Below, one piece after another: positions 1-64,000 of a DNA stretch of 64,000 nt; the stretch's first letter is position 1; each line of letters starts with the position of its first letter. The position numbers and the translations under genes are program-made. The notes under the pieces are model-generated. The model was not told the DNA's origin. It made no database searches and saw nothing but the letters and a program-made list of their open reading frames with translations. Source of the stretch: Desulfobacterales bacterium (GTDB lineage Bacteria > Desulfobacterota > Desulfobacteria > Desulfobacterales > Desulfosalsimonadaceae); NCBI GenBank assembly GCA_018335195.1, contig JAGXKN010000015.1, positions 1 to 64,000 on the forward strand. The letters run 5' to 3'.

Positions 1-2204
1 AGAGAGAGGCCTTTGGTAAAATTGTATTTCCGGATACCTTCCAGGATACCCTCGGCGCAGGGCTTGCTGGCAAAGTAGATTTTGCTTACGCCCTTGAGGT
101 GTTCGAGCTCCGGGCTGTAATTGCCTACGACCACTCCGTAATGCTCGCCGCGGAGCATTTCCTCGTCATTGCCGGAATCTCCGCTTACCAGGAAATTCGT
201 TATGGGCATTTCCCATTTATAGCTCAGGTATCGGATCGCCTTGCCCTTGGATGCCCGGTAGGGAATGATGTCCAGGTACCTTTCGTGGGAGTAGATCAGG
301 GTATAGCGCAGCCGGCTTTTGGCCAGTTTGTTGTGGATTTTGGCAAGCCGGTCCTTGCCCGGTTCCATGTTATAGCTGAGCTTGTATTTCCGCTGGGCGG
401 ATTCGTCCTGGAGTTCCAGAAAATCGAATTCCGAGAGCAGTTCCATGATTTTTTTCCGATTCCAGCGGCTGGCGATATGCGCATCCCATCCCTTGTCGTA
501 CTGAAGATCGCTGCCGTAGTAGATTTCCGTTCCCACATCCGAGATGACAACGTCCGGACGGGGAAACCCGTGTTCTTCAAGGACGCTGATGGCCGAATGG
601 GACCGGCGGCCCGTGGCCACGCCAAAACCCACTTTCTGCTGGTTCTCCCGGAGCCATTGGATCAACTCCTCCTTATGGCCGGAATTTTTTCGGCTGTCAT
701 CGTCGCAGATCAGTGTGTTGTCAATATCGCTGATCAGGAAGCGCTGCACTTTCGACAGGCGCTTGCCCACCGGGTTTGCGGTTCCTCGTGCAGCGGGGGG
801 GGCTGTGGCGGTTTTTTCAATAATCGGCCGGATCTCTTTTGTGTAGGTATCTGCATGGCTTTCCCACGTATAGTACCTGCGCACGTTCATGATCCCCTTT
901 TTGGAATAATCCTCCCACAGTTGTTCATCTATGAGGATTTTTTTAGCGGCATCGGCGATTTCGGTGGTGTTGTTGGGGTTAATCAGGATGCCGTTTTCGC
1001 AGGTGCCGATGATGTCGCGCGGGCCGCCGTCATTGGTGGACACAAGCGGCAGGCCGGTGGCCGCCGCTTCCAGCAGGGTCAGGCCGAAGGGCTCGGTCAG
1101 TGCCGGGTTGACGAACACCCCCCGTTTTTCGGCAGCGATCCGGTATAACTCCGGCACTTCGTATTCCGGGTCGTGCTTCTTGGGGATGGCCATTTTGCCG
1201 TAAAGGTCATAGCGGTCCATCATCAGCAGCATCCGGGTGAGCACGTCCTTTTCGTTTTCTTCCATTTCATTGATGTCCCTGCGGATGCCGGCAAAAATGG
1301 CCAGGTTGGCCATGGCCCGGATCTCCCGGTCCTCGCCGTAGGCCTGGATCAATCCGGAGATGTTTTTGCGCTTGTCCGGCCGGGAAAGCGCCATTATCAG
1401 GGGCTTGTCCGGATACATGAAGAAGCGTTCCAACTGTGCGAGCATGTTGGCCTGGGCGTATTTGGCAAACTCGGTTTTTTCCGCCTCCGGCAGCCGGTCG
1501 TGGTAATAGGGATGAAAGCGCTCCACGTCGATACCCGGCGGGATGACCTTGTATTTCGGAAACTCAGAGTTTGTATAGATGCCGTATTGTTCCGTGATTT
1601 CCTGGTTCGTGCTGGTTACCACCAGGTCCGCGTTTTTCAGGATTTCTTCCTCGGTGTCGATGCGGACATCGATTCTGTATTTTTTGACAATGTCGGATTC
1701 CTTCATTCCGTCATTTAAAAGCTTCTGTTTCTTTGGAATCCCCATGGAATGACCGGTGAAAACAAACGGGAGGTCGTAGAGCTCGGCAAGATTCATGGCC
1801 ACGTATCCTGCATCCGGGTAATGCCCATGAAATACTTCGGGGCATTCTTTTTCCTTCTTGATGAACTTGATGGTCTTGTCAATGTATTCATCCAGATACG
1901 GCCAGAGCAGTTCCTTGCGGATATATTTCTTGCCGCCGCATTGAATGCGCACAATCCGGCACTTGTCGTTGTATTGTTCAATGGGCCGGGCATAGTCGTC
2001 AGATACCCTTGGATCGTCGACAAGACGGGTGAAAAGATCCACCCTGCGGATATCGTCGCGGCTGCTCAGGTGCTTGGCCAGTTCGGTCACGTAAAGGACT
2101 TGGCCGCCGGTATCTGCATCTCTGCCCAGTTCCGGGTTTTCAAATCGGACCAGGCCGTGAATGCTGAACATTTGGATGTATAGCGGTTTTCCCGTTTCAG
2201 GCAT
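1..2204 (-). CDS. Sucrose-phosphate synthase with fused sucrose-phosphatase (HAD) domain, partial
   Basis: Makes sucrose 6-phosphate from UDP-glucose and fructose 6-phosphate; the fused phosphatase part would release sucrose. The frame stays open from the ATG at 2204 to the left edge (about 734 codons), so the C-terminus is missing. The N-terminus has the sucrose-synthase-type start (IQMFSIHGLVR, then RDADTGGQVLYV), followed by a GT4-type C-terminal half with NPALTEPFGLTLLEAAATG. The last third carries HAD motif I (DIDNTL, around 700-740) and a later GDSGND motif. The start has a good Shine-Dalgarno (AGGAG) and overlaps the upstream kinase gene by 8 bp, so the two are co-transcribed. Sucrose may serve as a compatible solute or reserve here, which is inference. 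Confidence 0.88.
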   Translation of the reverse strand, partial: MPETGKPLYIQMFSIHGLVRFENPELGRDADTGGQVLYVTELAKHLSSRDDIRRVDLFTRLVDDPRVSDDYARPIEQYNDKCRIVRIQCGGKKYIRKELLWPYLDEYIDKTIKFIKKEKECPEVFHGHYPDAGYVAMNLAELYDLPFVFTGHSMGIPKKQKLLNDGMKESDIVKKYRIDVRIDTEEEILKNADLVVTSTNQEITEQYGIYTNSEFPKYKVIPPGIDVERFHPYYHDRLPEAEKTEFAKYAQANMLAQLERFFMYPDKPLIMALSRPDKRKNISGLIQAYGEDREIRAMANLAIFAGIRRDINEMEENEKDVLTRMLLMMDRYDLYGKMAIPKKHDPEYEVPELYRIAAEKRGVFVNPALTEPFGLTLLEAAATGLPLVSTNDGGPRDIIGTCENGILINPNNTTEIADAAKKILIDEQLWEDYSKKGIMNVRRYYTWESHADTYTKEIRPIIEKTATAPPAARGTANPVGKRLSKVQRFLISDIDNTLICDDDSRKNSGHKEELIQWLRENQQKVGFGVATGRRSHSAISVLEEHGFPRPDVVISDVGTEIYYGSDLQYDKGWDAHIASRWNRKKIMELLSEFDFLELQDESAQRKYKLSYNMEPGKDRLAKIHNKLAKSRLRYTLIYSHERYLDIIPYRASKGKAIRYLSYKWEMPITNFLVSGDSGNDEEMLRGEHYGVVVGNYSPELEHLKGVSKIYFASKPCAEGILEGIRKYNFTKGLS

Positions 2205-3105
2205 GCTTTTCTCCTGTGATTCGATCTATAAACGAGTCATAAAAGGCTTGGTCATCGGGTATTGCGCCCTGTATTTGACAAATCCGGGCCGAAAACGCTG
2301 AGGCTTCTGTGAGAATGCGTTCCGGGGTCCAGTCGTTGAGATATCCCCAGGCCAGCACAGCCGCATATGCATCCCCGGCGCCCACCGAATCGGCCACCGG
2401 TCCTGTTTCGGGCACGGCTGCCTTGTTCCGCGAATAAGGGGTGATCAGTTCACTTCCGCCATTGCCGCGTGTCAGGGAGACCATCTCGATTTTGTATTCC
2501 CGCATGAGCCAATCGATGAACCGATCTTCCGGCAGCGGGCTGTTGAGCATATCGCGAACCATGGTGACTTCCGCGGCATTGATTTTCAGGATATCGGTCT
2601 GCCGGAGCGAGTTGTGCACGATTTCCGTGTTGTAGCAGCCCGGGCGCAGGTTTATGTCGTAAAGGCACCGGGTCTCCGGGCTCCGGCTTGCCAGAAAATT
2701 CTGGAGGCGCCCGAAAGCAGCCGAAGTGCGCTGGACCAGGGTTCCAAAATAAATCAGGGCAGGGGGGTTGCCTGTAATTGCCTCGGGGCAATCGGGCAGG
2801 TCGATATGGTCATAGGCAACATCCGGCAGAATTTCGAATTCGTGGTTACCCGAACCGTCCGGATGCACCAGGACCCTGCCGGTGGGATGCCAGGCGTCGA
2901 CCTGTACATGGTCGGCGCCAAAGTTGTGGCGCCTTAACAGGTCCAGGATCTCCCGGCCGGTTTCATCCTCGCCGATGCGGGAGACGAGTTTCACCGGCCA
3001 GCCGAACCGGTGCAGGTGATATGAAAAATTAAACGGTGCACCGCCAATACGGCGGTACTCCGGAAAAATATCCACGAGGATTTCGCCAATTACCAGAATC
3101 AACAT
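2197..3105 (-). CDS. PfkB-family sugar kinase (fructokinase-like)
   Basis: ATP-dependent sugar kinase of 302 residues, normal for the ribokinase/PfkB family. Near the N-terminus is the substrate-side motif IGGAPFNFS; near the C-terminus is the second family signature DSVGAGDAYAA with the catalytic Asp at about residue 245. Overall similarity is to bacterial fructokinases. It is the first gene of a two-gene unit with the sucrose-phosphate synthase, and the stop overlaps the next start. A role in supplying or recycling fructose 6-phosphate around sucrose is therefore likely, but the sugar specificity cannot be read from the sequence. Confidence 0.82.
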   Translation of the reverse strand: MLILVIGEILVDIFPEYRRIGGAPFNFSYHLHRFGWPVKLVSRIGEDETGREILDLLRRHNFGADHVQVDAWHPTGRVLVHPDGSGNHEFEILPDVAYDHIDLPDCPEAITGNPPALIYFGTLVQRTSAAFGRLQNFLASRSPETRCLYDINLRPGCYNTEIVHNSLRQTDILKINAAEVTMVRDMLNSPLPEDRFIDWLMREYKIEMVSLTRGNGGSELITPYSRNKAAVPETGPVADSVGAGDAYAAVLAWGYLNDWTPERILTEASAFSARICQIQGAIPDDQAFYDSFIDRITGEKHA

Positions 3106-3234
3106 CTCCTCCGGTCAAAGCGTGATCATGTGTAAATAATTTAAACGCCTTGACGAAAATTGTCAAATTCCGGGCAGTTCATCTTTACGGCTGAGGTGGG
3201 TTGATGTCTTCTTACCGTTACCGGAAAAAATCAT

Positions 3235-3286
3235 TTGACAAGTCCGGCAAAGGCCTAAATATTAATACATGTTCATACGATAATAT
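3235..3286 (+). promoter_or_regulatory. Promoter and candidate ArsR-type operator upstream of the metal regulator
   Basis: A TTGACA -35 box lies at 3235-3240, followed by an AT-rich -10 zone. Overlapping and following it is an imperfect palindrome, ATATTA (3259-3264) to TAATAT (3281-3286), with a TGTTCATA half-site resembling SmtB/ArsR operators in the middle. The position between promoter and the ATG at 3306 is what autorepression by the downstream ArsR-type protein would need. The exact -10 is uncertain. Confidence 0.5.
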
Positions 3287-3305
3287 AAAAAAGGTATTTT
3301 GCACC

Positions 3306-3692
3306 ATGCCGCCAAAAGCCGGGATTCAAAACGAAACCGAAACAAACGTGGAGATCTGCAGTGCCCGGATCATTCACCGGGAGATCCTGGAGACCGTGCA
3401 GGCCGCCATGCCCGGAGATGACGAGATTTGCGATCTGGCTGATTTTTTCAAGATATTCGGGGATCGCACCCGCATTTCCATTCTGTGGGCCCTGTCGGAA
3501 TCCGAGATGTGCGTCTGCGACCTGTGCGCCCTGTTGGATATGAAGCAGTCCGCGGTATCGCACCAATTGAAACTGCTGAAGCAATCCCGCATCCTCAAGC
3601 ATCGGCGGGAAGGCAAGGTGGTTTACTATTCCTTGAATGACGAACATATCCGCCGGGTGCTCAACCTCGGCTTGCAGCAGGTTCGCGAGTAG
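3306..3692 (+). CDS. ArsR/SmtB-family metal-responsive repressor
   Basis: Winged-helix repressor of 128 residues. The core reads FGDRTRISILWAL, then the metal-sensing helix with ESEMCVCDLC, then the recognition helix KQSAVSHQLKLLKQ and the wing KVVYYSL. The CVCDLC signature is the CadC/CmtR/ArsR-type thiol site, so the sensed metal is probably Cd, Pb, Zn or As. I chose the ATG at 3306: an upstream in-frame ATG at 3204 would put the promoter and operator inside the gene. It is followed 22 bp later by the metal-exporting ATPase, the standard sensor-pump pairing. Confidence 0.85.
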   Translation: MPPKAGIQNETETNVEICSARIIHREILETVQAAMPGDDEICDLADFFKIFGDRTRISILWALSESEMCVCDLCALLDMKQSAVSHQLKLLKQSRILKHRREGKVVYYSLNDEHIRRVLNLGLQQVRE

Positions 3693-3714
3693 AGAAAACC
3701 GGGAAGCCGAATTC

Positions 3715-5832
3715 ATGCAGAAATATCGGGTAAATAATCTGGATTGCGCGGTTTGCGCCCAGAAGCTTGAAGATGCACTCAATAACACGCAGGGCGTACG
3801 TGCGGCCTCAATTGATTTCGGCACGTTGACGCTTCATCTGGATGCCGATGACACGGATGCGGCCAGGCGCGTGGTAAAGGAGGTGGAGCCGGGGGTGGAG
3901 CTTGAACCCTTGTCCCGACCGGGCCGACGGGAGGCCGCCGGTGCCGGGGAAGCCTTCCGCCTGAAGTCCGAGATTGCCAAGATCGCTGCAGCCGCAGTCC
4001 TTTTCGTGCTGGTGCTGGTGTGCGATTATTATGAAGGCCTTGGTGTGCCGTCGGCCGCGTTTGCCGCGCTTTTGGCTGCTGCCTACCTTGCCGCAGGCGG
4101 GCGCGTACTGGCAGCTGCAGGGCGCACCGTGGCAAGACGTGATTTTTTTGACGAGAATGTGCTCATGGCCATTGCGACCATCGGGGCCATTGCCATCGGG
4201 GCTTTTTCCGAGGCCGTGGGCGTGATGGCGTTTTACCGGGCCGGGGAGTTTCTGCAGAACCTGGCCGTATCCAGATCCAGGCGCTCAATTGCCTCCCTGC
4301 TGGGACAGCGTCCGGAGTTCGCCAATTTAAAGACCCCCGAGGGCGTTTCCCGGGTGGCCCCGGAAAGTGTTTCCGTGAATGATGTCATTGTGGTTAAGCC
4401 CGGGGAAAAAATTCCCCTGGACGGCAGTATTCTGGAAGGCGACTCCCAGGTCGATACCTCGGTGCTCACGGGCGAGTCGGTGCCGCGCCGGGTGGAGGAC
4501 GGCGACTTGGTAATGGCCGGCGGCATTAACATGTACGGCACCATCCTGGTGGAAGTGACAAAGCCGTTTGCGGAGTCCTCCATTGCCAAAATGGTGGAAC
4601 TGGTGGAAAATGCCGCTGCGCGCAAGTCCACCACCGAGAACTTCATTACCGTGTTTGCCCGTTATTACACGCCTGCCGTGGTGCTTGCAGCCATGGGCGT
4701 CGCGTTTATCCCACCGCTTTTCATCACGGGCGCGTCCCTTGAGCAATGGGTGTACAGGGCCCTGGTGCTGCTGGTGATCTCGTGTCCGTGCGCGCTGGTC
4801 ATTAGTATTCCCCTGGGTTATTTCGGCGGCATCGGCCGGGCTTCCAGACACGGGATCCTGGTCAAGGGCTCCAATTTCATTGACGCGCTGGCCGGACTCA
4901 GGACCGTAATTTTCGATAAAACCGGCACTTTGACCGAGGGGGTTTTTGAAGTAGAGCAGGTGGTGCATCAGAATGGATACAGCCCAGAGCAGGTACTTGA
5001 ATTTGCCGCCATGGCAGAGCAATATTCCAACCATCCCATTGCCCGGGCCATCGTGGCGGCTTATGAAAACAAGGGGCACCGGGTGGACCCGGAACGGATC
5101 AACGCGCACGCGGAAACCTCCGGAAGCGGGGTCCGGGTGGAATTCGACGGTACAGCGGTGATCGTGGGAAACGATCGCTACATGCACAGCCATGAAATCC
5201 CGCATGATCAGGGCATGATCGAAGGGACCGTGGCGCACGTGGCAGTGGCGGGAAAATACGCGGGCTATATCCTCATCGGCGACCGCATCAGGGAAGCTGC
5301 CGGCCCGGCCATCGCATCGCTGCGGGCCAACGGAATTGACCGGATTCTCATGCTTACCGGGGACAATCAGTGCGCTGCGGATTATATTGCCGATCGCCTG
5401 GAGCTGGACGGTCATTTTGCCGACCTGCTGCCTGAAGACAAGGTTGCCGCCCTGGAGCGGATTCAGGCGGAAAATGCGGGCCTCGGGCGCATCGCATTTG
5501 TGGGCGACGGGATTAACGACGCCCCGGTCATTGCCCGGGCGGATGTAGGGGTGGCCATGGGCGGACTCGGTTCGGATGTGGCCATTGAGACCGCAGACGT
5601 GGTCCTCATGACCGATTCCCCGGCCAGGATGGCCGAAGCCGTAACCATTGCCAGGCAAACCCGGGTCATTGTGTGGCAGAATATTTTCATCGCCCTTTCG
5701 GTCAAGGGCGCGGTCATCGCCCTGGGAGTTGCCGGCATGGCCACCATGTGGGCGGCCGTGTTTGCCGATGTGGGCACGGCCCTGATCGCAGTGGTCAATT
5801 CCACCCGGATTTTGGGAAAGAAAATTCACTAG
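3715..5832 (+). CDS. zntA: Zn/Cd/Pb-exporting P1B-type ATPase
   Basis: Membrane pump of 705 residues that exports divalent soft metals using ATP. It has one N-terminal HMA domain (LDCAVC, C11/C14), the actuator TGES at about 252, the membrane metal site CPCALVIS at about 357, phosphorylation site DKTGT at about 401, an SNHPIA motif and the hinge GDGINDAP at about 597. The CPC followed by ISIP and the last helix with DVGTALIAVVNS fit the P1B-2 (Zn/Cd/Pb) group rather than the copper group. The frame is open further upstream, but the ATG at 3715 directly precedes the HMA domain and clears the regulator gene. A repeat element starts 2 bp after the stop. Confidence 0.9.
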   Translation: MQKYRVNNLDCAVCAQKLEDALNNTQGVRAASIDFGTLTLHLDADDTDAARRVVKEVEPGVELEPLSRPGRREAAGAGEAFRLKSEIAKIAAAAVLFVLVLVCDYYEGLGVPSAAFAALLAAAYLAAGGRVLAAAGRTVARRDFFDENVLMAIATIGAIAIGAFSEAVGVMAFYRAGEFLQNLAVSRSRRSIASLLGQRPEFANLKTPEGVSRVAPESVSVNDVIVVKPGEKIPLDGSILEGDSQVDTSVLTGESVPRRVEDGDLVMAGGINMYGTILVEVTKPFAESSIAKMVELVENAAARKSTTENFITVFARYYTPAVVLAAMGVAFIPPLFITGASLEQWVYRALVLLVISCPCALVISIPLGYFGGIGRASRHGILVKGSNFIDALAGLRTVIFDKTGTLTEGVFEVEQVVHQNGYSPEQVLEFAAMAEQYSNHPIARAIVAAYENKGHRVDPERINAHAETSGSGVRVEFDGTAVIVGNDRYMHSHEIPHDQGMIEGTVAHVAVAGKYAGYILIGDRIREAAGPAIASLRANGIDRILMLTGDNQCAADYIADRLELDGHFADLLPEDKVAALERIQAENAGLGRIAFVGDGINDAPVIARADVGVAMGGLGSDVAIETADVVLMTDSPARMAEAVTIARQTRVIVWQNIFIALSVKGAVIALGVAGMATMWAAVFADVGTALIAVVNSTRILGKKIH

Positions 5833-5834
5833 AT

Positions 5835-6070
5835 CCTAAATTGAGCGTTTCAAATTTTTACACGGATTAATATTTTATATTTTTTAAGGAATTAAGTCAT
5901 TTCCAGGTGTTCAAATTTGATCAGCCCGTAAAAAAATTTTTTTTACAGGCAGTGTTAAGTGTTTTAGTAAAATCAGAAACTTAACATTTTATTGCCTGGC
6001 GGTTATGACTGTTTCAGGACTTTTTATGAATTCATCAAAATTTGAAACCCTCCGGGATTTTCATTTTAGG
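5835..6070. repeat. MITE-like inverted-repeat element, copy 1, with 5-bp flanking duplication
   Basis: The ends are CCTAAATTGA on the left and CATTTTAGG on the right, which are inverted relative to each other. Just inside them lies a second inverted pair, GTTTCAAATTTT (5847-5858) and AAAATTTGAAAC (6037-6048). The element is flanked by TAGAT at 5830-5834 and 6071-6075, consistent with a target duplication. Inside is a further stem: CAGGCA (5946) and TGTTAAG (5953) pair with CTTAACA (5980) and TGCCTG (5993). No coding potential is seen. A shorter relative lies at 31217-31316. Confidence 0.6.
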
Positions 6071-6154
6071 TAGATCTCTGATCGGGAAATTCGTCATTTT
6101 CGGATGGACATGGATTCATACAGGTCTGAAATACACGCAGAGGAGGTGAACAAA

Positions 6155-7420
6155 ATGAGCAGCGGCCGCCGTGACATCGGCTATGACGAGGCCTGCCGGC
6201 TGACCCTGGAAAACGTCGCCCCCGGGGTTACCTGCGAGCTTCCCGTGGTCCGGGCTGCGGGCCGGGTGGCAGCGGAGCCGGTGTTTGCCCGGGTGGATTC
6301 GCCTTCGGTGGATGTTTCCTTAAAAGACGGGTATGCCGTGGTGGCATCAGATCTTTCGCATGCCGGTCGCAACGATCCGGCCGTACTCAAGGTTATCGGC
6401 CGTCTGGCCGCGGGTGATGCGGCCGGGCAGGGCATCCGCCCGGGCCAGGCGCTGCGCATTTTAAGCGGCGCCCCGATCCCGCCGGGCGCGGATGCGGTTG
6501 TGGCAGAAGAATTCACGGACCAGGGCCGCCAGGCGCTCCGGGTTTTTGCAGATGCCGCCCCGGGCAGAAATGTCCTGGAAAAGGGTGAGGATGTGGCCGA
6601 TGGGGAATTGATTGCAGAAACCGGGCAAGTTTTGCTTCCCCAATTCATTGAATTGCTTGTGGCAGGCGGCGTCTCCGGGGTGACGGTATTTGGCCGGCCG
6701 AAAATCGGTCTGCTGGCAACCGGCAGCGAAATCCTGCTTCCGGGCAGCGCGTTTGTCCCCGGAAAGATTTATGCCAGCAATATCGCCCTGCAGCAGGCAT
6801 GGCTGGCAGCAGACGGATTTGATGTGCGGATGAATGCCGCCGGAGACAGCCAAGCCGATATTGGCGAAGCAATCCGGGAGATGGCTGCGCAGGCAGATGT
6901 GCTGATCACCTCGGGCGGGGCCTGGAAAGGCGACCGGGACCTGGTGGTCAAGGTGCTTGAATCGCTTGGATGTCATATGATTTTTCACCGGGTGCGCATG
7001 GGTCCGGGAAAGGCTGTGGGCATGGGCATCCTGGACGGCAAGCCGGTGTTCGTGCTTCCCGGTGGGCCGGCCTCCAATGAGACCGCCTTTATGATGCTCG
7101 TGTATCCGGCCCTGCGAAAGATTGCCGGTTTTGTGCATTGCCCGTATTTATGGCTCCACGGCCGCCTTGCCCAATCGGTCCAGGGGCAGTCTGACTGGAC
7201 CCAGATTGTGCAGTGCGACCTCGGCCGGCAGGGCGCGGAAATCGCGGTTTTCCCAAAGAAGCTCAAAAGCCGCATGGCCGCCATGGCCCGGACTCCTGCG
7301 GTAATCAAGATCCCCGAGGGTGTCGCGCACATCCCGCAGGACAGCCTTGTTTCGTTTATCTGCTATGATTCGGCGCAATTCATGTATCCTGTTGAAAGTC
7401 CGAGCGATTCGCACGAGTAA
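6155..7420 (+). CDS. moeA: Molybdopterin molybdenumtransferase (MoeA family)
   Basis: Inserts molybdate or tungstate into adenylated molybdopterin. The 421-residue protein has the MoeA N-terminal region with KDGYAV and LSGAPIPPGADAVV, and the MoCF-binding region with TSGGAWKGDRD and VLPGGPASN. The start is set by a strong AGGAGGTGA at 6141-6149; an in-frame ATG at 6104 lacks one. SGGAWKGDRD departs from the usual SGG-S-G-D pattern (Trp where Ser is usual). It stands alone between two repeat elements. Because an aldehyde ferredoxin oxidoreductase is encoded 40 kb away, tungsten loading is a possible role (inference). Confidence 0.88.
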   Translation: MSSGRRDIGYDEACRLTLENVAPGVTCELPVVRAAGRVAAEPVFARVDSPSVDVSLKDGYAVVASDLSHAGRNDPAVLKVIGRLAAGDAAGQGIRPGQALRILSGAPIPPGADAVVAEEFTDQGRQALRVFADAAPGRNVLEKGEDVADGELIAETGQVLLPQFIELLVAGGVSGVTVFGRPKIGLLATGSEILLPGSAFVPGKIYASNIALQQAWLAADGFDVRMNAAGDSQADIGEAIREMAAQADVLITSGGAWKGDRDLVVKVLESLGCHMIFHRVRMGPGKAVGMGILDGKPVFVLPGGPASNETAFMMLVYPALRKIAGFVHCPYLWLHGRLAQSVQGQSDWTQIVQCDLGRQGAEIAVFPKKLKSRMAAMARTPAVIKIPEGVAHIPQDSLVSFICYDSAQFMYPVESPSDSHE

Positions 7421-7447
7421 GATAGGCCCTTCAAAAAAACGTCGGTT

Positions 7448-7558
7448 TTCCCGGATTTCCGCAGGGCGGGCCGGCGGGGAAGTTTGCGCATCTGCCGTCC
7501 GCTGTCGCGCCCAATGCATCTGCGCAAACCACCCCGCCGGCCCGCCCTGGCCAACCCC
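7448..7558. repeat. Long GC-rich palindromic repeat, copy 1
   Basis: A near-perfect hairpin occupies 7463-7548: AGGGCGGGCCGGCGGGG pairs with CCCCGCCGGCCCGCCCT, extended inward by GTTTGCGCA (7482-7490) and TGCGCAAAC (7521-7529), with a loop of about 30 nt. The block is repeated at 36497-36608. Short open frames across it are by-products of the symmetry. The rest of the gap (7421-7447 and 7559-7864) shows no gene; a motif around 7679-7715 (AAAAATACCGATTCCC and CAACGACAATAAATC) also recurs downstream of the second copy. Confidence 0.7.
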
Positions 7559-7864
7559 CGGCACTTTCCCCCGTCTATTCCCGGCAATCTTTCCGAACGA
7601 TCCGTCATATATTTCAATTCTACTCACATAAGGTGTTGGACTCTTCGGCGTCCAAATCGGGATCGGGACCGAAATCGCAAGAAAAATACCGATTCCCACA
7701 ACGACAATAAATCATTGGTTGCTGCGGCAGCCGAGCATCTCCATGCGGCCGTCCCGGCCGTTGCTGGCCCCGGAAAATGATTGAAGCAGGGGCTTTTTTT
7801 GCAGGATGTTGTCCGGCTGCAAGAAATGATTATATTGAGGTATGATTTTCGGGAGGGAGTATCC

Positions 7865-8068
7865 ATGAGTGGCAGGCAAAAAGAACTGGAAGCGGAACTC
7901 GGCCGCATCGAAAAGGAGATTGCCGAGTTACACGAGCGCATCCCGCCGCATTCTGTAAAACCCGTTTTCATCCAGAAACTCGACGAACTTGAGGCACGGC
8001 GCGACGAGATTCTCGGCGAACTGGAAATGCGAAATCAGCCCGGAGAAAAGCCCGGGCAAGGGGAGTGA
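7865..8068 (+). CDS. Small charged coiled-coil protein, unknown function
   Basis: A 67-residue protein, almost entirely helical and charged, with heptad-like stretches ELEAELGRIEKEIAELHERI and KLDELEARRDEILGELE separated by the PPHSVKP turn. No signal peptide or membrane segment is present. The ATG at 7865 follows GGGAGGGAG at the right distance; the frame is open further upstream but without a ribosome site. The next gene is on the opposite strand and converges 16 bp away. I do not recognise a named family; an antiparallel hairpin that dimerises is the likely fold. Confidence 0.65.
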   Translation: MSGRQKELEAELGRIEKEIAELHERIPPHSVKPVFIQKLDELEARRDEILGELEMRNQPGEKPGQGE

Positions 8069-8084
8069 TCCGGGGGACGCTGTT

Positions 8085-8498
8085 TTAAGGCGTTCTTGAA
8101 AATCCGGCATATGTATTCAGGAAATCCTGTTGATGACAGCGCCGGAATGTGCCAACCGACCAGGGCTGCCGGATGAGACGGCCGCGGTGTTCCGGCCGGA
8201 TCACGTAGACCCGGGCCGGCAGGTCTGAGCCCTCGGCCAAGTATACGGTGACTGAAAGGCGTTGATAAAGCGCGCCTTCAAAGCGGTCGATTTGCTCTAT
8301 GGCCGACCGGTCCATGTCCTGATAGACGAGTCCGTCGGTGACGGCTCCGGACTGCTTCACAATGGCCGGAAAGGATTGCCCTTTTACGCAGTAGCGGGCA
8401 TAATCATACAGCCACGCTTTTTCTGCGGGAAAATGCCTGCCGGTAACCGCAACAAAAATCAAAGGGAACATCAGCGTGCCATAAGTAAACAGGTTCAT
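8085..8498 (-). CDS. Gamma-glutamylcyclotransferase-like (AIG2/GGCT fold) protein
   Basis: A 137-residue protein starting MNLFTYGTLM, where YGTL is the substrate loop of the GGCT fold. The acidic catalytic position is present in DRFEGALYQR, and VYVIRPE forms the following strand. Family members cyclise gamma-glutamyl amines, but many small bacterial ones have no known substrate. The start at 8498 has a strong AGGAGG; the frame extends upstream without one. It is divergent from ptsP and sits alone. Confidence 0.75.
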   Translation of the reverse strand: MNLFTYGTLMFPLIFVAVTGRHFPAEKAWLYDYARYCVKGQSFPAIVKQSGAVTDGLVYQDMDRSAIEQIDRFEGALYQRLSVTVYLAEGSDLPARVYVIRPEHRGRLIRQPWSVGTFRRCHQQDFLNTYAGFSRTP

Positions 8499-8593
8499 CA
8501 AAAGCCTCCTATATAAAACCGGCTGTTGTATGAATATGACAATCTTGTATACAAAACGGGCAGCGATCAACATGAATGTTATACAGATGTTGC

Positions 8594-8622
8594 TTGAACA
8601 AACCGCAAATCTTCCATATATT
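8594..8622 (+). promoter_or_regulatory. Sigma-70-type promoter for ptsP
   Basis: TTGAAC at 8594-8599 and TATATT at 8617-8622 are separated by 17 bp, 40 bp upstream of the ptsP start and directed toward it. Confidence 0.55.
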
Positions 8623-8662
8623 ATTTCTGTCCGTATACTGATCGTTCAACCACCTATTACCT

Positions 8663-11008
8663 GTGAGCGGAAACCGGCCCATGCAGACACAGCAACTGAG
8701 CATACTTGAAGACATTTTCCAGACCATTACCGACTCCGGGGATCCGGAAAGCACCCTGAACCAGATTGTCCAAAAGGTCGCCGGGCGCCTGGAGATCGAT
8801 GTCTGTTCGGTCTATGTGTACGATCCCTCGGAGAACAAACTGATTCTTAAGGCAACCCACGGTCTTGATCCTTCGGCTGTGGACGTCATTGAAATGGATA
8901 TCAGCGAGGGCCTGACCGGGCTGGCCCTGGAGCAGATGAAACCGGTTCTTGTCGTCCATCCGAGCAGTCATCCCAGGTTCAAGTATTATGCCGAAAGCGG
9001 GGAGGAAAAGTACGCCACCTTCCTGGGACTCCCCCTGATTTACCATCAGAAGGTGCTCGGTGTGCTGGTGATTCAAACGGTTGCGGAAAACGGGATCAGT
9101 GAAGATGATATTCCGCTTTTTGCCAATATCGCCAGCCAGATTTCGGCCACCGTGGCCTATACCGGCCTTCTCGAGGATCTGTCGTACCGCAGGGATTCTC
9201 CTTCCCGGCAAATTCATGCAGAAGAAGGCCGGAAACAAGGCGTTAGTTCCGTCAGTCCGACGCATCTTAGCGGCGACCCGGTCTCCGAGCAGGTGGCCGA
9301 GGGATACGCCCATTATCTCCCTGAAAACATAGATTTCGATCAGGTGCAATGCATGCTTTCCGAATCGCCGGACTCGGACATGGAGCGGTTGAACCGGGCC
9401 TTTGAACAGGCAGCCGCCCAGATCCGGTGGGTGGCCCAGAGCGGGTTGGGCATTTCCGAGCAGGAGTCGGCCATCCTGGATGCGCACCTGATGTTTCTGG
9501 AGGATGAGGGGCTCAAGAGCAAAATCATTTCCCATATCCGCTCGGGACGGTGCGCGGAATTCGCTCTCAAGCAGGTGATTCTCGATTACGTGGAAACCTT
9601 TCGCAGCATGGATGACGCCTACCTGAGCGAGCGCGCAGCGGATGTGCTCGATATCGGCAGGCGCGTGCTGGGCCACCTGATGGGAATCACAGGGGATCCA
9701 CACGAGCCCATGACCGGCCCCACGATCGTGGTTGCATCGGATATCTCCCCGGTGGACCTGCTGGCCATCCGCCAGCCGAATCTCCGGGCCATTGTCACCG
9801 CCCGCGGCGGACGGACTTCGCATACGGTCATTCTGGCCAAGTCCTTGGAAATCCCGATTGTCATCGGCGTGGAAGGTTTGTTCGAAAACGTGCGGGAACG
9901 TGACTACCTGATCGTGGACGGCGCCTCCGGCTTTGTGTTTGTCAATCCCGATTCGGTTGTACAGGAAGAATACACGCGCAGACAGCAGGAAAACCAGAAG
10001 ATCCGGCGCCAGCTTTCAACGATCCGGGACCTGCCGGCCGTGACCATGGACGGGGTCAGCATCCGCCTGGGAGCCAATATCGGTCTGCTTTCCGATATCC
10101 CGCATGTCAAGGAATACGGCGCAGACCACATCGGCCTGTACCGGACCGAGTTTCCGTTCCTGCTGCGCCGGAGTTTTCCCACGGAAGAAGAACAGGTCGC
10201 GCTTTATACAAAGATGCTGCAGAAGGCCGAGGGCCGCACCGTGACCATTCGCACCTTTGACGTGGGCGGGGACAAGTTTCTTTCCTACCTGGATTATCCC
10301 AGGGAGGACAATCCTTTTCTGGGCTGGCGTTCCATCCGGATCAGCCTGGAGCTCGAGGAGGAATTCCGCAGGCAGATCCGGGCCATCCTGCGCGCATCCG
10401 CCCACGGCCCCATTCATCTGCTTTTCCCCATGATTTCCGGGGTAGAGGAAATTCGCCAGGTGATTTCCCTGCTTGAATCGGAAAAGCGCGTGCTCGATGA
10501 AAAGGGTGTTGATTATGACCGGGAAATTGCCACCGGCATCATGATCGAGGTCCCGGGCGCGGTGGCCATACTCGATCGCCTGCTCAAGTACGTGGACTTT
10601 GTCAGCATCGGGACAAATGACCTGATTCAGTATCTGCTGGCCGTGGACCGCAACAACAAGAAGGTGGCCAATCTGTATAATGCACTGCATCCCTCGGTGA
10701 TTGCCACGATTGCCGACATTGTCAGTATTTGTAAGAGCCGGGGCAAGCCGGTCAGTATTTGCGGGGAAGCTGCAGCCAAGCCTGCATGCCTGCTTTTGTA
10801 CATCGGCATGGCCGCAGACCGGCTCAGCATGACGCCTTCTGCAATTCCGTCGGCAAAGCAGTTTATCCGAAACGTCCGCCAGGCCGACGCCCGGCGGGTG
10901 CTTAATGCGGTGCTGGAAATGGAGGATGTGCAAAGCGTCAACGAGTTCTTAACCGAATATATCCAGGAGACCCTGCCCGCGCTGGCGGGTCGGGAGATTT
11001 CGGGCTGA
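8663..11008 (+). CDS. ptsP: PEP-protein phosphotransferase with GAF domain (EI-Ntr)
   Basis: First enzyme of the nitrogen-type PTS: takes phosphate from phosphoenolpyruvate and passes it to an NPr/HPr protein. The 781-residue protein has an N-terminal GAF domain (about 20-170), the EI N-terminal domain, the phospho-histidine swivel domain with GGRTSHTVI (His at about 387) and the PEP-binding TIM barrel with GLYRTEFPFL, RTFDVGGDK and SIGTNDLIQY. Length fits PtsP (about 750) better than sugar EI (about 575). The start is GTG at 8663; an ATG at 8681 is the alternative. No HPr or EII gene is nearby, so partners must be elsewhere. Confidence 0.9.
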   Translation: MSGNRPMQTQQLSILEDIFQTITDSGDPESTLNQIVQKVAGRLEIDVCSVYVYDPSENKLILKATHGLDPSAVDVIEMDISEGLTGLALEQMKPVLVVHPSSHPRFKYYAESGEEKYATFLGLPLIYHQKVLGVLVIQTVAENGISEDDIPLFANIASQISATVAYTGLLEDLSYRRDSPSRQIHAEEGRKQGVSSVSPTHLSGDPVSEQVAEGYAHYLPENIDFDQVQCMLSESPDSDMERLNRAFEQAAAQIRWVAQSGLGISEQESAILDAHLMFLEDEGLKSKIISHIRSGRCAEFALKQVILDYVETFRSMDDAYLSERAADVLDIGRRVLGHLMGITGDPHEPMTGPTIVVASDISPVDLLAIRQPNLRAIVTARGGRTSHTVILAKSLEIPIVIGVEGLFENVRERDYLIVDGASGFVFVNPDSVVQEEYTRRQQENQKIRRQLSTIRDLPAVTMDGVSIRLGANIGLLSDIPHVKEYGADHIGLYRTEFPFLLRRSFPTEEEQVALYTKMLQKAEGRTVTIRTFDVGGDKFLSYLDYPREDNPFLGWRSIRISLELEEEFRRQIRAILRASAHGPIHLLFPMISGVEEIRQVISLLESEKRVLDEKGVDYDREIATGIMIEVPGAVAILDRLLKYVDFVSIGTNDLIQYLLAVDRNNKKVANLYNALHPSVIATIADIVSICKSRGKPVSICGEAAAKPACLLLYIGMAADRLSMTPSAIPSAKQFIRNVRQADARRVLNAVLEMEDVQSVNEFLTEYIQETLPALAGREISG

Positions 11009-11156
11009 TTTTCAAATAAAAGAAACGCTGAACGCCAATTGGTTTTACTGTGATTCTGCTGCCATTGGTGTTTCGGATTTTGTCCAGGCGAGGGTTTCCG
11101 TACGAATATGAAACGCATCACGTGCATTGCTAAAGACCCGGAGACAGAGATAATTC

Positions 11157-11819
11157 ATGACAGACAGCGGCAAAGACGGGGACAGCCCGTACGTGTTCTG
11201 CGATTTTGACGGCACCATCACCGCACAGGAGAGCCTGCAGGCAGTGTTTGAATATTTTGTGCCGGATCAATGGGCGGAGGTAAAGCACAGGCTGGTATCC
11301 GGAGAGCTCACCTTGCGCAGCGGTGTGCGGCAAATGATTGAGCGCATCCCTTCAGCGCGCTACCCGGCAGTGCTTTCGTTTGTGCGGGAGATTCCGCTGC
11401 GCCCGGGTCTTGCGGGATTCCTGGATTTCCTGGAGGCCCGCGGCATTGCCTTTATCATCGTATCCGGGGGCGTGCGCGGCATGGTGGAAGCCGGGCTGGG
11501 TTCCTTGATTTCCCGGGTGCACCGGGTTTTTGCTGCGGACGCTGATGACAGCGGTCCGTATCTCAAGGTGCGCTCCGAATTCGAGGGCGGCGCCGAGCTG
11601 GTGGACAAGGTCTCGGTGATGAACCTTTTTCCGGCCAACCCGCGGATCGTGATCGGCGACGGCATGACCGATCAGAACATGGCGCGCAACGGGGACTTGG
11701 TTTTTGCCCGCGGCAGACTGGCCAGATACCTGGAAGAAAGCGGGCATGATTATATCAAGTGGGGAGATTTCTTTGATATCCGGAATGATCTTATCCAACG
11801 GATGGGAAAGGTGGCATAA
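11157..11819 (+). CDS. HAD-family phosphatase (MtnX/SerB-like)
   Basis: A 220-residue phosphatase with HAD motif I CDFDGTIT (nucleophile D16, acid/base D18), motif II IIVSGG, and motif III/IV with GDGMTDQNMA. The cap and size resemble 2-hydroxy-3-keto-5-methylthiopentenyl-1-phosphate phosphatase (MtnX) and phosphoserine phosphatase, so the substrate is probably a small phosphorylated metabolite. It overlaps the next gene by one base (TAATG), implying translational coupling to a DUF362 ferredoxin protein. That pairing is not explained by methionine salvage, so I leave the substrate open. Confidence 0.75.
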   Translation: MTDSGKDGDSPYVFCDFDGTITAQESLQAVFEYFVPDQWAEVKHRLVSGELTLRSGVRQMIERIPSARYPAVLSFVREIPLRPGLAGFLDFLEARGIAFIIVSGGVRGMVEAGLGSLISRVHRVFAADADDSGPYLKVRSEFEGGAELVDKVSVMNLFPANPRIVIGDGMTDQNMARNGDLVFARGRLARYLEESGHDYIKWGDFFDIRNDLIQRMGKVA

Positions 11820-12892
11820 TGGCGAGAGTAATGATTGAGCCGGCCGGTTACGGGGAAGTGGACCGGGCGGTGCGGCGCGCGTTTGAACTTTTTTCCGTGG
11901 ATCTGGCGGGAAAAAATGTCCTGATCAAGCCCAATGTCCTCAGGTCCTCAAAGGCGGAGGAAGGCATTGTGACCCACCCGGCCGTGCTATCGGCGGTGGT
12001 CAGACAGGTCGAATCGCAGAAGCCCGCATCAATTGTCGTTGGTGACAATCCGGGACTTCACAATTACGGGGACAACCAGGCCTGCTTTGCGGAAACCGGA
12101 TTAATGGCCGCGGCCGGCGGGTATTATGAGAATATCGGCGATGATCCGGTCCAGATGTCCTTTAATCCGCATTTCATGCCGACTGTGGGCGTTTCCCGGC
12201 AGGTGCTGGATGCTGATGTCGTGATTAGCCTGCCCAAGTTCAAGACCCACGGCCTCACCGTTGTCACCGGTGCGGTCAAGAATAGCTACGGCATTCTTCC
12301 CGGCGCCATCAAGGCCCGAATTCACAAGGCGGCGGGATCCCCGGAGCGTTTTCACGAGGCGGTGGTCGATGTTTTTGCCATGCGCGTGCCGGAGCTTTTT
12401 ATCGTGGACGCCGTGGTGGGCATGGAAGGCAATGGCCCGGCTTCCCCGGACCTGCGGGATATCGGATGCATTCTTGCCGGTGATAACGCCGTGGCCGTGG
12501 ACTCGGTGATTGCTCAAATGATGGGTCTTGACCCGGCCCGCCTGCGGTTTCTCCAGTATGCAAAGGAAAAGGGCCTGGGTGATTTTGATCCGGAAACAAT
12601 AGAAGTATCCGGAAACCTCGAAACCATACCGGACTTCAAGGTCCCGCCGTTGGGCGGTGAGGCGCTTCTGCATAACGAGTCGATCCAGGACTTAATCACC
12701 CGGCGCACCGAGGTGCGCCCCAGACCAGATCCCGAGCTGTGCACCGGATGCGGAACATGCGTGGAACAGTGTCCGGTTTCCGCCTTGAGTATGGATGATA
12801 CGGATAATTTGCCGATGGTGGATGAAGAAACCTGCATCGCCTGCTTCTGCTGCCAGGAGATGTGCCCGGAAAAAGCCATTCAGTTGGCATAA
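11819..12892 (+). CDS. DUF362 protein with C-terminal 2[4Fe-4S] ferredoxin domain
   Basis: A 357-residue protein. Residues 1-300 form the DUF362 domain (IKPNVLRSS, GDNPGLHNYGDN, PKFKTHGLTVVTGAVKN). From about 308 comes a bacterial-type ferredoxin module, CTGCGTCVEQCP and CIACFCCQEMCP, enough for two [4Fe-4S] clusters. The family is common in anaerobes but its reaction is unknown; an iron-sulfur redox or cofactor role is suspected. It is translationally coupled to the upstream HAD phosphatase. Confidence 0.82.
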   Translation: MARVMIEPAGYGEVDRAVRRAFELFSVDLAGKNVLIKPNVLRSSKAEEGIVTHPAVLSAVVRQVESQKPASIVVGDNPGLHNYGDNQACFAETGLMAAAGGYYENIGDDPVQMSFNPHFMPTVGVSRQVLDADVVISLPKFKTHGLTVVTGAVKNSYGILPGAIKARIHKAAGSPERFHEAVVDVFAMRVPELFIVDAVVGMEGNGPASPDLRDIGCILAGDNAVAVDSVIAQMMGLDPARLRFLQYAKEKGLGDFDPETIEVSGNLETIPDFKVPPLGGEALLHNESIQDLITRRTEVRPRPDPELCTGCGTCVEQCPVSALSMDDTDNLPMVDEETCIACFCCQEMCPEKAIQLA

Positions 12893-12957
12893 TTTATTTC
12901 TCGTTATATTTGAGCCGATATGAAGGGCGATTATGTCTGTATTCATGTTGTAATGTT

Positions 12958-12984
12958 AAATTCGAAGCCCGAAATCCGAAACCA
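12958..12984. repeat. CGAAATCCGAA-type intergenic repeat fragment
   Basis: A short piece (AAATTCGAAGCCCGAAATCC and a few more bases) of the AT-rich repeat seen in longer form at 24674-24813, 25967-26137, 41436-41546 and 61610-61720. It lies in the gap before pgm. Confidence 0.45.
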
Positions 12985-13026
12985 CTTAAATGAATTTCCT
13001 TTTACTCTCGTGTTAAGGATTGAGTT

Positions 13027-14676
13027 ATGAGCGTACACGAACTGGCCGGCAAAAAGGCGCCGGCAGATATCCTGGTAAACGTGCCGCGGCTGGTTTCGGC
13101 CTATTACACCCATCGACCGGACCCCGCGGACCCGGCCCAGCAGGTGACGTTCGGTACATCCGGGCACCGGGGATCGGCGTTTCGCAGCAGCTTTAACGAG
13201 GATCATATCCTGGCGGTCAGCCGCGCCATTGTGGATTACCGCAAGTCACAGGATATCACCGGTCCGCTGTTTATGGGCATGGACACCCACGCATTGTCCG
13301 AGCCGGCCCTGGCCAACGCCCTGGAGGTTTTTGCCGCGGAAAACGTCGAGGTCATGATCCATGCGGGCCGCGGCTATACGCCGACCCCGGTGATTTCCCA
13401 TGCGATTTTGTGCCATAACCGGGGCAGAAGCCGGGGACTTGCAGACGGGGTCGTGATCACCCCGTCGCACAATCCGCCCGAGGACGGCGGCTTCAAGTAC
13501 AACCCGCCTCACGGCGGGCCCGCGGGAACCGAAGTTACATCCATGATTGCGGACCGGGCCAATGCCCTGCTGCGGGACGGGACAGAGAAAATTTCCCGCG
13601 TACCGTTTGAGCGGGCGCTGAAGGCGGATACTACGCATGAATATGATTATATAACCCCGTATGTCAACGACCTGGAAAACGTGGTGGACATGCATGCCAT
13701 TGCCGCTGCCGGCCTGAAAATCGGGGTGGATCCCATGGGCGGGGCAGGTGTTTATTTCTGGGAGCCCATTGGGGAGAAATACGGCTTGTCCCTGGAGGTG
13801 GTCAACAAAGCGGTGGATGCGACCTTTGGGTTCATGCACGTGGACAAGGACGGTAAGCTCCGCATGGACTGCTCTTCTGCCTGGGCCATGCAGGGGCTGA
13901 TCGGATTAAAGCAGCGCTTTGATATCGCATTTGCCAATGACCCGGACGTGGACCGCCACGGGATCGTCACGCGCAGTGCAGGCCTGCTCAACCCGAACCA
14001 TTACCTGGCCGCGGCAGTGTGGTATCTTTTCGAAAACCGGCGCGGGTGGCCGGAAACCGCCGCAGTGGGAAAAACCCTGGTTTCCACATCCATGATCGAC
14101 CGGATTGCCAAGCATTTGAAAAAGCCGTTGGCTGAAGTGCCGGTGGGGTTTAAATGGTTCGTGGACGGGCTTCTAAACGGTGCCTACGGCTTTGGCGGCG
14201 AGGAAAGCGCCGGTGCTTCATTTCTGCGAAAAGACGGGGGCGCCTGGGCCACGGACAAGGACGGGATCATCATGAACCTGCTGGCCGCGGAAATCATGGC
14301 GGTTACAGGCAAGGATCCCGGCGAAATGTACCGCGGGCTTGAAGACCGGTTCGGGAGCTGCGTTTACGAGCGAATGGATGCCCCGGCCACGCATGAACAA
14401 AAGCAGATTCTCAAGAACCTTTCCCCGGAAAATATTTCCGCAAAACAACTGGCCGGTGAACCCATCGTGCAGGTTTTGACAAAAGCCCCGGCAAACCAGG
14501 TGTCCATCGGCGGGTTAAAGGTGGTGACAGAAAACGGCTGGTTTGCCGCCCGGCCGTCAGGCACCGAGGAAATCTACAAGATTTATGCGGAAAGTTTCAG
14601 GGGAACCGATCACCTGCAGCAGATCCGGGACGAAGCCCGGGCTATCGTGGCGGAAGCGTTTAAAAATGGAAATTGA
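13027..14676 (+). CDS. pgm: Phosphoglucomutase, alpha-D-glucose phosphate-specific
   Basis: Interconverts glucose 1-phosphate and glucose 6-phosphate. The 549 residues match the bacterial Pgm length. Visible motifs are TFGTSGHRG near the N-terminus, the phosphoserine loop TPSHNPPEDGGFKYNPP, the metal loop NDPDVDRHG, the sugar-binding GGEESAG and the C-terminal phosphate-binding RPSGTEEIYKIYAES. It would supply glucose 1-phosphate for glycogen, cell-wall glycans or the UDP-glucose used by the sucrose synthase at the left edge. Its 3' end overlaps the next gene by 11 bp. Confidence 0.93.
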   Translation: MSVHELAGKKAPADILVNVPRLVSAYYTHRPDPADPAQQVTFGTSGHRGSAFRSSFNEDHILAVSRAIVDYRKSQDITGPLFMGMDTHALSEPALANALEVFAAENVEVMIHAGRGYTPTPVISHAILCHNRGRSRGLADGVVITPSHNPPEDGGFKYNPPHGGPAGTEVTSMIADRANALLRDGTEKISRVPFERALKADTTHEYDYITPYVNDLENVVDMHAIAAAGLKIGVDPMGGAGVYFWEPIGEKYGLSLEVVNKAVDATFGFMHVDKDGKLRMDCSSAWAMQGLIGLKQRFDIAFANDPDVDRHGIVTRSAGLLNPNHYLAAAVWYLFENRRGWPETAAVGKTLVSTSMIDRIAKHLKKPLAEVPVGFKWFVDGLLNGAYGFGGEESAGASFLRKDGGAWATDKDGIIMNLLAAEIMAVTGKDPGEMYRGLEDRFGSCVYERMDAPATHEQKQILKNLSPENISAKQLAGEPIVQVLTKAPANQVSIGGLKVVTENGWFAARPSGTEEIYKIYAESFRGTDHLQQIRDEARAIVAEAFKNGN

Positions 14677-15319
14677 TCCGGAAATTATCGAAAATACCAG
14701 AGGATTTCTGGACCCGGAAGAAGGCGGCCGGCTCTATGAACTGGCACTTTCCGCCTCCCGCCGCGGACCCTGCCTGGAAATCGGCAGTTATTGCGGAAAA
14801 TCAAGCCTTTACCTGGGTTCGGGATGCCGGAAAAACAGCGGCATTCTTTTTTCCATTGATCACCACCGGGGATCCGAGGACCAGCAGCCCGGGGAGGGGT
14901 ATTTTGACCCGGATGCTTATGATCCCAAGGCCGGGCGGGTGGACACATTTCCCCTGTTTCGCGATACCCTGGTCCGGGCGGAGCTGGAGCAGACCGTGGT
15001 TCCCATTGTTTCCACCTCAGAGGCGGTTGCCCGCATGTGGTCGATTCCGCTTGGCCTGGTCTTTATTGACGGCGGGCATACCGACGAGGCCGCATTCACC
15101 GATTACAACGCCTGGGCCACCCACGTGATGCCCGGGGGGTATCTGGCCATCCACGATATTTTTCAAACCGAAGCAGAAGGCGGGCAGGCGCCGCATCGCA
15201 TATACCGGCTGGCCCTGGCTTCCGGGCTTTTTGCCGAACTGCCCATGACAAAAACCCTGGGGGTGCTTAGGCGGATTTCCGGAAATAAAGCACCAGGCTT
15301 TTCCCCAGCACCGGATTAA
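14666..15319 (+). CDS. Class I SAM-dependent methyltransferase (Methyltransf_24 type)
   Basis: A 217-residue protein with a SAM-binding glycine motif CLEIGSYCGKSS, acidic strand-2 end SIDHH, and FIDGGHTDEAAFTDYNAW followed by PGGYLAIHDIF, the pattern of macrocin/cephalosporin-type O-methyltransferases. I start it at the ATG at 14666, inside the end of pgm. The substrate is unknown; the downstream opposite-strand genes are a second methyltransferase and a glycosyltransferase, suggesting surface-glycan modification (inference). Its last 53 bp overlap the convergent gene on the other strand. Confidence 0.78.
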   Translation: MEIDPEIIENTRGFLDPEEGGRLYELALSASRRGPCLEIGSYCGKSSLYLGSGCRKNSGILFSIDHHRGSEDQQPGEGYFDPDAYDPKAGRVDTFPLFRDTLVRAELEQTVVPIVSTSEAVARMWSIPLGLVFIDGGHTDEAAFTDYNAWATHVMPGGYLAIHDIFQTEAEGGQAPHRIYRLALASGLFAELPMTKTLGVLRRISGNKAPGFSPAPD

Positions 15320-15980
15320 GCAGCCTGTCGAGAAATCGGGTCATGCGGGGTTTTTTCATCAGGTCCCACGTCAGAAACTTGTGGTAGGCGGCAACCGCGG
15401 GGGCCTGATCATTGTCCGGACCCGCCAGGCACTTGAGCCACCAGTAGGGCGAATGCAGGCTGTGTGCCCAGTGGTAATGCCGCAGGTGCAGGCCCAGCCT
15501 CTCAAACAGGCCGATGACCTGTTTTTGGGGGTAAATGCGCACGTGGCCGCCTTCGGTGTTGGCGTATTCCCTGGAAAGCGCCCAGCAGACGCGTTCCGGG
15601 AAGTACCGCGGCACGCTGACCGCCAGCGTACCGCCCGACTTGAGCACCCGGTCGATTTCCCGGGCCGCGCGCTGATGATCATGAATATGCTCCATGACCT
15701 CGGAGCAGATCACATGATCGAAAAAATGATCGGCAAACGGCAAATCCAGAATGCTTGCCGCATAAAGCGCCCATCTTCCACCATACGGGCGGTCGTATTG
15801 TTCGTGAATGCGGATCTGCTCTTTGGCAGCGGCCAGGTCTTTGAGGCTGATATCCGCGCCGGCCACGGTCACCTCCGGATATGCACAGGCCCCGCACACA
15901 TGCCGTCCCATGCCGCATCCCATGTCCAGGATGCGGTCTTTCGGCTTTATCTGCAAGCGGTTATAATCTATGGTAATCAT
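15267..15980 (-). CDS. Class I SAM-dependent methyltransferase (Methyltransf_11 type)
   Basis: A 237-residue protein with the SAM motif ILDMGCGMGRHVCG, acidic position GADIS, and the post-motif stretches FDHVICSEVMEHI and LKSGGTLAVSVPRYFPE. The start overlaps the end of the upstream glycosyltransferase by 20 bp, so both are one transcription unit. The C-terminal 53 bp are antisense to the end of the previous methyltransferase gene. Probably acts on a glycan or lipid precursor made with the glycosyltransferase; the substrate is not readable. Confidence 0.8.
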   Translation of the reverse strand: MITIDYNRLQIKPKDRILDMGCGMGRHVCGACAYPEVTVAGADISLKDLAAAKEQIRIHEQYDRPYGGRWALYAASILDLPFADHFFDHVICSEVMEHIHDHQRAAREIDRVLKSGGTLAVSVPRYFPERVCWALSREYANTEGGHVRIYPQKQVIGLFERLGLHLRHYHWAHSLHSPYWWLKCLAGPDNDQAPAVAAYHKFLTWDLMKKPRMTRFLDRLLNPVLGKSLVLYFRKSA

Positions 15981-17214
15981 GGATCGTTTTCTGGTAGGCT
16001 TCCACGGTTTTTTGCGCCACGGCCGTCCATGTCAAGTGGCGGTGTACGCGTCTATATCCGGCTTCCCCTAGATGCCGGGCCTTTTCCGGGTGATCCAGCA
16101 GATCCGTAATCGCCCGGGCCAAAGCGGCCGAACTTTCCGGCGGCACCAGAATGCCTGCATCACCCACAACCTCGGGCAACGCCCCCCCGGTGGTGCTGAT
16201 CACCGGTACGCCGCATGCCATGGCTTCGCCTGCAGGAAGTCCGAAACCTTCGTAAACCGATGGGACCACCGCGATGGTGGCCCTGGCATACTGGCGCACG
16301 AACTCGGCATATGAGATCCGCCCCGTAAATGTCACAATGTACCCGATGCCCAATTTTTTTATCAGTTTTTCCACCATCCCATTTTTTTTGGGCGAGCCCA
16401 CCACGATGAGCCGGATATCGCGTTTTTGCGCGATATCCGCCACTGCGGGCAGCAGGTGGTGCAGTCCCTTCAGCGGCGTGTCCGCGCTGTTTGTGACGAT
16501 GATCCGGTCTGGATCCCTGGGGATTTCGGGAACCGGGTAAAACAGGTCCGTGTTGATGCCGTTTGGAATGACTGAAAACCGGCTCTCCGGAATTCCGAAT
16601 TCCCGGCTGATATGGGAACGGGTAAAATTTGAAACCGTGATCAGCCGGGCCAGGGTCCGCGAGACCTGTTTCTGCATGGCAACAAACGAGTACCAGCGCA
16701 GGGACTTGAGTTTGCGCCAGAATGCCGATTCGGTCTTCACCGCCACGTCCCGGTCCACGGTAATGGGATGGTGAATGGTGGCAATGGTGGGCATTTTCCG
16801 CTTAATCGACCATATGCCGTAGGACAGGCTCTGGTTGTCATGGATGATGTCGTAATCTCCGCCCCGGGCTTTTAAGAAATGCCGGGCCCGGATGCCGAAG
16901 GTAAAAGGCTCCGGAAAACCCATGGTCGATGTTCCCAGCCATTCGATGAGATTTGTCGTGTCTGCCAGTTCACGGGCTTCAGGTACCCGGAACAGGTTTT
17001 CCGGGTTGTAGAGATCCAGGCCAGGCAGTTTGATGAGCCGGACACCGTTGTCGATTTCCGGATATGCCGGCCCGGAAACCACGTCCACCCGGTGACCCAG
17101 GCGGCTTAAGGCCCAGCTCAGATTGCGCACGTATACGCCCTGGCCGCCGCAATGGGGATTGCTTCGATAGCTCAGCAGGCAGATGCGCAGCGGGCTTTTA
17201 GGCTGGTGTGTCAT
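15961..17214 (-). CDS. GT4-family glycosyltransferase
   Basis: A 417-residue GT-B glycosyltransferase. The N-terminal half begins with SYRSNPHCGGQGVYVRNLSWAL, the acceptor-side glycine loop. The C-terminal half has IPNGINTDLFYP, VGSPKKNG, and the donor-binding E-x7-E motif in PSVYEGFGLPAGEAMACG. It transfers a sugar from a nucleotide donor, probably in polysaccharide or glycolipid synthesis. It is the first gene of a unit with the methyltransferase. The 156-bp gap upstream shows no clear promoter. Confidence 0.87.
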   Translation of the reverse strand: MTHQPKSPLRICLLSYRSNPHCGGQGVYVRNLSWALSRLGHRVDVVSGPAYPEIDNGVRLIKLPGLDLYNPENLFRVPEARELADTTNLIEWLGTSTMGFPEPFTFGIRARHFLKARGGDYDIIHDNQSLSYGIWSIKRKMPTIATIHHPITVDRDVAVKTESAFWRKLKSLRWYSFVAMQKQVSRTLARLITVSNFTRSHISREFGIPESRFSVIPNGINTDLFYPVPEIPRDPDRIIVTNSADTPLKGLHHLLPAVADIAQKRDIRLIVVGSPKKNGMVEKLIKKLGIGYIVTFTGRISYAEFVRQYARATIAVVPSVYEGFGLPAGEAMACGVPVISTTGGALPEVVGDAGILVPPESSAALARAITDLLDHPEKARHLGEAGYRRVHRHLTWTAVAQKTVEAYQKTIHDYHRL

Positions 17215-17370
17215 CGGCGATAGAAAATGTTATGTCAAGTGCGTCAGCGGTGTATTGGTTAACCTTTCATTTTCAAATATTGTCCAATACAGGCTCAGGC
17301 ATTGCCGCGTCAAGTCGTTTTTCAAAAGCGGGTTCCGTCTTGTCACGGGTGCGTCCGGGTGTGTCATGCG

Positions 17371-18741
17371 CTATCGCAGCACCTTTTTTAGCCACTTGAG
17401 CATATTTCTGTATGGCGGCAGACGAAACGGGTTTTCAAACGGGGAAAGATTTTTCAGGATGCTTTTTTCATGGCAAAAGGTGTCAAAGCTGGCCTTGCCG
17501 TGATACCTTCCCATGCCGCTTTGCCCGATGCCGCCGAAGGGCAGGTAGGGCGTGGCGATATGGATCAGCGTATCATTGATGCACCCCCCGCCAAAGGAAA
17601 TCTCATTGAGTATACGGTTCTGCAGGTTTTTGTTCCGGGTAAACAGGTACAAGGCAAGCGGTTTTGGAAGTAAGCCGATTGCCTCAATGGCGCGGTCGGC
17701 CGAGTCATAGGAGACCACCGGCAGTATCGGCCCGAAGATTTCTTCTTCCATAAGCGGATGATTCCGGAATTCGGCATTGACAATTGTGGGGGCAAAATAA
17801 AGCCCATCCCGGTCGGTTTGTCCGCCCACGGCAATGTCGGCGCCTTCCAGCAGACCGGCCAGGCGGTCGAAATGCCGCTTGTTGATGATCCTTGGATAAT
17901 CCGGGCTTTCCTGCGGATTTCTGCCGTAAAACTCGGTAATCACCTCATCCATTCGTTTGATGAGCGCTTCCCTGATCGAATGGTGCGCCAGCAAATAATC
18001 CGGGGCGATACAAGTCTGCCCCGCATTGATGAATTTCCCGGAAACGATTCTTTTTGCCGCTGAATCCAGATCCGCATCTTCGGCAACAACGCACGGGCTT
18101 TTGCCCCCGAGTTCCAGGGTGACCGGAGTCAAGTGCCCGGCGGCCGATTCCATCACCCGGCGGCCGATTTCCGGGCTTCCGGTAAAGAAAACATAGTCCA
18201 GTTTCTGTTTAAGAAGCGCCCGGCTCGTTTCCGCGTCCCCCGTAACCGCTGTTATATAGTCGGACCGGAAATGGGTGGCAATGATTTCGCAAAGAAGTTC
18301 CGAGGTGTGCGGGGAATACTCGGAGGGTTTTATCACTGCACAGTTTCCTGCGGAAATGGCGCCAATCAGCGGGGAGACAGCCAGTTGAAAAGGGTAATTC
18401 CAAGGGGATATGACAAGGACGACGCCGTAGGGTTCCGGATATATCATGCTTTTTGCCGGGAAGTGGTAGATGGGTGTTTTTACCCGGCGGGGACGGGTCC
18501 ACTTGGGGATGTGTTTGGCAATATGTCGGATTTCATCGTAAATAATGCCGACTTCCGTTAAATAGCCTTCGTATTCGCTTTTTTTCAAATCCGCATGCAG
18601 GGCGGATAAAATTCGCTTTTCGTTTTGGGCTATGGCACTTCGAAGAATCCGGAGCTGCTGCTGTCGAAAGGAGATGCTCCGGGTCCGGCCGCTGGCAAAA
18701 AACGAGCGCTGATCCGAGATAATGGATTCGATTTCGGCCAT
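17371..18741 (-). CDS. Aldehyde dehydrogenase, class 3 type
   Basis: NAD(P)-dependent oxidation of aldehydes to acids. At 456 residues it has the short length of class 3 (fatty/aromatic) aldehyde dehydrogenases. The active site is visible: the general-base Glu in TLELGGKSP and the catalytic Cys in NAGQTCIAPDY, with SPWNYPF and FTGSPEIGRRV in the nucleotide site and PFGGIGQSGMG near the end. The start at 18741 has GGGAGG; an in-frame ATG 108 bp upstream does not. The C-terminus ends in basic and hydrophobic residues (MLKWLKKVLR), which may be a membrane anchor. Confidence 0.9.
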   Translation of the reverse strand: MAEIESIISDQRSFFASGRTRSISFRQQQLRILRSAIAQNEKRILSALHADLKKSEYEGYLTEVGIIYDEIRHIAKHIPKWTRPRRVKTPIYHFPAKSMIYPEPYGVVLVISPWNYPFQLAVSPLIGAISAGNCAVIKPSEYSPHTSELLCEIIATHFRSDYITAVTGDAETSRALLKQKLDYVFFTGSPEIGRRVMESAAGHLTPVTLELGGKSPCVVAEDADLDSAAKRIVSGKFINAGQTCIAPDYLLAHHSIREALIKRMDEVITEFYGRNPQESPDYPRIINKRHFDRLAGLLEGADIAVGGQTDRDGLYFAPTIVNAEFRNHPLMEEEIFGPILPVVSYDSADRAIEAIGLLPKPLALYLFTRNKNLQNRILNEISFGGGCINDTLIHIATPYLPFGGIGQSGMGRYHGKASFDTFCHEKSILKNLSPFENPFRLPPYRNMLKWLKKVLR

Positions 18742-18936
18742 GGTTTTTCCTCCCTGGATTTGGGTAAACAAATTCAATATAGCGTTGATTGTGCATGGGT
18801 CAAGCCGCTTTTCAAGGCGGTATGGAGCCGGATCCCCCGGCAGAGTCATTTGCCCGGCGTGCAGTGGTCCGATTTTTCAGTTGAATCCTGAAGCATGATA
18901 TGATTTAATTGATATTATTTAATAATCTCTATCTTT

Positions 18937-19887
18937 ATGATCGGTGCGAATGGAATCCGCATGTTGAGCGAAAATCCGGACTTGGCCGTTGACATCGGCG
19001 GCATTTGCTTGAAAAATCCAGTCCTGACTGCATCCGGCACCTTCGGGTACGGCGTGGAGTTTGAATCGCTTGTGGATTTGAACCGGCTCGGGGGCATTAT
19101 TGTAAAGGGCCTTTCCCTGGCACCGGCCGCGGGTAACCCGCCGCCGCGGATTGTGGAAACCGCCTCCGGAATGTTGAATGCCATCGGCCTTGAAAACATC
19201 GGGATCGATGCCTTTATTCGGGACAAGCTGCCCCGCCTGAGCGGTTATGAAACGCCGGTGATTGTCAATACCTATGCCACAGCCGAGGAGGCGTATGCCG
19301 AGCTGGCAGCCCGTATTGACAGAGAGGGTCAAATCGCCGGTATTGAGGTCAATATCTCGTGTCCGAATGTCAAGGCCGGAGGGGCGGCTTTCGGCGTTGA
19401 TCCGCAGGCAGCCGGACGCGTGGTGACAGCGGTTCGCCGGAATACGAAAAAACCCGTGATCGTCAAGCTTTCTCCGAATGTGACCGATATCGTGTGCGTG
19501 GCCCGCCGGGTGGAGGACTGCGGCGCGGATGCAGTTTCCCTGATCAATACCATCACCGGCATGGCCGTTGATATTCACACCCGCCGGCCGAAGCTGGGCA
19601 ATGTCACGGGCGGTCTTTCCGGACCGGCCATCAAGCCCGTGGCCCTGCGCATGGTCTGGCAGGTTGCAGGGGCGGTGGAGATTCCGGTGATCGGCATTGG
19701 CGGTATTCTGTCCGCAGAGGATGTGCTTGAATTTATGATTGCCGGTGCAACGGCCGTGGAAATCGGTACCGCCAATTTCGCGAACCCGCAGGTGACCATG
19801 GAAATCATTGACGGTCTTGTACAATATATGAAGACAAACAAGGTTGAACGCATTCGAGATATTGTGAAGACTTTGACCAATTGTTAA
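18937..19887 (+). CDS. pyrD: Dihydroorotate dehydrogenase, catalytic subunit (type 1B)
   Basis: Oxidises dihydroorotate to orotate in pyrimidine synthesis with FMN. The 316 residues include [13 protein letters not shown] near the start, the active-site loop [11 protein letters not shown] with the catalytic Cys of the type-1B enzymes, [10 protein letters not shown], and the FMN phosphate site IGVGGI-like ([11 protein letters not shown]). The ATG at 18961 would match family N-termini equally well (308 residues). PyrK, the usual electron-transfer partner of type 1B, is not adjacent. The next gene follows after 23 bp. Confidence 0.9.
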
Positions 19888-19910
19888 CTGCAAAGCAAAG
19901 GAGTCAGGCC

Positions 19911-21296
19911 ATGCTGAAAAAACTCGTTGTCACAGTGCTGGCTGTATTACTGGCTGCGTCGCTGTGTCCCGCCCGTACGATTGAAGACGTGGATCTTCCG
20001 GAAACAATGGAGATCGGGGACAAAACGGTCGCGTTAAATGGCGGGGGCGTTCGCAAGTCGATGTATCTGAAAACATACGTGGGGGGGCTCTATGTGCGTG
20101 AGGCCAAAACCGGGGCCGATGAGGTGATCAATGCAGACGAACCCATGGCGATCCGGCTCCATATGATCGAGGATGTGGGCCAGCAAACCATGAAAACCGC
20201 AATTCATAATGGTTTTCGGGGGGCGACCGGCGATAATATCGAGCCGATTGAATCGGAGATTGACACATTTATGGAGTGTTTTTCAGACCCCATCAAAAAA
20301 GGCGAGGTTTTTGAATTTATATATCATACGAATCAGGGGACACAGATATACAAACAGGGCGAACTCCGTTCAACCATAGAAGGCCTTGAGTTTAAGAAAG
20401 CCATGTTCGGTATCTGGTTTTCCGATAAGCCGGCGGATGAGAAATTAAAGGAAGGAATGCTGGCCGGCGACATTCGCGTTTCCCCGGAAAAGCTCAAGCC
20501 GGAGGGCGAGACCGTCGTGGCAACGGCTGAAAAATCGGCCGAAGAAAAGGCGGCAGCAGAGAAAGAAGCAGCAGACAAGGCGAGGGCCGCAGAGGAAAAA
20601 GCCGTTGCCGCGGCAGAAAAAAAATCGGATGCCCCGGCTGCAGAATCCGGGGCTGAGGCAAAGGCGGCAGGTGAAACGGCTGCCGCGGCCGGGGCTGCCG
20701 CAGGCAAAGCCGCAGCCGGAAAGAAAAAAGACCAGCAGGTTGCTGTAAAAAAGTCCCCAGAGAAAAATCTGCCCGCGTCGGCAACTGTACAGGAAGCAGC
20801 CGCGGAAGAAACGGCTGCCCGGTCTAAGACTGAAAAACCTGAGAAAGAAAAAGCCGGGGAAAAGGCCGAGGCAGCGGCCGAAAAACAGCCTGCGGAAAAG
20901 GCCGAAAAGCAGGCCGAGGAAAAGGCCGCGCAAAAGGAACAAAAGGAGCCGGGCACCTCGGTTACCCGCGCCCAGGTGGTTGAGGAGGACATCTATTTTG
21001 ACGTAAATGATGCTTCCCTGTCGGATCAGGCCTTGGACCGGCTGGCCCGGAAAAAAGAATGGCTCAGTGCCAATCCGGATGCTTCGGTATACGTGGAGGT
21101 ATATTGCGATTACCGCGGCTCGGAGGATTACAACACTTGGCTGGCGCACAAAAGGGGCCGCAGTGTCAAGATGTACCTGGTCAATGAAGGCGTTGCCCCC
21201 GCCCGGATCCGGGTCAAGATCCGGGGTCAAGAAAAGTCTTCAGTCGGGGAAAACACGGAAAAGAGCCGTCGGGCGCATTTCGAAATCAGGGATTAA
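19911..21296 (+). CDS. Secreted chalcone-isomerase-like domain fused to OmpA-like peptidoglycan-binding domain
   Basis: A 461-residue envelope protein. Residues 1-22 are a signal peptide. Residues about 25-200 resemble the bacterial chalcone-isomerase-like domain (KTVALNGGGVRKSMYLKTYV, YVGGLYV, FWFSDKP-type end). Residues about 205-350 are an Ala/Lys/Glu-rich linker. From about 355 comes an OmpA C-terminal domain with DIYFDVNDASLSDQALDRL, YCDYRGSEDYN and LAHKRGRSVKMYL. The start has AAAGGAG. It follows pyrD by 23 bp, with no evident functional link. The linker would let the anchored OmpA part hold the first domain in the periplasm. The function is unknown. Confidence 0.8.
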   Translation: MLKKLVVTVLAVLLAASLCPARTIEDVDLPETMEIGDKTVALNGGGVRKSMYLKTYVGGLYVREAKTGADEVINADEPMAIRLHMIEDVGQQTMKTAIHNGFRGATGDNIEPIESEIDTFMECFSDPIKKGEVFEFIYHTNQGTQIYKQGELRSTIEGLEFKKAMFGIWFSDKPADEKLKEGMLAGDIRVSPEKLKPEGETVVATAEKSAEEKAAAEKEAADKARAAEEKAVAAAEKKSDAPAAESGAEAKAAGETAAAAGAAAGKAAAGKKKDQQVAVKKSPEKNLPASATVQEAAAEETAARSKTEKPEKEKAGEKAEAAAEKQPAEKAEKQAEEKAAQKEQKEPGTSVTRAQVVEEDIYFDVNDASLSDQALDRLARKKEWLSANPDASVYVEVYCDYRGSEDYNTWLAHKRGRSVKMYLVNEGVAPARIRVKIRGQEKSSVGENTEKSRRAHFEIRD

Positions 21297-21303
21297 CAGC
21301 GGC

Positions 21304-21343
21304 AAAAAAGAACCCGGGCGGAAATTTCCGCCCGGGTTCTTTG
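21304..21343. terminator. Bidirectional Rho-independent terminator
   Basis: A perfect palindrome at 21309-21340 (AGAACCCGGGCGGAAA and its complement) has an A-run on its left and TTTT-like sequence on its right, so it can end both the CHI-OmpA gene and the convergent leuA operon. Confidence 0.85.
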
Positions 21344-21357
21344 TCAAAGCACGGCGG

Positions 21358-22896
21358 CTATACAGACTCGGCCTTGCGCGGCGGGTGGCTTTTGAGATAT
21401 TCTAGCCGGTTTAAGCCGTTGATATAAGCATACGCGCTGGCCGTGATAATATCCGGGTCCGCCCCGCGGCCCAGCGCGATCACGTCGCTTTCCTTCAGCC
21501 GAACCGAGACCTCGCCCTGGGCGTCGGTGCCGCCTGTCAGGGCGTTTACCGAAAAGCGCATCAACTGGGATTCGGTCCCCGTGAGATCCGAAATGGCATT
21601 GAACACCGCGTCAATCGGACCGTTGCCGCTTCCCGTGCAGAACGTTTCATTGCCGTTGATCACCATTTTTACCGTGGCCGTGGGCATCACCGTGGTGCCA
21701 GCCGTGACGTGCAGGTAGGTCAGCGAATAGATATCCGCGGTCCGCAGCACCCCTTCGTTGACAAGGGCTTCGAGGTCCTCGTCGAGCACGACCTTTTTCT
21801 TGTCCGCCAGCTCCTTGAATTTCTTGAAAACCAGCTTGAGTTCCTCTTCCGAGAGATCATAGCCGATATTCTGGAGGTGCTTGTGCAGCGCGTGCTTTCC
21901 GGAATGCTTGCCCATGACCATTCGGCTCGTTGTCAGGCCGATGGTTTCGGGTTTCATGATTTCATAGGTCATGGGGTTCTGGAGCACGCCGTGCTGGTGA
22001 ATTCCCGCTTCGTGAGCAAAGGCGTTGGCCCCCACGACCGCCTTGTTGGGCTGCACCATAAGCCCGGTAATCATGCTTACCAGCCGGCTGACACGGTAGA
22101 TGCGCGTGGTCTCGATCCCGGTGGTCACCGGCAGATAAGTGGGCCGGGTGTTTAACGTCATCACCAGCTCTTCCAGGGAGGTGTTGCCGGCCCGCTCACC
22201 GATTCCGTTGATGGTGACCTCCGCCTGCCGGGCCCCGTTTTCAATTGCCGCCAGTGTATTGGCGGTGGCCAGCCCCAGGTCGTTGTGACAGTGCACGCTC
22301 AGAATCCCCTTGTCCATATTCGGGGTGTTTTTCCGGACATAGGCCACCAGTTCCCCGAATTCATGGGGAATTGCATAGCCGACAGTGTCCGGGAGGTTCA
22401 CGGTCTTGGCCCCGGCGTCAATAACCGCTTCAAATACCCGGCAGAGGAAGTCCGGGTCGGTTCGGGAGCCGTCTTCAGCTGAAAATTCGATGTTCCCGGT
22501 AAGGCTGTGGGCATATTTTATCGCGTCCACGGCGCTTTTGACCACCTCTTCCCTGGACATGTTGAGCTTGTACTGCATGTGAATATCCGAGGTGGCCAGG
22601 AAAATGTGGATTCTTGGGTGGGCTGCATGGCTGATCGCCTTCCAGGCCCGGTCAATGTCGTGCACCGAGGCCCGGGCCAGGGCAACCACTTCCGCGTTGA
22701 CCACCTTCTGGGCCACTTCCGCGACCGCTTCAAAATCGCCTTCAGAGGCAGCGGGAAACCCGGCTTCCAGGGCGTCCACGCCCAGTTTTTCGAGCTGGGT
22801 GGCAATCCGTACCTTTTCGGCCTTGTTCATGCTCGCCCCGGGCGACTGCTCTCCGTCGCGCAGGGTGGTGTCAAATATATATACCTTCTCTTTCAT
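21358..22896 (-). CDS. leuA: 2-isopropylmalate synthase
   Basis: Condenses acetyl-CoA with 2-oxoisovalerate, the committed leucine step. The 512-residue protein has the DRE-TIM signature DTTLRDGEQSPGASM, the metal-binding HCHNDLGLA, and NGIGERAGNTSLEE. The C-terminal LeuA dimer domain (about 385-512), site of leucine feedback, is present with GNGPIDAVFNAI. It is the last gene of the ilvD-B-N-C-cimA-leuA unit. The closely related cimA lies just upstream; the Q-S-P-G-A-S version of the first motif separates LeuA from CimA here. Confidence 0.93.
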   Translation of the reverse strand: MKEKVYIFDTTLRDGEQSPGASMNKAEKVRIATQLEKLGVDALEAGFPAASEGDFEAVAEVAQKVVNAEVVALARASVHDIDRAWKAISHAAHPRIHIFLATSDIHMQYKLNMSREEVVKSAVDAIKYAHSLTGNIEFSAEDGSRTDPDFLCRVFEAVIDAGAKTVNLPDTVGYAIPHEFGELVAYVRKNTPNMDKGILSVHCHNDLGLATANTLAAIENGARQAEVTINGIGERAGNTSLEELVMTLNTRPTYLPVTTGIETTRIYRVSRLVSMITGLMVQPNKAVVGANAFAHEAGIHQHGVLQNPMTYEIMKPETIGLTTSRMVMGKHSGKHALHKHLQNIGYDLSEEELKLVFKKFKELADKKKVVLDEDLEALVNEGVLRTADIYSLTYLHVTAGTTVMPTATVKMVINGNETFCTGSGNGPIDAVFNAISDLTGTESQLMRFSVNALTGGTDAQGEVSVRLKESDVIALGRGADPDIITASAYAYINGLNRLEYLKSHPPRKAESV

Positions 22897-22987
22897 ACGG
22901 GTACTCCTGGGTCGATATGATCTGTAAATCCGAATTTTGTTTTAAATTACCGGAACTTTGAAATCCGCATGTGCGCTATTGCTGGGT

Positions 22988-24583
22988 CTAGTCGCTGCCG
23001 TTTGTGACTTTGGCCAGTTTGTACTGGAAGCTGTCTGCCAGGGCCTGCCAGCTGGCCTCGATGATGTCCTCCGAGACCCCGATGGTGCTCCAGATGGCCT
23101 CTTCATCCCGGGAGTCAATGAGCACCCGGACCTTGGATCCGGTGCCTCCGCGGCCGTCAAGTACCCGGACCTTGAAGTCCACCAGGTGCACCGGATCGAG
23201 CACGTTGCGATAGACGTTGTTCAATGCCTTGCGCAGGGAATTGTCCAGCGCGCTGACCGGGCCGTGGCCCTCTGCTGCCGTGATTTCCTCGATTCCGTCC
23301 ACGTTGATCTTGATCAGGGCATTGGAGTAGCAGGGCCGGTCTTTTTCCTTTTCCACGGTCACCCGGAAGGACTCGAGATCAAAGCACGGTTTGAACTGAT
23401 CGGTGAGTTTTTCCATCAGGATGCGCAGAGAGCCGTCTGCCACGTCATACTGGTATCCCTCCTGTTCCAGGCGCTTGACCGTGTTGACGATCTCGGCATA
23501 GTCGTAGCCGTTCTCATCCACCGGAAATCCGAGTTCCCGGGCCTTGTACTTGATATTGCCCTTGCCGGCCATGTCAGAGATCAGCACCCGCCGTTTGTTG
23601 CCCACCAGTTCGGGGTCAATGTGCTCGTAGGAACGGGATTCCTTCATAATGGCATCCACGTGCAGGCCGCCTTTGTGGGTAAAGGCGCTTTTGCCCACAA
23701 ATGGCCGGCTGTTGACCGGCGTCATGTTTGCCGTCTCGCTGACAAACAGGGAAACTTTCTGAAGCTTGGCCAGGTTCTCATCAGAGACGCACGGATGCCC
23801 CATCTTGAGTTTGAGAATCGGGATAATCGATGTCAGGTCCGCATTGCCGCATCTTTCTCCGTACCCGTTGATGGTGCCCTGCACGACCGTGGCCCCGGCG
23901 CGCACGGCCGTGATGCTGTTTGCCACGGCCAGGTTGGAATCATTGTGGGTATGGATCCCGATGTGCATCGGCCTGTCGGCGGTCTTTTCAATCACTGCGC
24001 TGATATCCCGGATAATTTCTTCGATTTCGTGGGGCAGGGCGCCGCCGTTGGTATCGCAGAGCACCACGGCATCGGCGCCGCCCTTTACCGCGGCCTCAAT
24101 GGTTTGGGCCGCGTATTCGGGGTTTTCCTTGTAGCCGTCAAAGAAATGCTCGGCATCATAGTGGACCTCGATTCCGTTGTCCTTCAAGTAGGCCACGGAA
24201 TTGCGTATCATTTCCAGGTTTTCCTCCATGGGAACGCCAAGGATTTTGTTTACATGCAGATCCCAGCTTTTGCCGACAACCGTGCCCACCTGCGCCGCGC
24301 TTTCAAGGATGGCTTTGAGATGGACGTCGTCTTTGGGCGCCACGCCGTTCTTGTGCGTGGAGCCGAAGGCCGCCATCCGGGCATGCTCAAAAGGCTCTTT
24401 TGCAGCCATCTGGAAGAATTCCCAATCCTTGGCCGAAGCCCCGGGCCATCCGCCCTCGATATAGTGGATGCCCAGTTCATCGAGCTTTCTGGCAATCTTA
24501 AGTTTGTCCTGGGCCGTGAAATTGATCTTTTCACCCTGGGTGCCGTCTCTTAATGTGGTGTCGTAGAGCAGTATGGATTCCAT
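22988..24583 (-). CDS. cimA: (R)-citramalate synthase
   Basis: Condenses acetyl-CoA with pyruvate to citramalate, the threonine-independent route to isoleucine. The 531 residues start MESILLYDTTLRDGTQGEKI; the TQGE version of the signature and EGGWPGA are typical of this CimA group. HTHNDSNLA and NGYGERCGNAD supply metal and substrate sites, and a LeuA-type regulatory domain ends the protein. The ATG at 24583 has a GAAGG ribosome site; the frame runs upstream through a repeat island and is not coding there. It implies that isoleucine is made from pyruvate. Confidence 0.92.
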   Translation of the reverse strand: MESILLYDTTLRDGTQGEKINFTAQDKLKIARKLDELGIHYIEGGWPGASAKDWEFFQMAAKEPFEHARMAAFGSTHKNGVAPKDDVHLKAILESAAQVGTVVGKSWDLHVNKILGVPMEENLEMIRNSVAYLKDNGIEVHYDAEHFFDGYKENPEYAAQTIEAAVKGGADAVVLCDTNGGALPHEIEEIIRDISAVIEKTADRPMHIGIHTHNDSNLAVANSITAVRAGATVVQGTINGYGERCGNADLTSIIPILKLKMGHPCVSDENLAKLQKVSLFVSETANMTPVNSRPFVGKSAFTHKGGLHVDAIMKESRSYEHIDPELVGNKRRVLISDMAGKGNIKYKARELGFPVDENGYDYAEIVNTVKRLEQEGYQYDVADGSLRILMEKLTDQFKPCFDLESFRVTVEKEKDRPCYSNALIKINVDGIEEITAAEGHGPVSALDNSLRKALNNVYRNVLDPVHLVDFKVRVLDGRGGTGSKVRVLIDSRDEEAIWSTIGVSEDIIEASWQALADSFQYKLAKVTNGSD

Positions 24584-24673
24584 GGGAACCTTCTTTTTTC
24601 TGTTATTGAATGTTTCTGTCTGATTTCGCATTACAGACTTTGAATCAAGACATTGTATGTTTACAGAACATAA

Positions 24674-24813
24674 ACACGAAGCACGAAATCCGAAACAATA
24701 CTGAAGGATCAAAATTCAAACGGCACAAACAAATACGACGGTTCGTAGTCAGTTGTTTCGGAAATTTGGCATTCGAATTTGTTTCGGATTTTGAATTTCG
24801 ATATTCGTGCTTG
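24674..24813. repeat. CGAAATCCGAA-type inverted-repeat island between ilvC and cimA
   Basis: The left arm reads AAGCACGAAATCCGAAACAA and the right arm, read on the other strand, starts AAGCACGAATATCGAAATTC and contains AAATCCGAAACAAATTCGAA, so the 140 bp form an imperfect palindrome. It lies inside an operon, 9 bp from the end of ilvC, and would be transcribed. Confidence 0.6.
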
Positions 24814-24821
24814 CAAAGTTA

Positions 24822-25874
24822 TTATTTCCCCCGGCGTTCCGGCCGCAGAGAACGGACCGTTGCGCCGGTGGTCCACATTTCGGAGTTCTTGATAACATCG
24901 AGTTCCCGGGTCAGCTTTTCCCGGTAATCCGGTGTGCTGTTGGCCTCCAGTACCCGTTGAGTCTCTTTTCCGGAGGCAACGCTCTGGTACAGCTCTTCAA
25001 AGAGCGGTTCCACCCGGTCCCGGAACCTTGGTGCCCAGTCCAGGGCTCCGCGCTGGGCCGTGGTGCTGCAGTTGGAAAACATCCAGTCCATGCCGTTTTC
25101 GTCCACCAGCCGGATCAGGCTCTGTGTGAGCTCCTCAACGGTCTCGTTAAAGGCCTCGCTGGGGCTGTGGCCGTGCTTGCGCAGGGTGTTGTACTGGGCT
25201 TCCATGACCCCGGCCAGACATCCCATGAGCACGCCCCGCTCGCCGGTGAGGTCGCTGAAAACCTCCTTTTCAAAAGTCGTGGGAAACAGGTATCCCGACC
25301 CCACGGCAATGCCCAGGGCCAGGGCTCGCTCCCGGGCGCGGCCGGTGTAATCCTGGTGGATGGCAAAGCTGGAATTAATCCCGCGGCCCTCCAGGAAGTT
25401 TTTGCGCACGCTGGTGCCCGAGCCCTTGGGGGCGACCATGATCACGTCCACGAAATCCGGCGGGATCACCTCGGTCTGATCCTTGTAGACAATGGAAAAG
25501 CCGTGGGAGAAATAAAGGGCGTCGCCTTTGTTCAAGCACTCCTTGATCTGCGGCCATGTGGCGACCTGGCCGGCATCGGACATCAGTTCCATGATGATCG
25601 TGCCGCGTTTGGCCGCCTCTTCTAAGGGGAAAAGGGTTTCACCGGGCACAAAACCGTCGGAAATCGCTTTTTGCCAGTATTCATCGCCTTCGAGCTGGCC
25701 CACGATGACCGCAAGACCGTTTTCCTTGAGATTCAGCGCCTGGGCGGGCCCCTGCACCCCGTAGCCGAGCACCACGATGGTTTCGTCTTTCAAGACTTCC
25801 CGGGCCTTTTCCATGGTAAATTCATCTGATGTGATGACTTCTTCCTCTACACCGCCAAAATTCAGCTTTGCCAT
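24822..25874 (-). CDS. ilvC: Ketol-acid reductoisomerase
   Basis: Isomerises and reduces acetolactate or acetohydroxybutyrate in valine/isoleucine synthesis. At 350 residues it is a class I enzyme. The Rossmann loop is VVLGYGVQGPAQALNL (about 34-49). Acidic metal ligands are in KGDALYFSHG-following segments and DLTGERGVLMG with E-x3 partners downstream. The cofactor-specificity loop reads GQLEGDEYW (59-67), where NADPH-dependent class I enzymes usually have GLR-GS-S-W. Loss of the Arg and Ser and gain of acidic residues suggests NADH preference (inference from engineering studies of this loop). Confidence 0.92.
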   Translation of the reverse strand: MAKLNFGGVEEEVITSDEFTMEKAREVLKDETIVVLGYGVQGPAQALNLKENGLAVIVGQLEGDEYWQKAISDGFVPGETLFPLEEAAKRGTIIMELMSDAGQVATWPQIKECLNKGDALYFSHGFSIVYKDQTEVIPPDFVDVIMVAPKGSGTSVRKNFLEGRGINSSFAIHQDYTGRARERALALGIAVGSGYLFPTTFEKEVFSDLTGERGVLMGCLAGVMEAQYNTLRKHGHSPSEAFNETVEELTQSLIRLVDENGMDWMFSNCSTTAQRGALDWAPRFRDRVEPLFEELYQSVASGKETQRVLEANSTPDYREKLTRELDVIKNSEMWTTGATVRSLRPERRGK

Positions 25875-25966
25875 TTTTCATTCCTCCCTTGTATTCAGTT
25901 GTTGAAATCTTGTCCTCTGGGCTGGCCATGGGAAATTCGGTCAAGCCCTTGATATCCTTCAGCCAT

Positions 25967-26137
25967 AAATCCGAAGCACGAAATCCGAAATCCGAGACAA
26001 TACCCAATGATCCAAATTCAAATGTTCCAAACAGCCCCGGAGTCACAGGGGCAAATGTTTTCAAAACTTGAGCTCCGGTTTTTTTCCCGATGGGGGATGC
26101 TTCGCGGGAATTTCGATATTCGGATTTCGAATTTTTT
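25967..26137. repeat. CGAAATCCGAA-type inverted-repeat island between ilvN and ilvC
   Basis: Begins AAATCCGAAGCACGAAATCC and ends TTTCGATATTCGGATTTCGA, inverted arms around a core with GATCCAAATTCAAATG. The right half has GGGGGATGCTTCGCGGGAAT, also seen as its complement-like version in the islands at 41436 and 61610. It is intra-operonic. Confidence 0.6.
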
Positions 26138-26143
26138 GCGTTG

Positions 26144-26638
26144 TTATTTGTTTTCCCGGGGCAGGGCCACGCCGCCGGTGCGTGCGATTTCCCGGATGCC
26201 AAAAGGTTTGAACAGGTTCAGAACCGCGTTGATTTTCTCCGTGTCCCCCTCGACCTTAACGGTAAAATGTTCAATCCCCACGTCCACCACCTGGCCGCGG
26301 AAAATGTCGGATATACGAAGGATTTCCGCGCGGTGCTCGGATCTGGCGTTTACCTTGATCAGGGCCATTTCCCGCTGCACGTATTTCGTGCCCGTCAGAT
26401 CGCTGACCTTGATGACGTTGATGAGCTTGTTGAGCTGTTTGTTGATCTGCTCGACGATCATCGGGCTGCCCTTGGTGACCATCGTAATGCGGGATATGGA
26501 CGGATCCACGGTTTCGGCCACGCTCAGGCTTTCAATGTTATATCCCCGTCCGGAAAACAGGCCGGTAATCCGGGAGAGCACGCCCGGTTCGTTGTCCACG
26601 AGAATGGAGAGCAAATGTCTTTTTTCGGTCATGGTCAA
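26144..26638 (-). CDS. ilvN: Acetolactate synthase, small (regulatory) subunit
   Basis: Regulatory partner of IlvB. The 164-residue size is that of the IlvH/IlvN long form: an N-terminal ACT domain (LLSILVDNEPGVLSRITGLFSGRGYNIESL, shown here only by its key segments VDNEPGVLSRI and RGYNIESLSV) that binds valine, and a C-terminal ALS_ss_C domain ending KPFGIREIARTG. It starts 41 bp after ilvB ends and precedes ilvC in the same operon. Valine feedback of acetohydroxyacid synthase is expected. Confidence 0.92.
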   Translation of the reverse strand: MTMTEKRHLLSILVDNEPGVLSRITGLFSGRGYNIESLSVAETVDPSISRITMVTKGSPMIVEQINKQLNKLINVIKVSDLTGTKYVQREMALIKVNARSEHRAEILRISDIFRGQVVDVGIEHFTVKVEGDTEKINAVLNLFKPFGIREIARTGGVALPRENK

Positions 26639-26679
26639 ATCCTTTTCAACCCGCGTTCACTGTTTCAGGCAAGCTGTTT

Positions 26680-28368
26680 TTAAACCAGCAGCATCTTCTT
26701 GATGGGCGCCCCTGCGGGCACCATGGGATAGACGCTTTCCTCGGGCTCCACGATAAAGTCCATGATCACCGGGCCCTCGCACTTGATTCCCTCGGCGAGC
26801 ACCGCGGAAACCTCTTCGGGCTTGGAGGCGCGCAGGCCGGTGGCGCCGTAGGCCTCTGCAAGCTTGACAAAATCGGGTGTATGGACAAACTTGGTCGAGG
26901 CGTATCGGCGTTCATAAAACAGCTCCTGCCACTGGCGCACCATTCCCAGAAATCCGTTGTTTAAAATCACCACCTTGACCGGCAGTTTGTACTGTACCGC
27001 AGTGGCCAGTTCCTGAATGTTCATCTGGATGCTGCCGTCGCCCGCGATATCCACCACCAGAACGCCGGGTGCGCCCGCCTGGGCGCCGATGGCCGCCGGC
27101 AGGCCGAACCCCATGGCCCCCAGGCCGCCGGAGGTGATAAAGTGCCCCGGTTCCTTTAAGTGATAGTACTGGGCCGCCCACATCTGGTTCTGCCCCACCT
27201 CGGTTGCAATGATCGCATCGCCCTTTGTCAGATCGTAAAGGGTCTCGATCACGTATTGCGGCTTTATCACGTCCCCCTGCCTATAGGCCAGTGGGGTGGT
27301 CTCTTTCCATTTCTCGATCTGCTCCAGCCAGGGTCTGCGCTGATCGGCCACCCCGCCGAGATCTTCCTTGTCCAGAAGGCTGTTTAACTGGGAAAGCGAG
27401 ATTTTGCAGTCCCCAACCACCGGTACGTGTACCGGGATGTTTTTCTGGATGGAGGTCGGGTCGATGTCGATCTGCACGATTTTGGCATGCGGGGCGAACT
27501 CGTCAACTTTGCCGGTGACCCGGTCGTCAAAGCGCACGCCCGCGGAAATGAGCAGATCGCATTCGGACACGGCCATGTTGGCCCGAAAAGTACCGTGCAT
27601 GCCGAGCATGCCGAGCCACAGCGAATCCGTGCCCGGAAATCCGCCAAGGCCCATCAGCGAACTGGTCACCGGGATCTGCGCCTTGCGGGCCAGCTCGGTC
27701 AATTCACTGTGCGCATGAGACAGGCTTACCCCGCCGCCGGAGAAGATCACGGGTTTTTTCGCCTTTTGGATCAAGTCCACCACCTTGTTTAACTGCTTGA
27801 TGTTGGGCTTGTAGGTGGGACTGTAGGACTTGAGCCTGACCTCGCCGGGCACCTTGAACTGCGTGACCGCGTTGATCATATCCTTTGGCAGGTCCACCAG
27901 CACCGGTCCGGGCCGGCCCGAGCGGGCGATATGGAATGCCTCCTTGATGGTCCGGGCCAGGTACCGCACGTCCTTGACCAGATAATTGTGCTTGGTGCAG
28001 GGACGGGTAATGCCAACGATATCGACTTCCTGGAACGCATCGTTTCCGATCAGCGCGGTGGGCACCTGCCCGGTAAAAATCACCACAGGAATCGAGTCCA
28101 TGTAGGCCGAGGCAATCCCTGTGACCGTGTTGGTGGCGCCCGGACCCGAGGTTACCAGGCACACGCCCACCTTGCCGCTGGCACGCGCATAGCCGTCTGC
28201 GGCATGGATGGCCCCTTGTTCGTGGCGCACCAGGATATGATTGATATCCCCGGCTTCCATGAGTGCATCGTAAATGTCAATCACCGCTCCTCCCGGGTAG
28301 CCGAAGACCGTGTCCACGCCTTCCTCCTGAAGCATCTTCAACAGAATCTGCGCACCTTTGAGCTCCAT
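26680..28368 (-). CDS. ilvB: Acetolactate synthase, large (catalytic) subunit
   Basis: ThDP- and FAD-dependent condensation of pyruvate with pyruvate or 2-oxobutyrate. The 562-residue protein starts [28 protein letters not shown] and the activating Glu region (VRHEQGA) form the ThDP site, [15 protein letters not shown] is the ThDP-Mg motif, and [17 protein letters not shown] is the family loop. The ATG at 28368 has GGAAGGA; the frame is open upstream through a repeat. It is the second gene in the operon. Confidence 0.94.
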
Positions 28369-28447
28369 TGTCCTTCCTCGCTGTCTTTGATCGGTTTTCA
28401 AAAACCCCTGGCCGTGAACCCGCTCGGATGAATCTTGCGGGTTTAAA

Positions 28448-28504
28448 GATCCAAACAAGTACAACGGCTTCGGATCAGCCGTTTTGAAAATTCGAATTTC
28501 GAAT
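28448..28504. repeat. Short CGAATTTCGAA-type repeat with hairpin between ilvD and ilvB
   Basis: Contains AACGGCT (28463-) and AGCCGTT as a small stem, followed by GAAAATTCGAATTTCGAATT. It touches the ilvD stop. On the coding (minus) strand the stem is not followed by a T-run, so it is more likely part of the dispersed repeat family than a terminator. Confidence 0.4.
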
Positions 28505-30175
28505 TTACCCCTTTAGTACGGCCCCCTTGTCCGCCGAGGTCACCTGTTTGGCATATCGGGCCATGTAGCCCCTGGTGATTTTCGGCGCCGGTGCCTGCCA
28601 GCCGGCGAACCGCTTTTCGATTTCCGGGTTTCCCAGTTTCAATGTAATGGTTTTACCGGGGATGTCTATGGCGACAGGGTCGCCTTCTTCGACGATCGCC
28701 AGCGGACCTTTCTGCATGGCCTCCGGGGAGATGTGCCCGATGGCCGCGCCGCGGGTTCCGCCGGAAAACCGGCCGTCTGTGATCAGTGCCACGTTCCCGT
28801 CCAAACCCATGCCGGCAATGGCCGAGGTGGGGGCAAGCATCTCCCGCATGCCCGGCCCGCCCATGGGGCCCTCGTAGCGGATAACCACAACATCGCCCTT
28901 GTTGATCTTCCCGGCCATGATTGCCTCGGAGGCTTCTTCCTCTGAATTAAATACCCGGGCCGGCCCTTCATGCTGCATCATTTGGTCCGCCACAGCGGAC
29001 TGCTTGACCACGCATCCGTTGGGCGCCAGGTTGCCAAACAGTACGGCCAGCCCGCCGTATGAATGATAGGCCCGGTCCACCGGGCGGATCACTTCCGGAT
29101 CGATCACTCGGGCGGATTCCAGGTTGTCCCTGACGCGGTTTCCGGTCACGGTCAGGCAATCCGTATCGATCAGCCCGGCTTCTGCCAGGATTTTCATCAC
29201 CCCGGCAATGCCGCCGGCGTTGTTTAAGTCTTCGATGTGATGAGCCCCTCCCGGGCTCAGGGAGCACAGATGCGGAATCCGGTTGCTGATGGCATTGATC
29301 CGGTTCAGGTCCAGGGGCATGCCCCTTTCATGAGCCAGGGCCGCGATGTGGAGAACCGTGTTAGTGGAGCATCCCAGTGCCATGTCCACGCAGAGCGCGT
29401 TTTCAAAAGCCTGGTGGGTCAGAATCCGGCTCGGGATAATGCCCTCATTGTGCAGGGCCACCACCTGCATGCCCGCCTGCTTGGCCAGCCGCAGCCTGGC
29501 GGACATCACCGCGGGGATGGTCCCGTTTCCGGGCAAGCCCAGCCCGATGGCCTCGGTAAGGCAGTTCATGGAATTTGCCGTGAACATGCCCGAGCATGAA
29601 CCGCAGGTGGGGCAGGCCGCGTTTTCGATGTCGCAGAGTTCTTCCTCTGACATGACCCCGCGGCGAACCTTGCCCACGGATTCGAATACCGAGATCAGGT
29701 CCACCTTGTCCTTGGGATTTTCCGGATGGCGGCCGGCCAGCATGGGCCCGCCGCTGATGACCACCGTAGGCAGATCCAGGCGCGCGGCGGCCATGAGCAT
29801 GCCGGGTACGATCTTGTCGCAGTTGGGAATCATGACCATGGCGTCCAGGGCATGGGCCGTGGCCACGATTTCAATGGAATCGGCGATCAGCTCCCGGCTG
29901 CCCAGGGAGTATTTCATGCCTTCGTGGCCCATGGCAATGCCGTCGCAGACCCCGATGGTGCCGAACTCCACAGGCGTTCCGCCGGCCATGTAAATGCCGG
30001 CTTTAACCGCCTCGCTGATCTGGTTTAAGTTCACGTGGCCGGGAATAATGGTGTTAACCGAGTTTGCAATACCGATCAGCGGCCGGCGGATTTCGTCGTC
30101 GGTGTATCCGATACCCTTTAACAATGCCCGGTGGGGCGACCTTCCGATACCCTGCTTGGCCATGTCGCTTTTCAT
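28505..30175 (-). CDS. ilvD: Dihydroxy-acid dehydratase
   Basis: Dehydrates dihydroxyisovalerate and dihydroxymethylvalerate to the 2-oxo acids. The 556 residues carry the iron-sulfur ligands [11 protein letters not shown] and [19 protein letters not shown], and the C-terminal [19 protein letters not shown]. It is the first structural gene of the ilv-leu operon and is preceded by a leader peptide and terminator (30196-30372). The start ATG at 30175 has GGGGAGA upstream. An in-frame second Met (position 5) is an alternative. Confidence 0.94.
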
Positions 30176-30195
30176 GATTTTGTCTCCCCTGAAAC

Positions 30196-30234
30196 AAAAA
30201 AACCGCTATCAGCTTTCAGGGCTGATAACGGTTT
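30196..30234 (-). terminator. Attenuator terminator upstream of ilvD
   Basis: On the minus strand AAACCGTTATCAGC (30234-30221) pairs with GCTGATAGCGGTTT, loop CCTGAAA, followed at once by an uninterrupted T-run. This is a classic Rho-independent terminator placed 43 nt after the leader-peptide stop and about 20 nt before the ilvD start. I could not identify the antiterminator with confidence; a CTGAT within the leader codons could pair with ATCAG of the terminator's 5' arm. Confidence 0.8.
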
Positions 30235-30276
30235 GTGTAAAAATTTGAGAATCTTAAAATTTTATGCGCGCCATTA

Positions 30277-30372
30277 TCAACCCCGTTGCCCGCCCAGGAC
30301 GTCAAGTACGCCCAGTACGGGTACGATAATCAGAATAATGATGAGGCTGAAAATGACCGACCGGAAATTCAT
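30277..30372 (-). CDS. Branched-chain amino acid leader peptide (attenuation)
   Basis: A 31-codon frame, beginning MNFRSVIFSLIIILIIVPVL, with 16 of 31 residues Ile, Leu or Val (6 Ile, 5 Leu, 5 Val). It ends 43 nt before a Rho-independent terminator and about 100 nt before ilvD. This is the architecture of ilv/leu leader peptides in enterobacteria: ribosome stalling at scarce Ile/Leu/Val codons would prevent the terminator from forming. The ribosome site is weak (GGCGGA). The run is also hydrophobic enough for a membrane helix, so a small membrane protein is the alternative; position and codon content favour attenuation. Confidence 0.75.
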   Translation of the reverse strand: MNFRSVIFSLIIILIIVPVLGVLDVLGGQRG

Positions 30373-30443
30373 TTTAAGATCCGCCACAGGTTCCGGTTAA
30401 GTAAATGAAAAATTACAAAAAATTCTTCCGTTGAATCTTGATT

Positions 30444-30473
30444 CCAATATCAGCAAAATATTTCACTTGTCAA
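30444..30473 (-). promoter_or_regulatory. Candidate promoter for the ilv-leu leader
   Basis: On the minus strand TTGACA (30473-30468) is followed after 18 bp by TATTGG (30449-30444), preceded by TG as in extended -10 promoters. It lies about 70 bp upstream of the leader peptide and overlaps the stop codon of the upstream hydrolase. Confidence 0.5.
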
Positions 30474-31186
30474 GCATTTATTTTGGCAAGGTGCTTTTCA
30501 AGCCACTCCAGGGAGGTGTCCATGAATGCCTGCTGGTGCACGGGATTGCTGATAGGGTGATCCGAGCCGGGCAGGCAAAGCAGTTGTTTCGGGTCGGCGG
30601 CGGCATCTCGGATTTCCAGTGCGTTTTCATACGGCACGATCTGATCTTCGTCGCCGTGGCAGATTAAAATATGATGTACCAACGGCAGTCTTTCAGAGAC
30701 GTCAAATTCCATCCGGGCCGGTTCAATGCCCTCGAAGGCAGGGTTGATTTCATGGGAAAGCGGCACCCGGATGGCTGAAAACCGGATCGGGGCGGCAAGG
30801 GTGACAAATGCGCGGATATCGTAGATCCCGGCCACCGACAGCACCGCGGCGCCGCCCATGCTGCTGCCGAAAAGGCCCAGCTCGCCGCTGAGATCCGGAC
30901 GTTTGTGCAACATTTCAATGGCTGCGACCAGGTCGTTTCTGCGGCCGTCAAATGTCGTGACCCGGGCGAATTCTCCCTGGCTTTGTCCGCATCCGCGGTG
31001 GTCAAAGCGGAAATAGGCCAGACCCATGCGGTTGCATCGTTTAGCCAGGGCCTTTTGCTTGGGAGAATCCCCGTTGGACAGCATTCCGTGCACACCGATG
31101 ACAACGGGCGGGTTCTGTGCCCCGGGCATATGCAGACAGCCGTGCAGACGCAGGCCGTCGGCCTGAAAAAATAACGTTTCTTGCAT
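30470..31186 (-). CDS. Alpha/beta hydrolase
   Basis: A 238-residue serine hydrolase. VIGVHGMLSNG contains the oxyanion-hole region, GLFGSSMGGAA is the nucleophile elbow (G-x-S-x-G), HGDEDQIVP carries the acid and GSDHPIS the histidine. It resembles the BAAT/acyl-glycerol lyase-like group of cytosolic hydrolases. There is no signal peptide. The substrate is unknown. It is a monocistron; downstream lies the ilv leader promoter and upstream a repeat element. Confidence 0.8.
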   Translation of the reverse strand: MQETLFFQADGLRLHGCLHMPGAQNPPVVIGVHGMLSNGDSPKQKALAKRCNRMGLAYFRFDHRGCGQSQGEFARVTTFDGRRNDLVAAIEMLHKRPDLSGELGLFGSSMGGAAVLSVAGIYDIRAFVTLAAPIRFSAIRVPLSHEINPAFEGIEPARMEFDVSERLPLVHHILICHGDEDQIVPYENALEIRDAAADPKQLLCLPGSDHPISNPVHQQAFMDTSLEWLEKHLAKINA

Positions 31187-31216
31187 GACAGATTTCCCGT
31201 TTCGATTTATATTGCA

Positions 31217-31316
31217 CCTAAATTGAGCGTTTCAGATTTTTAAAAGCATTTTATTTTAAAAGGATAACCTCATTTCTATTTTAAAAATCTGAAACCCTCC
31301 GGGATTTTCAATTTTA
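31217..31316. repeat. MITE-like inverted-repeat element, copy 2 (short form)
   Basis: Shares both ends with 5835-6070: the left end CCTAAATTGAGCGTTTCAGA and the right end with GAAACCCTCCGGGATTTTCA, and the inner inverted pair TTTCAGATTTTTAAAA / TTTTAAAAATCTGAAA. The interior is much shorter (about 100 bp in total). No convincing target duplication is seen. It sits in the 303-bp gap between the hydrolase and rlmD; the rest of that gap holds the hairpin at 31334-31372. Confidence 0.55.
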
Positions 31317-31333
31317 CCGCATCTACTGCGTCA

Positions 31334-31372
31334 GATGCAGCCTCGCATAGCTTACTATAGCGAGGCTGCATC
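31334..31372. other. Strong hairpin upstream of rlmD
   Basis: GATGCAGCCTCGC (31334-31346) pairs perfectly with GCGAGGCTGCATC (31360-31372), continued by ATAG/CTAT after one bulged base, loop CTTA. Just upstream GCATCT (31319-31324) can pair with AGATGC (31333-31338) as an alternative stem. There is no long T-run, so it is more likely a repeat or RNA-control structure than a terminator. Confidence 0.55.
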
Positions 31373-31489
31373 TTCCTTGTATATCCGGCAAACTTGAAAA
31401 TCGCACAATTTCGGTTGCGCTTTACGATTTGGAAAGATCAACATAACCTGAGAATTGAATCAATACCAAGTGAAAGTTGTCAGAAGACG

Positions 31490-32878
31490 ATGCCGGTTAA
31501 AAAAAAGCAGGAAATCGAGCTCGATATTACGGGCATTGCATTCGGCGGCCGGGGCATTGCCAGGGTCGACGGGTTTACCGTATTTGTGGATCAGGCCGTG
31601 CCGGGCGACCGGGTACGCGCCCGGGTGTTTAAAAAGAAAAAGAATTACGCAGAAGCCCGAACACTTGCGGTGTTGTCGCCCTCCGCAGACCGGGTGGAAC
31701 CGGCCTGTCGGTATGCGGGCTGGTGCGGGGGATGCAAGTGGCAGTTTCTGCAATACGAACGCCAGCTGGAATACAAGCGTCAGCACGTGGCCGAAGCCCT
31801 GGAACACCTCGGTCAGTTATACGGCATCCCGGTGCATCCGGTGCTGCCCTCTGAACCGGTTTTCGGCTACCGCAACAAGATGGAATTCTCCTGTTCGGAC
31901 CGGCGGTGGCTGCTGCCCGAGGAACTCGGCCGGGAGGATATTCCCATGGATTTCGCTTTGGGGCTGCATGTGCCGGGCACCTTTGATAAGATTCTGGATA
32001 TTGATGCCTGCCTGCTGCAGCCGGAAAAGGGAAACCGCGTATTAATTGATGTGCGCGATTTCATGAAGGCATCCGACATGCCTCCCTACGGGCTGCGAAC
32101 CCACGAGGGGTTCTGGCGGTTTCTCATGCTGCGACATTCGGTTGCCCAAAACAGGTGGCTGGTCAACCTGGTCACCGCTACCGAGAACCGCGCCACAGTT
32201 CAGGCACTGGCCGATTACTTGATGGACGCGTATGCCGATATCGCCGGAGTGGTCAATAATGTGACCGCCAGCAAGGCCGCGGTGGCCGTGGGCGAATATG
32301 AACTACCCCTTGCCGGAGATCAGGTGTTAAAGGAAAGCTTGGGTTCGTTTGAATTTGAGATCTCGGCCAATTCCTTTTTCCAGACCAACACCCGGCAGGC
32401 CGAGATCCTTTATGAGACGGTGCGTAAATTTGCCGGACTCACCGGCAATGAAACCGTGGTGGATCTCTACAGCGGTACGGGCACGATTCCGATCTGGCTG
32501 TCGTCGGATGCCGCGGAAATCATCGGCTTGGAGCTCGCGGAAACCGCGGTGGCGGACGCGGAAAAAAACTGCCGGCAAAACCGGATCACCAACTGCCGCT
32601 TTATTTCCGGGGATATCCGGCAGTCCATTTCCGGCATTGAATCCCGGCCGGATCTCATGGTGATTGATCCGCCGCGAGCCGGAATGCACAAGGACGTGGT
32701 CAAGTCCATCCGGGGCCTGGCGCCCGAAGCGATGGTCTATGTTTCGTGTAACCCGGCCACCCTGGCACGGGATCTTTGCCTGCTGGCCGAAGACTACCAT
32801 GTTGCCGAAGTCCAGCCGGTGGACATGTTCCCCCATACATTTCATATAGAGGCAGTGGCCAGGCTGGAGAAGAAGTGA
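31490..32878 (+). CDS. rlmD: 23S rRNA (uracil-5-)-methyltransferase, RlmD/RumA family
   Basis: Makes 5-methyluridine in RNA from SAM. The 462 residues have an N-terminal TRAM domain (MPVKKKQEIELDITGIAFGG), a [4Fe-4S] cysteine set with CRYAGWCGGCKW, the SAM motif VVDLYSGTGTIPIWL, the motif DPPRAGMHK and the catalytic YVSCNPATLARD. The frame is open upstream to 31394, but the TRAM domain starts at the ATG at 31490. The exact target uridine (RlmC, RlmD or TrmA-like) cannot be decided from the sequence. Confidence 0.88.
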   Translation: MPVKKKQEIELDITGIAFGGRGIARVDGFTVFVDQAVPGDRVRARVFKKKKNYAEARTLAVLSPSADRVEPACRYAGWCGGCKWQFLQYERQLEYKRQHVAEALEHLGQLYGIPVHPVLPSEPVFGYRNKMEFSCSDRRWLLPEELGREDIPMDFALGLHVPGTFDKILDIDACLLQPEKGNRVLIDVRDFMKASDMPPYGLRTHEGFWRFLMLRHSVAQNRWLVNLVTATENRATVQALADYLMDAYADIAGVVNNVTASKAAVAVGEYELPLAGDQVLKESLGSFEFEISANSFFQTNTRQAEILYETVRKFAGLTGNETVVDLYSGTGTIPIWLSSDAAEIIGLELAETAVADAEKNCRQNRITNCRFISGDIRQSISGIESRPDLMVIDPPRAGMHKDVVKSIRGLAPEAMVYVSCNPATLARDLCLLAEDYHVAEVQPVDMFPHTFHIEAVARLEKK

Positions 32879-32926
32879 TGAGTGATGGGTGACGGGTAAT
32901 GTGTAATGTGTGATGAGTTATGGGAG
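32876..32926 (+). repeat. Degenerate TGATG-type tandem repeat
   Basis: The gap between rlmD and trmO consists of imperfect 7-8 bp units such as GTGATGA, GTGATGG, GTGACGG, GTAATGT, GTGATGA. It begins at the rlmD stop codon. The repeat is short and low in complexity. Confidence 0.5.
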
Positions 32927-32934
32927 GCAGAGAG

Positions 32935-33330
32935 ATGAAAATTGAGATGACGCCGATTGGGACGTTTTATACCGGGGAAACCGATATTCCCCGGCACTGG
33001 ACCGTTTCTGAGGCCCGGGGCCGTATCGAAGTCGACCCGGCCTATCAGCAGGGCTTAAAAGATATCGAGGCCGGCCAGCAGATCGTGGTGCTGTTTTGTT
33101 TTCACAAGAGCCGGGAGTTTGCTCCGGATCTGCTGGTGCAGAAACCGCCTCACAAGGACCGGCCCTTCGGGGTGTTTTCCATCTGTTCGCCCCGGCGCCC
33201 CAATCCCATCGGGCTTTCGGTGCTGCGGGTATCCGGCATCCGGGAAAATATCATTGACGTGGAAAATATCGACATGATCGACCAGACCCCGATACTGGAT
33301 ATCAAGCCGCATCTGCCGCCCTCTGCATAG
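32935..33330 (+). CDS. trmO: TrmO/TsaA-type tRNA methyltransferase (tRNA N6-t6A37 methylation)
   Basis: A 131-residue protein of the TsaA-like beta-barrel family, which uses SAM to methylate N6 of t6A37 in tRNA. Visible motifs are MTPIGTFYT, VLFCFHKSREF, GVFSICSPRRPNPIGLSVL and the end ILDIKPHLP. The start at 32935 follows GGGAGGCAG. Only the core barrel is present, without the C-terminal extension of E. coli TrmO, as is common in anaerobes and archaea. It forms a short RNA-modification pair with rlmD. Confidence 0.82.
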   Translation: MKIEMTPIGTFYTGETDIPRHWTVSEARGRIEVDPAYQQGLKDIEAGQQIVVLFCFHKSREFAPDLLVQKPPHKDRPFGVFSICSPRRPNPIGLSVLRVSGIRENIIDVENIDMIDQTPILDIKPHLPPSA

Positions 33331-33457
33331 CATCCGGATATGGCCCCGGTATTGAATCCCGGTGAATACGGGTTGCCGGCGGCAGGAGAGTGTGTTATTT
33401 TTAAAATAAAATGAGCATTTGTTTGTGCGCGGATCCGTAACCAAGGAGGGCCTGTCC

Positions 33458-34375
33458 ATGACGACAAAGATTGAACGAATCCTGTGCGCCACGGATTTTT
33501 CAGAGGTATCCCGCATGGTGGTGCCCTGCGGAATCGACCTGGCAAAGGAGCTCAATGCGGAGCTCTATGTTTGCCATGTGGTTGATTTGCCGACCATTTC
33601 CGTTTACGGCGAAGCCGTATTCGATCCCATCACCCAGCAGCAGCGGTTCAAGGATTTCGCCCGCCAGGAGATTGAAAACCAGCTAAGCGATGCGCCTGTG
33701 GAATCCACGCCGCTGGTGACTTTCGGTCATACCACAGAGGAGATTACCCGGCTGACTGCGGAATACGGCATTGATCTGGTAATTACCGCCACTCATGGCC
33801 GATCCGGTCTGCGCCGGCTGTTTCTAGGCTCTGTGACAGAGCGCCTTATGCGCACCTTGAACACTCCGCTGCTGGTTTTGCGAACCGTGGAAGAAACGGA
33901 AACAGCGACGCGCCAGGAAATTCCTTTCAAGCGGATTCTGGTGGGGTGCGATTTTTCCGGTCATGCCGAAGCAGCATTTTCATGCAGCCTGAACCTGGCC
34001 CGGGAAATGGCCTCCGAGCTTCATCTCGTGCATGTGGTGGAACCCGACGACTACAAGGAGGCCCCGGACTTTCCGCCTGAATCCAGCGATCAGCTCGAGG
34101 AGGATTTCCATTTTGGGATCACGGAAAAACTCAGGGCCATGGTTCCCGAGGAAGAGCTGAACCGCAACGTGAGGCTTAAAACCAGCGTACAGGTGGGCAA
34201 ACCGTATGCCGAGCTCGTCGCCTATGCCGAGCGCCATGACATTGACTTGGTTGTCCTGGGCGTGCGGGGGCGCGGCATGGTGGAAAGCCTGCTGGTGGGT
34301 TCCACCACGGACCGCGTGGTGCGCCGTGCGCCGTGCCCGGTGCTTTCGGTCAACCCGGGCGCGGAAGCGGAATAA
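33458..34375 (+). CDS. Tandem universal stress protein (two UspA domains)
   Basis: A 305-residue protein with two Usp domains (about 1-150 and 155-305). Each ends with the ATP-loop pattern G-x2-G-x9-G-S/T: HGRSGLRRLFLGSVTERL in the first and GVRGRGMVESLLVGSTTDRV in the second. Both thus look competent for ATP binding. The ATG at 33458 has AAGGAGG; an upstream TTG in frame does not. It is convergent with the ferredoxin gene, 14 bp away. The role is general stress adaptation, by family. Confidence 0.87.
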   Translation: MTTKIERILCATDFSEVSRMVVPCGIDLAKELNAELYVCHVVDLPTISVYGEAVFDPITQQQRFKDFARQEIENQLSDAPVESTPLVTFGHTTEEITRLTAEYGIDLVITATHGRSGLRRLFLGSVTERLMRTLNTPLLVLRTVEETETATRQEIPFKRILVGCDFSGHAEAAFSCSLNLAREMASELHLVHVVEPDDYKEAPDFPPESSDQLEEDFHFGITEKLRAMVPEEELNRNVRLKTSVQVGKPYAELVAYAERHDIDLVVLGVRGRGMVESLLVGSTTDRVVRRAPCPVLSVNPGAEAE

Positions 34376-34389
34376 GACGTACTGTCTTT

Positions 34390-35136
34390 TCAGGCCCTTG
34401 CCCGCTCGAGTATCTCGCCGTTGGCCCGGATCACGATTTCCTGATGGGCTACCTGTTTGCCTGCGGAGTTCATGGCTTTTTCCACGATGGTAGGCATACC
34501 GCTGCAACACGGCACTTCCATGGTCACGGTGGTCACCGAGCGGATCTGCGCCTGCTTGAAGATATCGGCAAACTTGGCCACGTAAGCGTCTTTGTCATCG
34601 AATTTCGGGCATCCCATCATCACGACCCGACCCCGGAGCAGATCCTCGTGCAGGTTCGGATAAGCCACGGCCGCACAGTCGGCCAGCACCAGCAGGTCGG
34701 CGCCCTTGAGAAACCCGGCCTTGGGCGGTACCAGCCGGATCTGGATCGGCCAGTGGGTGAGCGCGGATGCGGTTTGCCCGCCGGAGTCGGCTGCGCCGGT
34801 GCCCGATCCGGGCTGGGGGAAAGTTTGAACCTGCTGGGAGGGGCATCCGCACGCAGGGCCGGCTTCGGCCGGTTGCTGGGCGGGTTCTTCCAGGTTTTGC
34901 AGGTGCTCTTCCACTGCTTGCTCGTCAAATTCCTCGGCCTCCCGCTGCACGATTTTCAGCGCGCCAGTGGGGCATTCCCCCAGACAGGCACCGAGTCCGT
35001 CGCACAGGTTTTCGGAAACCACCCGTGCCTTGCCGTTGATGATCTGGATGGCGCCTTCGGCACAGGCGGGCACGCACTGGCCGCAGCCGTCACAGAGTTC
35101 GTCGTCGATTTCAATGATTTTACGCAGGGTTTTCAT
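34390..35136 (-). CDS. 4Fe-4S ferredoxin-type protein with C-terminal cysteine-containing domain
   Basis: A 248-residue protein. Residues 1-65 are a two-cluster ferredoxin (CDGCGQCVPACAEGAI and CDGLGACLGECPTGAL). A Pro/Gln/Gly-rich linker with CGCP follows. From about 130 comes a domain with LVLADCAAVAY, VVMMGCPKFDD and VTMEVPCCSGM, whose Cys are probably metal or cluster ligands. This two-part protein is common in strict anaerobes; its reaction is unknown to me. It is 35 bp downstream of the HD-domain gene in the same direction, so probably co-transcribed. Confidence 0.75.
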   Translation of the reverse strand: MKTLRKIIEIDDELCDGCGQCVPACAEGAIQIINGKARVVSENLCDGLGACLGECPTGALKIVQREAEEFDEQAVEEHLQNLEEPAQQPAEAGPACGCPSQQVQTFPQPGSGTGAADSGGQTASALTHWPIQIRLVPPKAGFLKGADLLVLADCAAVAYPNLHEDLLRGRVVMMGCPKFDDKDAYVAKFADIFKQAQIRSVTTVTMEVPCCSGMPTIVEKAMNSAGKQVAHQEIVIRANGEILERARA

Positions 35137-35171
35137 TTGCAGCCTCTTTATTTATAATGATATTATTCGGA

Positions 35172-35900
35172 TTACTGTAAAAAAAGTTCCTCGGCCCGTT
35201 TTTGCCCGGCCCGGGTGAAAAATTTGCCTTTAATGCGGCGTTCCATATCCTCCCGATTGATTAGCTTTTCCTTTTGCTTGTCCTCAATGTTTGCGATCCG
35301 GTCTGCATCCCAGACGACCTTGAAGTTTAAGCTTTCCTCGTCCCGGGGATGGTGATGGTGTCCGATGATATCGCAGACTTCGTCGATTAACGCCTCGTGT
35401 GCCCCCAGTTTTGCCATGAGATCTCTTGCAATGGGTGGGCCTTCCCCTTCCTGGCAGCGGGCTCCGGAACTGCCGTGTTTCCTTTCCGCCTCGGGAATGC
35501 CGATGTCATGCAGGTAGGCCGCAGCCAGGATCACTGCCATGTCCCCGCCTTCGGCTGCGGCAATGGCTTCGGCATGCCGGGCTACCCGGGTTGCATGCCC
35601 GATGCGCTTGAAATCCCGGCCGAAGTATTTTTTCATCTCCATTGCGATCCGGTCTTTCATCAGCTCTTGGCGCTGGGCCAAAAGTTCAGGGGGCAGTTCA
35701 CCGATGCATTGCTCGGCGTACTGGCAGTAGGCCGCGCAGCCAAAGTCCATGTGCGGGTTGACAAAGCGGTGTCCGCATCTCGGACATCTGCGCATGGTGT
35801 CGTCCTTGAAAAACTCCACCGGTTTTTCGCATTCCGGGCATTCGGTCTCGAAAATCGCCCCCGGCTTCCAGAATCGGCTGTCCTGTCCCGGACATTTCAT
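35172..35900 (-). CDS. HD-domain phosphohydrolase with N-terminal zinc ribbon
   Basis: A 242-residue protein. Residues 1-60 have a zinc ribbon (CPECEKPVEFF and CPRCGHRF) plus CAAYCQYAEQC. Residues about 90-215 form an HD domain: RIGHATRVARHAEAI, YLHDIGIPEAERKH, IGHHHHPRDEES and VVWDADRIANIE supply the H, HD, H and D metal ligands. HD hydrolases of this type act on nucleotides or phosphodiesters; the substrate is unknown. The start at 35900 has AGGAGG. It is divergent from the small gene at 36166. Confidence 0.8.
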   Translation of the reverse strand: MKCPGQDSRFWKPGAIFETECPECEKPVEFFKDDTMRRCPRCGHRFVNPHMDFGCAAYCQYAEQCIGELPPELLAQRQELMKDRIAMEMKKYFGRDFKRIGHATRVARHAEAIAAAEGGDMAVILAAAYLHDIGIPEAERKHGSSGARCQEGEGPPIARDLMAKLGAHEALIDEVCDIIGHHHHPRDEESLNFKVVWDADRIANIEDKQKEKLINREDMERRIKGKFFTRAGQKRAEELFLQ

Positions 35901-36084
35901 GTTGATTCCTCCTGTATCCGCCCCCATCGGTGAAATGGGAGGTTTGCTTTTTTTGTTACTTCAAAGTAATCATCATTGAAGATACCGTAAATCCTTGCCT
36001 CCCTTTTTATAACTGTTTTGCGCGGGCTGCATTGACTTGGGTCAAAAATTCCGCGGATGTGAAAATATTTGGAAATGACCGCAT

Positions 36085-36111
36085 TTGACAGGTATTGCCC
36101 GCGGGAATACC
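36085..36111. promoter_or_regulatory. Promoter box with palindromic operator candidate
   Basis: TTGACA (36085-36090) is followed immediately by the near-perfect palindrome GGTATTGCCCGCGGGAATACC (36091-36111, one unpaired base per arm; 21 bp in all, key arms GGTATT and AATACC). It would lie in the promoter spacer of the gene at 36166, where a repressor or MerR-like activator could act. The -10 box is poor (TACCTT). Confidence 0.4.
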
Positions 36112-36165
36112 TTTGAAGAAACAGATAAGGACCGTGTGAATGCAACCCAATCAAGGAGGCCGATT

Positions 36166-36414
36166 ATGTACAACAAGGATGAACTTTGCCGGAAGATCAA
36201 GGACATATACCCGGATATCGGCGAGTGCGGCATTGATGTCAGCGTGGACTATGATAATGAAAAAAACGCATATATCGTGGATTTGAAAAAAGATCAGCAT
36301 GAACTCACAACCCACCTGGAACCCGAGGACGCAGAAACCTGCATGAACGGCAAGCAGTGCATCGGCCTGGGCCTCCAGATCGCCCAGCTCAAGGATAATA
36401 TTAACAAAACCTGA
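36166..36414 (+). CDS. Small conserved-looking protein, unknown function
   Basis: An 82-residue acidic protein starting MYNKDELCRKIKDIYP. Cysteines occur at LCRK, GECGID, ETCMNG and KQCIGL; the spacing does not make a known cluster motif. The body is a likely alpha-beta domain (IDVSVDYDNEKNAYIVDLK). The ATG follows AAGGAGGCC at the right distance. It stands alone downstream of a palindromic operator candidate. I do not recognise the family. Confidence 0.6.
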   Translation: MYNKDELCRKIKDIYPDIGECGIDVSVDYDNEKNAYIVDLKKDQHELTTHLEPEDAETCMNGKQCIGLGLQIAQLKDNINKT

Positions 36415-36496
36415 AAAAATGATGCGGCCGGTGGTGCGATCCGGCTGCTGTTGCTGTCAAAATCCGTTGCGCTCTGCGAAAAAATAAACCCGGGTC

Positions 36497-36608
36497 TTCC
36501 CGGGTTTTCGCAGGGTCGAGCCGGCGGGGAAGTTTGCGCATCTATCGTCCGCTGGCGCGCCTGGTGCATCTGCGCAAACCACACCGCCCTTCCGCCCTGG
36601 CCAACCCC
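36497..36608. repeat. Long GC-rich palindromic repeat, copy 2
   Basis: Matches 7448-7558 over the whole length: GAGCCGGCGGGGAAGTTTGC on the left and CATCTGCGCAAACCACACCG on the right are nearly identical. The outer arms of the hairpin (36512-36598) are less complementary than in copy 1, while the inner GTTTGCGCA/TGCGCAAAC pair is kept. A related AAAAATACCGATACCGATCC and ACAACGACAACGAATCC follow at about 36688-36728. The remaining gap 36415-36934 holds the promoter at 36815 and nothing else recognisable. Confidence 0.7.
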
Positions 36609-36814
36609 ACGGAAAGCTTCCGGCACGACCGGTTACAAACGACAAATCTTTCCCTTACGCGCCAAGCACATTTCCTGCCTAAATTGAAAAAAATACCGAT
36701 ACCGATCCCAACAACGACAACGAATCCCTGGAGCAAGCAAACCATTTCCGAATATCCACATCCCTTACCTCCCGCGAAGAAACGGGGTGTATCAATAAAA
36801 AATGATACATTTTC

Positions 36815-36842
36815 TTGACGACTGCGGGACAGGTGGTATGAT
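36815..36842 (+). promoter_or_regulatory. Sigma-70-type promoter for the sigma-54 activator gene
   Basis: TTGACG (36815-36820) and TATGAT (36837-36842) are 16 bp apart, about 93 bp upstream of the start codon at 36935. Confidence 0.55.
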
Positions 36843-36934
36843 TTCTTTTCCGTATATACCCCCGGCGGCTGTTTTTGCCGCTGATTCCGGTTTTTTCATG
36901 ATCTGATTTTCAAATCCGTTTTGCGGAAAAAATT

Positions 36935-38299
36935 ATGCCCGAGGAAAAATTTGCCCGGCTCATGGCCGAAAAACAGAACCTGATCCGCATCCTGGACCAC
37001 CTCAAGGAGGGCATTATCGCCCATGACATGGAGCGGCGGATTTTTTTCTTCAATCACGAGGCAGAACACCTGACCGGCTACAGCCGGGAGGAAGTGCTGG
37101 GCAAAGATTGCCATGAGGCCTTTGGCGAACCCTTCTGCGGACAGCAATGCCTTTTTGAAGACAAACAGCAGCATCCGGGAGAATTGCCTGAACATATCGA
37201 ATATCCGATCAATATCCTCACCAAGGACGGACAGACCCGGAAAGCGGAAATGTCTGTTTCATTGATTCGTGACGATTCCGGTCAGTCTGTGGGCGTGCTG
37301 GCATCGATCCAGGATTTGACGGAGATGCTCAATCTCCGGTTTAAAAGCGGCGAGCTTTCCGGTTTTGACAATATTGTCGGCCGGGATCATAAAATTCTCC
37401 AGATCTTTCAGCAGATTCGCGACCTTGCCGGCTACGATTACCCGGTCCATATCTCCGGGGAAACCGGTACGGGCAAGGAACTGGTGGCAGAGGCCATCCA
37501 TAATGAAAGTCGAAGGGCGGGCGCCCCGTTTGTACCCATCAACTGCGGTGCCCTGCCCGAGGGATTGATAGAAAGCGAACTTTTCGGCCATGTCAGGGGC
37601 GCCTTTTCCGGCGCAATCCGGGACAAGAAGGGTCGGTTCGAGCTTGCCCACGGCGGCACCGTGTTTCTCGACGAGGTGGCCGAGCTTTCCAATCAGATGC
37701 AGGTCAAGCTGCTGCGTTTTCTCCAGACCGGCAAATTTGAAAAGGTGGGCGGCGAAAAGACCGTATCCGTGGATACCCGGATTATCAGTGCCACCAACAA
37801 GGACCTGAAAAAGGAAATCAAAAACGGAACCTTCCGCGAAGACCTGTATTACCGGTTAAACGTCATCCCGATTCACCTGCCGCCGCTGCGGGAACGCCGC
37901 AATGATATTCCGCTTTTGATCGAGCATTTTCTCCGGCAATCCGCAGCGGAGCACGGAAGTTCACAGCTGGGCGGCCCTTCCAGGGAGGCCCTGGCTCTGA
38001 TGATGGATTATGAATGGCCCGGCAACGTCCGGCAGCTCCAGAATGTGCTTCAATTTGCCATGGTCCGGTGCGGCGGCCGGGCTATCCGCCCCTCGGACCT
38101 GCCCATGGAGCTGCGTACCCGGAAGCCTTCCCCCGGCCGCCGGGGGCCGGAAAAGAAGCTGGATGTGCAGAACGTGCGCGCCGCACTGGAAAAAACCGGC
38201 GGCAACAAGGTCAAGGCCGCCAGGCTTCTGGAAGTTGGACGCGCCACCCTGTACCGGTTTATCAAGGATTACCCGGAGGCTGTGCCTGAAATTGAATAA
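36935..38299 (+). CDS. PAS-domain sigma-54-dependent transcriptional activator
   Basis: A 454-residue enhancer-binding protein. An N-terminal PAS domain (about 12-135) has cysteines C59, C68 and C72 that could bind a cofactor or cluster. The AAA+ domain has Walker A GETGTGKE at about 175, the sigma-54 contact loop GAFSGA at 222-227 (usual: GAFTGA), Walker B VFLDEVAEL and the sensor region. The C-terminal Fis-type helix-turn-helix ends NKVKAARLLEVGRATLYRFI. There is no receiver domain, so sensing is probably by the PAS domain. The Thr-to-Ser change in the loop is conservative. Target genes are not evident. Confidence 0.9.
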   Translation: MPEEKFARLMAEKQNLIRILDHLKEGIIAHDMERRIFFFNHEAEHLTGYSREEVLGKDCHEAFGEPFCGQQCLFEDKQQHPGELPEHIEYPINILTKDGQTRKAEMSVSLIRDDSGQSVGVLASIQDLTEMLNLRFKSGELSGFDNIVGRDHKILQIFQQIRDLAGYDYPVHISGETGTGKELVAEAIHNESRRAGAPFVPINCGALPEGLIESELFGHVRGAFSGAIRDKKGRFELAHGGTVFLDEVAELSNQMQVKLLRFLQTGKFEKVGGEKTVSVDTRIISATNKDLKKEIKNGTFREDLYYRLNVIPIHLPPLRERRNDIPLLIEHFLRQSAAEHGSSQLGGPSREALALMMDYEWPGNVRQLQNVLQFAMVRCGGRAIRPSDLPMELRTRKPSPGRRGPEKKLDVQNVRAALEKTGGNKVKAARLLEVGRATLYRFIKDYPEAVPEIE

Positions 38300-38315
38300 T
38301 TCTCGAGTGCCGGGG

Positions 38316-39029
38316 CTATAGCCGCCAGGGCAGGGCACGGCCGAGCCGGATGCCCTCCAGGTCGATATCCACGTCGTAAACCACGATTTCTACCCCGTTA
38401 TCCACCGCCTTTTTCAGTTCGCTGACGTATGCCGGATCAATGCCGTGGGCCGGCATGAAGCTTCTGGCATCCATGCGTTGTATCAGGTAAAACATGATGC
38501 ATCTGTGTCCCAGTTTCACCTGCCGCTGAAGTTCCTCCAGGTGATTTTTCCCCCGCTGCGTTCTGGCATCCGGGAAATAACCGATTCCGTTTTCCACGAG
38601 GGTGCAGTTCTTGATCTCCACGTAGCAGCGCGCCGCGTCTTCCTTGGTGAGCATAAGGTCAAAGCGCGTGTGATCACCGGCCCTTACCTCGGGTTTTACC
38701 CTGGCATAGCCGGCGAGTTCCGGGATGCGGTTTTTTTCTGCACACTGCCGGATCAGCCGGTTGGGCACCAGGGTGTTGACCCCCACACGGGATCCGGGCA
38801 TTTCAATGATTTCCCAGGTGTAACGGAGCTTGCGTTTGGGGTTGTCTGAGATGGATAGATATACCGGCTGTCCGGGGCGGCTGCAGCCGGTCATGCTCCC
38901 GGAGTTGGGGCAATGCGCGGTGACAATATCACCGGTTTCCAGGCGCACGTCGGCAAGAAAACGCTTGTATCGCGCAATCAGTGTTCCCTGCGTCAAATCG
39001 GGCCATTTTATGAAACAGAACTGTTCCAT
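38316..39029 (-). CDS. sfsA: SfsA family DNA/RNA nuclease-like protein
   Basis: A 237-residue protein matching SfsA length (E. coli 234). Motifs include RYKRFLADV, AHCPNSGSMTGC, TLVPNRLI, SRFDLML-like (HTRFDLML), YVEIKNCTLV with the nuclease-like acidic residues, and FPDARTQRGKNHLEELQ. SfsA was named for sugar fermentation stimulation; the fold is a nuclease/DNA-binding one and the role is unclear. The frame extends 74 codons upstream, but homology starts at the ATG at 39029. It ends 16 bp from the convergent activator gene. Confidence 0.87.
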   Translation of the reverse strand: MEQFCFIKWPDLTQGTLIARYKRFLADVRLETGDIVTAHCPNSGSMTGCSRPGQPVYLSISDNPKRKLRYTWEIIEMPGSRVGVNTLVPNRLIRQCAEKNRIPELAGYARVKPEVRAGDHTRFDLMLTKEDAARCYVEIKNCTLVENGIGYFPDARTQRGKNHLEELQRQVKLGHRCIMFYLIQRMDARSFMPAHGIDPAYVSELKKAVDNGVEIVVYDVDIDLEGIRLGRALPWRL

Positions 39030-39211
39030 GACACATGTTGATACATGAAAACCGGGGGCAAAAAAATAATTATTTTTCCGTTGCTGCCGCAGAGAACCGG
39101 ACATGGTTTCCGTACGCAGGCGGCGGAAATCGGGTTTGGCATGATATTTGATAATTATCCGGCAGATGCTGAAGATCAAAATGTCTGCATCAATGGGGCA
39201 TTTTCCAAAGA

Positions 39212-39439
39212 ATGTGCACAAATTATGGACTTCAGGTATTGAAACCGGCAAACGAAAATATTAAAAGAACATTGAAGCTTGTCAAAACCATGCTGGAGCT
39301 GGCAGATGCCGGTGATGCCCACAGGGAGGACGTGGGCTGCGGGGTACTTTACGGTATTATCCGGGATGCCGGCTATAAGATCAAAAAGGTGGCCGAAGCC
39401 GAAAAGTCATCCCATCTCGAAAAAAAGGACTGGCCGTAA
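39212..39439 (+). CDS. Small helical protein, unknown function
   Basis: About 75 residues (66 if the TTG at 39239 is the start). The body ANENIKRTLKLVKTMLELAD, then REDVGCGVLYGIIRD and YKIKKVAEAEK, is helical with a single conserved-looking Cys in DVGCGVLYG. I have the impression this pattern is widespread in sulfate reducers, but no function is known to me. It is the first gene of the redox island and the start is not certain. Confidence 0.6.
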   Translation: MCTNYGLQVLKPANENIKRTLKLVKTMLELADAGDAHREDVGCGVLYGIIRDAGYKIKKVAEAEKSSHLEKKDWP

Positions 39440-39561
39440 ATGCCGATGTGACAGGCATGTACAGGACTCCGGCAGGTTTGCAGGCAACTGGATTGGCGAA
39501 ATTTCATAAAGGAATTATTTTTGAACCTGCAGACAATTTAGATCAAGACGAGGAGGAAATG

Positions 39562-40041
39562 ATGGCTGCATTCGATTTCAGCGCGGATGATGTTTTTGCC
39601 CTGGCAGAAGACATCGAGATCAATGGCGAACAATTTTACCGCAAGGCCGCCGAAGACGTATCCGATGCGTCGCAAAAAGATATGCTGCTGGGCCTGGCGG
39701 ATATGGAAAAGGATCACAAGAAGCTCTTTGAGCAGGTGCGCACAGATCTCAAGGAAAAGGAAAAAACCGAGACCATATTCGACCCGGAAGGGGATGCGGA
39801 AAAATATCTCAAGGCGCTGGCGGATATCCGGGTATTTTTTGATCAGCCCATGGATACGTCTTCCATGAAAAATATTCTCAAAACCGCGATTCAGGCGGAA
39901 AAAGACTCCATTGTACTTTATCTGGGCATGAAGGAACTGGTCCCGGAAAAATACGGGAAAAATCGGATAGAAAGGATCATCAAGGAGGAAATGGGGCATG
40001 TACGCATGCTGAGCGGGGAACTGAAAAAGCAGAAACAATAA
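39562..40041 (+). CDS. Ferritin-like / rubrerythrin-type diiron protein
   Basis: A 159-residue four-helix protein. Helix 1 has AEDIEINGEQFYRKAAED, helix 2 LADMEKDHKKLFEQV, helix 3 IQAEKDSIVLYLGMKE and helix 4 EEMGHVRMLSGEL, giving the E, E-x2-H, E, E-x2-H ligands of a diiron site. There is no C-terminal rubredoxin domain; the separate rubredoxin-like protein 50 bp downstream may replace it. AGGAGG fits the second of two adjacent ATGs. A role in peroxide reduction or iron handling is likely. Confidence 0.82.
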   Translation: MAAFDFSADDVFALAEDIEINGEQFYRKAAEDVSDASQKDMLLGLADMEKDHKKLFEQVRTDLKEKEKTETIFDPEGDAEKYLKALADIRVFFDQPMDTSSMKNILKTAIQAEKDSIVLYLGMKELVPEKYGKNRIERIIKEEMGHVRMLSGELKKQKQ

Positions 40042-40090
40042 CCATTTTCCGGAAAAACCGGATTTCGGTATCCCAAAGGAGGTGAAAATC

Positions 40091-40255
40091 ATGGCCAGTT
40101 GGAAATGCAGCAACTGCGGATATACGTTTGATGCGGATGCGCCGCCGAATCAGTGCCCGTCTTGCAAGGAAAAATGCGAGTTCGTGGATAACACCTGTTA
40201 TACCCCGGACTGCGCGGATACGGGCCGCGATGACCGGATCGGATCCAAAAAATAG
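40091..40255 (+). CDS. Rubredoxin-like zinc/iron ribbon protein
   Basis: A 54-residue protein with CSNCGYTF and CPSCKEKCEF, matching the short rubredoxin-type ribbon found at the end of rubrerythrins, and a C-terminal tail with CYTPDC. The two C-x2-C pairs can bind one iron (or zinc). The ATG has AAAGGAGGTG upstream. It likely works with the adjacent ferritin-like protein as electron donor; the two together reconstitute a split rubrerythrin (inference). Confidence 0.8.
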   Translation: MASWKCSNCGYTFDADAPPNQCPSCKEKCEFVDNTCYTPDCADTGRDDRIGSKK

Positions 40256-40269
40256 GAGCGTATGAGAAC

Positions 40270-40707
40270 CTGGCAAAAGCACTTGTTGCGTATGCCTCGC
40301 GAACCGGGGAAACGCAGCAGATCGGCGAGTTGATTGCTGAGGGAATGCGTTTTTCCGGTATTTCGGTGGACGTGATCGATGTGAAAAACATCGCCTCGGA
40401 AAGGGAGCTGTCCGGATATGCTGCATACGTATTCGGCTCACCTACGTATCATGGTAACATGCTTCAGGCGATGAAGACCTTTTTGTTTCTGGCCGAAAAA
40501 GCCGAGATCAAAGATCGTGCCGGCGGTGCTTTTGGGTCGTTCGGCTGGAGCGGGGAAGCTGCAGAGCGGATATTTGAGACCATGAAAAATATTTTCGGCA
40601 GGGACGTGGCGGACAACCCCCTGATGCTCAAAAACAGCAGCCTGGGCGGCGGTATCAAGATGGCACAGGACTACGGCCGTCAGATCGCCGCCAAGCTGGC
40701 GGCATAA
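40270..40707 (+). CDS. Flavodoxin, start codon unclear
   Basis: About 145 residues of a flavodoxin: the FMN phosphate loop YASRTGETQQIGE at the start, FGSPTYHGNM and FGSFGWSGEA as the flavin-ring loops. The coding frame has no ATG, GTG or TTG between the in-frame stop at 40231 and the phosphate loop. A CTG at 40270 gives MAKALVAYAS, the expected N-terminus; the nearby ATG at 40262 is in another frame. Either CTG is used or a one-base error or indel lies at about 40264-40270. It is an electron carrier in the redox island. Confidence 0.78.
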   Translation: MAKALVAYASRTGETQQIGELIAEGMRFSGISVDVIDVKNIASERELSGYAAYVFGSPTYHGNMLQAMKTFLFLAEKAEIKDRAGGAFGSFGWSGEAAERIFETMKNIFGRDVADNPLMLKNSSLGGGIKMAQDYGRQIAAKLAA

Positions 40708-40720
40708 GAGAGAATTTGCT

Positions 40721-41098
40721 ATGCATAAGAAGAACAGGGTTTGCGTGATCAGTATCCTGATTTTTCCGCTGGCGGCGGTAATCCTCGTTTCCGGGATCGC
40801 AGCCGCGAGCTCGGAAACGGAGGCTTTGGACACGGGAGCGGCAAGCATGCAGCTCGAAGGCGGCACCCTTGGAGATGTGCCTTTTCCGCACCGACTGCAC
40901 CAGGAGAACATAAACGAGTGCAGTTCTTGCCATGAGTTGTTTCCCCGGGAATCCGGCGCCATCCGGGCGCAACAGAAAGCCGGAGCCCTGAAAAAGCAGA
41001 AGGTCATGAACGATCAATGCATCAAGTGTCATCTGGCGCGCAGTTCGGCCGGAAAATCCGCCGGGCCGACAAAGTGCGGCACATGTCACCAGAGATAG
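40721..41098 (+). CDS. Periplasmic triheme c-type cytochrome (class III/c7-like)
   Basis: A 125-residue protein with a signal peptide (about 1-29) and three heme sites: CSSCH, CIKCH and CGTCH. Upstream PFPHRLHQ supplies histidines for axial ligation, as in the bis-His class III cytochromes. It acts in the periplasm. It is 13 bp after the flavodoxin and precedes the rubredoxin gene. Its partners may be hydrogenases or membrane redox complexes elsewhere (inference). Confidence 0.85.
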
Positions 41099-41186
41099 GC
41101 AAGCAAAAGTCATTTCTGCAAAAGGTCGCTGTTTGAAAAGAAACAGCCAATGTGGAATCCATTACGGACAGAAGGAGGAGACGGTT

Positions 41187-41348
41187 ATGGACAAGTATGT
41201 CTGCACCATATGCGGTTACGTGTATGACCCGGAAGCTGGGGATCCGGATAACGGGATCGAGCCGGGAACGAGTTTTGACAACCTGCCGGATGACTGGGAG
41301 TGTCCGGTTTGCGGCGCCCCCAAATCGGACTTTGAAAAACAGACATAA
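41187..41348 (+). CDS. Rubredoxin
   Basis: A 53-residue protein with the complete family pattern: [19 protein letters not shown] and [13 protein letters not shown], giving the Fe(Cys)4 site. The start at 41187 follows AAGGAGGAG. It is the expected electron donor to the flavodiiron protein encoded 268 bp downstream. Confidence 0.95.
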
Positions 41349-41435
41349 GTCCGGAGAAAACCGGTTTCAGGCGTGTCGGGCTGTTTGGGGCCCGGGCCGG
41401 AACCGGTTTTTTATCAACCAAAACCCAAACCACGG

Positions 41436-41546
41436 AACTCGAGATTCGAAACTCGCGCGAAGCATCCCAAAGGGATAAACAAATTCGAATGTTCGAATGA
41501 CCACATGATCAAAATAAATCGGATTTCGAAATTCGGATTTACAATT
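41436..41546. repeat. CGAAATCCGAA-type repeat island upstream of the flavodiiron gene
   Basis: Contains GAGATTCGAAACTCG, GCGAAGCATCCCAAAGGGAT, AACAAATTCGAATGTTCGAA and ATCGGATTTCGAAATTCGGA, the same phrases as the islands at 25967 and 61610. No frame is coding. It lies directly before the promoter at 41560. Confidence 0.6.
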
Positions 41547-41559
41547 TGTGCGCCGGGTT

Positions 41560-41588
41560 TTGATTTGTCGCTGAATTGAAAGTATAAA
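41560..41588 (+). promoter_or_regulatory. Sigma-70-type promoter for the flavodiiron operon
   Basis: TTGATT (41560-41565) and TATAAA (41583-41588) with a 17-bp spacer, 27 bp before the start codon at 41616. Confidence 0.55.
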
Positions 41589-41615
41589 TTCCAAGTATAA
41601 AAAGGGTAGCGGGCT

Positions 41616-42800
41616 ATGAAACCGGTCGAGATTGCAAAGGGGATTTACAACGTCGGCGTGCAGGACTGGAACATCCGGGATTTTCACGGATATTCCACGA
41701 AACAGGGGACCACTTACAATGCTTATCTGGTCGTGGATGAAAACATCGTGCTGATTGATACGGTCAAAAAGGACTTTGCCGATCAGATGCTGGCCAATAT
41801 CGCCGAGGTGGTGGATCCGAAAAAGATCGATTTCGTTATCAGCAACCATACCGAGATGGATCATTCCGGCGCCCTGCCGCGGGTGATGCATTATATCGGC
41901 GAGGGCAAGCCGGTTTTGTGCTCAAAGATGGGGTATAAGAATCTTTCCCAACACTTTGAGCAGAAATTGAACTACCGCCAAGTGGGAAACGGCGAGGAGC
42001 TTTCCATCGGCAGCCGGCAGCTGGTATTTCTGGAAACCCGCATGCTGCATTGGCCCGACAGTATGTTCACGTTTGACAAAACCGAAGGCATCCTGTTTTC
42101 CAGCGATGCATTCGGCCAGCATTATGCCGGGTATGAAATGTTTGACGATATCATCGGGCCGGCCATCATGCCCCATGCCAAGAAGTACTTTGCCAACATC
42201 CTGCTGCTTTATGCGCCCAAGATTTTAAAGCTGGCCGAGCAGATCACCGAGATGGGGCTGGATATCCGGATGATCTGTCCGGATCACGGCATTATTTGGC
42301 GCCACGATCCGGCAAAGATCATCAATGCCTACGTGACCTGGAGCCAGCAGGTTCCCTTGAACAAAGCCGTGGTGGTCTATGACACCATGTGGGAAAGCAC
42401 GCGCAAAATGGCCGAAGCCATCTCCGACGGCATTGCCGAGGGCGGCGTGGCGGTCCGGCCGATCCATATCCGCAGTTCCGATCGCAGCGAAATCATGACC
42501 GAACTGCTTGACGCCCGGGCCATGGTATTCGGCTCACCCACCATCAACAACACGATTTTCCCGACAGTGGCCGACGTGCTGACCTACGTAAAGGGTCTTC
42601 GCCCGAAAAACCGGATGGGCGCTTCTTTTGGCTCCTACGGCTGGAGCGGGGAAGCGGTTAAGATCATCCGCGGCGAACTCGAGGCCATGGGCGTGGAGAT
42701 TATTGATCCGGGCCTGCGGATCCAGTACGTGCCCGGAGCCGAAGCCGCGGCCCAGTGCGTGGATTTCGGCCGCAGAATCGGTGCGGCTGTAAACGGATGA
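41616..42800 (+). CDS. Flavodiiron protein (rubredoxin:oxygen oxidoreductase)
   Basis: Reduces oxygen to water (or NO to N2O) using rubredoxin. The 394 residues match the two-domain class A form. The metallo-beta-lactamase part has the diiron ligands H78-x-E80-x-D82 in NHTEMDHSG, the His in MLHWPDSMF, the Asp in FSSDAFGQH and the His in CPDHGIIW. The flavodoxin part (about 250-394) has VYDTMWESTRKMAEA, FGSPTINNTIF and FGSYGWSGEAV for FMN. It is first in an operon with ferredoxin, a DsrE-like protein, a DVU0298-type protein and the Isf-ArsC fusion. Confidence 0.94.
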   Translation: MKPVEIAKGIYNVGVQDWNIRDFHGYSTKQGTTYNAYLVVDENIVLIDTVKKDFADQMLANIAEVVDPKKIDFVISNHTEMDHSGALPRVMHYIGEGKPVLCSKMGYKNLSQHFEQKLNYRQVGNGEELSIGSRQLVFLETRMLHWPDSMFTFDKTEGILFSSDAFGQHYAGYEMFDDIIGPAIMPHAKKYFANILLLYAPKILKLAEQITEMGLDIRMICPDHGIIWRHDPAKIINAYVTWSQQVPLNKAVVVYDTMWESTRKMAEAISDGIAEGGVAVRPIHIRSSDRSEIMTELLDARAMVFGSPTINNTIFPTVADVLTYVKGLRPKNRMGASFGSYGWSGEAVKIIRGELEAMGVEIIDPGLRIQYVPGAEAAAQCVDFGRRIGAAVNG

Positions 42801-42807
42801 TTCGCGC

Positions 42808-43020
42808 ATGTGGCAGCCGGAAGTCGAGCTCAGCGACTGCATCAAGTGCGGCGTGTGCCAGGAAGTGTGCCCGGAAGTATTTTTGCTTGCCGATGCGGGG
42901 TATGTGCAGGTGACGCTGCTTTCGCAATATCCGGCCGAATGCGTGGATGAGGCGATCAAGCACTGCCCGGCGGACTGTATTTCATGGAAGTATTATGACA
43001 ACCTAGGAGATGGATCATGA
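42808..43020 (+). CDS. Single-cluster [4Fe-4S] ferredoxin
   Basis: A 70-residue ferredoxin. CIKCGVCQEVCPEVF supplies three ligands and HCPADCISW the fourth (and an extra Cys), the pattern of one-cluster (Fd I / C-x2-C-x2-C) ferredoxins. It is 7 bp after the flavodiiron gene and its stop overlaps the next start (ATGA), so it is translationally coupled. It may feed electrons to the redox proteins of this operon. Confidence 0.88.
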   Translation: MWQPEVELSDCIKCGVCQEVCPEVFLLADAGYVQVTLLSQYPAECVDEAIKHCPADCISWKYYDNLGDGS

Positions 43021-43364
43021 AAAAGGTGGTGCTGTTTGCATTTAACGACGAGCCCATGTGTTTTACCCATGTGCTGCTTAATGTGCTGGACATGAACGAG
43101 CGCGGCTACGAGGTTAAGCTGGTCATGGAGGGCGAGGCCACCAAGCTGCTTCCCGGCCTGGCAAACCAGGGCACCGCTTTCTCGAAAATGTGGGGAAAGC
43201 TCAAGGACCGGGGACTCGTGGCCGGGGTGTGCAAGGCCTGCTCTACGAACATGGGTACCGCGGAATCGGCACAAGAACAGGGGCTGCCGCTTCTTGATGA
43301 CATGTCCGGGCATCCCTCCTTTGCCGGGTTCATGGAACAGGGCTACGAGATTCTGGTGTTTTAA
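43017..43364 (+). CDS. DsrE-like cytoplasmic protein
   Basis: A 115-residue alpha/beta protein of the DsrE/F-like fold: VVLFAFNDEPMCFTHVLLNV and a central VCKACSTNMGT segment where two cysteines stand in the loop that carries the reactive Cys of DsrE/TusD relatives. Size and placement suggest sulfur or redox handling. It is coupled to the ferredoxin upstream and followed 2 bp later by the next gene. A specific role cannot be given. Confidence 0.7.
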   Translation: MKKVVLFAFNDEPMCFTHVLLNVLDMNERGYEVKLVMEGEATKLLPGLANQGTAFSKMWGKLKDRGLVAGVCKACSTNMGTAESAQEQGLPLLDDMSGHPSFAGFMEQGYEILVF

Positions 43365-43366
43365 CC

Positions 43367-44062
43367 TTGGCCCGGCCCGGAAACCTCAAGCAGCACATCA
43401 AGCAGGTGCTTGGCGGATCCGCCCGGGAGGCGGTGATTGAGCAGATATTATCCCACCGGCCGCGCCGGGTGATCAATGCCCTGATTGCCCGCTTCTACGA
43501 TGCAGACCCGGTTATTCGATGGCGGGGCATTGCCGCTGCCGGGGCGGTGGTGGCCAGGCTCGCCGATGCCGACCGGGAGTCTGCCAGGGTGATCATGCGC
43601 CGGCTGATGTGGATGTTAAATGATGAGTCCGGCGGCATCGGGTGGGGAGCGCCCGAGGCCATGGGCGAAATCATGGCCGCCAGCCCGGCCCTGGCCGCGG
43701 AATACGCAAAGATCCTCTGTTCCTATGTCCATCCGGAACAAAACTACCTGGAACATCCCGGTCTCCAGTGCGGCCTGCTCTGGGGCCTGGGCCGCCTGGC
43801 CCAGGCCGAGCCCGGGCGCGTAAAGAACGCGGCAGCCGGTATCGCTGCCTTTTTGGAATCTGCTGATCCTTATCACCGCGGATTTGCAGCATGGGCGCTG
43901 GGAAATGCCGGAGAGCCTGGAAATCTCCAGGATTTGCGCCGGTTGACCGCAGACCGGGCCGAAATCGAAATTTTTGACCACTGGCACATGCAGGCGGTTT
44001 CCGTCGGGGAACTGGCCCGGCAGGCGGTTTCAAAAATCTCCCCGGAAAACAAGGAGGATTGA
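43367..44062 (+). CDS. DVU0298-family HEAT-repeat-like protein
   Basis: A 231-residue all-helical protein resembling the DVU0298 group of sulfate reducers, with HEAT-like repeats (RPRRVINALIARFYDADPVI, WRGIAAAGAVV, FAAWALGNAGEPGNL) and the motif DESGGIGWGAPEAMGEI. The start is TTG at 43367, without an evident Shine-Dalgarno, so it depends on coupling with the gene 2 bp upstream. The stop overlaps the next start by one base. A scaffold role is possible; nothing is established. Confidence 0.75.
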   Translation: MARPGNLKQHIKQVLGGSAREAVIEQILSHRPRRVINALIARFYDADPVIRWRGIAAAGAVVARLADADRESARVIMRRLMWMLNDESGGIGWGAPEAMGEIMAASPALAAEYAKILCSYVHPEQNYLEHPGLQCGLLWGLGRLAQAEPGRVKNAAAGIAAFLESADPYHRGFAAWALGNAGEPGNLQDLRRLTADRAEIEIFDHWHMQAVSVGELARQAVSKISPENKED

Positions 44063-45033
44063 TGTACGTTCTCGGACTTCAGGGCAGCCCGCGCGCAAAG
44101 GGCAATACCAACTTTCTTCTCGATGCGTTTCTGGGCGAGTGCCAAAGCCGCGGTGCGGCAATAGAGAAGATACAGGCCCGCCGGCTTCACGTGGAGCCTT
44201 GCACCGGCTGCGGAACCTGCGAAAAAAAAGGTTATTGTATATTTACCGACGATGACATGGCCCGGCGGATGTATTTTCTGCTCTGGCGGGCCGATGTGGT
44301 GATACTGGCCTCGCCCGTGTATTTCTACAACTTTCCCGCCCCCATCAAGGCGGTGATTGACCGGAGCCAAGCCCTGTGGTCCCGCAAGTATAAACTCGGC
44401 CTCGAGGACCCGGGACGTCCCTGGCGTCAGGGCTTTATGCTTTCCGTGGGCGCCACAAAGGGCAAAAACCTGTTTGACGGGATGTCTTTGACCGCCCGGT
44501 ACTTTTTTGACGCCGCGGGCGCGGCTTATACGGATGCGGTCACCTACCGAAGGATCGAGGCAGCCGGGGAACTGGAAAAACAGCCCGGGGTTTTTGATGA
44601 TGTAAAAACGGCCCTGGAAAAGGCGGCCCCGCTTTTTTCCCGAAAGAAAATCCTGTTTGCATGCCGGGAAAACGCCTGCCGGAGCCAGATGGCCGCCGGT
44701 TTTGCCAGGCAGAGGGCTGGCGACCGCATCGAGGCGTTGCACGCGGGCAGCACGCCCGCTGACCGGGTCAATCCGCAAATGCAGGAAGCAATGGCGGAAA
44801 AGGGAATTGATATGGCTTATCGCAGCACCCGGACCATCGCGGATGCTGTTGCCGAAAGCACGCCGGATCTGATCGTGACAATGGGCTGCGGGGAGCAGTG
44901 TCCCTATATTCCGGGCGTGAGTTACATTGACTGGGACCTGCCGGACCCGGCCGGCCGCTCCGCTGAATTCATGCGGCAGGTGCGCGACGAGATCGAGCAG
45001 CGGGTGCGGCAGTTGGTTTCCGATTATGCCTGA
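44062..45033 (+). CDS. Fusion of iron-sulfur flavoprotein and ArsC-type low-MW phosphatase/arsenate reductase
   Basis: A 323-residue two-part protein. Residues 1-185 are an NADPH-dependent FMN reductase-like domain (LGLQGSPRAKGNT) with the compact cysteine motif C47-x2-C50-x2-C53-x5-C59 of iron-sulfur flavoproteins. Residues about 195-323 are a low-molecular-weight phosphatase domain with the P-loop CRENACRS (C201-x5-R207-S208), the later TMGCGEQCP cysteines and the acidic DWDLPDP loop, as in thioredoxin-linked ArsC. The Cys relay would suit arsenate reduction with electrons from the flavin half (inference). ATG 44062 has AAGGAGG. It converges with the ThiF gene, overlapping by 10 bp. Confidence 0.82.
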   Translation: MYVLGLQGSPRAKGNTNFLLDAFLGECQSRGAAIEKIQARRLHVEPCTGCGTCEKKGYCIFTDDDMARRMYFLLWRADVVILASPVYFYNFPAPIKAVIDRSQALWSRKYKLGLEDPGRPWRQGFMLSVGATKGKNLFDGMSLTARYFFDAAGAAYTDAVTYRRIEAAGELEKQPGVFDDVKTALEKAAPLFSRKKILFACRENACRSQMAAGFARQRAGDRIEALHAGSTPADRVNPQMQEAMAEKGIDMAYRSTRTIADAVAESTPDLIVTMGCGEQCPYIPGVSYIDWDLPDPAGRSAEFMRQVRDEIEQRVRQLVSDYA

Positions 45034-45920
45034 TCCGGGTCGGTTCCAAAGGAGAATTCCTGGAAAGCCGCATTTTCCAGATCCACGTAGAGCATCCGGT
45101 TCCTCAGGCTCCGGCCGCGGTTTGTGAGAATTTTGACCGTCTCCATGGCCTGGAGGGACGCCAGCACAGCCGGGGTGACACCGGGTACGCCCATGACCGC
45201 CTCAGGTGAGTCAGCCGGCTCAAAAGCCTGCTCCGCCTCTCCGTAAATGCGTTCAAGTCCCGGGTCCTGAGGGTAAATCGTCATGATCTGGCCTTCAAAC
45301 CCGGCAATTGCGGCATGGACCAGGGGGATGCCGGCAGTTTTGGAGGCTTGTGCCAATACCAGCCGGTCTGAAACGTTGTCAAGCGCATCTACGACCGTAT
45401 TTGTCCCGGCAAGAATTTCCGCGGCATTATCCTTATCCAGGCGGTGCGGAAAGCTTCGGACCGTCACCGCGGGGTTTACGGCGGCAAGCATGTTTTTTGC
45501 CGCCGCTGCCTTGTTTGTGCCCAGGGTTTCTGCTGTTGCCAGGGCCTGCCGGTTTAAGTTGGACGCCTCGAACACGTCCGGATCTGCCACGGTGAGCATG
45601 CCGATGCCCATGCGGGCCAGTATGGTTATCACCTGGCCGCCCAGTCCGCCGGCACCGATGATCGCGACACCGGATTGTGTCAGCTTGAGTTGCTCCCGGG
45701 CCGACAGAATGGAAGTGTTGCGCAGGTACCGAACCGGCCAGATATCGGACTGCAGGGCTGCAGCATAAATTTCCCGCAGGTTTTTGCCGGACTGCCGGCA
45801 AATCTCTTGGGCTCCGGATTCGTGTATGCCCCGGAGGCTTCTTTGCGCCGGGTCGGTTACGGTTTCCGCCCGGTTTGCAATCATGGCCGTAAGTGTTGTG
45901 TTGTTATTTTTTTCAGACAT
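45024..45920 (-). CDS. E1-like adenylyltransferase (ThiF/MoeB/HesA family)
   Basis: A 298-residue protein that activates the C-terminal glycine of MoaD/ThiS-like proteins with ATP. It has the nucleotide motif GVAIIGAGGLGGQV, ADPDVFEASNLNRQ and DALDNVSDRLVL. The C-x2-C zinc pairs of MoeB are not visible, so it belongs to the HesA-like side. The start at 45920 is MSEKNNN; the frame extends further. It is divergent from the MoaD-like gene by 15 bp, which makes that protein its natural partner, and it is next to the aldehyde oxidoreductase genes. Confidence 0.85.
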   Translation of the reverse strand: MSEKNNNTTLTAMIANRAETVTDPAQRSLRGIHESGAQEICRQSGKNLREIYAAALQSDIWPVRYLRNTSILSAREQLKLTQSGVAIIGAGGLGGQVITILARMGIGMLTVADPDVFEASNLNRQALATAETLGTNKAAAAKNMLAAVNPAVTVRSFPHRLDKDNAAEILAGTNTVVDALDNVSDRLVLAQASKTAGIPLVHAAIAGFEGQIMTIYPQDPGLERIYGEAEQAFEPADSPEAVMGVPGVTPAVLASLQAMETVKILTNRGRSLRNRMLYVDLENAAFQEFSFGTDPDQA

Positions 45921-45935
45921 AGGTAAATCTTTTAG

Positions 45936-46187
45936 ATGGGTAAAACAATGGAAATCGAAGTTTACCTGTATGCCTCGCTGGCCAAATACCTGCCGCAAAC
46001 CGCTGCCGGAAAATCGGTGCGCCTTTCCTGCGCCCCGGGGCATACCGCCGAAGATATTGCAGATCAATTGCAGCTGCCGAAAAAGCAAATCAAACTCGTA
46101 TTTGTCAACGGCGTACGAAAACCCCTGCAGACTCCGCTTTCAGACGGCGACCGGCTCGGGCTTTTCCCGCCCGTGGGAGGCGGCTAA
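45936..46187 (+). CDS. MoaD/ThiS-like sulfur carrier protein
   Basis: An 83-residue ubiquitin-fold protein: YLYASLAKYLP, VFVNGVRKPLQTPL, DGDRLGLFPPVGGG. It ends in a di/tri-glycine, needed for thiocarboxylation. The Met at 45948 is an alternative start. It is probably the sulfur donor for the pyranopterin of the neighbouring tungsten-type oxidoreductase, and the substrate of the divergent ThiF-like protein. Its last 4 bp overlap the end of the convergent gene. Confidence 0.87.
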   Translation: MGKTMEIEVYLYASLAKYLPQTAAGKSVRLSCAPGHTAEDIADQLQLPKKQIKLVFVNGVRKPLQTPLSDGDRLGLFPPVGGG

Positions 46188-46843
46188 CCCGGCGCATGCG
46201 TTTTGAGCACGACGTCTCCGGTGGTCTCGCCCAGCCGATCGGCCACCTGCCCGGGATCGATTTGCGCCCCGTCCATCCATACCCCCAGGCATCCGGGTTC
46301 CAGCAGGCTGCGCTGGGAGTTCCAGAACTGCAGAAAATCCCCGGCATCCATGCACACGCCCCGGCCGAGCAGATCATTCCCGATAGCCTCGGCCACCTGG
46401 TTGAAACACTTCACAGTAACCGGCACTGTTGAGCCGGATTCGGAATTATCCGGCCCGGATCGGCCTGCATTGTATGACCGGCGCATTGCCCGGTACTGGC
46501 CTTCTTTTCGAAAAGCCGCCCCGAACAGTCCCGGCATGGCCGCGGAAAGCCCGAGCGAGCATGGTTTGATAATGCGGGTTTCCTCCGGGCGGTCCACCGC
46601 CTGGCCCTCCATGAATATGGTCTGGATCCGGTTTTGAATGAAATCCGCATCCAGCCGGAGGTGTTGTGTCAGAAATTCATTCACGGGGATGCCGGCGGGC
46701 GCTTGGTAGCGGATACCGCGGGCCAGCACCAGCCGCATCAGGGGAAGCTGGCCTTGGGGAAGGTGGATTTCCAATGTTGGTCCGGGCGCACAGGTCATGG
46801 TGATTTTTTCGTCCGGGCGGATGTCAGCGCCCCGTCCGGGCAC
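46184..46843 (-). CDS. Unknown protein next to aldehyde oxidoreductase
   Basis: A 219-residue protein with no motif I recognise. Notable stretches are ARGIRYQAPAGIPVNEFL, LSAAMPGLFGAAFRKEGQYR and KCFNQVAEAIGNDLLGRGV. It lacks cysteine clusters, signal peptide and membrane helices. It follows the aldehyde oxidoreductase gene by 41 bp in the same direction, so probably belongs to it, perhaps as maturation or partner protein. The start could also be the Met at 46798. Confidence 0.65.
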   Translation of the reverse strand: MPGRGADIRPDEKITMTCAPGPTLEIHLPQGQLPLMRLVLARGIRYQAPAGIPVNEFLTQHLRLDADFIQNRIQTIFMEGQAVDRPEETRIIKPCSLGLSAAMPGLFGAAFRKEGQYRAMRRSYNAGRSGPDNSESGSTVPVTVKCFNQVAEAIGNDLLGRGVCMDAGDFLQFWNSQRSLLEPGCLGVWMDGAQIDPGQVADRLGETTGDVVLKTHAPG

Positions 46844-46884
46844 GGCCGGGCGGGGCGCTTTGCATGCGGGAGCAAACCGGTTGG

Positions 46885-48621
46885 TCAGAAGTTATACACG
46901 GAATCCAAATCCTCGCCGCTGATCTGGAATGTAACGTCATGGGGCCCAAAGGACTCGGTCCGGAAATAATCCGGCAGCCGGTCGTCCTTGGGGCCGAATC
47001 CGGCGCGCTCGTTGAAATCGCGCTCCAGTTTCAGGATTTTTTTGCCCAGCTCCGATACATCGTCAGCCGTAAAATTCAGGCCGTGAAATGCGTTGATCAT
47101 GTCAATCATGGCCTGGAAGGTTTCCTGCTGGTCCAGGATGGCAAATGCGATAAACAGGCACATCCCGGTGGAATCAATGGCCGCGGTGGCCACCTGGAGG
47201 TTGCGCGACAGCTCGATCTGGCCCTCGGGCTTTAATGCATCCACGTTGCCACCGACGCCGAGCAGGTTTGCGGTCACCGCGTACCCAGCCGTGTGGTCGG
47301 CGCCCATGGTGGTGGTGGCATACGTCACGCCCATGCCCTGCACGGCCCGGGGGTCATATGCCGGCATGGACTGGTTTTTGACCACCGGTACCCGCTCGAC
47401 TCCGAAGACCTTGCCGGTAACCGCGGCCCCGCTCCCCAGGATCCGGCCCAGGGGCGTGCCCTTGCCCACTTCCCTGACCAGTTCGATGGCCTTGTTCGCA
47501 TCGCCGTATTCCGCCAGCCCGGCTTCCATGGCCACGCCGATGGTGGCGCCCATTTCAATGGTATCCAGCCCGTAGTCGTCATCAAGCCGGTCGAGCATGG
47601 CAATGCTGTCCAGATCGTCGATGCCGCAGTTGCCGCCGTGGGCCCACACGGTTTCGTACTCGGGCTGCTTGGTCAGGTAGTGGCCGTCCTTGTCATGGTA
47701 AATGCCGGAACATCGGATCACGCAACCCCGGTGGCAGCCGTGGGTGGCTTTGCCGCCACGGGCGGTCTCGGTTTCGGCCTGGGTCTCGCCGCTGATGGCA
47801 GCGGCGCCCTTGAACCGGCCGGTCTTAAAATTGTAGGTGGGGTAGGCGCCGGCTTCGTTGACCACGTTGGTCAGCACGTTGGTGCCGTATGCGGGCAGCC
47901 CCTGGCCGGTGACCGAATGGTTTCTCAGGCCGGAGACAAAGGTTTTGTTTGCCTCCTTGAACTTGTCCGGATCCTTGGCCGAGCGCATGGACATGCCGGC
48001 ATCGTCGAGCACAATCGCCTTGACGCCCTTACTGCCCATGACCGCGCCCACGCCGCCGCGGGCCGCATGCCGGGCCGGTCGCACTTCCATGTCCGTGCAG
48101 GCCACGGTGGAAGCCAGCATTTTCATTTCCCCGGCCTGGCCAATGGTAATGCAGCAAATCTTTTCCCCGTATTCCGAGGTGAGCTTTTCTACCGTGTCGT
48201 AATTGCCCTTCATCTTCAGATCATCTGCGGGTTCGATTTCCACGCCGTCCTTGTTGACCAAGATTTTGTAGAGCTTGTCCTCAGCCGGGTGGCCTTCCAG
48301 AACAATGGCCGCGTACCCCAGCCGGGCAAGCACCTGTGCGGGCTGGCCGCCGGCGTTGGCCTCCTTGATTCCGCCGGTCAGCGGACTTTTACATCCCACC
48401 GAAATCCGGCCGGACATGGCTGCGGCCGTGCCGCTGAGCAGTCCCGGTGCAATGACCAGCTTGTTTTCCGCGCCAAGGGGATGGCACAGGGGCGGGACCT
48501 CTTTGGCGACAATCGTCGAGGTCATGCCCCGGCCGCCGAATCCTTCGTAGTCGCCGAGCGGTTCGGTCTTGGCTGTCGGGGCCTGATCGGGTCCCATCTG
48601 GATGCGCAGGATCTTATCCAT
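46885..48621 (-). CDS. Tungsten-type aldehyde ferredoxin oxidoreductase
   Basis: Oxidises aldehydes with ferredoxin using a bis-pterin tungsten cofactor and one [4Fe-4S] cluster. The 578 residues have the N-terminal beta domain with FGGRGM, the pterin-phosphate regions SGRISVGCKSP and VRPARHAARGGVGAVMGSKG, the cluster Cys C296, C300, C304 and C488 (IDSTGMC). The first three are spaced C-x3-C-x3-C instead of the usual C-x2-C-x3-C. The start at 48621 has AGGAGGTGATC. The MoaD- and ThiF-like genes beside it support a cofactor-assembly cluster. A tungsten rather than molybdenum ligand is by family. Confidence 0.87.
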   Translation of the reverse strand: MDKILRIQMGPDQAPTAKTEPLGDYEGFGGRGMTSTIVAKEVPPLCHPLGAENKLVIAPGLLSGTAAAMSGRISVGCKSPLTGGIKEANAGGQPAQVLARLGYAAIVLEGHPAEDKLYKILVNKDGVEIEPADDLKMKGNYDTVEKLTSEYGEKICCITIGQAGEMKMLASTVACTDMEVRPARHAARGGVGAVMGSKGVKAIVLDDAGMSMRSAKDPDKFKEANKTFVSGLRNHSVTGQGLPAYGTNVLTNVVNEAGAYPTYNFKTGRFKGAAAISGETQAETETARGGKATHGCHRGCVIRCSGIYHDKDGHYLTKQPEYETVWAHGGNCGIDDLDSIAMLDRLDDDYGLDTIEMGATIGVAMEAGLAEYGDANKAIELVREVGKGTPLGRILGSGAAVTGKVFGVERVPVVKNQSMPAYDPRAVQGMGVTYATTTMGADHTAGYAVTANLLGVGGNVDALKPEGQIELSRNLQVATAAIDSTGMCLFIAFAILDQQETFQAMIDMINAFHGLNFTADDVSELGKKILKLERDFNERAGFGPKDDRLPDYFRTESFGPHDVTFQISGEDLDSVYNF

Positions 48622-48684
48622 CGGATCACCTCCTGATAAAGGCTGGTTAAAAGGGAAGGTCAGACGAATCGTCTTTACTGATTC

Positions 48685-48713
48685 ATTTTTATTCCAAATG
48701 AGCGTGATGTCAA
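48685..48713 (-). promoter_or_regulatory. Candidate promoter for the aldehyde oxidoreductase
   Basis: On the minus strand TTGACA (48713-48708) is followed after 16-17 bp by TAAAAAT (48691-48685), about 65 bp before the start codon. Confidence 0.45.
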
Positions 48714-48730
48714 GTGTATTGCGCAACAGG

Positions 48731-49522
48731 TCATTGATCGTCCGGGTCCAGCCCGAGGGCGGGATCCGGCTTTCTGCCGGATTTGCCGTCCTTGTAGCAT
48801 TTTGCTGCATACCAGTTAATTTGCCTGCAAATGCCACGGATTATCGTAACTTCGGCAGCGCGCAGGGGCAGGCGGGAAAAAAACCGCCGGAATCGATCCA
48901 TCCAGTGATCCGGGTTGTCCGGCTGAATAAAGTTGATGCGCACCAGGGAGTCCTTGAGCTGGTCATACATGGCATCGAGTTCGTGGCGGGTGGCCAGCCT
49001 GGGAGAAAAATTCTTTGCCGGGGCAAGGCTCGCCTTGAAAAGTTCGTAGCAGACCACCATCACGGAATGTGCCAGGTTGAGCGAGGAAAATCCGGCGGTG
49101 GGAATGTTAACGAGCCCGTGGCACAACCTGAGCTCTTCGTTTGTCAGTCCCCGGTCCTCCGGCCCGAAGATGACTGCCGCCCGGTTGTTTTGACAAACCG
49201 GCATAATCTGGGCCGCCATTTTTTCCGGTGACACGATTACCCGGCGCCGGCTGCCCAGCCGGGCGGTGGTTCCGGCAACATAGCCGAACACGGCCAGGGC
49301 GCTTTGCAAATCATTAAAGACCTGCACTTCGTGGATAACCCCGGCCGCCGCATGCGTGGCCAGGGTCAGGGTTCGGGGCCGATCGAAATTTTCCGGGCAT
49401 ACCAGCACGAGGTTGCCCAGGCCCATGTTGCACATGGCCCGTGCGGCCGCCCCGATGTTTTCCGGGTACCGGGGGCGGTTTAAGACAATGGATATGTTTC
49501 CCAGGTGGGATGTTTCGCTCAT
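48731..49522 (-). CDS. trmJ: tRNA 2'-O-methyltransferase, TrmJ/SpoU family
   Basis: A 263-residue SPOUT enzyme. All three SpoU motifs are present: PENIGAAARAMCNMG, VIFGPEDRGLTNEEL and SLNLAHSVMVVCYEL. Length and C-terminal helical extension fit TrmJ, which methylates the ribose of position 32 in tRNA. The start at 49522 has GAGAAGG; the Met seven codons upstream is less likely. It is upstream of the aldehyde oxidoreductase in the same direction but separated by 109 bp with its own promoter candidate. Confidence 0.87.
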   Translation of the reverse strand: MSETSHLGNISIVLNRPRYPENIGAAARAMCNMGLGNLVLVCPENFDRPRTLTLATHAAAGVIHEVQVFNDLQSALAVFGYVAGTTARLGSRRRVIVSPEKMAAQIMPVCQNNRAAVIFGPEDRGLTNEELRLCHGLVNIPTAGFSSLNLAHSVMVVCYELFKASLAPAKNFSPRLATRHELDAMYDQLKDSLVRINFIQPDNPDHWMDRFRRFFSRLPLRAAEVTIIRGICRQINWYAAKCYKDGKSGRKPDPALGLDPDDQ

Positions 49523-49692
49523 GTGCCTTCTCAGTCGTCTCAAGATGGTATACTCCCAATAACAAAACCGCGGCCGCGGGTCAATCTCCCCACCGGGAAA
49601 ACAGTGATGGGCAATTTGCGGGCCCCAGCGATTTTTTCAAGGTTTTATTAATTTTTACAAAAGAATAAAGACATTGAAAATCTTATATCCGT

Positions 49693-49718
49693 AGGGGCGA
49701 ACCTGCGTGTTCGCCCCT
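49693..49718. repeat. AGGGGCGAAC-type hairpin repeat
   Basis: GGGGCGAAC (49694-49702) pairs with GTTCGCCCC (49709-49717) around CTGCGT. The phrase GTAGGGGCGAACCTGCGTGT is a widely scattered type of intergenic repeat. The gap 49523-49848 otherwise holds only the promoter at 49780. Confidence 0.6.
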
Positions 49719-49779
49719 GCATTGCCGCAATATATCGCTTTGTATGATTGAAAAATCGGGAGAATCGCGATAAGAGCGG

Positions 49780-49808
49780 TTGACAGGAAACGACGGGGTT
49801 TTTAATAT
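49780..49808 (+). promoter_or_regulatory. Sigma-70-type promoter for the FmdB-like gene
   Basis: TTGACA (49780-49785) and TAATAT (49803-49808) with exactly 17 bp between; 40 bp before the start codon. One of the best promoter matches in the window. Confidence 0.75.
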
Positions 49809-49848
49809 GATTCTGAAATTTTGCTTACCCGGAGGCCGGAGGTAGGAG

Positions 49849-50337
49849 ATGCCTATATACGAGTTTTACTGCGAGCCTTGCAACACGATTTTCAGCTTTT
49901 TTTCCAGGTCGGTGAATACAAGCCGGATCCCGGCCTGCCCGAAGTGCGAAAACAGCGCCCTGACCCGGCGCATGTCCCGGTTTGCCGTCACGGGCCGGGC
50001 CGCCGAAGAAGACGATGAGGATCTGCCCGTGGATTCGGACAAGATGGGGCGGGCCATGGAGATACTGGCCGGAGAGGCCGACCGGATCGACGAGGACAAT
50101 CCCCGCCGGGCCGCAGACCTGATGCGCAGGCTGGGCAATATGACCGGGATGGAATTCGGGCCCGGCATGGAAGAGGCGCTGCGGCGGATGGAAAAAGGAG
50201 AGGACCCCGAGCAGATCGAAGCGGAAATGGGCGATGTGCTGGAAAACGAGGAGCCGTTTTTCGCATCCGGCGGCCGCCCGGGCCGGCTGCGCCGGAACTT
50301 GCCGCCCAAACGCGATGACACGCTCTATGAATTATAA
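49849..50337 (+). CDS. FmdB-type zinc ribbon protein
   Basis: A 162-residue protein. Residues 1-45 are an FmdB-type zinc ribbon, MPIYEFYCEPCNTIFSFF then ACPKCENSALTRRMSRF, giving two C-x2-C pairs. The remainder is acidic and helical (GNMTGMEFGPGMEEALRRME, DPEQIEAEMGD). The FmdB family is named as putative regulators but its function is not established. The gene has a strong promoter of its own and overlaps the convergent LysR gene by 13 bp. Confidence 0.82.
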   Translation: MPIYEFYCEPCNTIFSFFSRSVNTSRIPACPKCENSALTRRMSRFAVTGRAAEEDDEDLPVDSDKMGRAMEILAGEADRIDEDNPRRAADLMRRLGNMTGMEFGPGMEEALRRMEKGEDPEQIEAEMGDVLENEEPFFASGGRPGRLRRNLPPKRDDTLYEL

Positions 50338-51236
50338 GCTCCGCCGGAAAGTAAATTTTCCAGGTAATCCATAAACGTCTTGCATGCGGGCGAAGGCGTT
50401 CGATCCGCGTGCGTGGTCAGGTAAAAATTGCGCTGCAGGTCCAGCCCGCGGATCGGCAGGGCTTTTAAAGCGCCGCTCCGCAGTTCGTCACTTACCGCGA
50501 TCGGAGAGAGCACGGATATGCCGATGCCGCTTTTGATGCCCTGGATGACCGAGGCCGTGCTGCCGAGCTCGGCTGTCACGGTTAGGGCTTCCAACCCAGA
50601 GCCCGCTTCTTCCAGGTTTTTTTTCAGAGATTTCAATGTGCCGGAGCCTTGCTCCCGGATGATAAAAGGCTCGGCGTGCAGTTCACGCAAATCCACGGCC
50701 TGCCGGCAAGCCCACTTGTGATCCGCCCGCACGATCAGGCGCATCTCGTCGTTGATCAAGGCTTTCTGGGAAATCCGCGCCTTGTCGGTTTCCGCCCCCA
50801 CAATACCGAAGTCCAGCCGGCCAGCAAAAATATCGTCAATAATCTGCGCTGTATCCCCCACGTGGACGCGGACCCGAACTTCCGGGCAGCGCCCGGTAAA
50901 ACCCCCGATCAACCGCGGCAGGATATAGCCGCCCGGTATGGTGCTGCCGCCGATTTCCAGGCGCCCGCCGATCTTTCCCAGAAATTCGGCCAAAGCGGTT
51001 TCGGTTTGTTCCGCCATCTGCAGCAGACGGGCTGCATGATTATACAGAAGCTCCCCGGCACCGGTAGCAACCGCCTTTTTGCCCATCCGGTCCACCAGCC
51101 GGCAGCCGAAGTGATTTTCCAGGTCCCGGATGTGGCTGCTGACCGTGGGCTGTGTAAGGTGCACGGCTTCGGCCGCCTTTGAGAACCCCTCCAGGTCGAT
51201 TACCTTTTTGAATATGTGCAGCTGCCAGAGGTCCAT
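50325..51236 (-). CDS. LysR-family regulator, selenium-associated type
   Basis: A 303-residue regulator. The N-terminal HTH reads HIFKKVIDLEGFSKAAEAVHLTQPTVSSHI, here known by FSKAAEAVHLTQPTVS; the effector domain follows from about 90. The Met at 51236 is the normal LysR start (MDLWQLHIF). It is divergent from yedF over 141 bp, the arrangement of the LysR type linked to selenium metabolism genes. It probably controls yedF from the shared intergenic region. The effector is unknown. Confidence 0.85.
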   Translation of the reverse strand: MDLWQLHIFKKVIDLEGFSKAAEAVHLTQPTVSSHIRDLENHFGCRLVDRMGKKAVATGAGELLYNHAARLLQMAEQTETALAEFLGKIGGRLEIGGSTIPGGYILPRLIGGFTGRCPEVRVRVHVGDTAQIIDDIFAGRLDFGIVGAETDKARISQKALINDEMRLIVRADHKWACRQAVDLRELHAEPFIIREQGSGTLKSLKKNLEEAGSGLEALTVTAELGSTASVIQGIKSGIGISVLSPIAVSDELRSGALKALPIRGLDLQRNFYLTTHADRTPSPACKTFMDYLENLLSGGAYNS

Positions 51237-51377
51237 TCGGATATCGCTTTTATAGATTTTTTCTCTTGAACAAAAAAATCGTATCGGAATTTGCAATTTG
51301 CCTTGATCATTGGAAAATGCTTATATTTTGAAATTCCATAAATAGCACATGCGGGATGAAAACGCAACGGAGGCGAT

Positions 51378-51971
51378 ATGAAGGAAATCGATGCAAGGCA
51401 GCGGGCGTGTCCGACCCCCGTCATCATGACAAAAGAGACAATCGAGGCCGAAGCCCCGGAGGCGATCCGGGTGCGGGTGGACAATGAAGCCGCAAGTCAG
51501 AATGTCAGCCGGTTTTTCAAGTCCAGGGCCTACGAGGCAAAAGTGGAAACCGCGGCAGACGGCTTCGAGGTGATCGGCACCCGCGGGGATACCGAATCCC
51601 GTCCCGATTCGCAGGCCGGCGCTGCCGGGTCTGAAAAAAAGATCATGGTGATGATCACCACCGATCGCATGGGATCCGGTGATGATACCCTGGGCGCAAA
51701 GCTGATGCGCAACTTTGTCCATACGCTCGGGGAAATGGGACCGGACCTGTGGCGGCTGGTGCTGGTCAACAGCGGCGTCAGACTCGCCGTGGAAGGCGCC
51801 GATGTGCTACCGGATCTGCGGGATCTGGAATCCGAGGGCCTGCAGATCCTTGTGTGCGGCACCTGCCTGGATCACTACGGCCTGCTGGATCAAAAGCGCG
51901 TGGGCGATACCACCAACATGCTCGATATCGTCACGGCCATGCAGCTCTCCGACCAGGTGATCAATATTTAA
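51378..51971 (+). CDS. yedF: YedF: TusA-like plus DsrE-like selenium-metabolism protein
   Basis: A 197-residue two-domain protein. Residues 1-70 are TusA-like with the C-P-x-P motif ARQRACPTPVIMTK (C11); residues about 85-197 are DsrE-like with TDRMGSGDDTLG and LQILVCGTCLDHYGL. The family occurs in genomes with the selenium-donor system and is thought to move sulfur or selenium. The start has GGAGG. It points to selenoproteins in this organism, although none is visible in this window. Confidence 0.87.
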   Translation: MKEIDARQRACPTPVIMTKETIEAEAPEAIRVRVDNEAASQNVSRFFKSRAYEAKVETAADGFEVIGTRGDTESRPDSQAGAAGSEKKIMVMITTDRMGSGDDTLGAKLMRNFVHTLGEMGPDLWRLVLVNSGVRLAVEGADVLPDLRDLESEGLQILVCGTCLDHYGLLDQKRVGDTTNMLDIVTAMQLSDQVINI

Positions 51972-52109
51972 TCCTTCCGGGGGCCCGGCTCCGGAGCCCC
52001 TTTTTCCGGTTATTGCCGCCTGTTTTACCGCCCGCTTGTTGATTTGCAGCAAATTATGGTTATAATAACCCTTTGCCTTTCAGATGAATCTTCAACAAGG
52101 AGGCGTTTT

Positions 52110-53780
52110 ATGACGGACAAACTGGTCGTGATCGGCGGTGTGGCCGGCGGTGCCACGGCCGCGGCGCGTGCCCGGCGATTAAATGAAAATGCGCAAATCG
52201 TGGTCTTCGAACGCGGTCCCTATATCTCTTTTGCCAACTGCGGGCTGCCGTATTACATCGGCCAGGTGATCAAGGAGCGCGACGATCTGCTGGTCACGGA
52301 CGCCGAATCGTTTACCCGGCGCTATCGGGTTGATGTACGTCTCAATTGCGAGGTGATCGATATTGACCGGCAAAGCCGCGAGGTCGTGGTGCATAACCGG
52401 GAATCCGGCGAGCAGTACCGGGAAAGCTACGGCAAGGTGATCCTCTCGCCCGGGGCAGAGCCCATTCGTCCCCCCCTCGAGGGCCTGGAAGAGGCGGACA
52501 ATGTTTTTACGCTGCGAACCATACCGGATACGGATCGGATCAAGGCCTGGGTGGACAACCGTCAGCCCAAAAGCGCGGTGGTGGTCGGCGGCGGATTCAT
52601 CGGGCTGGAAATGTTGGAAAACCTGGCCTTTCGCGGCGTCCACGTAACAGTCGTGGAAAAGATGGATCAGGTCATGACGTCGCTGGACTATGAAATGGCC
52701 GGGCTGGTGCATGCACACATGGCTGAAAAGGGACTGGAATGCCGGTTTGGAGACGGCATTGTCGCATTTGAGAAAAACGGGGGCACCACCACGGTGAAAA
52801 CCGAGAGCGGGGCTTCGATCGAATGCGACATGGTGATCCTGGCAATCGGTGTGCGTCCGGAAACCGGGCTTGCAAGAAAGGCGGGTCTGGAAATCGGCAA
52901 TACCGGCGGAATTGCGGTTGACAGTACCATGTGCACCTCTGATCCGAATATCTATGCAGTGGGTGATGCCGTGGAAATCCGGCAGCGGATCACCGGCCAG
53001 GACACCCTGATTCCGCTGGCCGGACCGGCCAACCGGCAGGGCCGGATCGCGGCGGACAATGTAATGGGCAGAAGGTCAGTGTTCAGAGGAAGCACTGGCA
53101 CCTCCGCAGTTCAGGTATTTGAGCTGACCGTGGCTTCCACCGGATGCAATGAGAAAACCCTGAAGCGGGAAAACATTCCCTATTGGGCCAGTTATACCCA
53201 TTCCGGATCGCATGCCGGGTATTACCCCGGTGCGGAAATGATTGCGGTCAAGCTGCTGTTCTCCCCGGGTACCGGCCAGCTGCTTGGCGCCCAGGCAGTC
53301 GGGAAAAAAGGCGTGGACAAGCGCATCGACGTGCTGGCCACCGCGATTTACGCCGGGCTGAGCGTATTTGATCTCGAGGAGCTGGATTTGTGCTATGCTC
53401 CCCCCTATGGCTCGGCCAAGGACCCGGTGAACATGGCCGGATACGTAGGTGCCAACCTGATCAAGGGCGACCTGGAGAAGATCAACTGGGATGCTGTTGC
53501 CGGCCTGGACCCGGAAAGAACGGTGCTGCTTGATGTGCGAAGCAGGATCGAGCTCAAGACCTCGGGTACCATTGACGATGCCGTGCACATCCCCATTGAC
53601 GAGCTGCGCGACCGGCTCGGCGAGCTGGACAAAAGCAAAACTTACATCGCTTTCTGCGCGGTGGGTATCCGCTCGTACCTGGCCTACCGGATTCTGGTCC
53701 AGAACGGCTTTGAAGCCAGAAACCTGGCCGGCGGATTCCGCACTTACCTGGCAGCCACGGAAAATATTTATTTGATGTAG
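52110..53780 (+). CDS. CoA-disulfide reductase/NADH oxidase-type flavoprotein with C-terminal rhodanese domain
   Basis: A 556-residue fusion. The FAD/NAD part has VVIGGVAGGATAAARAR, the active Cys in SFANCGLPYYIG (one-Cys CoADR type), VVVGGGFIGLEMLE and the second FAD motif IYAVGDAVEI. The dimerisation domain follows and residues about 460-556 form a rhodanese with FCAVGIRSYLAYR, C-x5-R. Such fusions reduce CoA disulfide, CoA persulfide or polysulfide with NADH, suitable for a sulfur-rich anaerobe. ATG 52110 has AAGGAGG. A strong terminator follows at 53834. Confidence 0.9.
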   Translation: MTDKLVVIGGVAGGATAAARARRLNENAQIVVFERGPYISFANCGLPYYIGQVIKERDDLLVTDAESFTRRYRVDVRLNCEVIDIDRQSREVVVHNRESGEQYRESYGKVILSPGAEPIRPPLEGLEEADNVFTLRTIPDTDRIKAWVDNRQPKSAVVVGGGFIGLEMLENLAFRGVHVTVVEKMDQVMTSLDYEMAGLVHAHMAEKGLECRFGDGIVAFEKNGGTTTVKTESGASIECDMVILAIGVRPETGLARKAGLEIGNTGGIAVDSTMCTSDPNIYAVGDAVEIRQRITGQDTLIPLAGPANRQGRIAADNVMGRRSVFRGSTGTSAVQVFELTVASTGCNEKTLKRENIPYWASYTHSGSHAGYYPGAEMIAVKLLFSPGTGQLLGAQAVGKKGVDKRIDVLATAIYAGLSVFDLEELDLCYAPPYGSAKDPVNMAGYVGANLIKGDLEKINWDAVAGLDPERTVLLDVRSRIELKTSGTIDDAVHIPIDELRDRLGELDKSKTYIAFCAVGIRSYLAYRILVQNGFEARNLAGGFRTYLAATENIYLM

Positions 53781-53833
53781 GGCGGGGCCGGAAACGAAGC
53801 GCCGGGCCGAATAAGCCGGCATTTCCGCCTTAA

Positions 53834-53908
53834 AACCATGAAACGCGAAAAGTCCGCAAGGCATGCCTGCTTTCCTTGTATGGCTTTGCGCGTTTCGTGG
53901 TTTTTTTT
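53834..53908 (+). terminator. Rho-independent terminator after the CoADR gene
   Basis: AACCATGAAACGCG (53834-) pairs with CGCGTTTCGTGGTT (ending about 53902) through a long loop, followed by a run of eight T. Inner CCGCAAGG/CCTTG pairing may extend the stem. Confidence 0.7.
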
Positions 53909-54006
53909 ATGTGCCTTTTTGCGAAACTCCGGCGCGATGATTAATGCCGTAGGTAAGGCAGGGCATTTGCATGCATTATGATAGGGTCATGCTTATATTA
54001 AGTAGA

Positions 54007-54041
54007 CGCCCATCCAGAAATGGCTAATTTCCGGATGGGCG
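54007..54041. repeat. CGCCCATCC hairpin, copy A
   Basis: CGCCCATCCAGAAAT pairs with ATTTCCGGATGGGCG (one A-C mismatch), loop GGCTA, followed by CTAAA. A shorter form with the same phrase CCCATCCAG and CTGGATG, followed by CACTAAA, is at 58738-58764. It occupies the 318-bp gap 53781-54098 with the terminator; nothing else is seen there. Confidence 0.55.
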
Positions 54042-54098
54042 CTAAAGAAGCATCAACCCGCGGGGCGTAATTAATCATAATTTTAACAGGAGGTCATC

Positions 54099-54713
54099 AT
54101 GGCGGATATAACTTTCAAGGGAAACCCGGTAAAAACAGTTGGCCAACTGCCGGAGCTCGGCCGGCAGGCCCGGGATTTTCGGCTCACGCACACCGATTTA
54201 AGCGATAGTACCCTGGGCGATTTTTCCGGCAAAAAAGTGATTCTCAATATTTTTCCCAGCATTGAAACAACGGTGTGTGCCGAATCGGTCCGACGGTTTG
54301 ACGCAGAAGCAGGAAAGCTCGACAATACCGAGGTGCTCTGCATCTCCAGGGATCTGCCTTTTGCCCATCAGCGATTTGTTCAGAGCGAGGGACTCGAAAA
54401 CGTGGTTTTTGTTTCCGAGCTGCGGAATCTGGATTTCGGGGACCAATACGGCGTACGGATCGCGAACGGCCCGCTGGCGGGACTGCTTTCCCGGGCCGTG
54501 GTGGTAATTGACGAAAACGGGCGGGTTCTGTATACCCAGCAGGTACCGGAAATCGGCCAGGAGCCGGATTACGGGCCGGTGCTGGATGCCGTGCGCAGCA
54601 TGGGGGCGGAAACCAGTTTTGAAGAGGTCTGCATCAAGGTTCCGGATGGCGAGCACGCCCGTTTTGATGACACGGATGAGCCCTGCGACGACGGGCGGGC
54701 CGGAAAAATTTAA
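54099..54713 (+). CDS. tpx: Atypical thiol peroxidase (Tpx) with C-terminal extension
   Basis: A 204-residue peroxiredoxin. The peroxidatic Cys is C60 in FPSIETTVCAESVR. Standard Tpx (about 168 residues) forms a disulfide with a resolving Cys in the segment RFC-AEGL; here that position is Val94 (RFVQSEGL). A 35-residue C-terminal tail is added with C178 (EVCIK) and C196 (DEPCDD), which may take over resolution. C81 in VLCISRDLPFA is the non-essential Cys of the family. It reduces peroxides and is 32 bp upstream of korA, so it may be co-transcribed. Confidence 0.87.
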   Translation: MADITFKGNPVKTVGQLPELGRQARDFRLTHTDLSDSTLGDFSGKKVILNIFPSIETTVCAESVRRFDAEAGKLDNTEVLCISRDLPFAHQRFVQSEGLENVVFVSELRNLDFGDQYGVRIANGPLAGLLSRAVVVIDENGRVLYTQQVPEIGQEPDYGPVLDAVRSMGAETSFEEVCIKVPDGEHARFDDTDEPCDDGRAGKI

Positions 54714-54745
54714 TACGGCCGGAGACAAGGCGCGCGGAGGCAATC

Positions 54746-56452
54746 ATGGGCATTGATGTGACCGTAAAAATCGGGGGCGAAGCCGGGCAGGGCATCCAGA
54801 CCGTGGGCGAACTGCTTGCCCAGGCATGTCATCAGAGCGGCTTGTACCTGATGGCGGTAAACGATTTTGAGTCCCGCATCCGGGGCGGCCACAGTTTTAT
54901 GCAGCTTCGCATCAGCGACCGGCCGATCAGGGCCCCGGATCATCGGGTTCACCTGCTGATTGCCTTAAATGAATGGACCCTGCAGACCCATCGATCCGAG
55001 GTCACCCAAGGCGGGCGGGTGATTTTTGACAGCGAAGCGGGCGGATCCGATGAGCTGATCTTGCCTGTTCCCGTCACGAAGCTGGCACGCAAGGCCGGGG
55101 GCCGGATCATGGCCAATACGGTTGCCGCGGGCGCCTGCCTGTCAATGCTGGGCGCCCCGGTCAAGACCCTTGAACAGGTGCTGCGGCAGCGTTTCGGCGA
55201 CAAAAAGGCCGAGGTGCTGGAAAACAATCTCAATGCCGCCAAAAGCGGCGTTGAAGCAGTGGCCGGCGTGCCTTTTGACTGGGCGTTTCAGTGGCCGGAC
55301 AGGGCGCCGGCCGGAAAGCTCTTGTCCGGGGCCCGCGTGCTGGCCCTGGGGGCATTGGCTGCGCAGTGCCGTTTTGCGGCCTTCTATCCCATGTCTCCGG
55401 CCACCGACGTTATGGTTAACCTGTCCGAGTTCGAGGCGCAACTGCCCCTGGTGGTTGAACAGGCCGAAGGTGAAATCGCGGCGGTCAACATGGTCATTGG
55501 GGCATCTTTTGCCGGCGTGCGCGCCATGACTGCCACTTCCGGCGGCGGGTTTGCCCTGATGAGCGAAGGCCTGGGCCTTGCCGGCATCACGGAAACACCC
55601 ATCGTGTTGATCAATTCCCAGCGTCCCGGGCCGGCCACCGGGTTGCCCACCCGCACGGCGCAAGCGGACCTTCGCTTTATGCTTCACGCGGCCCAGGACG
55701 ATTTCCCGCGGTTTATCCTGGCCCCGGGCAGCCTTGAAGCGGCATTTGAAACAATGGTGCGCGCGTTTGAACTGGCCGACAAGTACCAGGTCCCGGTGAT
55801 TGTAACCACGGATCAGTATTTCAACGATTCCCTGGCTATCGTAGACAAGGCCCTGGAATTGCCCGAGGGCATTGACCGGCATATTGTCGGGGACGCGGAC
55901 ATGGACGATCCTGCGGCATACAAGCGGTTTGCCTTCACGGATTCGGGTGTCTCGCCCCGGGCCCTGCCATGCAGCGGCAAGGCACTGGTCATGGCCAGCG
56001 GAAACGAGCACCAGGAGGACGGTCATATCAGCGAGCGCATCTCCGATCGCATCGGTCAGATGGACAAGCGCCAGTGCAAGCTTGAAGGCATGCAAAAAGA
56101 AGTGCGCGTCCCGGAAACCGTTTACCCGGACGGCCGGGTATTGCTGGTGGGCTGGGGCTCGACTTCCGGCATGATCCGGGAGAGCGTGGAAATGCTCCGG
56201 GCCTGGGGCGTTGATGCCGGCGCGGTGTGCTTTACCGACATCTGGCCGTTTCCGGAAGCCGAAGTTACCGAAATTCTGGATCATTGCCGGCGGTTTTACA
56301 TGGTTGAGCAGAACGCCACGGCTCAGCTGGGATGGCTGATCCGGGAACGCACGGGCCGGAAATTTGCTCAGGCGGTGTTAAAATATGACGGCCGGCCGTT
56401 TTTCCCCCGGGAGATCGCAGACAAGGTCAAGGCCTACGAGGAGGTTTCGTAA
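54746..56452 (+). CDS. korA: 2-oxoacid:ferredoxin oxidoreductase, fused gamma-alpha subunit
   Basis: Oxidative decarboxylation of 2-oxoacids to acyl-CoA with ferredoxin. At 568 residues it is a gamma-alpha fusion: residues 1-190 are the gamma domain (KIGGEAGQGIQTVGELL, NDFESRIRGGHS) and about 195-568 the alpha domain (AAFYPMSPATDVM, MTATSGGGFALMSEGLG, QRPGPATGLPTRTAQADL). The next gene starts directly after its stop. No separate delta (ferredoxin) subunit is adjacent; the beta subunit carries the Cys. Closest to KorA; the substrate (2-oxoglutarate, pyruvate or branched-chain oxoacid) cannot be fixed. Confidence 0.9.
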   Translation: MGIDVTVKIGGEAGQGIQTVGELLAQACHQSGLYLMAVNDFESRIRGGHSFMQLRISDRPIRAPDHRVHLLIALNEWTLQTHRSEVTQGGRVIFDSEAGGSDELILPVPVTKLARKAGGRIMANTVAAGACLSMLGAPVKTLEQVLRQRFGDKKAEVLENNLNAAKSGVEAVAGVPFDWAFQWPDRAPAGKLLSGARVLALGALAAQCRFAAFYPMSPATDVMVNLSEFEAQLPLVVEQAEGEIAAVNMVIGASFAGVRAMTATSGGGFALMSEGLGLAGITETPIVLINSQRPGPATGLPTRTAQADLRFMLHAAQDDFPRFILAPGSLEAAFETMVRAFELADKYQVPVIVTTDQYFNDSLAIVDKALELPEGIDRHIVGDADMDDPAAYKRFAFTDSGVSPRALPCSGKALVMASGNEHQEDGHISERISDRIGQMDKRQCKLEGMQKEVRVPETVYPDGRVLLVGWGSTSGMIRESVEMLRAWGVDAGAVCFTDIWPFPEAEVTEILDHCRRFYMVEQNATAQLGWLIRERTGRKFAQAVLKYDGRPFFPREIADKVKAYEEVS

Positions 56453-57307
56453 ATGGTGGAAGCCGCTGATTATCAATGCGATTTTGAAAACAAGTGGTGC
56501 CCGGGCTGCGGCAATTTCGGGATTGTCAACGCCATGAAAGACGCCCTTGCCGCCCTGGATCTGCCGGCGGAAAAGGTGCTTCTCGTATCCGGCATCGGCC
56601 AGGCAGCCAAAACCCCCCATTTTCTGAAGTGCAACTTTTTTCATGGTCTGCACGGGCGGGCCTTGGCGGTGGCCACCGGGGCCAAAATCGCCAACCACGA
56701 TATCTCCGTGCTGGTAAACATGGGCGACGGTGATTGCTACGGCGAAGGAGGGAACCATTTCCTGGCCGCGATTCGCCGAAATATCGATATTACCCTGCTG
56801 GTCCATGACAACCGGGTCTATGGCCTGACCAAGGGCCAGGCCTCGCCGACCTCGGACCGGGGGTTTGTCACCCGGATCCAGGCCGAAGGCGCCAGAAGTG
56901 ATCCCATGAATCCGGTTGCCCTGGCCCTGTCCCAGGGGGCGGGGTTCGTGGCCCGGGGGTATTGCGGAAGCACGGACCAGCTCGGTGACTTGATCCGGCA
57001 GGGGCTTGAATACCCGGGTTTCAGTTTGATTGATATCCTCCAGGTGTGCGTGTCGTTTAATCATGTCAACACCTATGACTGGTACCGGGAGCGGGCTTTT
57101 GATATCAATGAGAACGGACACCAGCCCGGGGATCTGCAGGCGGCCATGAAATATGCCTACCCCGAGGGAGACCGCATCCCCACGGGCCTGATTTACCGGA
57201 AGGAAACAGTGCCTTTTACGCAGCGTATCCGCCGGTTGAATGCCGGACCGCTGCTGGGGCAGGAATATGATCGGCAAAGGGTGCAGTCTTTGATCCGGGA
57301 TGCGTAA
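56453..57307 (+). CDS. korB: 2-oxoacid:ferredoxin oxidoreductase, beta (ThDP) subunit
   Basis: A 284-residue subunit that binds thiamine diphosphate and one [4Fe-4S] cluster. It has KWCPGCGNFGIVNAM near the N-terminus, the ThDP-Mg motif GDGDCYGEGGNHF with NRVYGLTKGQASPTS, and VCVSFNHVNTYDW. Together with KorA it forms an alpha2beta2-like complex. Its ATG immediately follows the korA stop. A universal stress protein gene follows after 43 bp. Confidence 0.92.
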   Translation: MVEAADYQCDFENKWCPGCGNFGIVNAMKDALAALDLPAEKVLLVSGIGQAAKTPHFLKCNFFHGLHGRALAVATGAKIANHDISVLVNMGDGDCYGEGGNHFLAAIRRNIDITLLVHDNRVYGLTKGQASPTSDRGFVTRIQAEGARSDPMNPVALALSQGAGFVARGYCGSTDQLGDLIRQGLEYPGFSLIDILQVCVSFNHVNTYDWYRERAFDINENGHQPGDLQAAMKYAYPEGDRIPTGLIYRKETVPFTQRIRRLNAGPLLGQEYDRQRVQSLIRDA

Positions 57308-57350
57308 AGGCAGGAGTTGCTGATGAATTTTCATAGACGAGGAGGAATAA

Positions 57351-57821
57351 ATGGCAAAAAACGTGTTGATTGCATTTGACGATTCAGAAAACGCCATGCG
57401 TTCCGTGAATTTCGTGGCGGATTACTTTGCCCGTGAAACGGCGATTACGCTTTTCAGCGTGCTCGAGGATACCCAGGCTCTGTGTTCCATGAACAGCCCG
57501 GAACTGACACCGTATTTCAAATCCGAACAGCAGGCGTTTTGCTCCCTGGAGGACAAGAAGCGCGAATTGATCGAAACCGCGATTCAGTCCGCGCGCAATT
57601 CACTTGTCAACTGCGGTTTTGGTGCTGACCAGGTCCGGGTCAAGACCCAGCAGCGCGCCGGCAGCGTGGCAAAAGATATCATCAAGGAGGCGGAAACGGG
57701 CTATGACGCCGTGGTTATCGGCAGAAGAGGTGTTTCGGCCCTCCAGGATTTTCTGTTTGGCAGCGTAGCCCAGAAGGTGCTCCACGGTGTGAAAAATTCA
57801 GCGGTACTCATCGTGCCGTAA
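57351..57821 (+). CDS. Universal stress protein, single UspA domain
   Basis: A 156-residue protein with VLIAFDDSENAMRSVNFV at the start and the ATP-loop GRRGVSALQDFLFGSVAQKV (G-x2-G-x9-G-S) near the end, so it probably binds ATP. It has a CSMNSPEL insert with a Cys. GGAGGAATAA precedes the ATG. It is the fourth gene of the tpx-korA-korB unit or a closely following one. Confidence 0.87.
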   Translation: MAKNVLIAFDDSENAMRSVNFVADYFARETAITLFSVLEDTQALCSMNSPELTPYFKSEQQAFCSLEDKKRELIETAIQSARNSLVNCGFGADQVRVKTQQRAGSVAKDIIKEAETGYDAVVIGRRGVSALQDFLFGSVAQKVLHGVKNSAVLIVP

Positions 57822-57835
57822 ACACGGAGGCGGTT

Positions 57836-58738
57836 ATGAATATTCTGATTACCGGTGCGGCCGGGTTTGTGGCAGGGCACATGATCCCGTTTTTTACTGA
57901 CAGCGGTCACCGGGTTATCGGCGTGGACCGAAATCCGGTCCCGGCCGGGCTGAATTATCGTAATTTTGAATATATCCAAGGAGATACAACCAAACCAGGC
58001 AAGTGGCAGGAGTCCGTGGCCAGGGCGGACGTGGTGGTGAACCTGGCCGGCAAAAACATTTTCTCCCGGTGGACGGAAAAATACAAGCAGGCGCTTTATG
58101 ACAGCCGGATCCAAACCACGCGCAACGTGGTGGAGGGGCTTTCCGAGAGCCATCCGCAGGTACTTTGCAGTACCTCTGCGGTGGGTTATTACGGGGACAG
58201 GGGGGACGATGTCCTGGATGAAAATGCGCCCGCAGGAGACGATTTTCTGGCCCGGCTCAGCGTGGACTGGGAGACTATCGCGCTTGCCGCGGAAAAAAAG
58301 GGGACCCGGGTTGTGCTGGCGCGATTTGCCCTGGTAATGGCCAGAGACGGCGGAGCGCTGGCGACCATGCTGCCCGCGTTCAAATTTTTTCTCGGCGGCC
58401 CGATGGGCGACGGCGCCCACTGGATGCCCTGGATCCATATCCGGGACCTGGTGCGGGCCATGGGCTTTGTGATCGAAAGCCAAACCATTTCCGGTCCGGT
58501 GAACTTTGCCGCCCCCGATCCCGTGCGGAACAAGGATTTTTCAAAAATCCTGGCCGGGGCGCTCAACCGTCCGGCCCTGCTCCGGGTGCCCGGTTTTGCC
58601 TTAAAGGCCGCCCTCGGCGAGCTCGGGGCGATGATGCTAAACAGTCAGCGTGCAATTCCCGGGCGGCTGCGCGATGCCGGATTTGATTTCACCTTTCCGG
58701 AACTGGGCTCCGCCTTGGCCGCGGAATTTCATAAATAG
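57836..58738 (+). CDS. Epimerase-type SDR protein (TIGR01777 family)
   Basis: A 300-residue extended SDR. The nucleotide motif is MNILITGAAGFVAGHMIP; VVNLAGKNIF and STSAVGYYGDRGDD carry the catalytic Ser/Tyr region (SAVGYYG). The C-terminus has the DUF1731-like end (LGEMMLNSQRAIPGRL-type, here MLNSQRAIPGRLRDAG). The family includes the YfcH/SulA-like proteins, with unknown substrate. It starts 14 bp after the stress protein gene. A hairpin repeat overlaps its stop. Confidence 0.85.
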   Translation: MNILITGAAGFVAGHMIPFFTDSGHRVIGVDRNPVPAGLNYRNFEYIQGDTTKPGKWQESVARADVVVNLAGKNIFSRWTEKYKQALYDSRIQTTRNVVEGLSESHPQVLCSTSAVGYYGDRGDDVLDENAPAGDDFLARLSVDWETIALAAEKKGTRVVLARFALVMARDGGALATMLPAFKFFLGGPMGDGAHWMPWIHIRDLVRAMGFVIESQTISGPVNFAAPDPVRNKDFSKILAGALNRPALLRVPGFALKAALGELGAMMLNSQRAIPGRLRDAGFDFTFPELGSALAAEFHK

Positions 58739-58764
58739 TGCCCATCCAGTCTCTGGATGAACAC
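58738..58764. repeat. GCCCATCCAG hairpin, copy B
   Basis: GTGCCCATCCAG pairs with CTGGATGAACAC around TCT, followed by TAAATA. It shares CCCATCCAG and the CTAAA tail with the hairpin at 54007-54041 and probably acts as an end-of-transcript structure after the SDR gene. Confidence 0.45.
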
Positions 58765-58794
58765 TAAATAGCGATCGGCACGACGGGTGTTGCA

Positions 58795-58812
58795 TTAAGA
58801 TAATTAAGATAA
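58795..58812 (+). promoter_or_regulatory. Tandem TTAAGATAA repeat upstream of the copper genes
   Basis: TTAAGATAA occurs twice in direct repeat at 58795-58803 and 58804-58812, 67 bp upstream of the CopZ-like gene. A weak TTGCAT box precedes it. Candidate binding site or promoter for a copper-responsive regulator; no regulator gene is adjacent. Confidence 0.35.
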
Positions 58813-58878
58813 CTGTTAATAAAGATTCGGATGCTTGATTGCATTTCGGATCGGAAAAATATCCAGGGAGGTGTGATT

Positions 58879-59082
58879 ATGGAGACCAAAGATCTGAAGG
58901 TTCCCAATATTTCCTGCGGGCACTGCGTGATGACCATTAAAAACGAGCTCTCCGAGATCCGGGGCATCAAGTCCGTGCAGGGCGATGAAAATACCAAACA
59001 GGTCACCGTGGACTATGAGGCCCCGGCAGACCTGGATCAGATCCGCGACAAGCTCAAGGAGATCAATTACCCCGCAGAATAG
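58879..59082 (+). CDS. copZ: CopZ-like copper chaperone (HMA domain)
   Basis: A 67-residue HMA protein. The metal site is NISCGHCVMTIKNEL (Cys-x2-Cys), followed by KQVTVDYEAPADL, the beta-alpha-beta fold. It binds Cu(I) and passes it to CopA, encoded 18 bp downstream. GGGAGGTGTG precedes the ATG at 58879. Two residues (GH) between the Cys are the usual CopZ ones. Confidence 0.92.
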   Translation: METKDLKVPNISCGHCVMTIKNELSEIRGIKSVQGDENTKQVTVDYEAPADLDQIRDKLKEINYPAE

Positions 59083-59100
59083 GGCAAAAGGGAGACATCC

Positions 59101-61602
59101 GTGGCAGAGCAGAACGCAGAAAACCAGAATCCCGACACGGAAGAGCCCGGCGGTCAGGAGAAATCCGGTAAGCAGCAGCGGCTGCCGGTCACGGGCATGA
59201 CGTGTGCCAACTGCGCGGCCAATATCGAGCGCAGCGTACGCAAGCTCTCCGGCATCCGTTCGGCGGAGGTCAACTTCGGCGCCGAGCAGTTAAACGTGGA
59301 TTACGATGCCGGCCAGCTGAGCCTGGACGACATCGTCGGACAGGTGCAGAAAGCCGGATACGGCGTGGCCACCCGGCAGGCTGAGCTGCCGGTCACGGGC
59401 ATGACCTGTGACAACTGCGCCCGCAACATCGAGCGCGCCTTAAACAAAAAGACCCCGGGCGTGGTTTCGGCATCCGTGAATTTCGGCGCCGAACGGGCCC
59501 GGGTGAAATACATTCCCTCTGTCACGGACCTTGAGGCGATTGCCGGGGCCGTTGACAAGGCCGGCTATCATGCCGTAATCCCGGATGAAGAAGCCGGGGG
59601 CGAAGAAGATGCCGAGGCCGCGGCCCGGGATGCCGAGGTCCGGGAGCAGACCCGCAAGTTCATTGTCGGTCTGGTCTTTACCCTGCCGCTGTTTGTGCTT
59701 TCCATGGGGCGCGACTTCGGGCTGCTGGGCCCGTGGGACCATGCCCTGTGGGTCAACTGGCTGTTTTTCGTGCTGGCCAGCCCGGTGCAGTTTTACACCG
59801 GGTGGGACTACTACACCAGCGGGGCGCGCAGCCTGGCAAACCGCGGGGCCAACATGGACGTGCTTGTGGCCATGGGTTCCTCGGTGGCTTATTTCTACTC
59901 CCTGGCAGTGCTTCTGTTTCCGGTGCTGGGCGATCACCTCTATTTTGAAACCGCGGCCGTGATTATCACCCTGATCAAGTTCGGCAAGCTCCTGGAGACC
60001 CGCACCAAGCGGAAGACCGGCGGCGCGGTCCGAAAGCTCATCGGCCTGCGGCCCGATACCGCCGTGGTGGTTGAAAACGGGGCGGAAAGGGAGGTTCCGG
60101 TCAAGCAGGTGGAAAAAGGATGGCGTCTGCTGGCGCGGCCCGGCCAGCGCATCGCGGTGGACGGAGTTGTGGCCGAAGGGCAGTCTTCTGTGGACGAGTC
60201 CATGCTTACCGGCGAGTCCGTGCCGGTGGCCAAAAAGCCGGGAGACACGGTCATCGGCGGTACCATCAATATTGACGGTATGCTGTCATTCGAGGCCACC
60301 CGCGTGGGAAAGGAAACCGCCCTGGCACAGATCATCCGCATGGTCCAGGACGCCCAGGGCAGCCGGCCGCCCATACAGGCGGTTGCCGACCGGGTTGCCG
60401 CAGTGTTCGTGCCTGCCGTGATTGCCGCGGCCCTGGCCACGTTTGCGATCTGGATGGTGCTTACCGCCGATTTTGTGCCTTCCATGATCCGGCTGGTTTC
60501 CGTGCTGGTCATCGCCTGTCCCTGTGCCTTGGGGCTGGCCACTCCCACGGCGGTCATGGCCGGAACGGGCAAAGGCGCGGAATCCGGCGTGCTGTTCAAG
60601 GGCGGCGAGGCATTGGAGATTGCCGAAAAGATCGATACTATTTTGCTGGACAAGACCGGCACCCTGACCGCGGGACAGCCGGAGGTCACTGACGTGGTTG
60701 CCGGGGACATCGACACGGACCAAGTCCTGGCCGTGGCTGCGGCAGTGGAGAAGGGATCCGAGCATCCCATCGGCCAGGCCGTGGTCCGTGAAGCTTCCAG
60801 GCGGGAACTGAGCATTGATTCGGCTTCGGGCTTCAAGGCCTCGGGCGGCGACGGCGTGAGCGCCGAGCTCGGGGGACAGACTGTCAAGGTGGGCAAGGCC
60901 GGGTGGCTTGCAGACCAGGGAATCGACGTATCCGTCCTGGATACGGCGATCCGGGATTTGCAGAACAATGGCAAAACCGTTGTCATGGTGGCCGATGAAA
61001 ACCGGCCCCTGGGGTTGATCGCGGTAGCCGACACCCTGAAACCCGAGGCCCGGGAAGTGGTGGCCGGTCTGCACGATTACGGTTTGAGCGTGGTGATGCT
61101 TACCGGGGATAACCGGGCCACTGCACGGGCAATTGCAGACGAGCTTGGTATTGACGAGGTCATGGCCGAAATCCGACCGGATGAAAAGGCGGCCAAGGTC
61201 AAGTCCGTGCAGGCCGAGGGTAGCCGGGTCGGCATGGTCGGAGACGGCATCAACGACGCCCCGGCCCTGGCCCAGGCTGATGTTGGCTTCGCCATCGGGT
61301 CGGGCACGGATGTGGCCATTGAAACCGGGGACGTGGTGCTTTCCAGCGGCAGCCTTCACGGGGTGATCCGGGCGCTTCAGATCAGCCGGAAAACCATGCG
61401 CACGGTCCGCCAGAACCTGTTCTGGGCATTCTGCTACAACGTGGTGCTCATCCCGGTGGCCGCAGGCGTGCTCAACCCGTTTGAATCGCTGCCCATGCTG
61501 CTGCGCCAGCTTCATCCCATCCTTGCGGCCCTGGCCATGTCGCTTAGCAGTATTTCGGTGGTGACAAACAGCCTGTTGCTTTATCGGGCCAAAATACGGT
61601 AA
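59101..61602 (+). CDS. copA: Copper-exporting P1B-type ATPase
   Basis: Exports Cu(I) with ATP. The 833-residue pump has two N-terminal HMA domains (GMTCANC at 35-38 and GMTCDNC at 103-106), TGES, the membrane site [15 protein letters not shown] with C473-x-C475, DKTGT at about 517, SEHPIGQ and [11 protein letters not shown]. The last helices have the copper signatures [13 protein letters not shown] and [14 protein letters not shown], which assign it to P1B-1. The start is GTG at 59101 after GGGAGAC. A repeat island follows. Confidence 0.94.
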
Positions 61603-61609
61603 AAAGAAG

Positions 61610-61720
61610 AAATTCGAAATCTGAATTACAAAATTACCAAAACAAACGCAGCCGTTCGCTAATTTCATGATTTTGTAATTGTTTATCCCCAAAGGGTGCT
61701 TCGTTCGGATTTCGGATTTA
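61610..61720. repeat. CGAAATCCGAA-type repeat island after copA
   Basis: Contains AATTCGAAATCTGAATTACA, an inverted TTACAAAAT/ATTTTGTAA pair, and TTTATCCCCAAAGGGTGCTT followed by CGGATTTCGGATTTA. The CCAAAGGG-type core and GCTTCG also occur in the islands at 25967 and 41436. It lies between copA and the small membrane gene. Confidence 0.6.
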
Positions 61721-61743
61721 TTTTTTTTAAAGGAGGTTATGCT

Positions 61744-61947
61744 ATGAATATCGATAAGCTTGTATTCCGGTTTGCCGGAATTATGATCCTGATCTCGCTG
61801 CTGCTCTGGTGGGCGCACAGCGCCTGGTGGCTGCTTTTGACACTGTTTGTGGGCGCCAACATGGCCCAGGCGTCTATTTCCGGGTTCTGTCCCCTGGCAA
61901 AGATCCTGAAATTTTTCGGCATAAAGCCGGGCCGGGCCTTTGAGTGA
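61744..61947 (+). CDS. DUF2892-type small membrane protein
   Basis: A 67-residue protein with two hydrophobic helices (RFAGIMILISLLLWWAHSAW and LLLTLFVGANMAQASI, by key parts) and the loop SGFCPLAKILKFFGIK, the YgaP-like inner-membrane domain. AAAGGAGG precedes the ATG. The conserved FCPLA segment carries a Cys that may take part in sulfur or metal chemistry. Its function is unknown. It overlaps the next gene by 8 bp. Confidence 0.82.
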   Translation: MNIDKLVFRFAGIMILISLLLWWAHSAWWLLLTLFVGANMAQASISGFCPLAKILKFFGIKPGRAFE

Positions 61948-62746
61948 AGGCCCCCCAGTCTACCGGGATTCCGTTGCTGCCTCCGCTGCTGCCATGGATC
62001 CCGGGCAACTGGAGAATCTTTACCGGACCTATAACCGCCGCAAGTACGTTCATCCGGATCCTCTGGAGTGCGTCTACGGATATGCATCCCTGCAGGACCG
62101 GGAGATTGCGGCCTTTATTGCCGCAGCCCTGGCATACGGCAATGTGCGGCAGATTTTAAAAAGCGTGTATGCCGCACTCGGACAAATGGGGGATTCCCCC
62201 CGGAGCTATCTGGTACAGCGGAATGTGCATGGCCTGTATGCCGATTATGCCGATTATGTGCACCGGTTTGCCGCGGGACGGCACATGGCGGCCATGTTGG
62301 CCGGTATAAAGGGCGTGATCCGTGAATACGGGAGCCTGCAGGATGCATTTGCCGAAAATGTTTCCGGTGCGGATGAAACGTATGTGCCCGCCTTATGCGC
62401 CTTTATTGAGAAAATCCGCGATCGTGCGCCGGAAGACCCGGGGCATCTGATTGCATCACCTCATAAGGGCAGCGCTTGCAAGCGCCTGTTTCTGTTTCTG
62501 CGCTGGATGGTGCGCTGCGACGCGGTGGATCCGGGCGGGTGGGATCGCATGTCTGCGGCAAAGCTGGTGGTCCCGCTGGATACCCACATGTACCGCGAAT
62601 GCTGCGGGCTGGGACTTACCGGGCGGCGCCGGGCCGATTTGAAGACCGCACTGGAGATCACCGCCGGTTTTGCCAGGCTGGTGCCCGAGGACCCGGTCCG
62701 CTACGATTTCGTGCTCACCCGCCCCGGCATCCGGGGGCCCTGGTAG
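61940..62746 (+). CDS. TIGR02757 (DUF2400) family protein
   Basis: A 268-residue, mostly helical protein with FIAAALAYGNVRQILKSV, PHKGSACKRLFLFLRWMVR and VPLDTHMYRECCGLGLTGRR, the family pattern. The core resembles an HhH-GPD DNA-glycosylase-like fold, but the usual catalytic residues are not evident and function is unknown. The start is TTG at 61940 in the overlap with the preceding gene; an ATG at 61994 is the alternative. Confidence 0.78.
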   Translation: MSEGPPVYRDSVAASAAAMDPGQLENLYRTYNRRKYVHPDPLECVYGYASLQDREIAAFIAAALAYGNVRQILKSVYAALGQMGDSPRSYLVQRNVHGLYADYADYVHRFAAGRHMAAMLAGIKGVIREYGSLQDAFAENVSGADETYVPALCAFIEKIRDRAPEDPGHLIASPHKGSACKRLFLFLRWMVRCDAVDPGGWDRMSAAKLVVPLDTHMYRECCGLGLTGRRRADLKTALEITAGFARLVPEDPVRYDFVLTRPGIRGPW

Positions 62747-62829
62747 GCGGCCGAAATCTTTTTGCCTCCCCATGTATCGGCAAGTATGGTACGCTGTAAT
62801 TTGCAAAGGTTCCTTTTGATATTTTTTAT

Positions 62830-62858
62830 TTGACCTTGCCCCGCTGGATTGGTATACA
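62830..62858 (+). promoter_or_regulatory. Sigma-70-type promoter for tRNA-Ala
   Basis: TTGACC (62830-62835) and TATACA (62853-62858), spacer 17 bp, 20 bp before the tRNA. Confidence 0.7.
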
Positions 62859-62878
62859 GTTTAGGTTAAAATTTACGT

Positions 62879-62954
62879 GGGGATGTAGCTCAGCCGGGAG
62901 AGCGCGGCGTTCGCAACGCCGAGGTCAGGGGTTCGATCCCCCTCATCTCCACCA
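62879..62954 (+). tRNA. tRNA-Ala, anticodon CGC
   Basis: A complete cloverleaf of 76 nt. The acceptor GGGGATG pairs with CATCTCC, including the G3-U70 pair that identifies alanine tRNA. The D arm is AGCTCAGCCGGGAGAGC, the anticodon stem CGGCG/CGCCG with loop TTCGCAA (anticodon CGC), the T arm GGGG-TTCGATC-CCCC. The CCA end is encoded at 62952-62954. Confidence 0.96.
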
Positions 62955-63052
62955 ACTCCGATATCCCGTAATGATGCCTGTCTGCAGAGATCCCTTTTGC
63001 GCGAAAACATCGGGTTCGGCGGGGTCCCGGCTAAGGCGTAAAGGACGGCTCA

Positions 63053-63640
63053 ATGGCCAGGTTTGCAGAATGCGAGCGCAACACCCGCGAAACAAGGATT
63101 ACCGCCAGCCTCGATATTGACGGCACCGGAAGCTGTCAGATCGCCACCGAGATCCCCTTCTTTGATCACATGCTCACGCTGTTTGCAGTCCACGGGCTTT
63201 TTGACTTCCAGATCCAGGCCCGGGGAGATATTGACGTGGACTTCCACCACACGGTCGAGGACACCGGGATCGTGCTGGGCGATTTGATCAGCCGGACCGC
63301 GGGGGACAAAAAGGGAATCGTCCGCTACGGCTATGCCGTTACCCCCATGGATGACGCCATTGCCGAAGTGGCACTGGATTTGTCCGGACGCCCGTATCTG
63401 GTATACGATCTGCCGGCCACGCTTCAGCCGGCCCAAGGTTTTAATGCCCATCTGGCCCGGGAGTTCTTCCGGGCTGTGGTCAATAGCGGGGGCGTAAACC
63501 TGCATATCCGGGTGCGCTACGGTGAAAATGATCACCATGTCACCGAAGCCGTATTCAAATCCTTTGCCCGGGCGCTGGACCAGGCAACTTCCATTGACAG
63601 CCGGATTGCCGGGGTGCAGTCCACCAAAGGGAGGTTATAG
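63053..63640 (+). CDS. hisB: Imidazoleglycerol-phosphate dehydratase
   Basis: Sixth step of histidine synthesis. The 195-residue single-function enzyme has the metal-binding H-x3-H pattern twice: FFDHMLTLFAVHG with FHHTVEDTGI, and HLAREFFRAV with ENDHHVTEAVFKSFARAL. No fused histidinol-phosphatase is present. It starts 99 bp after the tRNA and hisA follows after a hairpin repeat. Confidence 0.94.
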   Translation: MARFAECERNTRETRITASLDIDGTGSCQIATEIPFFDHMLTLFAVHGLFDFQIQARGDIDVDFHHTVEDTGIVLGDLISRTAGDKKGIVRYGYAVTPMDDAIAEVALDLSGRPYLVYDLPATLQPAQGFNAHLAREFFRAVVNSGGVNLHIRVRYGENDHHVTEAVFKSFARALDQATSIDSRIAGVQSTKGRL

Positions 63641-63666
63641 GTAGGCTTGATGCGGCGTTGTCCGGG

Positions 63667-63689
63667 GACAGATTCCAAATCTGTCCCTG
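63667..63689. repeat. GGGACAGATT hairpin repeat
   Basis: GGGACAGATT (63667-63676) pairs with AATCTGTCCC (63680-63689), loop CCA, in the 131-bp gap between hisB and hisA. This is a common scattered hairpin type; it could also affect hisA expression. Confidence 0.55.
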
Positions 63690-63771
63690 TTAAACGAAAT
63701 ACAATGTCCGGGGGCGGATTTCGGATCCGTTCGTTATTACGGGACAGGGCGCAACGCGGAAAGAGAGATCA

Positions 63772-64000
63772 ATGATCGTCATTCCGGCCATTGACATAAA
63801 GGGCGGCAAGTGCGTCCGCCTGCTCCAGGGAGAGATGAACCGGGAAACCGTTTTTTCCGATGACCCGGCATCCATGGCCGAAAAGTGGATCCGGGCAGGT
63901 GCTGAATTGATCCACGTGGTGGATCTGGACGGTGCCGTGGAAAAGCGCCCCCGGAACCTGGAGGCTATCGGCCGGATCGTGGAGGCCGCGGGCGCGGTGC
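63772..64000 (+). CDS. hisA: Phosphoribosylformimino-AICAR-phosphate isomerase, partial
   Basis: Fourth step of histidine synthesis. Only the first 76 codons are in the window. They show the TIM-barrel start [20 protein letters not shown] with the catalytic Asp in PAIDIKGG, and [18 protein letters not shown], typical of HisA. It runs off the right edge with the frame open. Confidence 0.9.

Follow-up and report, generated by a model that had tools for sequence, protein, structure and literature searches.

A conserved putative leader-peptide attenuator upstream of branched-chain amino-acid genes in the Desulfobacterales

Enterobacteria control several branched-chain amino-acid operons by transcription attenuation, namely ilvGMEDA (leader ilvL), ilvBN (ivbL) and leuABCD (leuL; Rfam family Leu_leader, RF00512). 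The leader and the attenuation principle are stated in a passage of PMC3766115, according to which the amino-acid attenuator motifs in Rfam at the time covered His, Leu, Thr and Trp, with Ile and Val not represented, and may have arisen in gamma-proteobacteria. Passages of PMC10272879 identify the upstream-frame attenuator of ilvBNC in Corynebacterium as ilvB-II and give hints of the same for the ilvB-OMG and Leptospira ilvB motifs. In Staphylococcus aureus, attenuation ahead of ilvD is backed by suppressor mutations that fall in the leader and in the terminator, as excerpts of PMC5794164 report. Among the papers listed in literature searches, none deals, by its title or the opening of its abstract, with a leader-peptide attenuator of branched-chain genes in Desulfobacterota, and the surveys Vitreschak 2004 and Lopatovskaya 2010 may contain it; the passages on Desulfo, delta or ilv in PMC2965389, PMC2864571, PMC4833913 and PMC11109978 are without this element.

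Here, we analysed 64,000 nucleotides of a Desulfobacterales bacterium (the window), in which the DNA before ilvD carries what we read from its sequence, with a probability of about 0.93, as a ribosome-mediated transcription attenuator of the branched-chain operon. It has in common with the enterobacterial ilv and leu attenuators an end-product-rich leader peptide, four segments capable of alternative pairing and an intrinsic terminator before the structural genes, and it appears to work like them, a likeness by which we imply neither descent from a known leader family nor a first discovery. Unlike them, it matches no Rfam model, ilvD stands first and cimA lies inside the operon, segment 2 in the window carries the leader stop, and the arms are nearly constant over an order. 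With the ilvB-II leader it shares an upstream frame rich in Ile, Leu and Val (I/L/V), a terminator and antiterminator before a branched-chain operon, and occurrence once per genome, whereas ilvB-II frames usually have 15–17 codons (excerpts of PMC10272879; the sequence relation was compared through Rfam only). The S. aureus leader likewise places an Ile/Leu-rich peptide and a terminator before ilvD of an ilv-leu operon, but the antiterminator proposed there pairs with the poly-U tail and not with the 5′ arm of the terminator (excerpts of PMC5794164). T-box leaders (RF00230) provide a tRNA-dependent switch of branched-chain operons such as B. subtilis ilv-leu (same excerpts); unlike these, the leader region described here has an I/L/V-rich frame, and searching it with E values as high as 10 brings up no T-box.

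All parts of the element lie on the minus strand. A sigma-70-type promoter match (TTGACA, 16 nt, GATATT; 30446–30473; 10 of 12 positions) has its −35 hexamer (30468–30473) overlapping the stop codon of the upstream neighbour, an alpha/beta-hydrolase-like gene (30470–31186) whose NCBIfam matches all fall below cut-off. A Shine–Dalgarno-like GGCGGA (30380–30385) lies 7 nt 5′ of the ATG of the leader frame (30277–30372), which runs from 30372 to a TGA at 30279–30277, comprises 31 codons plus the stop and translates as MNFRSVIFSLIIILIIVPVLGVLDVLGGQRG, with 16 Ile, Leu or Val residues, a richness equalled in none of 200 dinucleotide shuffles of the region. The TGA falls within segment 2 and is directly followed by TAA. 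Further downstream, an intrinsic terminator (30234–30200) consists of a 14-bp stem, a 7-nt loop and a T-run (30196–30202) whose first three T also take part in stem pairs; its minimum free energy is −19.7 kcal/mol, and none of 200 shuffles is as stable. The start of ilvD, at 30175, is 20 nt past the T-run, and the leader region as a whole (30176–30440) folds 4.6 standard deviations below shuffles. Searched against Rfam 15 at gathering score, the whole window gives a tRNA at 62879 as its sole match, and when E values up to 10 are admitted for the leader region, the five matches that appear are all below threshold and belong to unrelated families, T-box and amino-acid leaders being absent. The original prediction had named the 31-codon frame with its 16 Ile/Leu/Val codons, the Rho-independent terminator before ilvD and the absence of T-box signals, all of which these results bear out.

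Six genes follow on the same strand: ilvD, dihydroxy-acid dehydratase (28505–30175; TIGR00110), which heads the proposed operon; ilvB, acetolactate synthase large subunit (26680–28464 as the listed frame, the true start probably being internal; TIGR00118); ilvN, acetolactate synthase small subunit (26144–26638; TIGR00119); ilvC, ketol-acid reductoisomerase (24822–25874; TIGR00465); cimA, citramalate synthase (22988–24712, true start again probably internal; TIGR00977, 685.9 bits against a cut-off of 450); and leuA, 2-isopropylmalate synthase (21358–22896; TIGR00973). Each scores above cut-off for at least one NCBIfam model bearing its name. That six genes including cimA are controlled together, as had been proposed, holds for their identity and common strand, and ilvDBNC-cimA-leuA would form a putative single transcript. 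Between 21200 and 30200, terminator-like sites number 13 on both strands against 12.5 by chance, and two lie on the operon strand. One of these two, between ilvD and ilvB (28483–28463), is a hairpin of only 7 bp, weak and ending in a short T-rich stretch, which could reduce read-through within the operon or be due to chance. Homologues of leuC are on other contigs, none above the model cut-off.

Within the family, ilvD is present in 34 of 36 genomes, and our first set consists of the 30 family loci listed, the window's own included, all of which were examined. Every one carries segment 2, the invariant ACCGTTATCAGC and the T-run, and in 27 an I/L/V-rich frame ends at the segment 2 stop or one codon before it. 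In the remaining three, the rich frame crosses segment 2 in another phase (L009, L011) or ends two codons earlier (L022), and these frames were recovered in the named copies L065, L123 and L061. Shine–Dalgarno-like purines precede 22 of the 26 family leaders examined. A TTGACA precedes the leader in 27 of the 30 loci; L012 and L013 are without an exact copy and L010 is cut by the contig end. The recurrence of this hexamer bears on whether the hairpin is an ordinary terminator of the hydrolase-like gene, accompanied by a frame that arose by chance. That gene does share the strand of the leader, with its end at 30470, but besides the conserved TTGACA, the element also stands before ilvB, cimA and leuA in other genomes and its segments 2 and 3 covary, and we give this explanation a negligible probability.

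A second set was obtained from the genome_contigs collection with a pattern drawn from segments 2 and 3 alone, holding no frame information. Among named genomes it yielded at least 117 loci, and in at least 54 of these a gene of the six-gene operon follows closely. After dropping L085 (ilvB-like at 27% identity, no T-run, taken as chance), at least 53 of at least 117 loci precede a branched-chain gene, and with L063, L089 and L139, in which the leader lies at the edge of the fetched DNA, the total is at least 56. Of the 56 loci listed, 26 repeat the first set; no T-run was found in L138, and no frame in L115, where the upstream DNA is cut. None of the other 61 loci among the matches listed has both a T-run and a frame with more than one third I/L/V. 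By record title, 47 of the 56 are of Desulfobacterales type (including Desulfobacterales, Desulfobacteraceae, Desulfococcaceae, Desulfobotulus alkaliphilus and Desulfosudis oleivorans, the genera being ones that we take to belong to this type), seven read 'Deltaproteobacteria' and two 'Proteobacteria'; the guess, made from the letters of the window, that it comes from a member of the Desulfobacterota is in line with the Desulfobacterota-type, 'Deltaproteobacteria' and 'Proteobacteria' titles of the matching records.

How could the leader switch between terminating and reading through? From its sequence, the window appears to hold all four segments in the classical attenuator layout. Segment 1 (30345–30357) covers leader codons 6–10 and can pair with segment 2 as a protector (1:2), weakly in folding. 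Segment 2 (30270–30285) holds the leader stop; its partner is segment 3, forming the antiterminator, or segment 1 (30357–30345). Segment 3 (30217–30234) provides both the terminator 5′ arm (30234–30221) and the antiterminator 3′ strand (30231–30217), and segment 4 (30200–30213) is the terminator 3′ arm. In the predicted fold from segment 2 onward, the antiterminator joins 30285–30271 with 30231–30217 in 15 pairs, three of them G-U, at −27.2 kcal/mol. An antiterminator, earlier described as not obvious, is thus present; it overlaps the end of the leader, and its two strands, segments 2 and 3, covary.

Folding was calculated at equilibrium with the full terminator and also before segment 4 exists. 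At equilibrium in the window, the terminator has a probability of 0.998 with the leader free, the antiterminator 0.989 with the leader masked as far as 30 nt ahead of the stop, and the terminator again 0.998 with the stop codon and 12 nt beyond masked. Among 97 relatives, the terminator is favoured in 93 with the leader free and in 81 despite a masked leader, so in these 81 the switch must be kinetic, with the antiterminator forming first. That the antiterminator wins by forming first is the usual assumption for attenuators. In the fold that still lacks segment 4, a masked leader gives the antiterminator in 94 of 97 and an unmasked one in 64 of 97, and only 30 of 97 change over on masking; the window, at 0.99 in both states, is not one of them. 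Segment 2 pairs upstream with a probability above 0.5 in 26 of 97 relatives and with 0.01 in the window. The 1:2 protector is therefore the least certain part of the scheme, weakly supported by energy, and given that the antiterminator forms unmasked, an untranslated leader might read through. Equilibrium folding as proof of the switch was dropped, as it fits the window but not 81 of the 97 relatives.

Antiterminator formation on an unmasked leader before segment 4 exists, seen in 64 of 97 loci including the window, is also what a factor-dependent switch would give, and a riboswitch, T-box or protein-dependent antiterminator with an incidental small frame would equally be a conserved structured leader with a terminator and an antiterminator. 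Against these readings, Rfam returns no riboswitch or T-box family at E up to 10, sets A1 and A2 contain no conserved block outside the paired arms and the coding frame, and most loci have I/L/V-rich frames; we consider them very unlikely. A riboswitch or T-box as such was rejected on the Rfam searches, both those run at gathering score and those admitting E values up to 10.

Since folding fails as proof, both at equilibrium (81 of 97) and before segment 4 exists (changeover in 30 of 97), we rely on covariation. In A2, a set of 58 distinct leaders (L138 was left out for want of a T-run, and L007 was merged with L004, with which it shares its core), 96.7% of antiterminator cells are paired, against 16.6–64.2% when the strands are slid by 1–3 columns, and 97.8% of terminator-stem cells are paired. 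Columns 149/212, where the segment 3 base lies outside the terminator stem, are GC in 40 leaders and UA in 15. In the protector, 88.9% of cells pair, whereas slid versions reach at most 58.5%, and one pair is C-G in 35 and A-U in 14. The segment 1 base matching columns 149/212 changes as well, so that segments 1, 2 and 3 read C/G/C in 34 of 58, A/T/A in 12 and a mixture in 12. For all three helices, the number of cells in which both partners have changed exceeds all 500 shuffles, and so does the covariation score. The number of pairs changed on both sides is matched by 284 of 500 shuffles for the antiterminator and by 50 of 500 for the protector, and protector pair types by 275 of 500, so that two of the five shuffle measures are not beaten for the protector.

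The search pattern behind some of the A2 leaders itself dictates stretches of segments 2 and 3, and pairing was therefore recounted on leaders found with a covariance model, R1, which spans segment 2 to the T-run and was built from A3 (leaving out L040, whose segment is cut short). R1 favours similar copies, which makes the 97 leaders that it found a biased sample; L275, L276 and L277, weak model hits with neither an I/L/V-rich frame nor a branched-chain gene, are excluded from the 97 and kept where 100 loci are counted. In the 97, the antiterminator is 94.0% paired against 19.1–53.5% slid, and pair 6/89 is G-C in 68 leaders and C-G in 13. For the terminator the paired share is 96.2%, and column 78/115 reads T-A in 49, A-T in 39 and G-C in 5. 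The 78 leaders that do not repeat A2 (19 do) give 93.2% against 20.3–52.8% for the antiterminator and 96.0% for the terminator. At one position, segments 2, 3 and 4 read G/C/G in 57 of 97 and C/G/C in 11 of 97 (44 and 11 of the 78), counts that are not numbers of events, as related sequences share changes. The 11 C/G/C loci come from five families: L249 and L255 from two other families of the order, and nine loci from three families elsewhere in the phylum. Here the segment 3 base has changed together with both of its alternative partners, and we conclude that both helices, the terminator and the antiterminator, are under selection. The retention of the terminator stem (97.8% in A2, 96.2% in the 97 loci) also speaks against a use of the leader frame in which control runs through translation of ilvD, Rho or re-initiation and not through the intrinsic terminator; the ilvD start lies just 20 nt after the T-run, where local effects are possible, and we nevertheless grant this arrangement next to no chance.

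With an E limit of 0.01, R1 matches 134 of the 144 genomes sampled in the order, the best hit being weaker than 5e-5 in four of them (G064, G066, G076 and G111), and the element occurs in 89 of the 96 genera sampled. Together with the 30 listed family loci, this establishes the conservation of leader codons and terminator upstream of ilvD that the original prediction proposed to look for. An ilvD gene or homologue is found in 137 of the 144 genomes, and R1 matches 133 of the 137 with ilvD and one of the seven without. The four genomes with ilvD and no R1 match are G122, G131, G160 and G173. The G122 contig starts inside what by eye resembles a terminator, the G173 contig ends before the leader, and G160 has a diverged leader of 30 codons, 11 of them I/L/V, with segment 2 and terminator seen by eye. 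This last locus, missed by the model (L307; G160:C12:10900-11600, leader from 356), encodes MRQSFPKSVVLLLSLLLISVGVYPCRRGTG, and its altered segment 2 and terminator arms still pair by eye. Four genomes that are 93–99% complete (G082, G118 and G142 of family f48, and G088) have neither an ilvD match nor the attenuator; branched-chain synthesis may have been lost in them. Over the phylum, R1 matches 31 of 297 genomes, 11 of these in the order, and the weakest hits are doubtful. The window's own genome has one clear R1 place; the palindrome of that place on the other strand follows at E 0.005, and four hits at E 3–7.

Which genes does the element precede? We scanned 100 loci, comprising 22 of the best R1 hits in the order and 78 of 80 fetched regions (L296 and L297 were left out), and 94 of them precede ilvD (40), ilvB (35) or cimA/leuA homologues (19), the proportions among these genes carrying no meaning since the fetched regions were picked for lying away from ilvD, for coming from the phylum search or as additional ilvD cases. 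The downstream genes of L252 (ilvB-like at 43%), L257 and L258 are distant homologues. Of the remaining six loci, L236 is followed by ilvC at 1.1 kb, L249 reaches the end of its contig, L273 is described below, and L275–L277 are taken as false hits. Two leaders before separate branched-chain genes occur in G053 (ilvB and cimA) and in G078 and G102 (ilvD and ilvB). In L257 (G139) and L258 (G113), a Leu-rich leader lies before a distant 2-isopropylmalate-synthase-like gene, at 25–26% to the window's cimA and below NCBIfam cut-offs; G139 also carries the element directly before ilvD. In L273 (G454:C70:4500-6500, leader near 421–500), an I/L/V-rich frame, segment 2 and a terminator stand before an acyl-CoA dehydrogenase gene, whose best NCBIfam match, acryloyl-CoA reductase, is below cut-off and which is not a standard branched-chain synthesis gene; this leader may hint that a branched-chain precursor can be made in a different way.

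The leader frame and the RNA behave differently across these loci. Measured from the stop in segment 2, the end of the best I/L/V frame has an offset of 0 in 46 loci, +3 in 13, +11 in 31 and elsewhere in 10 (n = 100, false hits included), so that two of the three reading frames through segment 2 are common and the third is rare (+16 in L200, +4 in L274, and L009). The I/L/V content exceeds all but at most one of 200 shuffles in 72 of the 100 loci and all but at most ten in 90. Mean leader composition over 97 loci is 20.8% Ile, 17.5% Leu and 11.8% Val, and the peptide sequence differs widely among loci while I/L/V richness and the RNA are kept, as one would expect where what counts is codon identity and RNA pairing, not the peptide itself. 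Codon-position differences over 63 pairs of similar leaders (348/289/403) show a mild third-position excess, too weak for use as a test of selection at the protein level. Three leuA-linked leaders have 28.2% Leu and 8.5% Ile, and L266 (leuA by NCBIfam) and L268 (leuA/cimA family by tblastn only) have a mixed composition; that leader composition tracks the downstream gene is only suggestive. A frame for a hydrophobic peptide of 31 residues, with a promoter match and a Shine–Dalgarno-like site, might matter for its product, a small membrane peptide such as a type I toxin or a regulator, with the terminator merely ending its mRNA. We regard this as highly improbable, as the sequence varies widely and its end is read in different frames, only I/L/V content and RNA staying constant, and as both the placement before branched-chain genes and the covariation of the antiterminator would go unexplained.

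What would a ribosome-mediated attenuator do in this organism? RNA polymerase would start at about 30440, judging from the promoter match, with a ribosome trailing through the 31-codon leader. At low levels of charged Ile-, Leu- or Val-tRNA, the ribosome would stall at the I/L/V codons (codons 6–17 and beyond) and cover segment 1, leaving segment 2 free to pair with segment 3 before segment 4 is made, so that the terminator would be blocked and ilvDBNC-cimA-leuA transcribed. With plentiful amino acids, the ribosome would reach the stop within segment 2 and cover that segment, upon which segments 3 and 4 would pair and transcription would end at the T-run, 20 nt before ilvD. In this scheme we infer the transcription start, leader translation, ribosome stalling, its coupling to the polymerase and which amino acid is most important. 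The parts themselves, their conservation, their linkage to branched-chain genes and the selection on both helices are read in the sequences directly: an end-product-rich frame lies between promoter match and first gene, followed by a terminator and an antiterminator that share a strand under selection, and the amino acids for which the leader is rich in codons are those synthesised by the products of the downstream genes. The ilv/leu attenuation design that had been suggested for this locus is supported by these conserved parts, the covarying antiterminator and the gene linkage.

The arm sequences are nearly letter-for-letter constant in 60 of the 62 families sampled in the order (our own count from the R1 hits, a model that favours similar copies), with TGATAATGG-like sequence in segment 2 and CCGTTATCAG in segment 3, which may exceed what pairing needs; a simpler reason is that each strand has two partners. 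A second role in trans is reported for the trp leader peptide of Sinorhizobium in the abstract of PMC7298713. A comparable second job in trans for the terminated leader RNA or peptide, which would make the element a dual-function RNA, we hold to be unlikely.

In conclusion, an RNA element that no Rfam 15 model matches appears to serve the control of branched-chain amino-acid genes throughout the Desulfobacterales. Three of its strands change together, which makes selection on both alternative structures readable from sequence alone. The element is suited to a covariance-model entry, and its small leader frames are easily overlooked in annotation. Its presence predicts amino-acid control of the ilv and leu operons in the genera that carry it.
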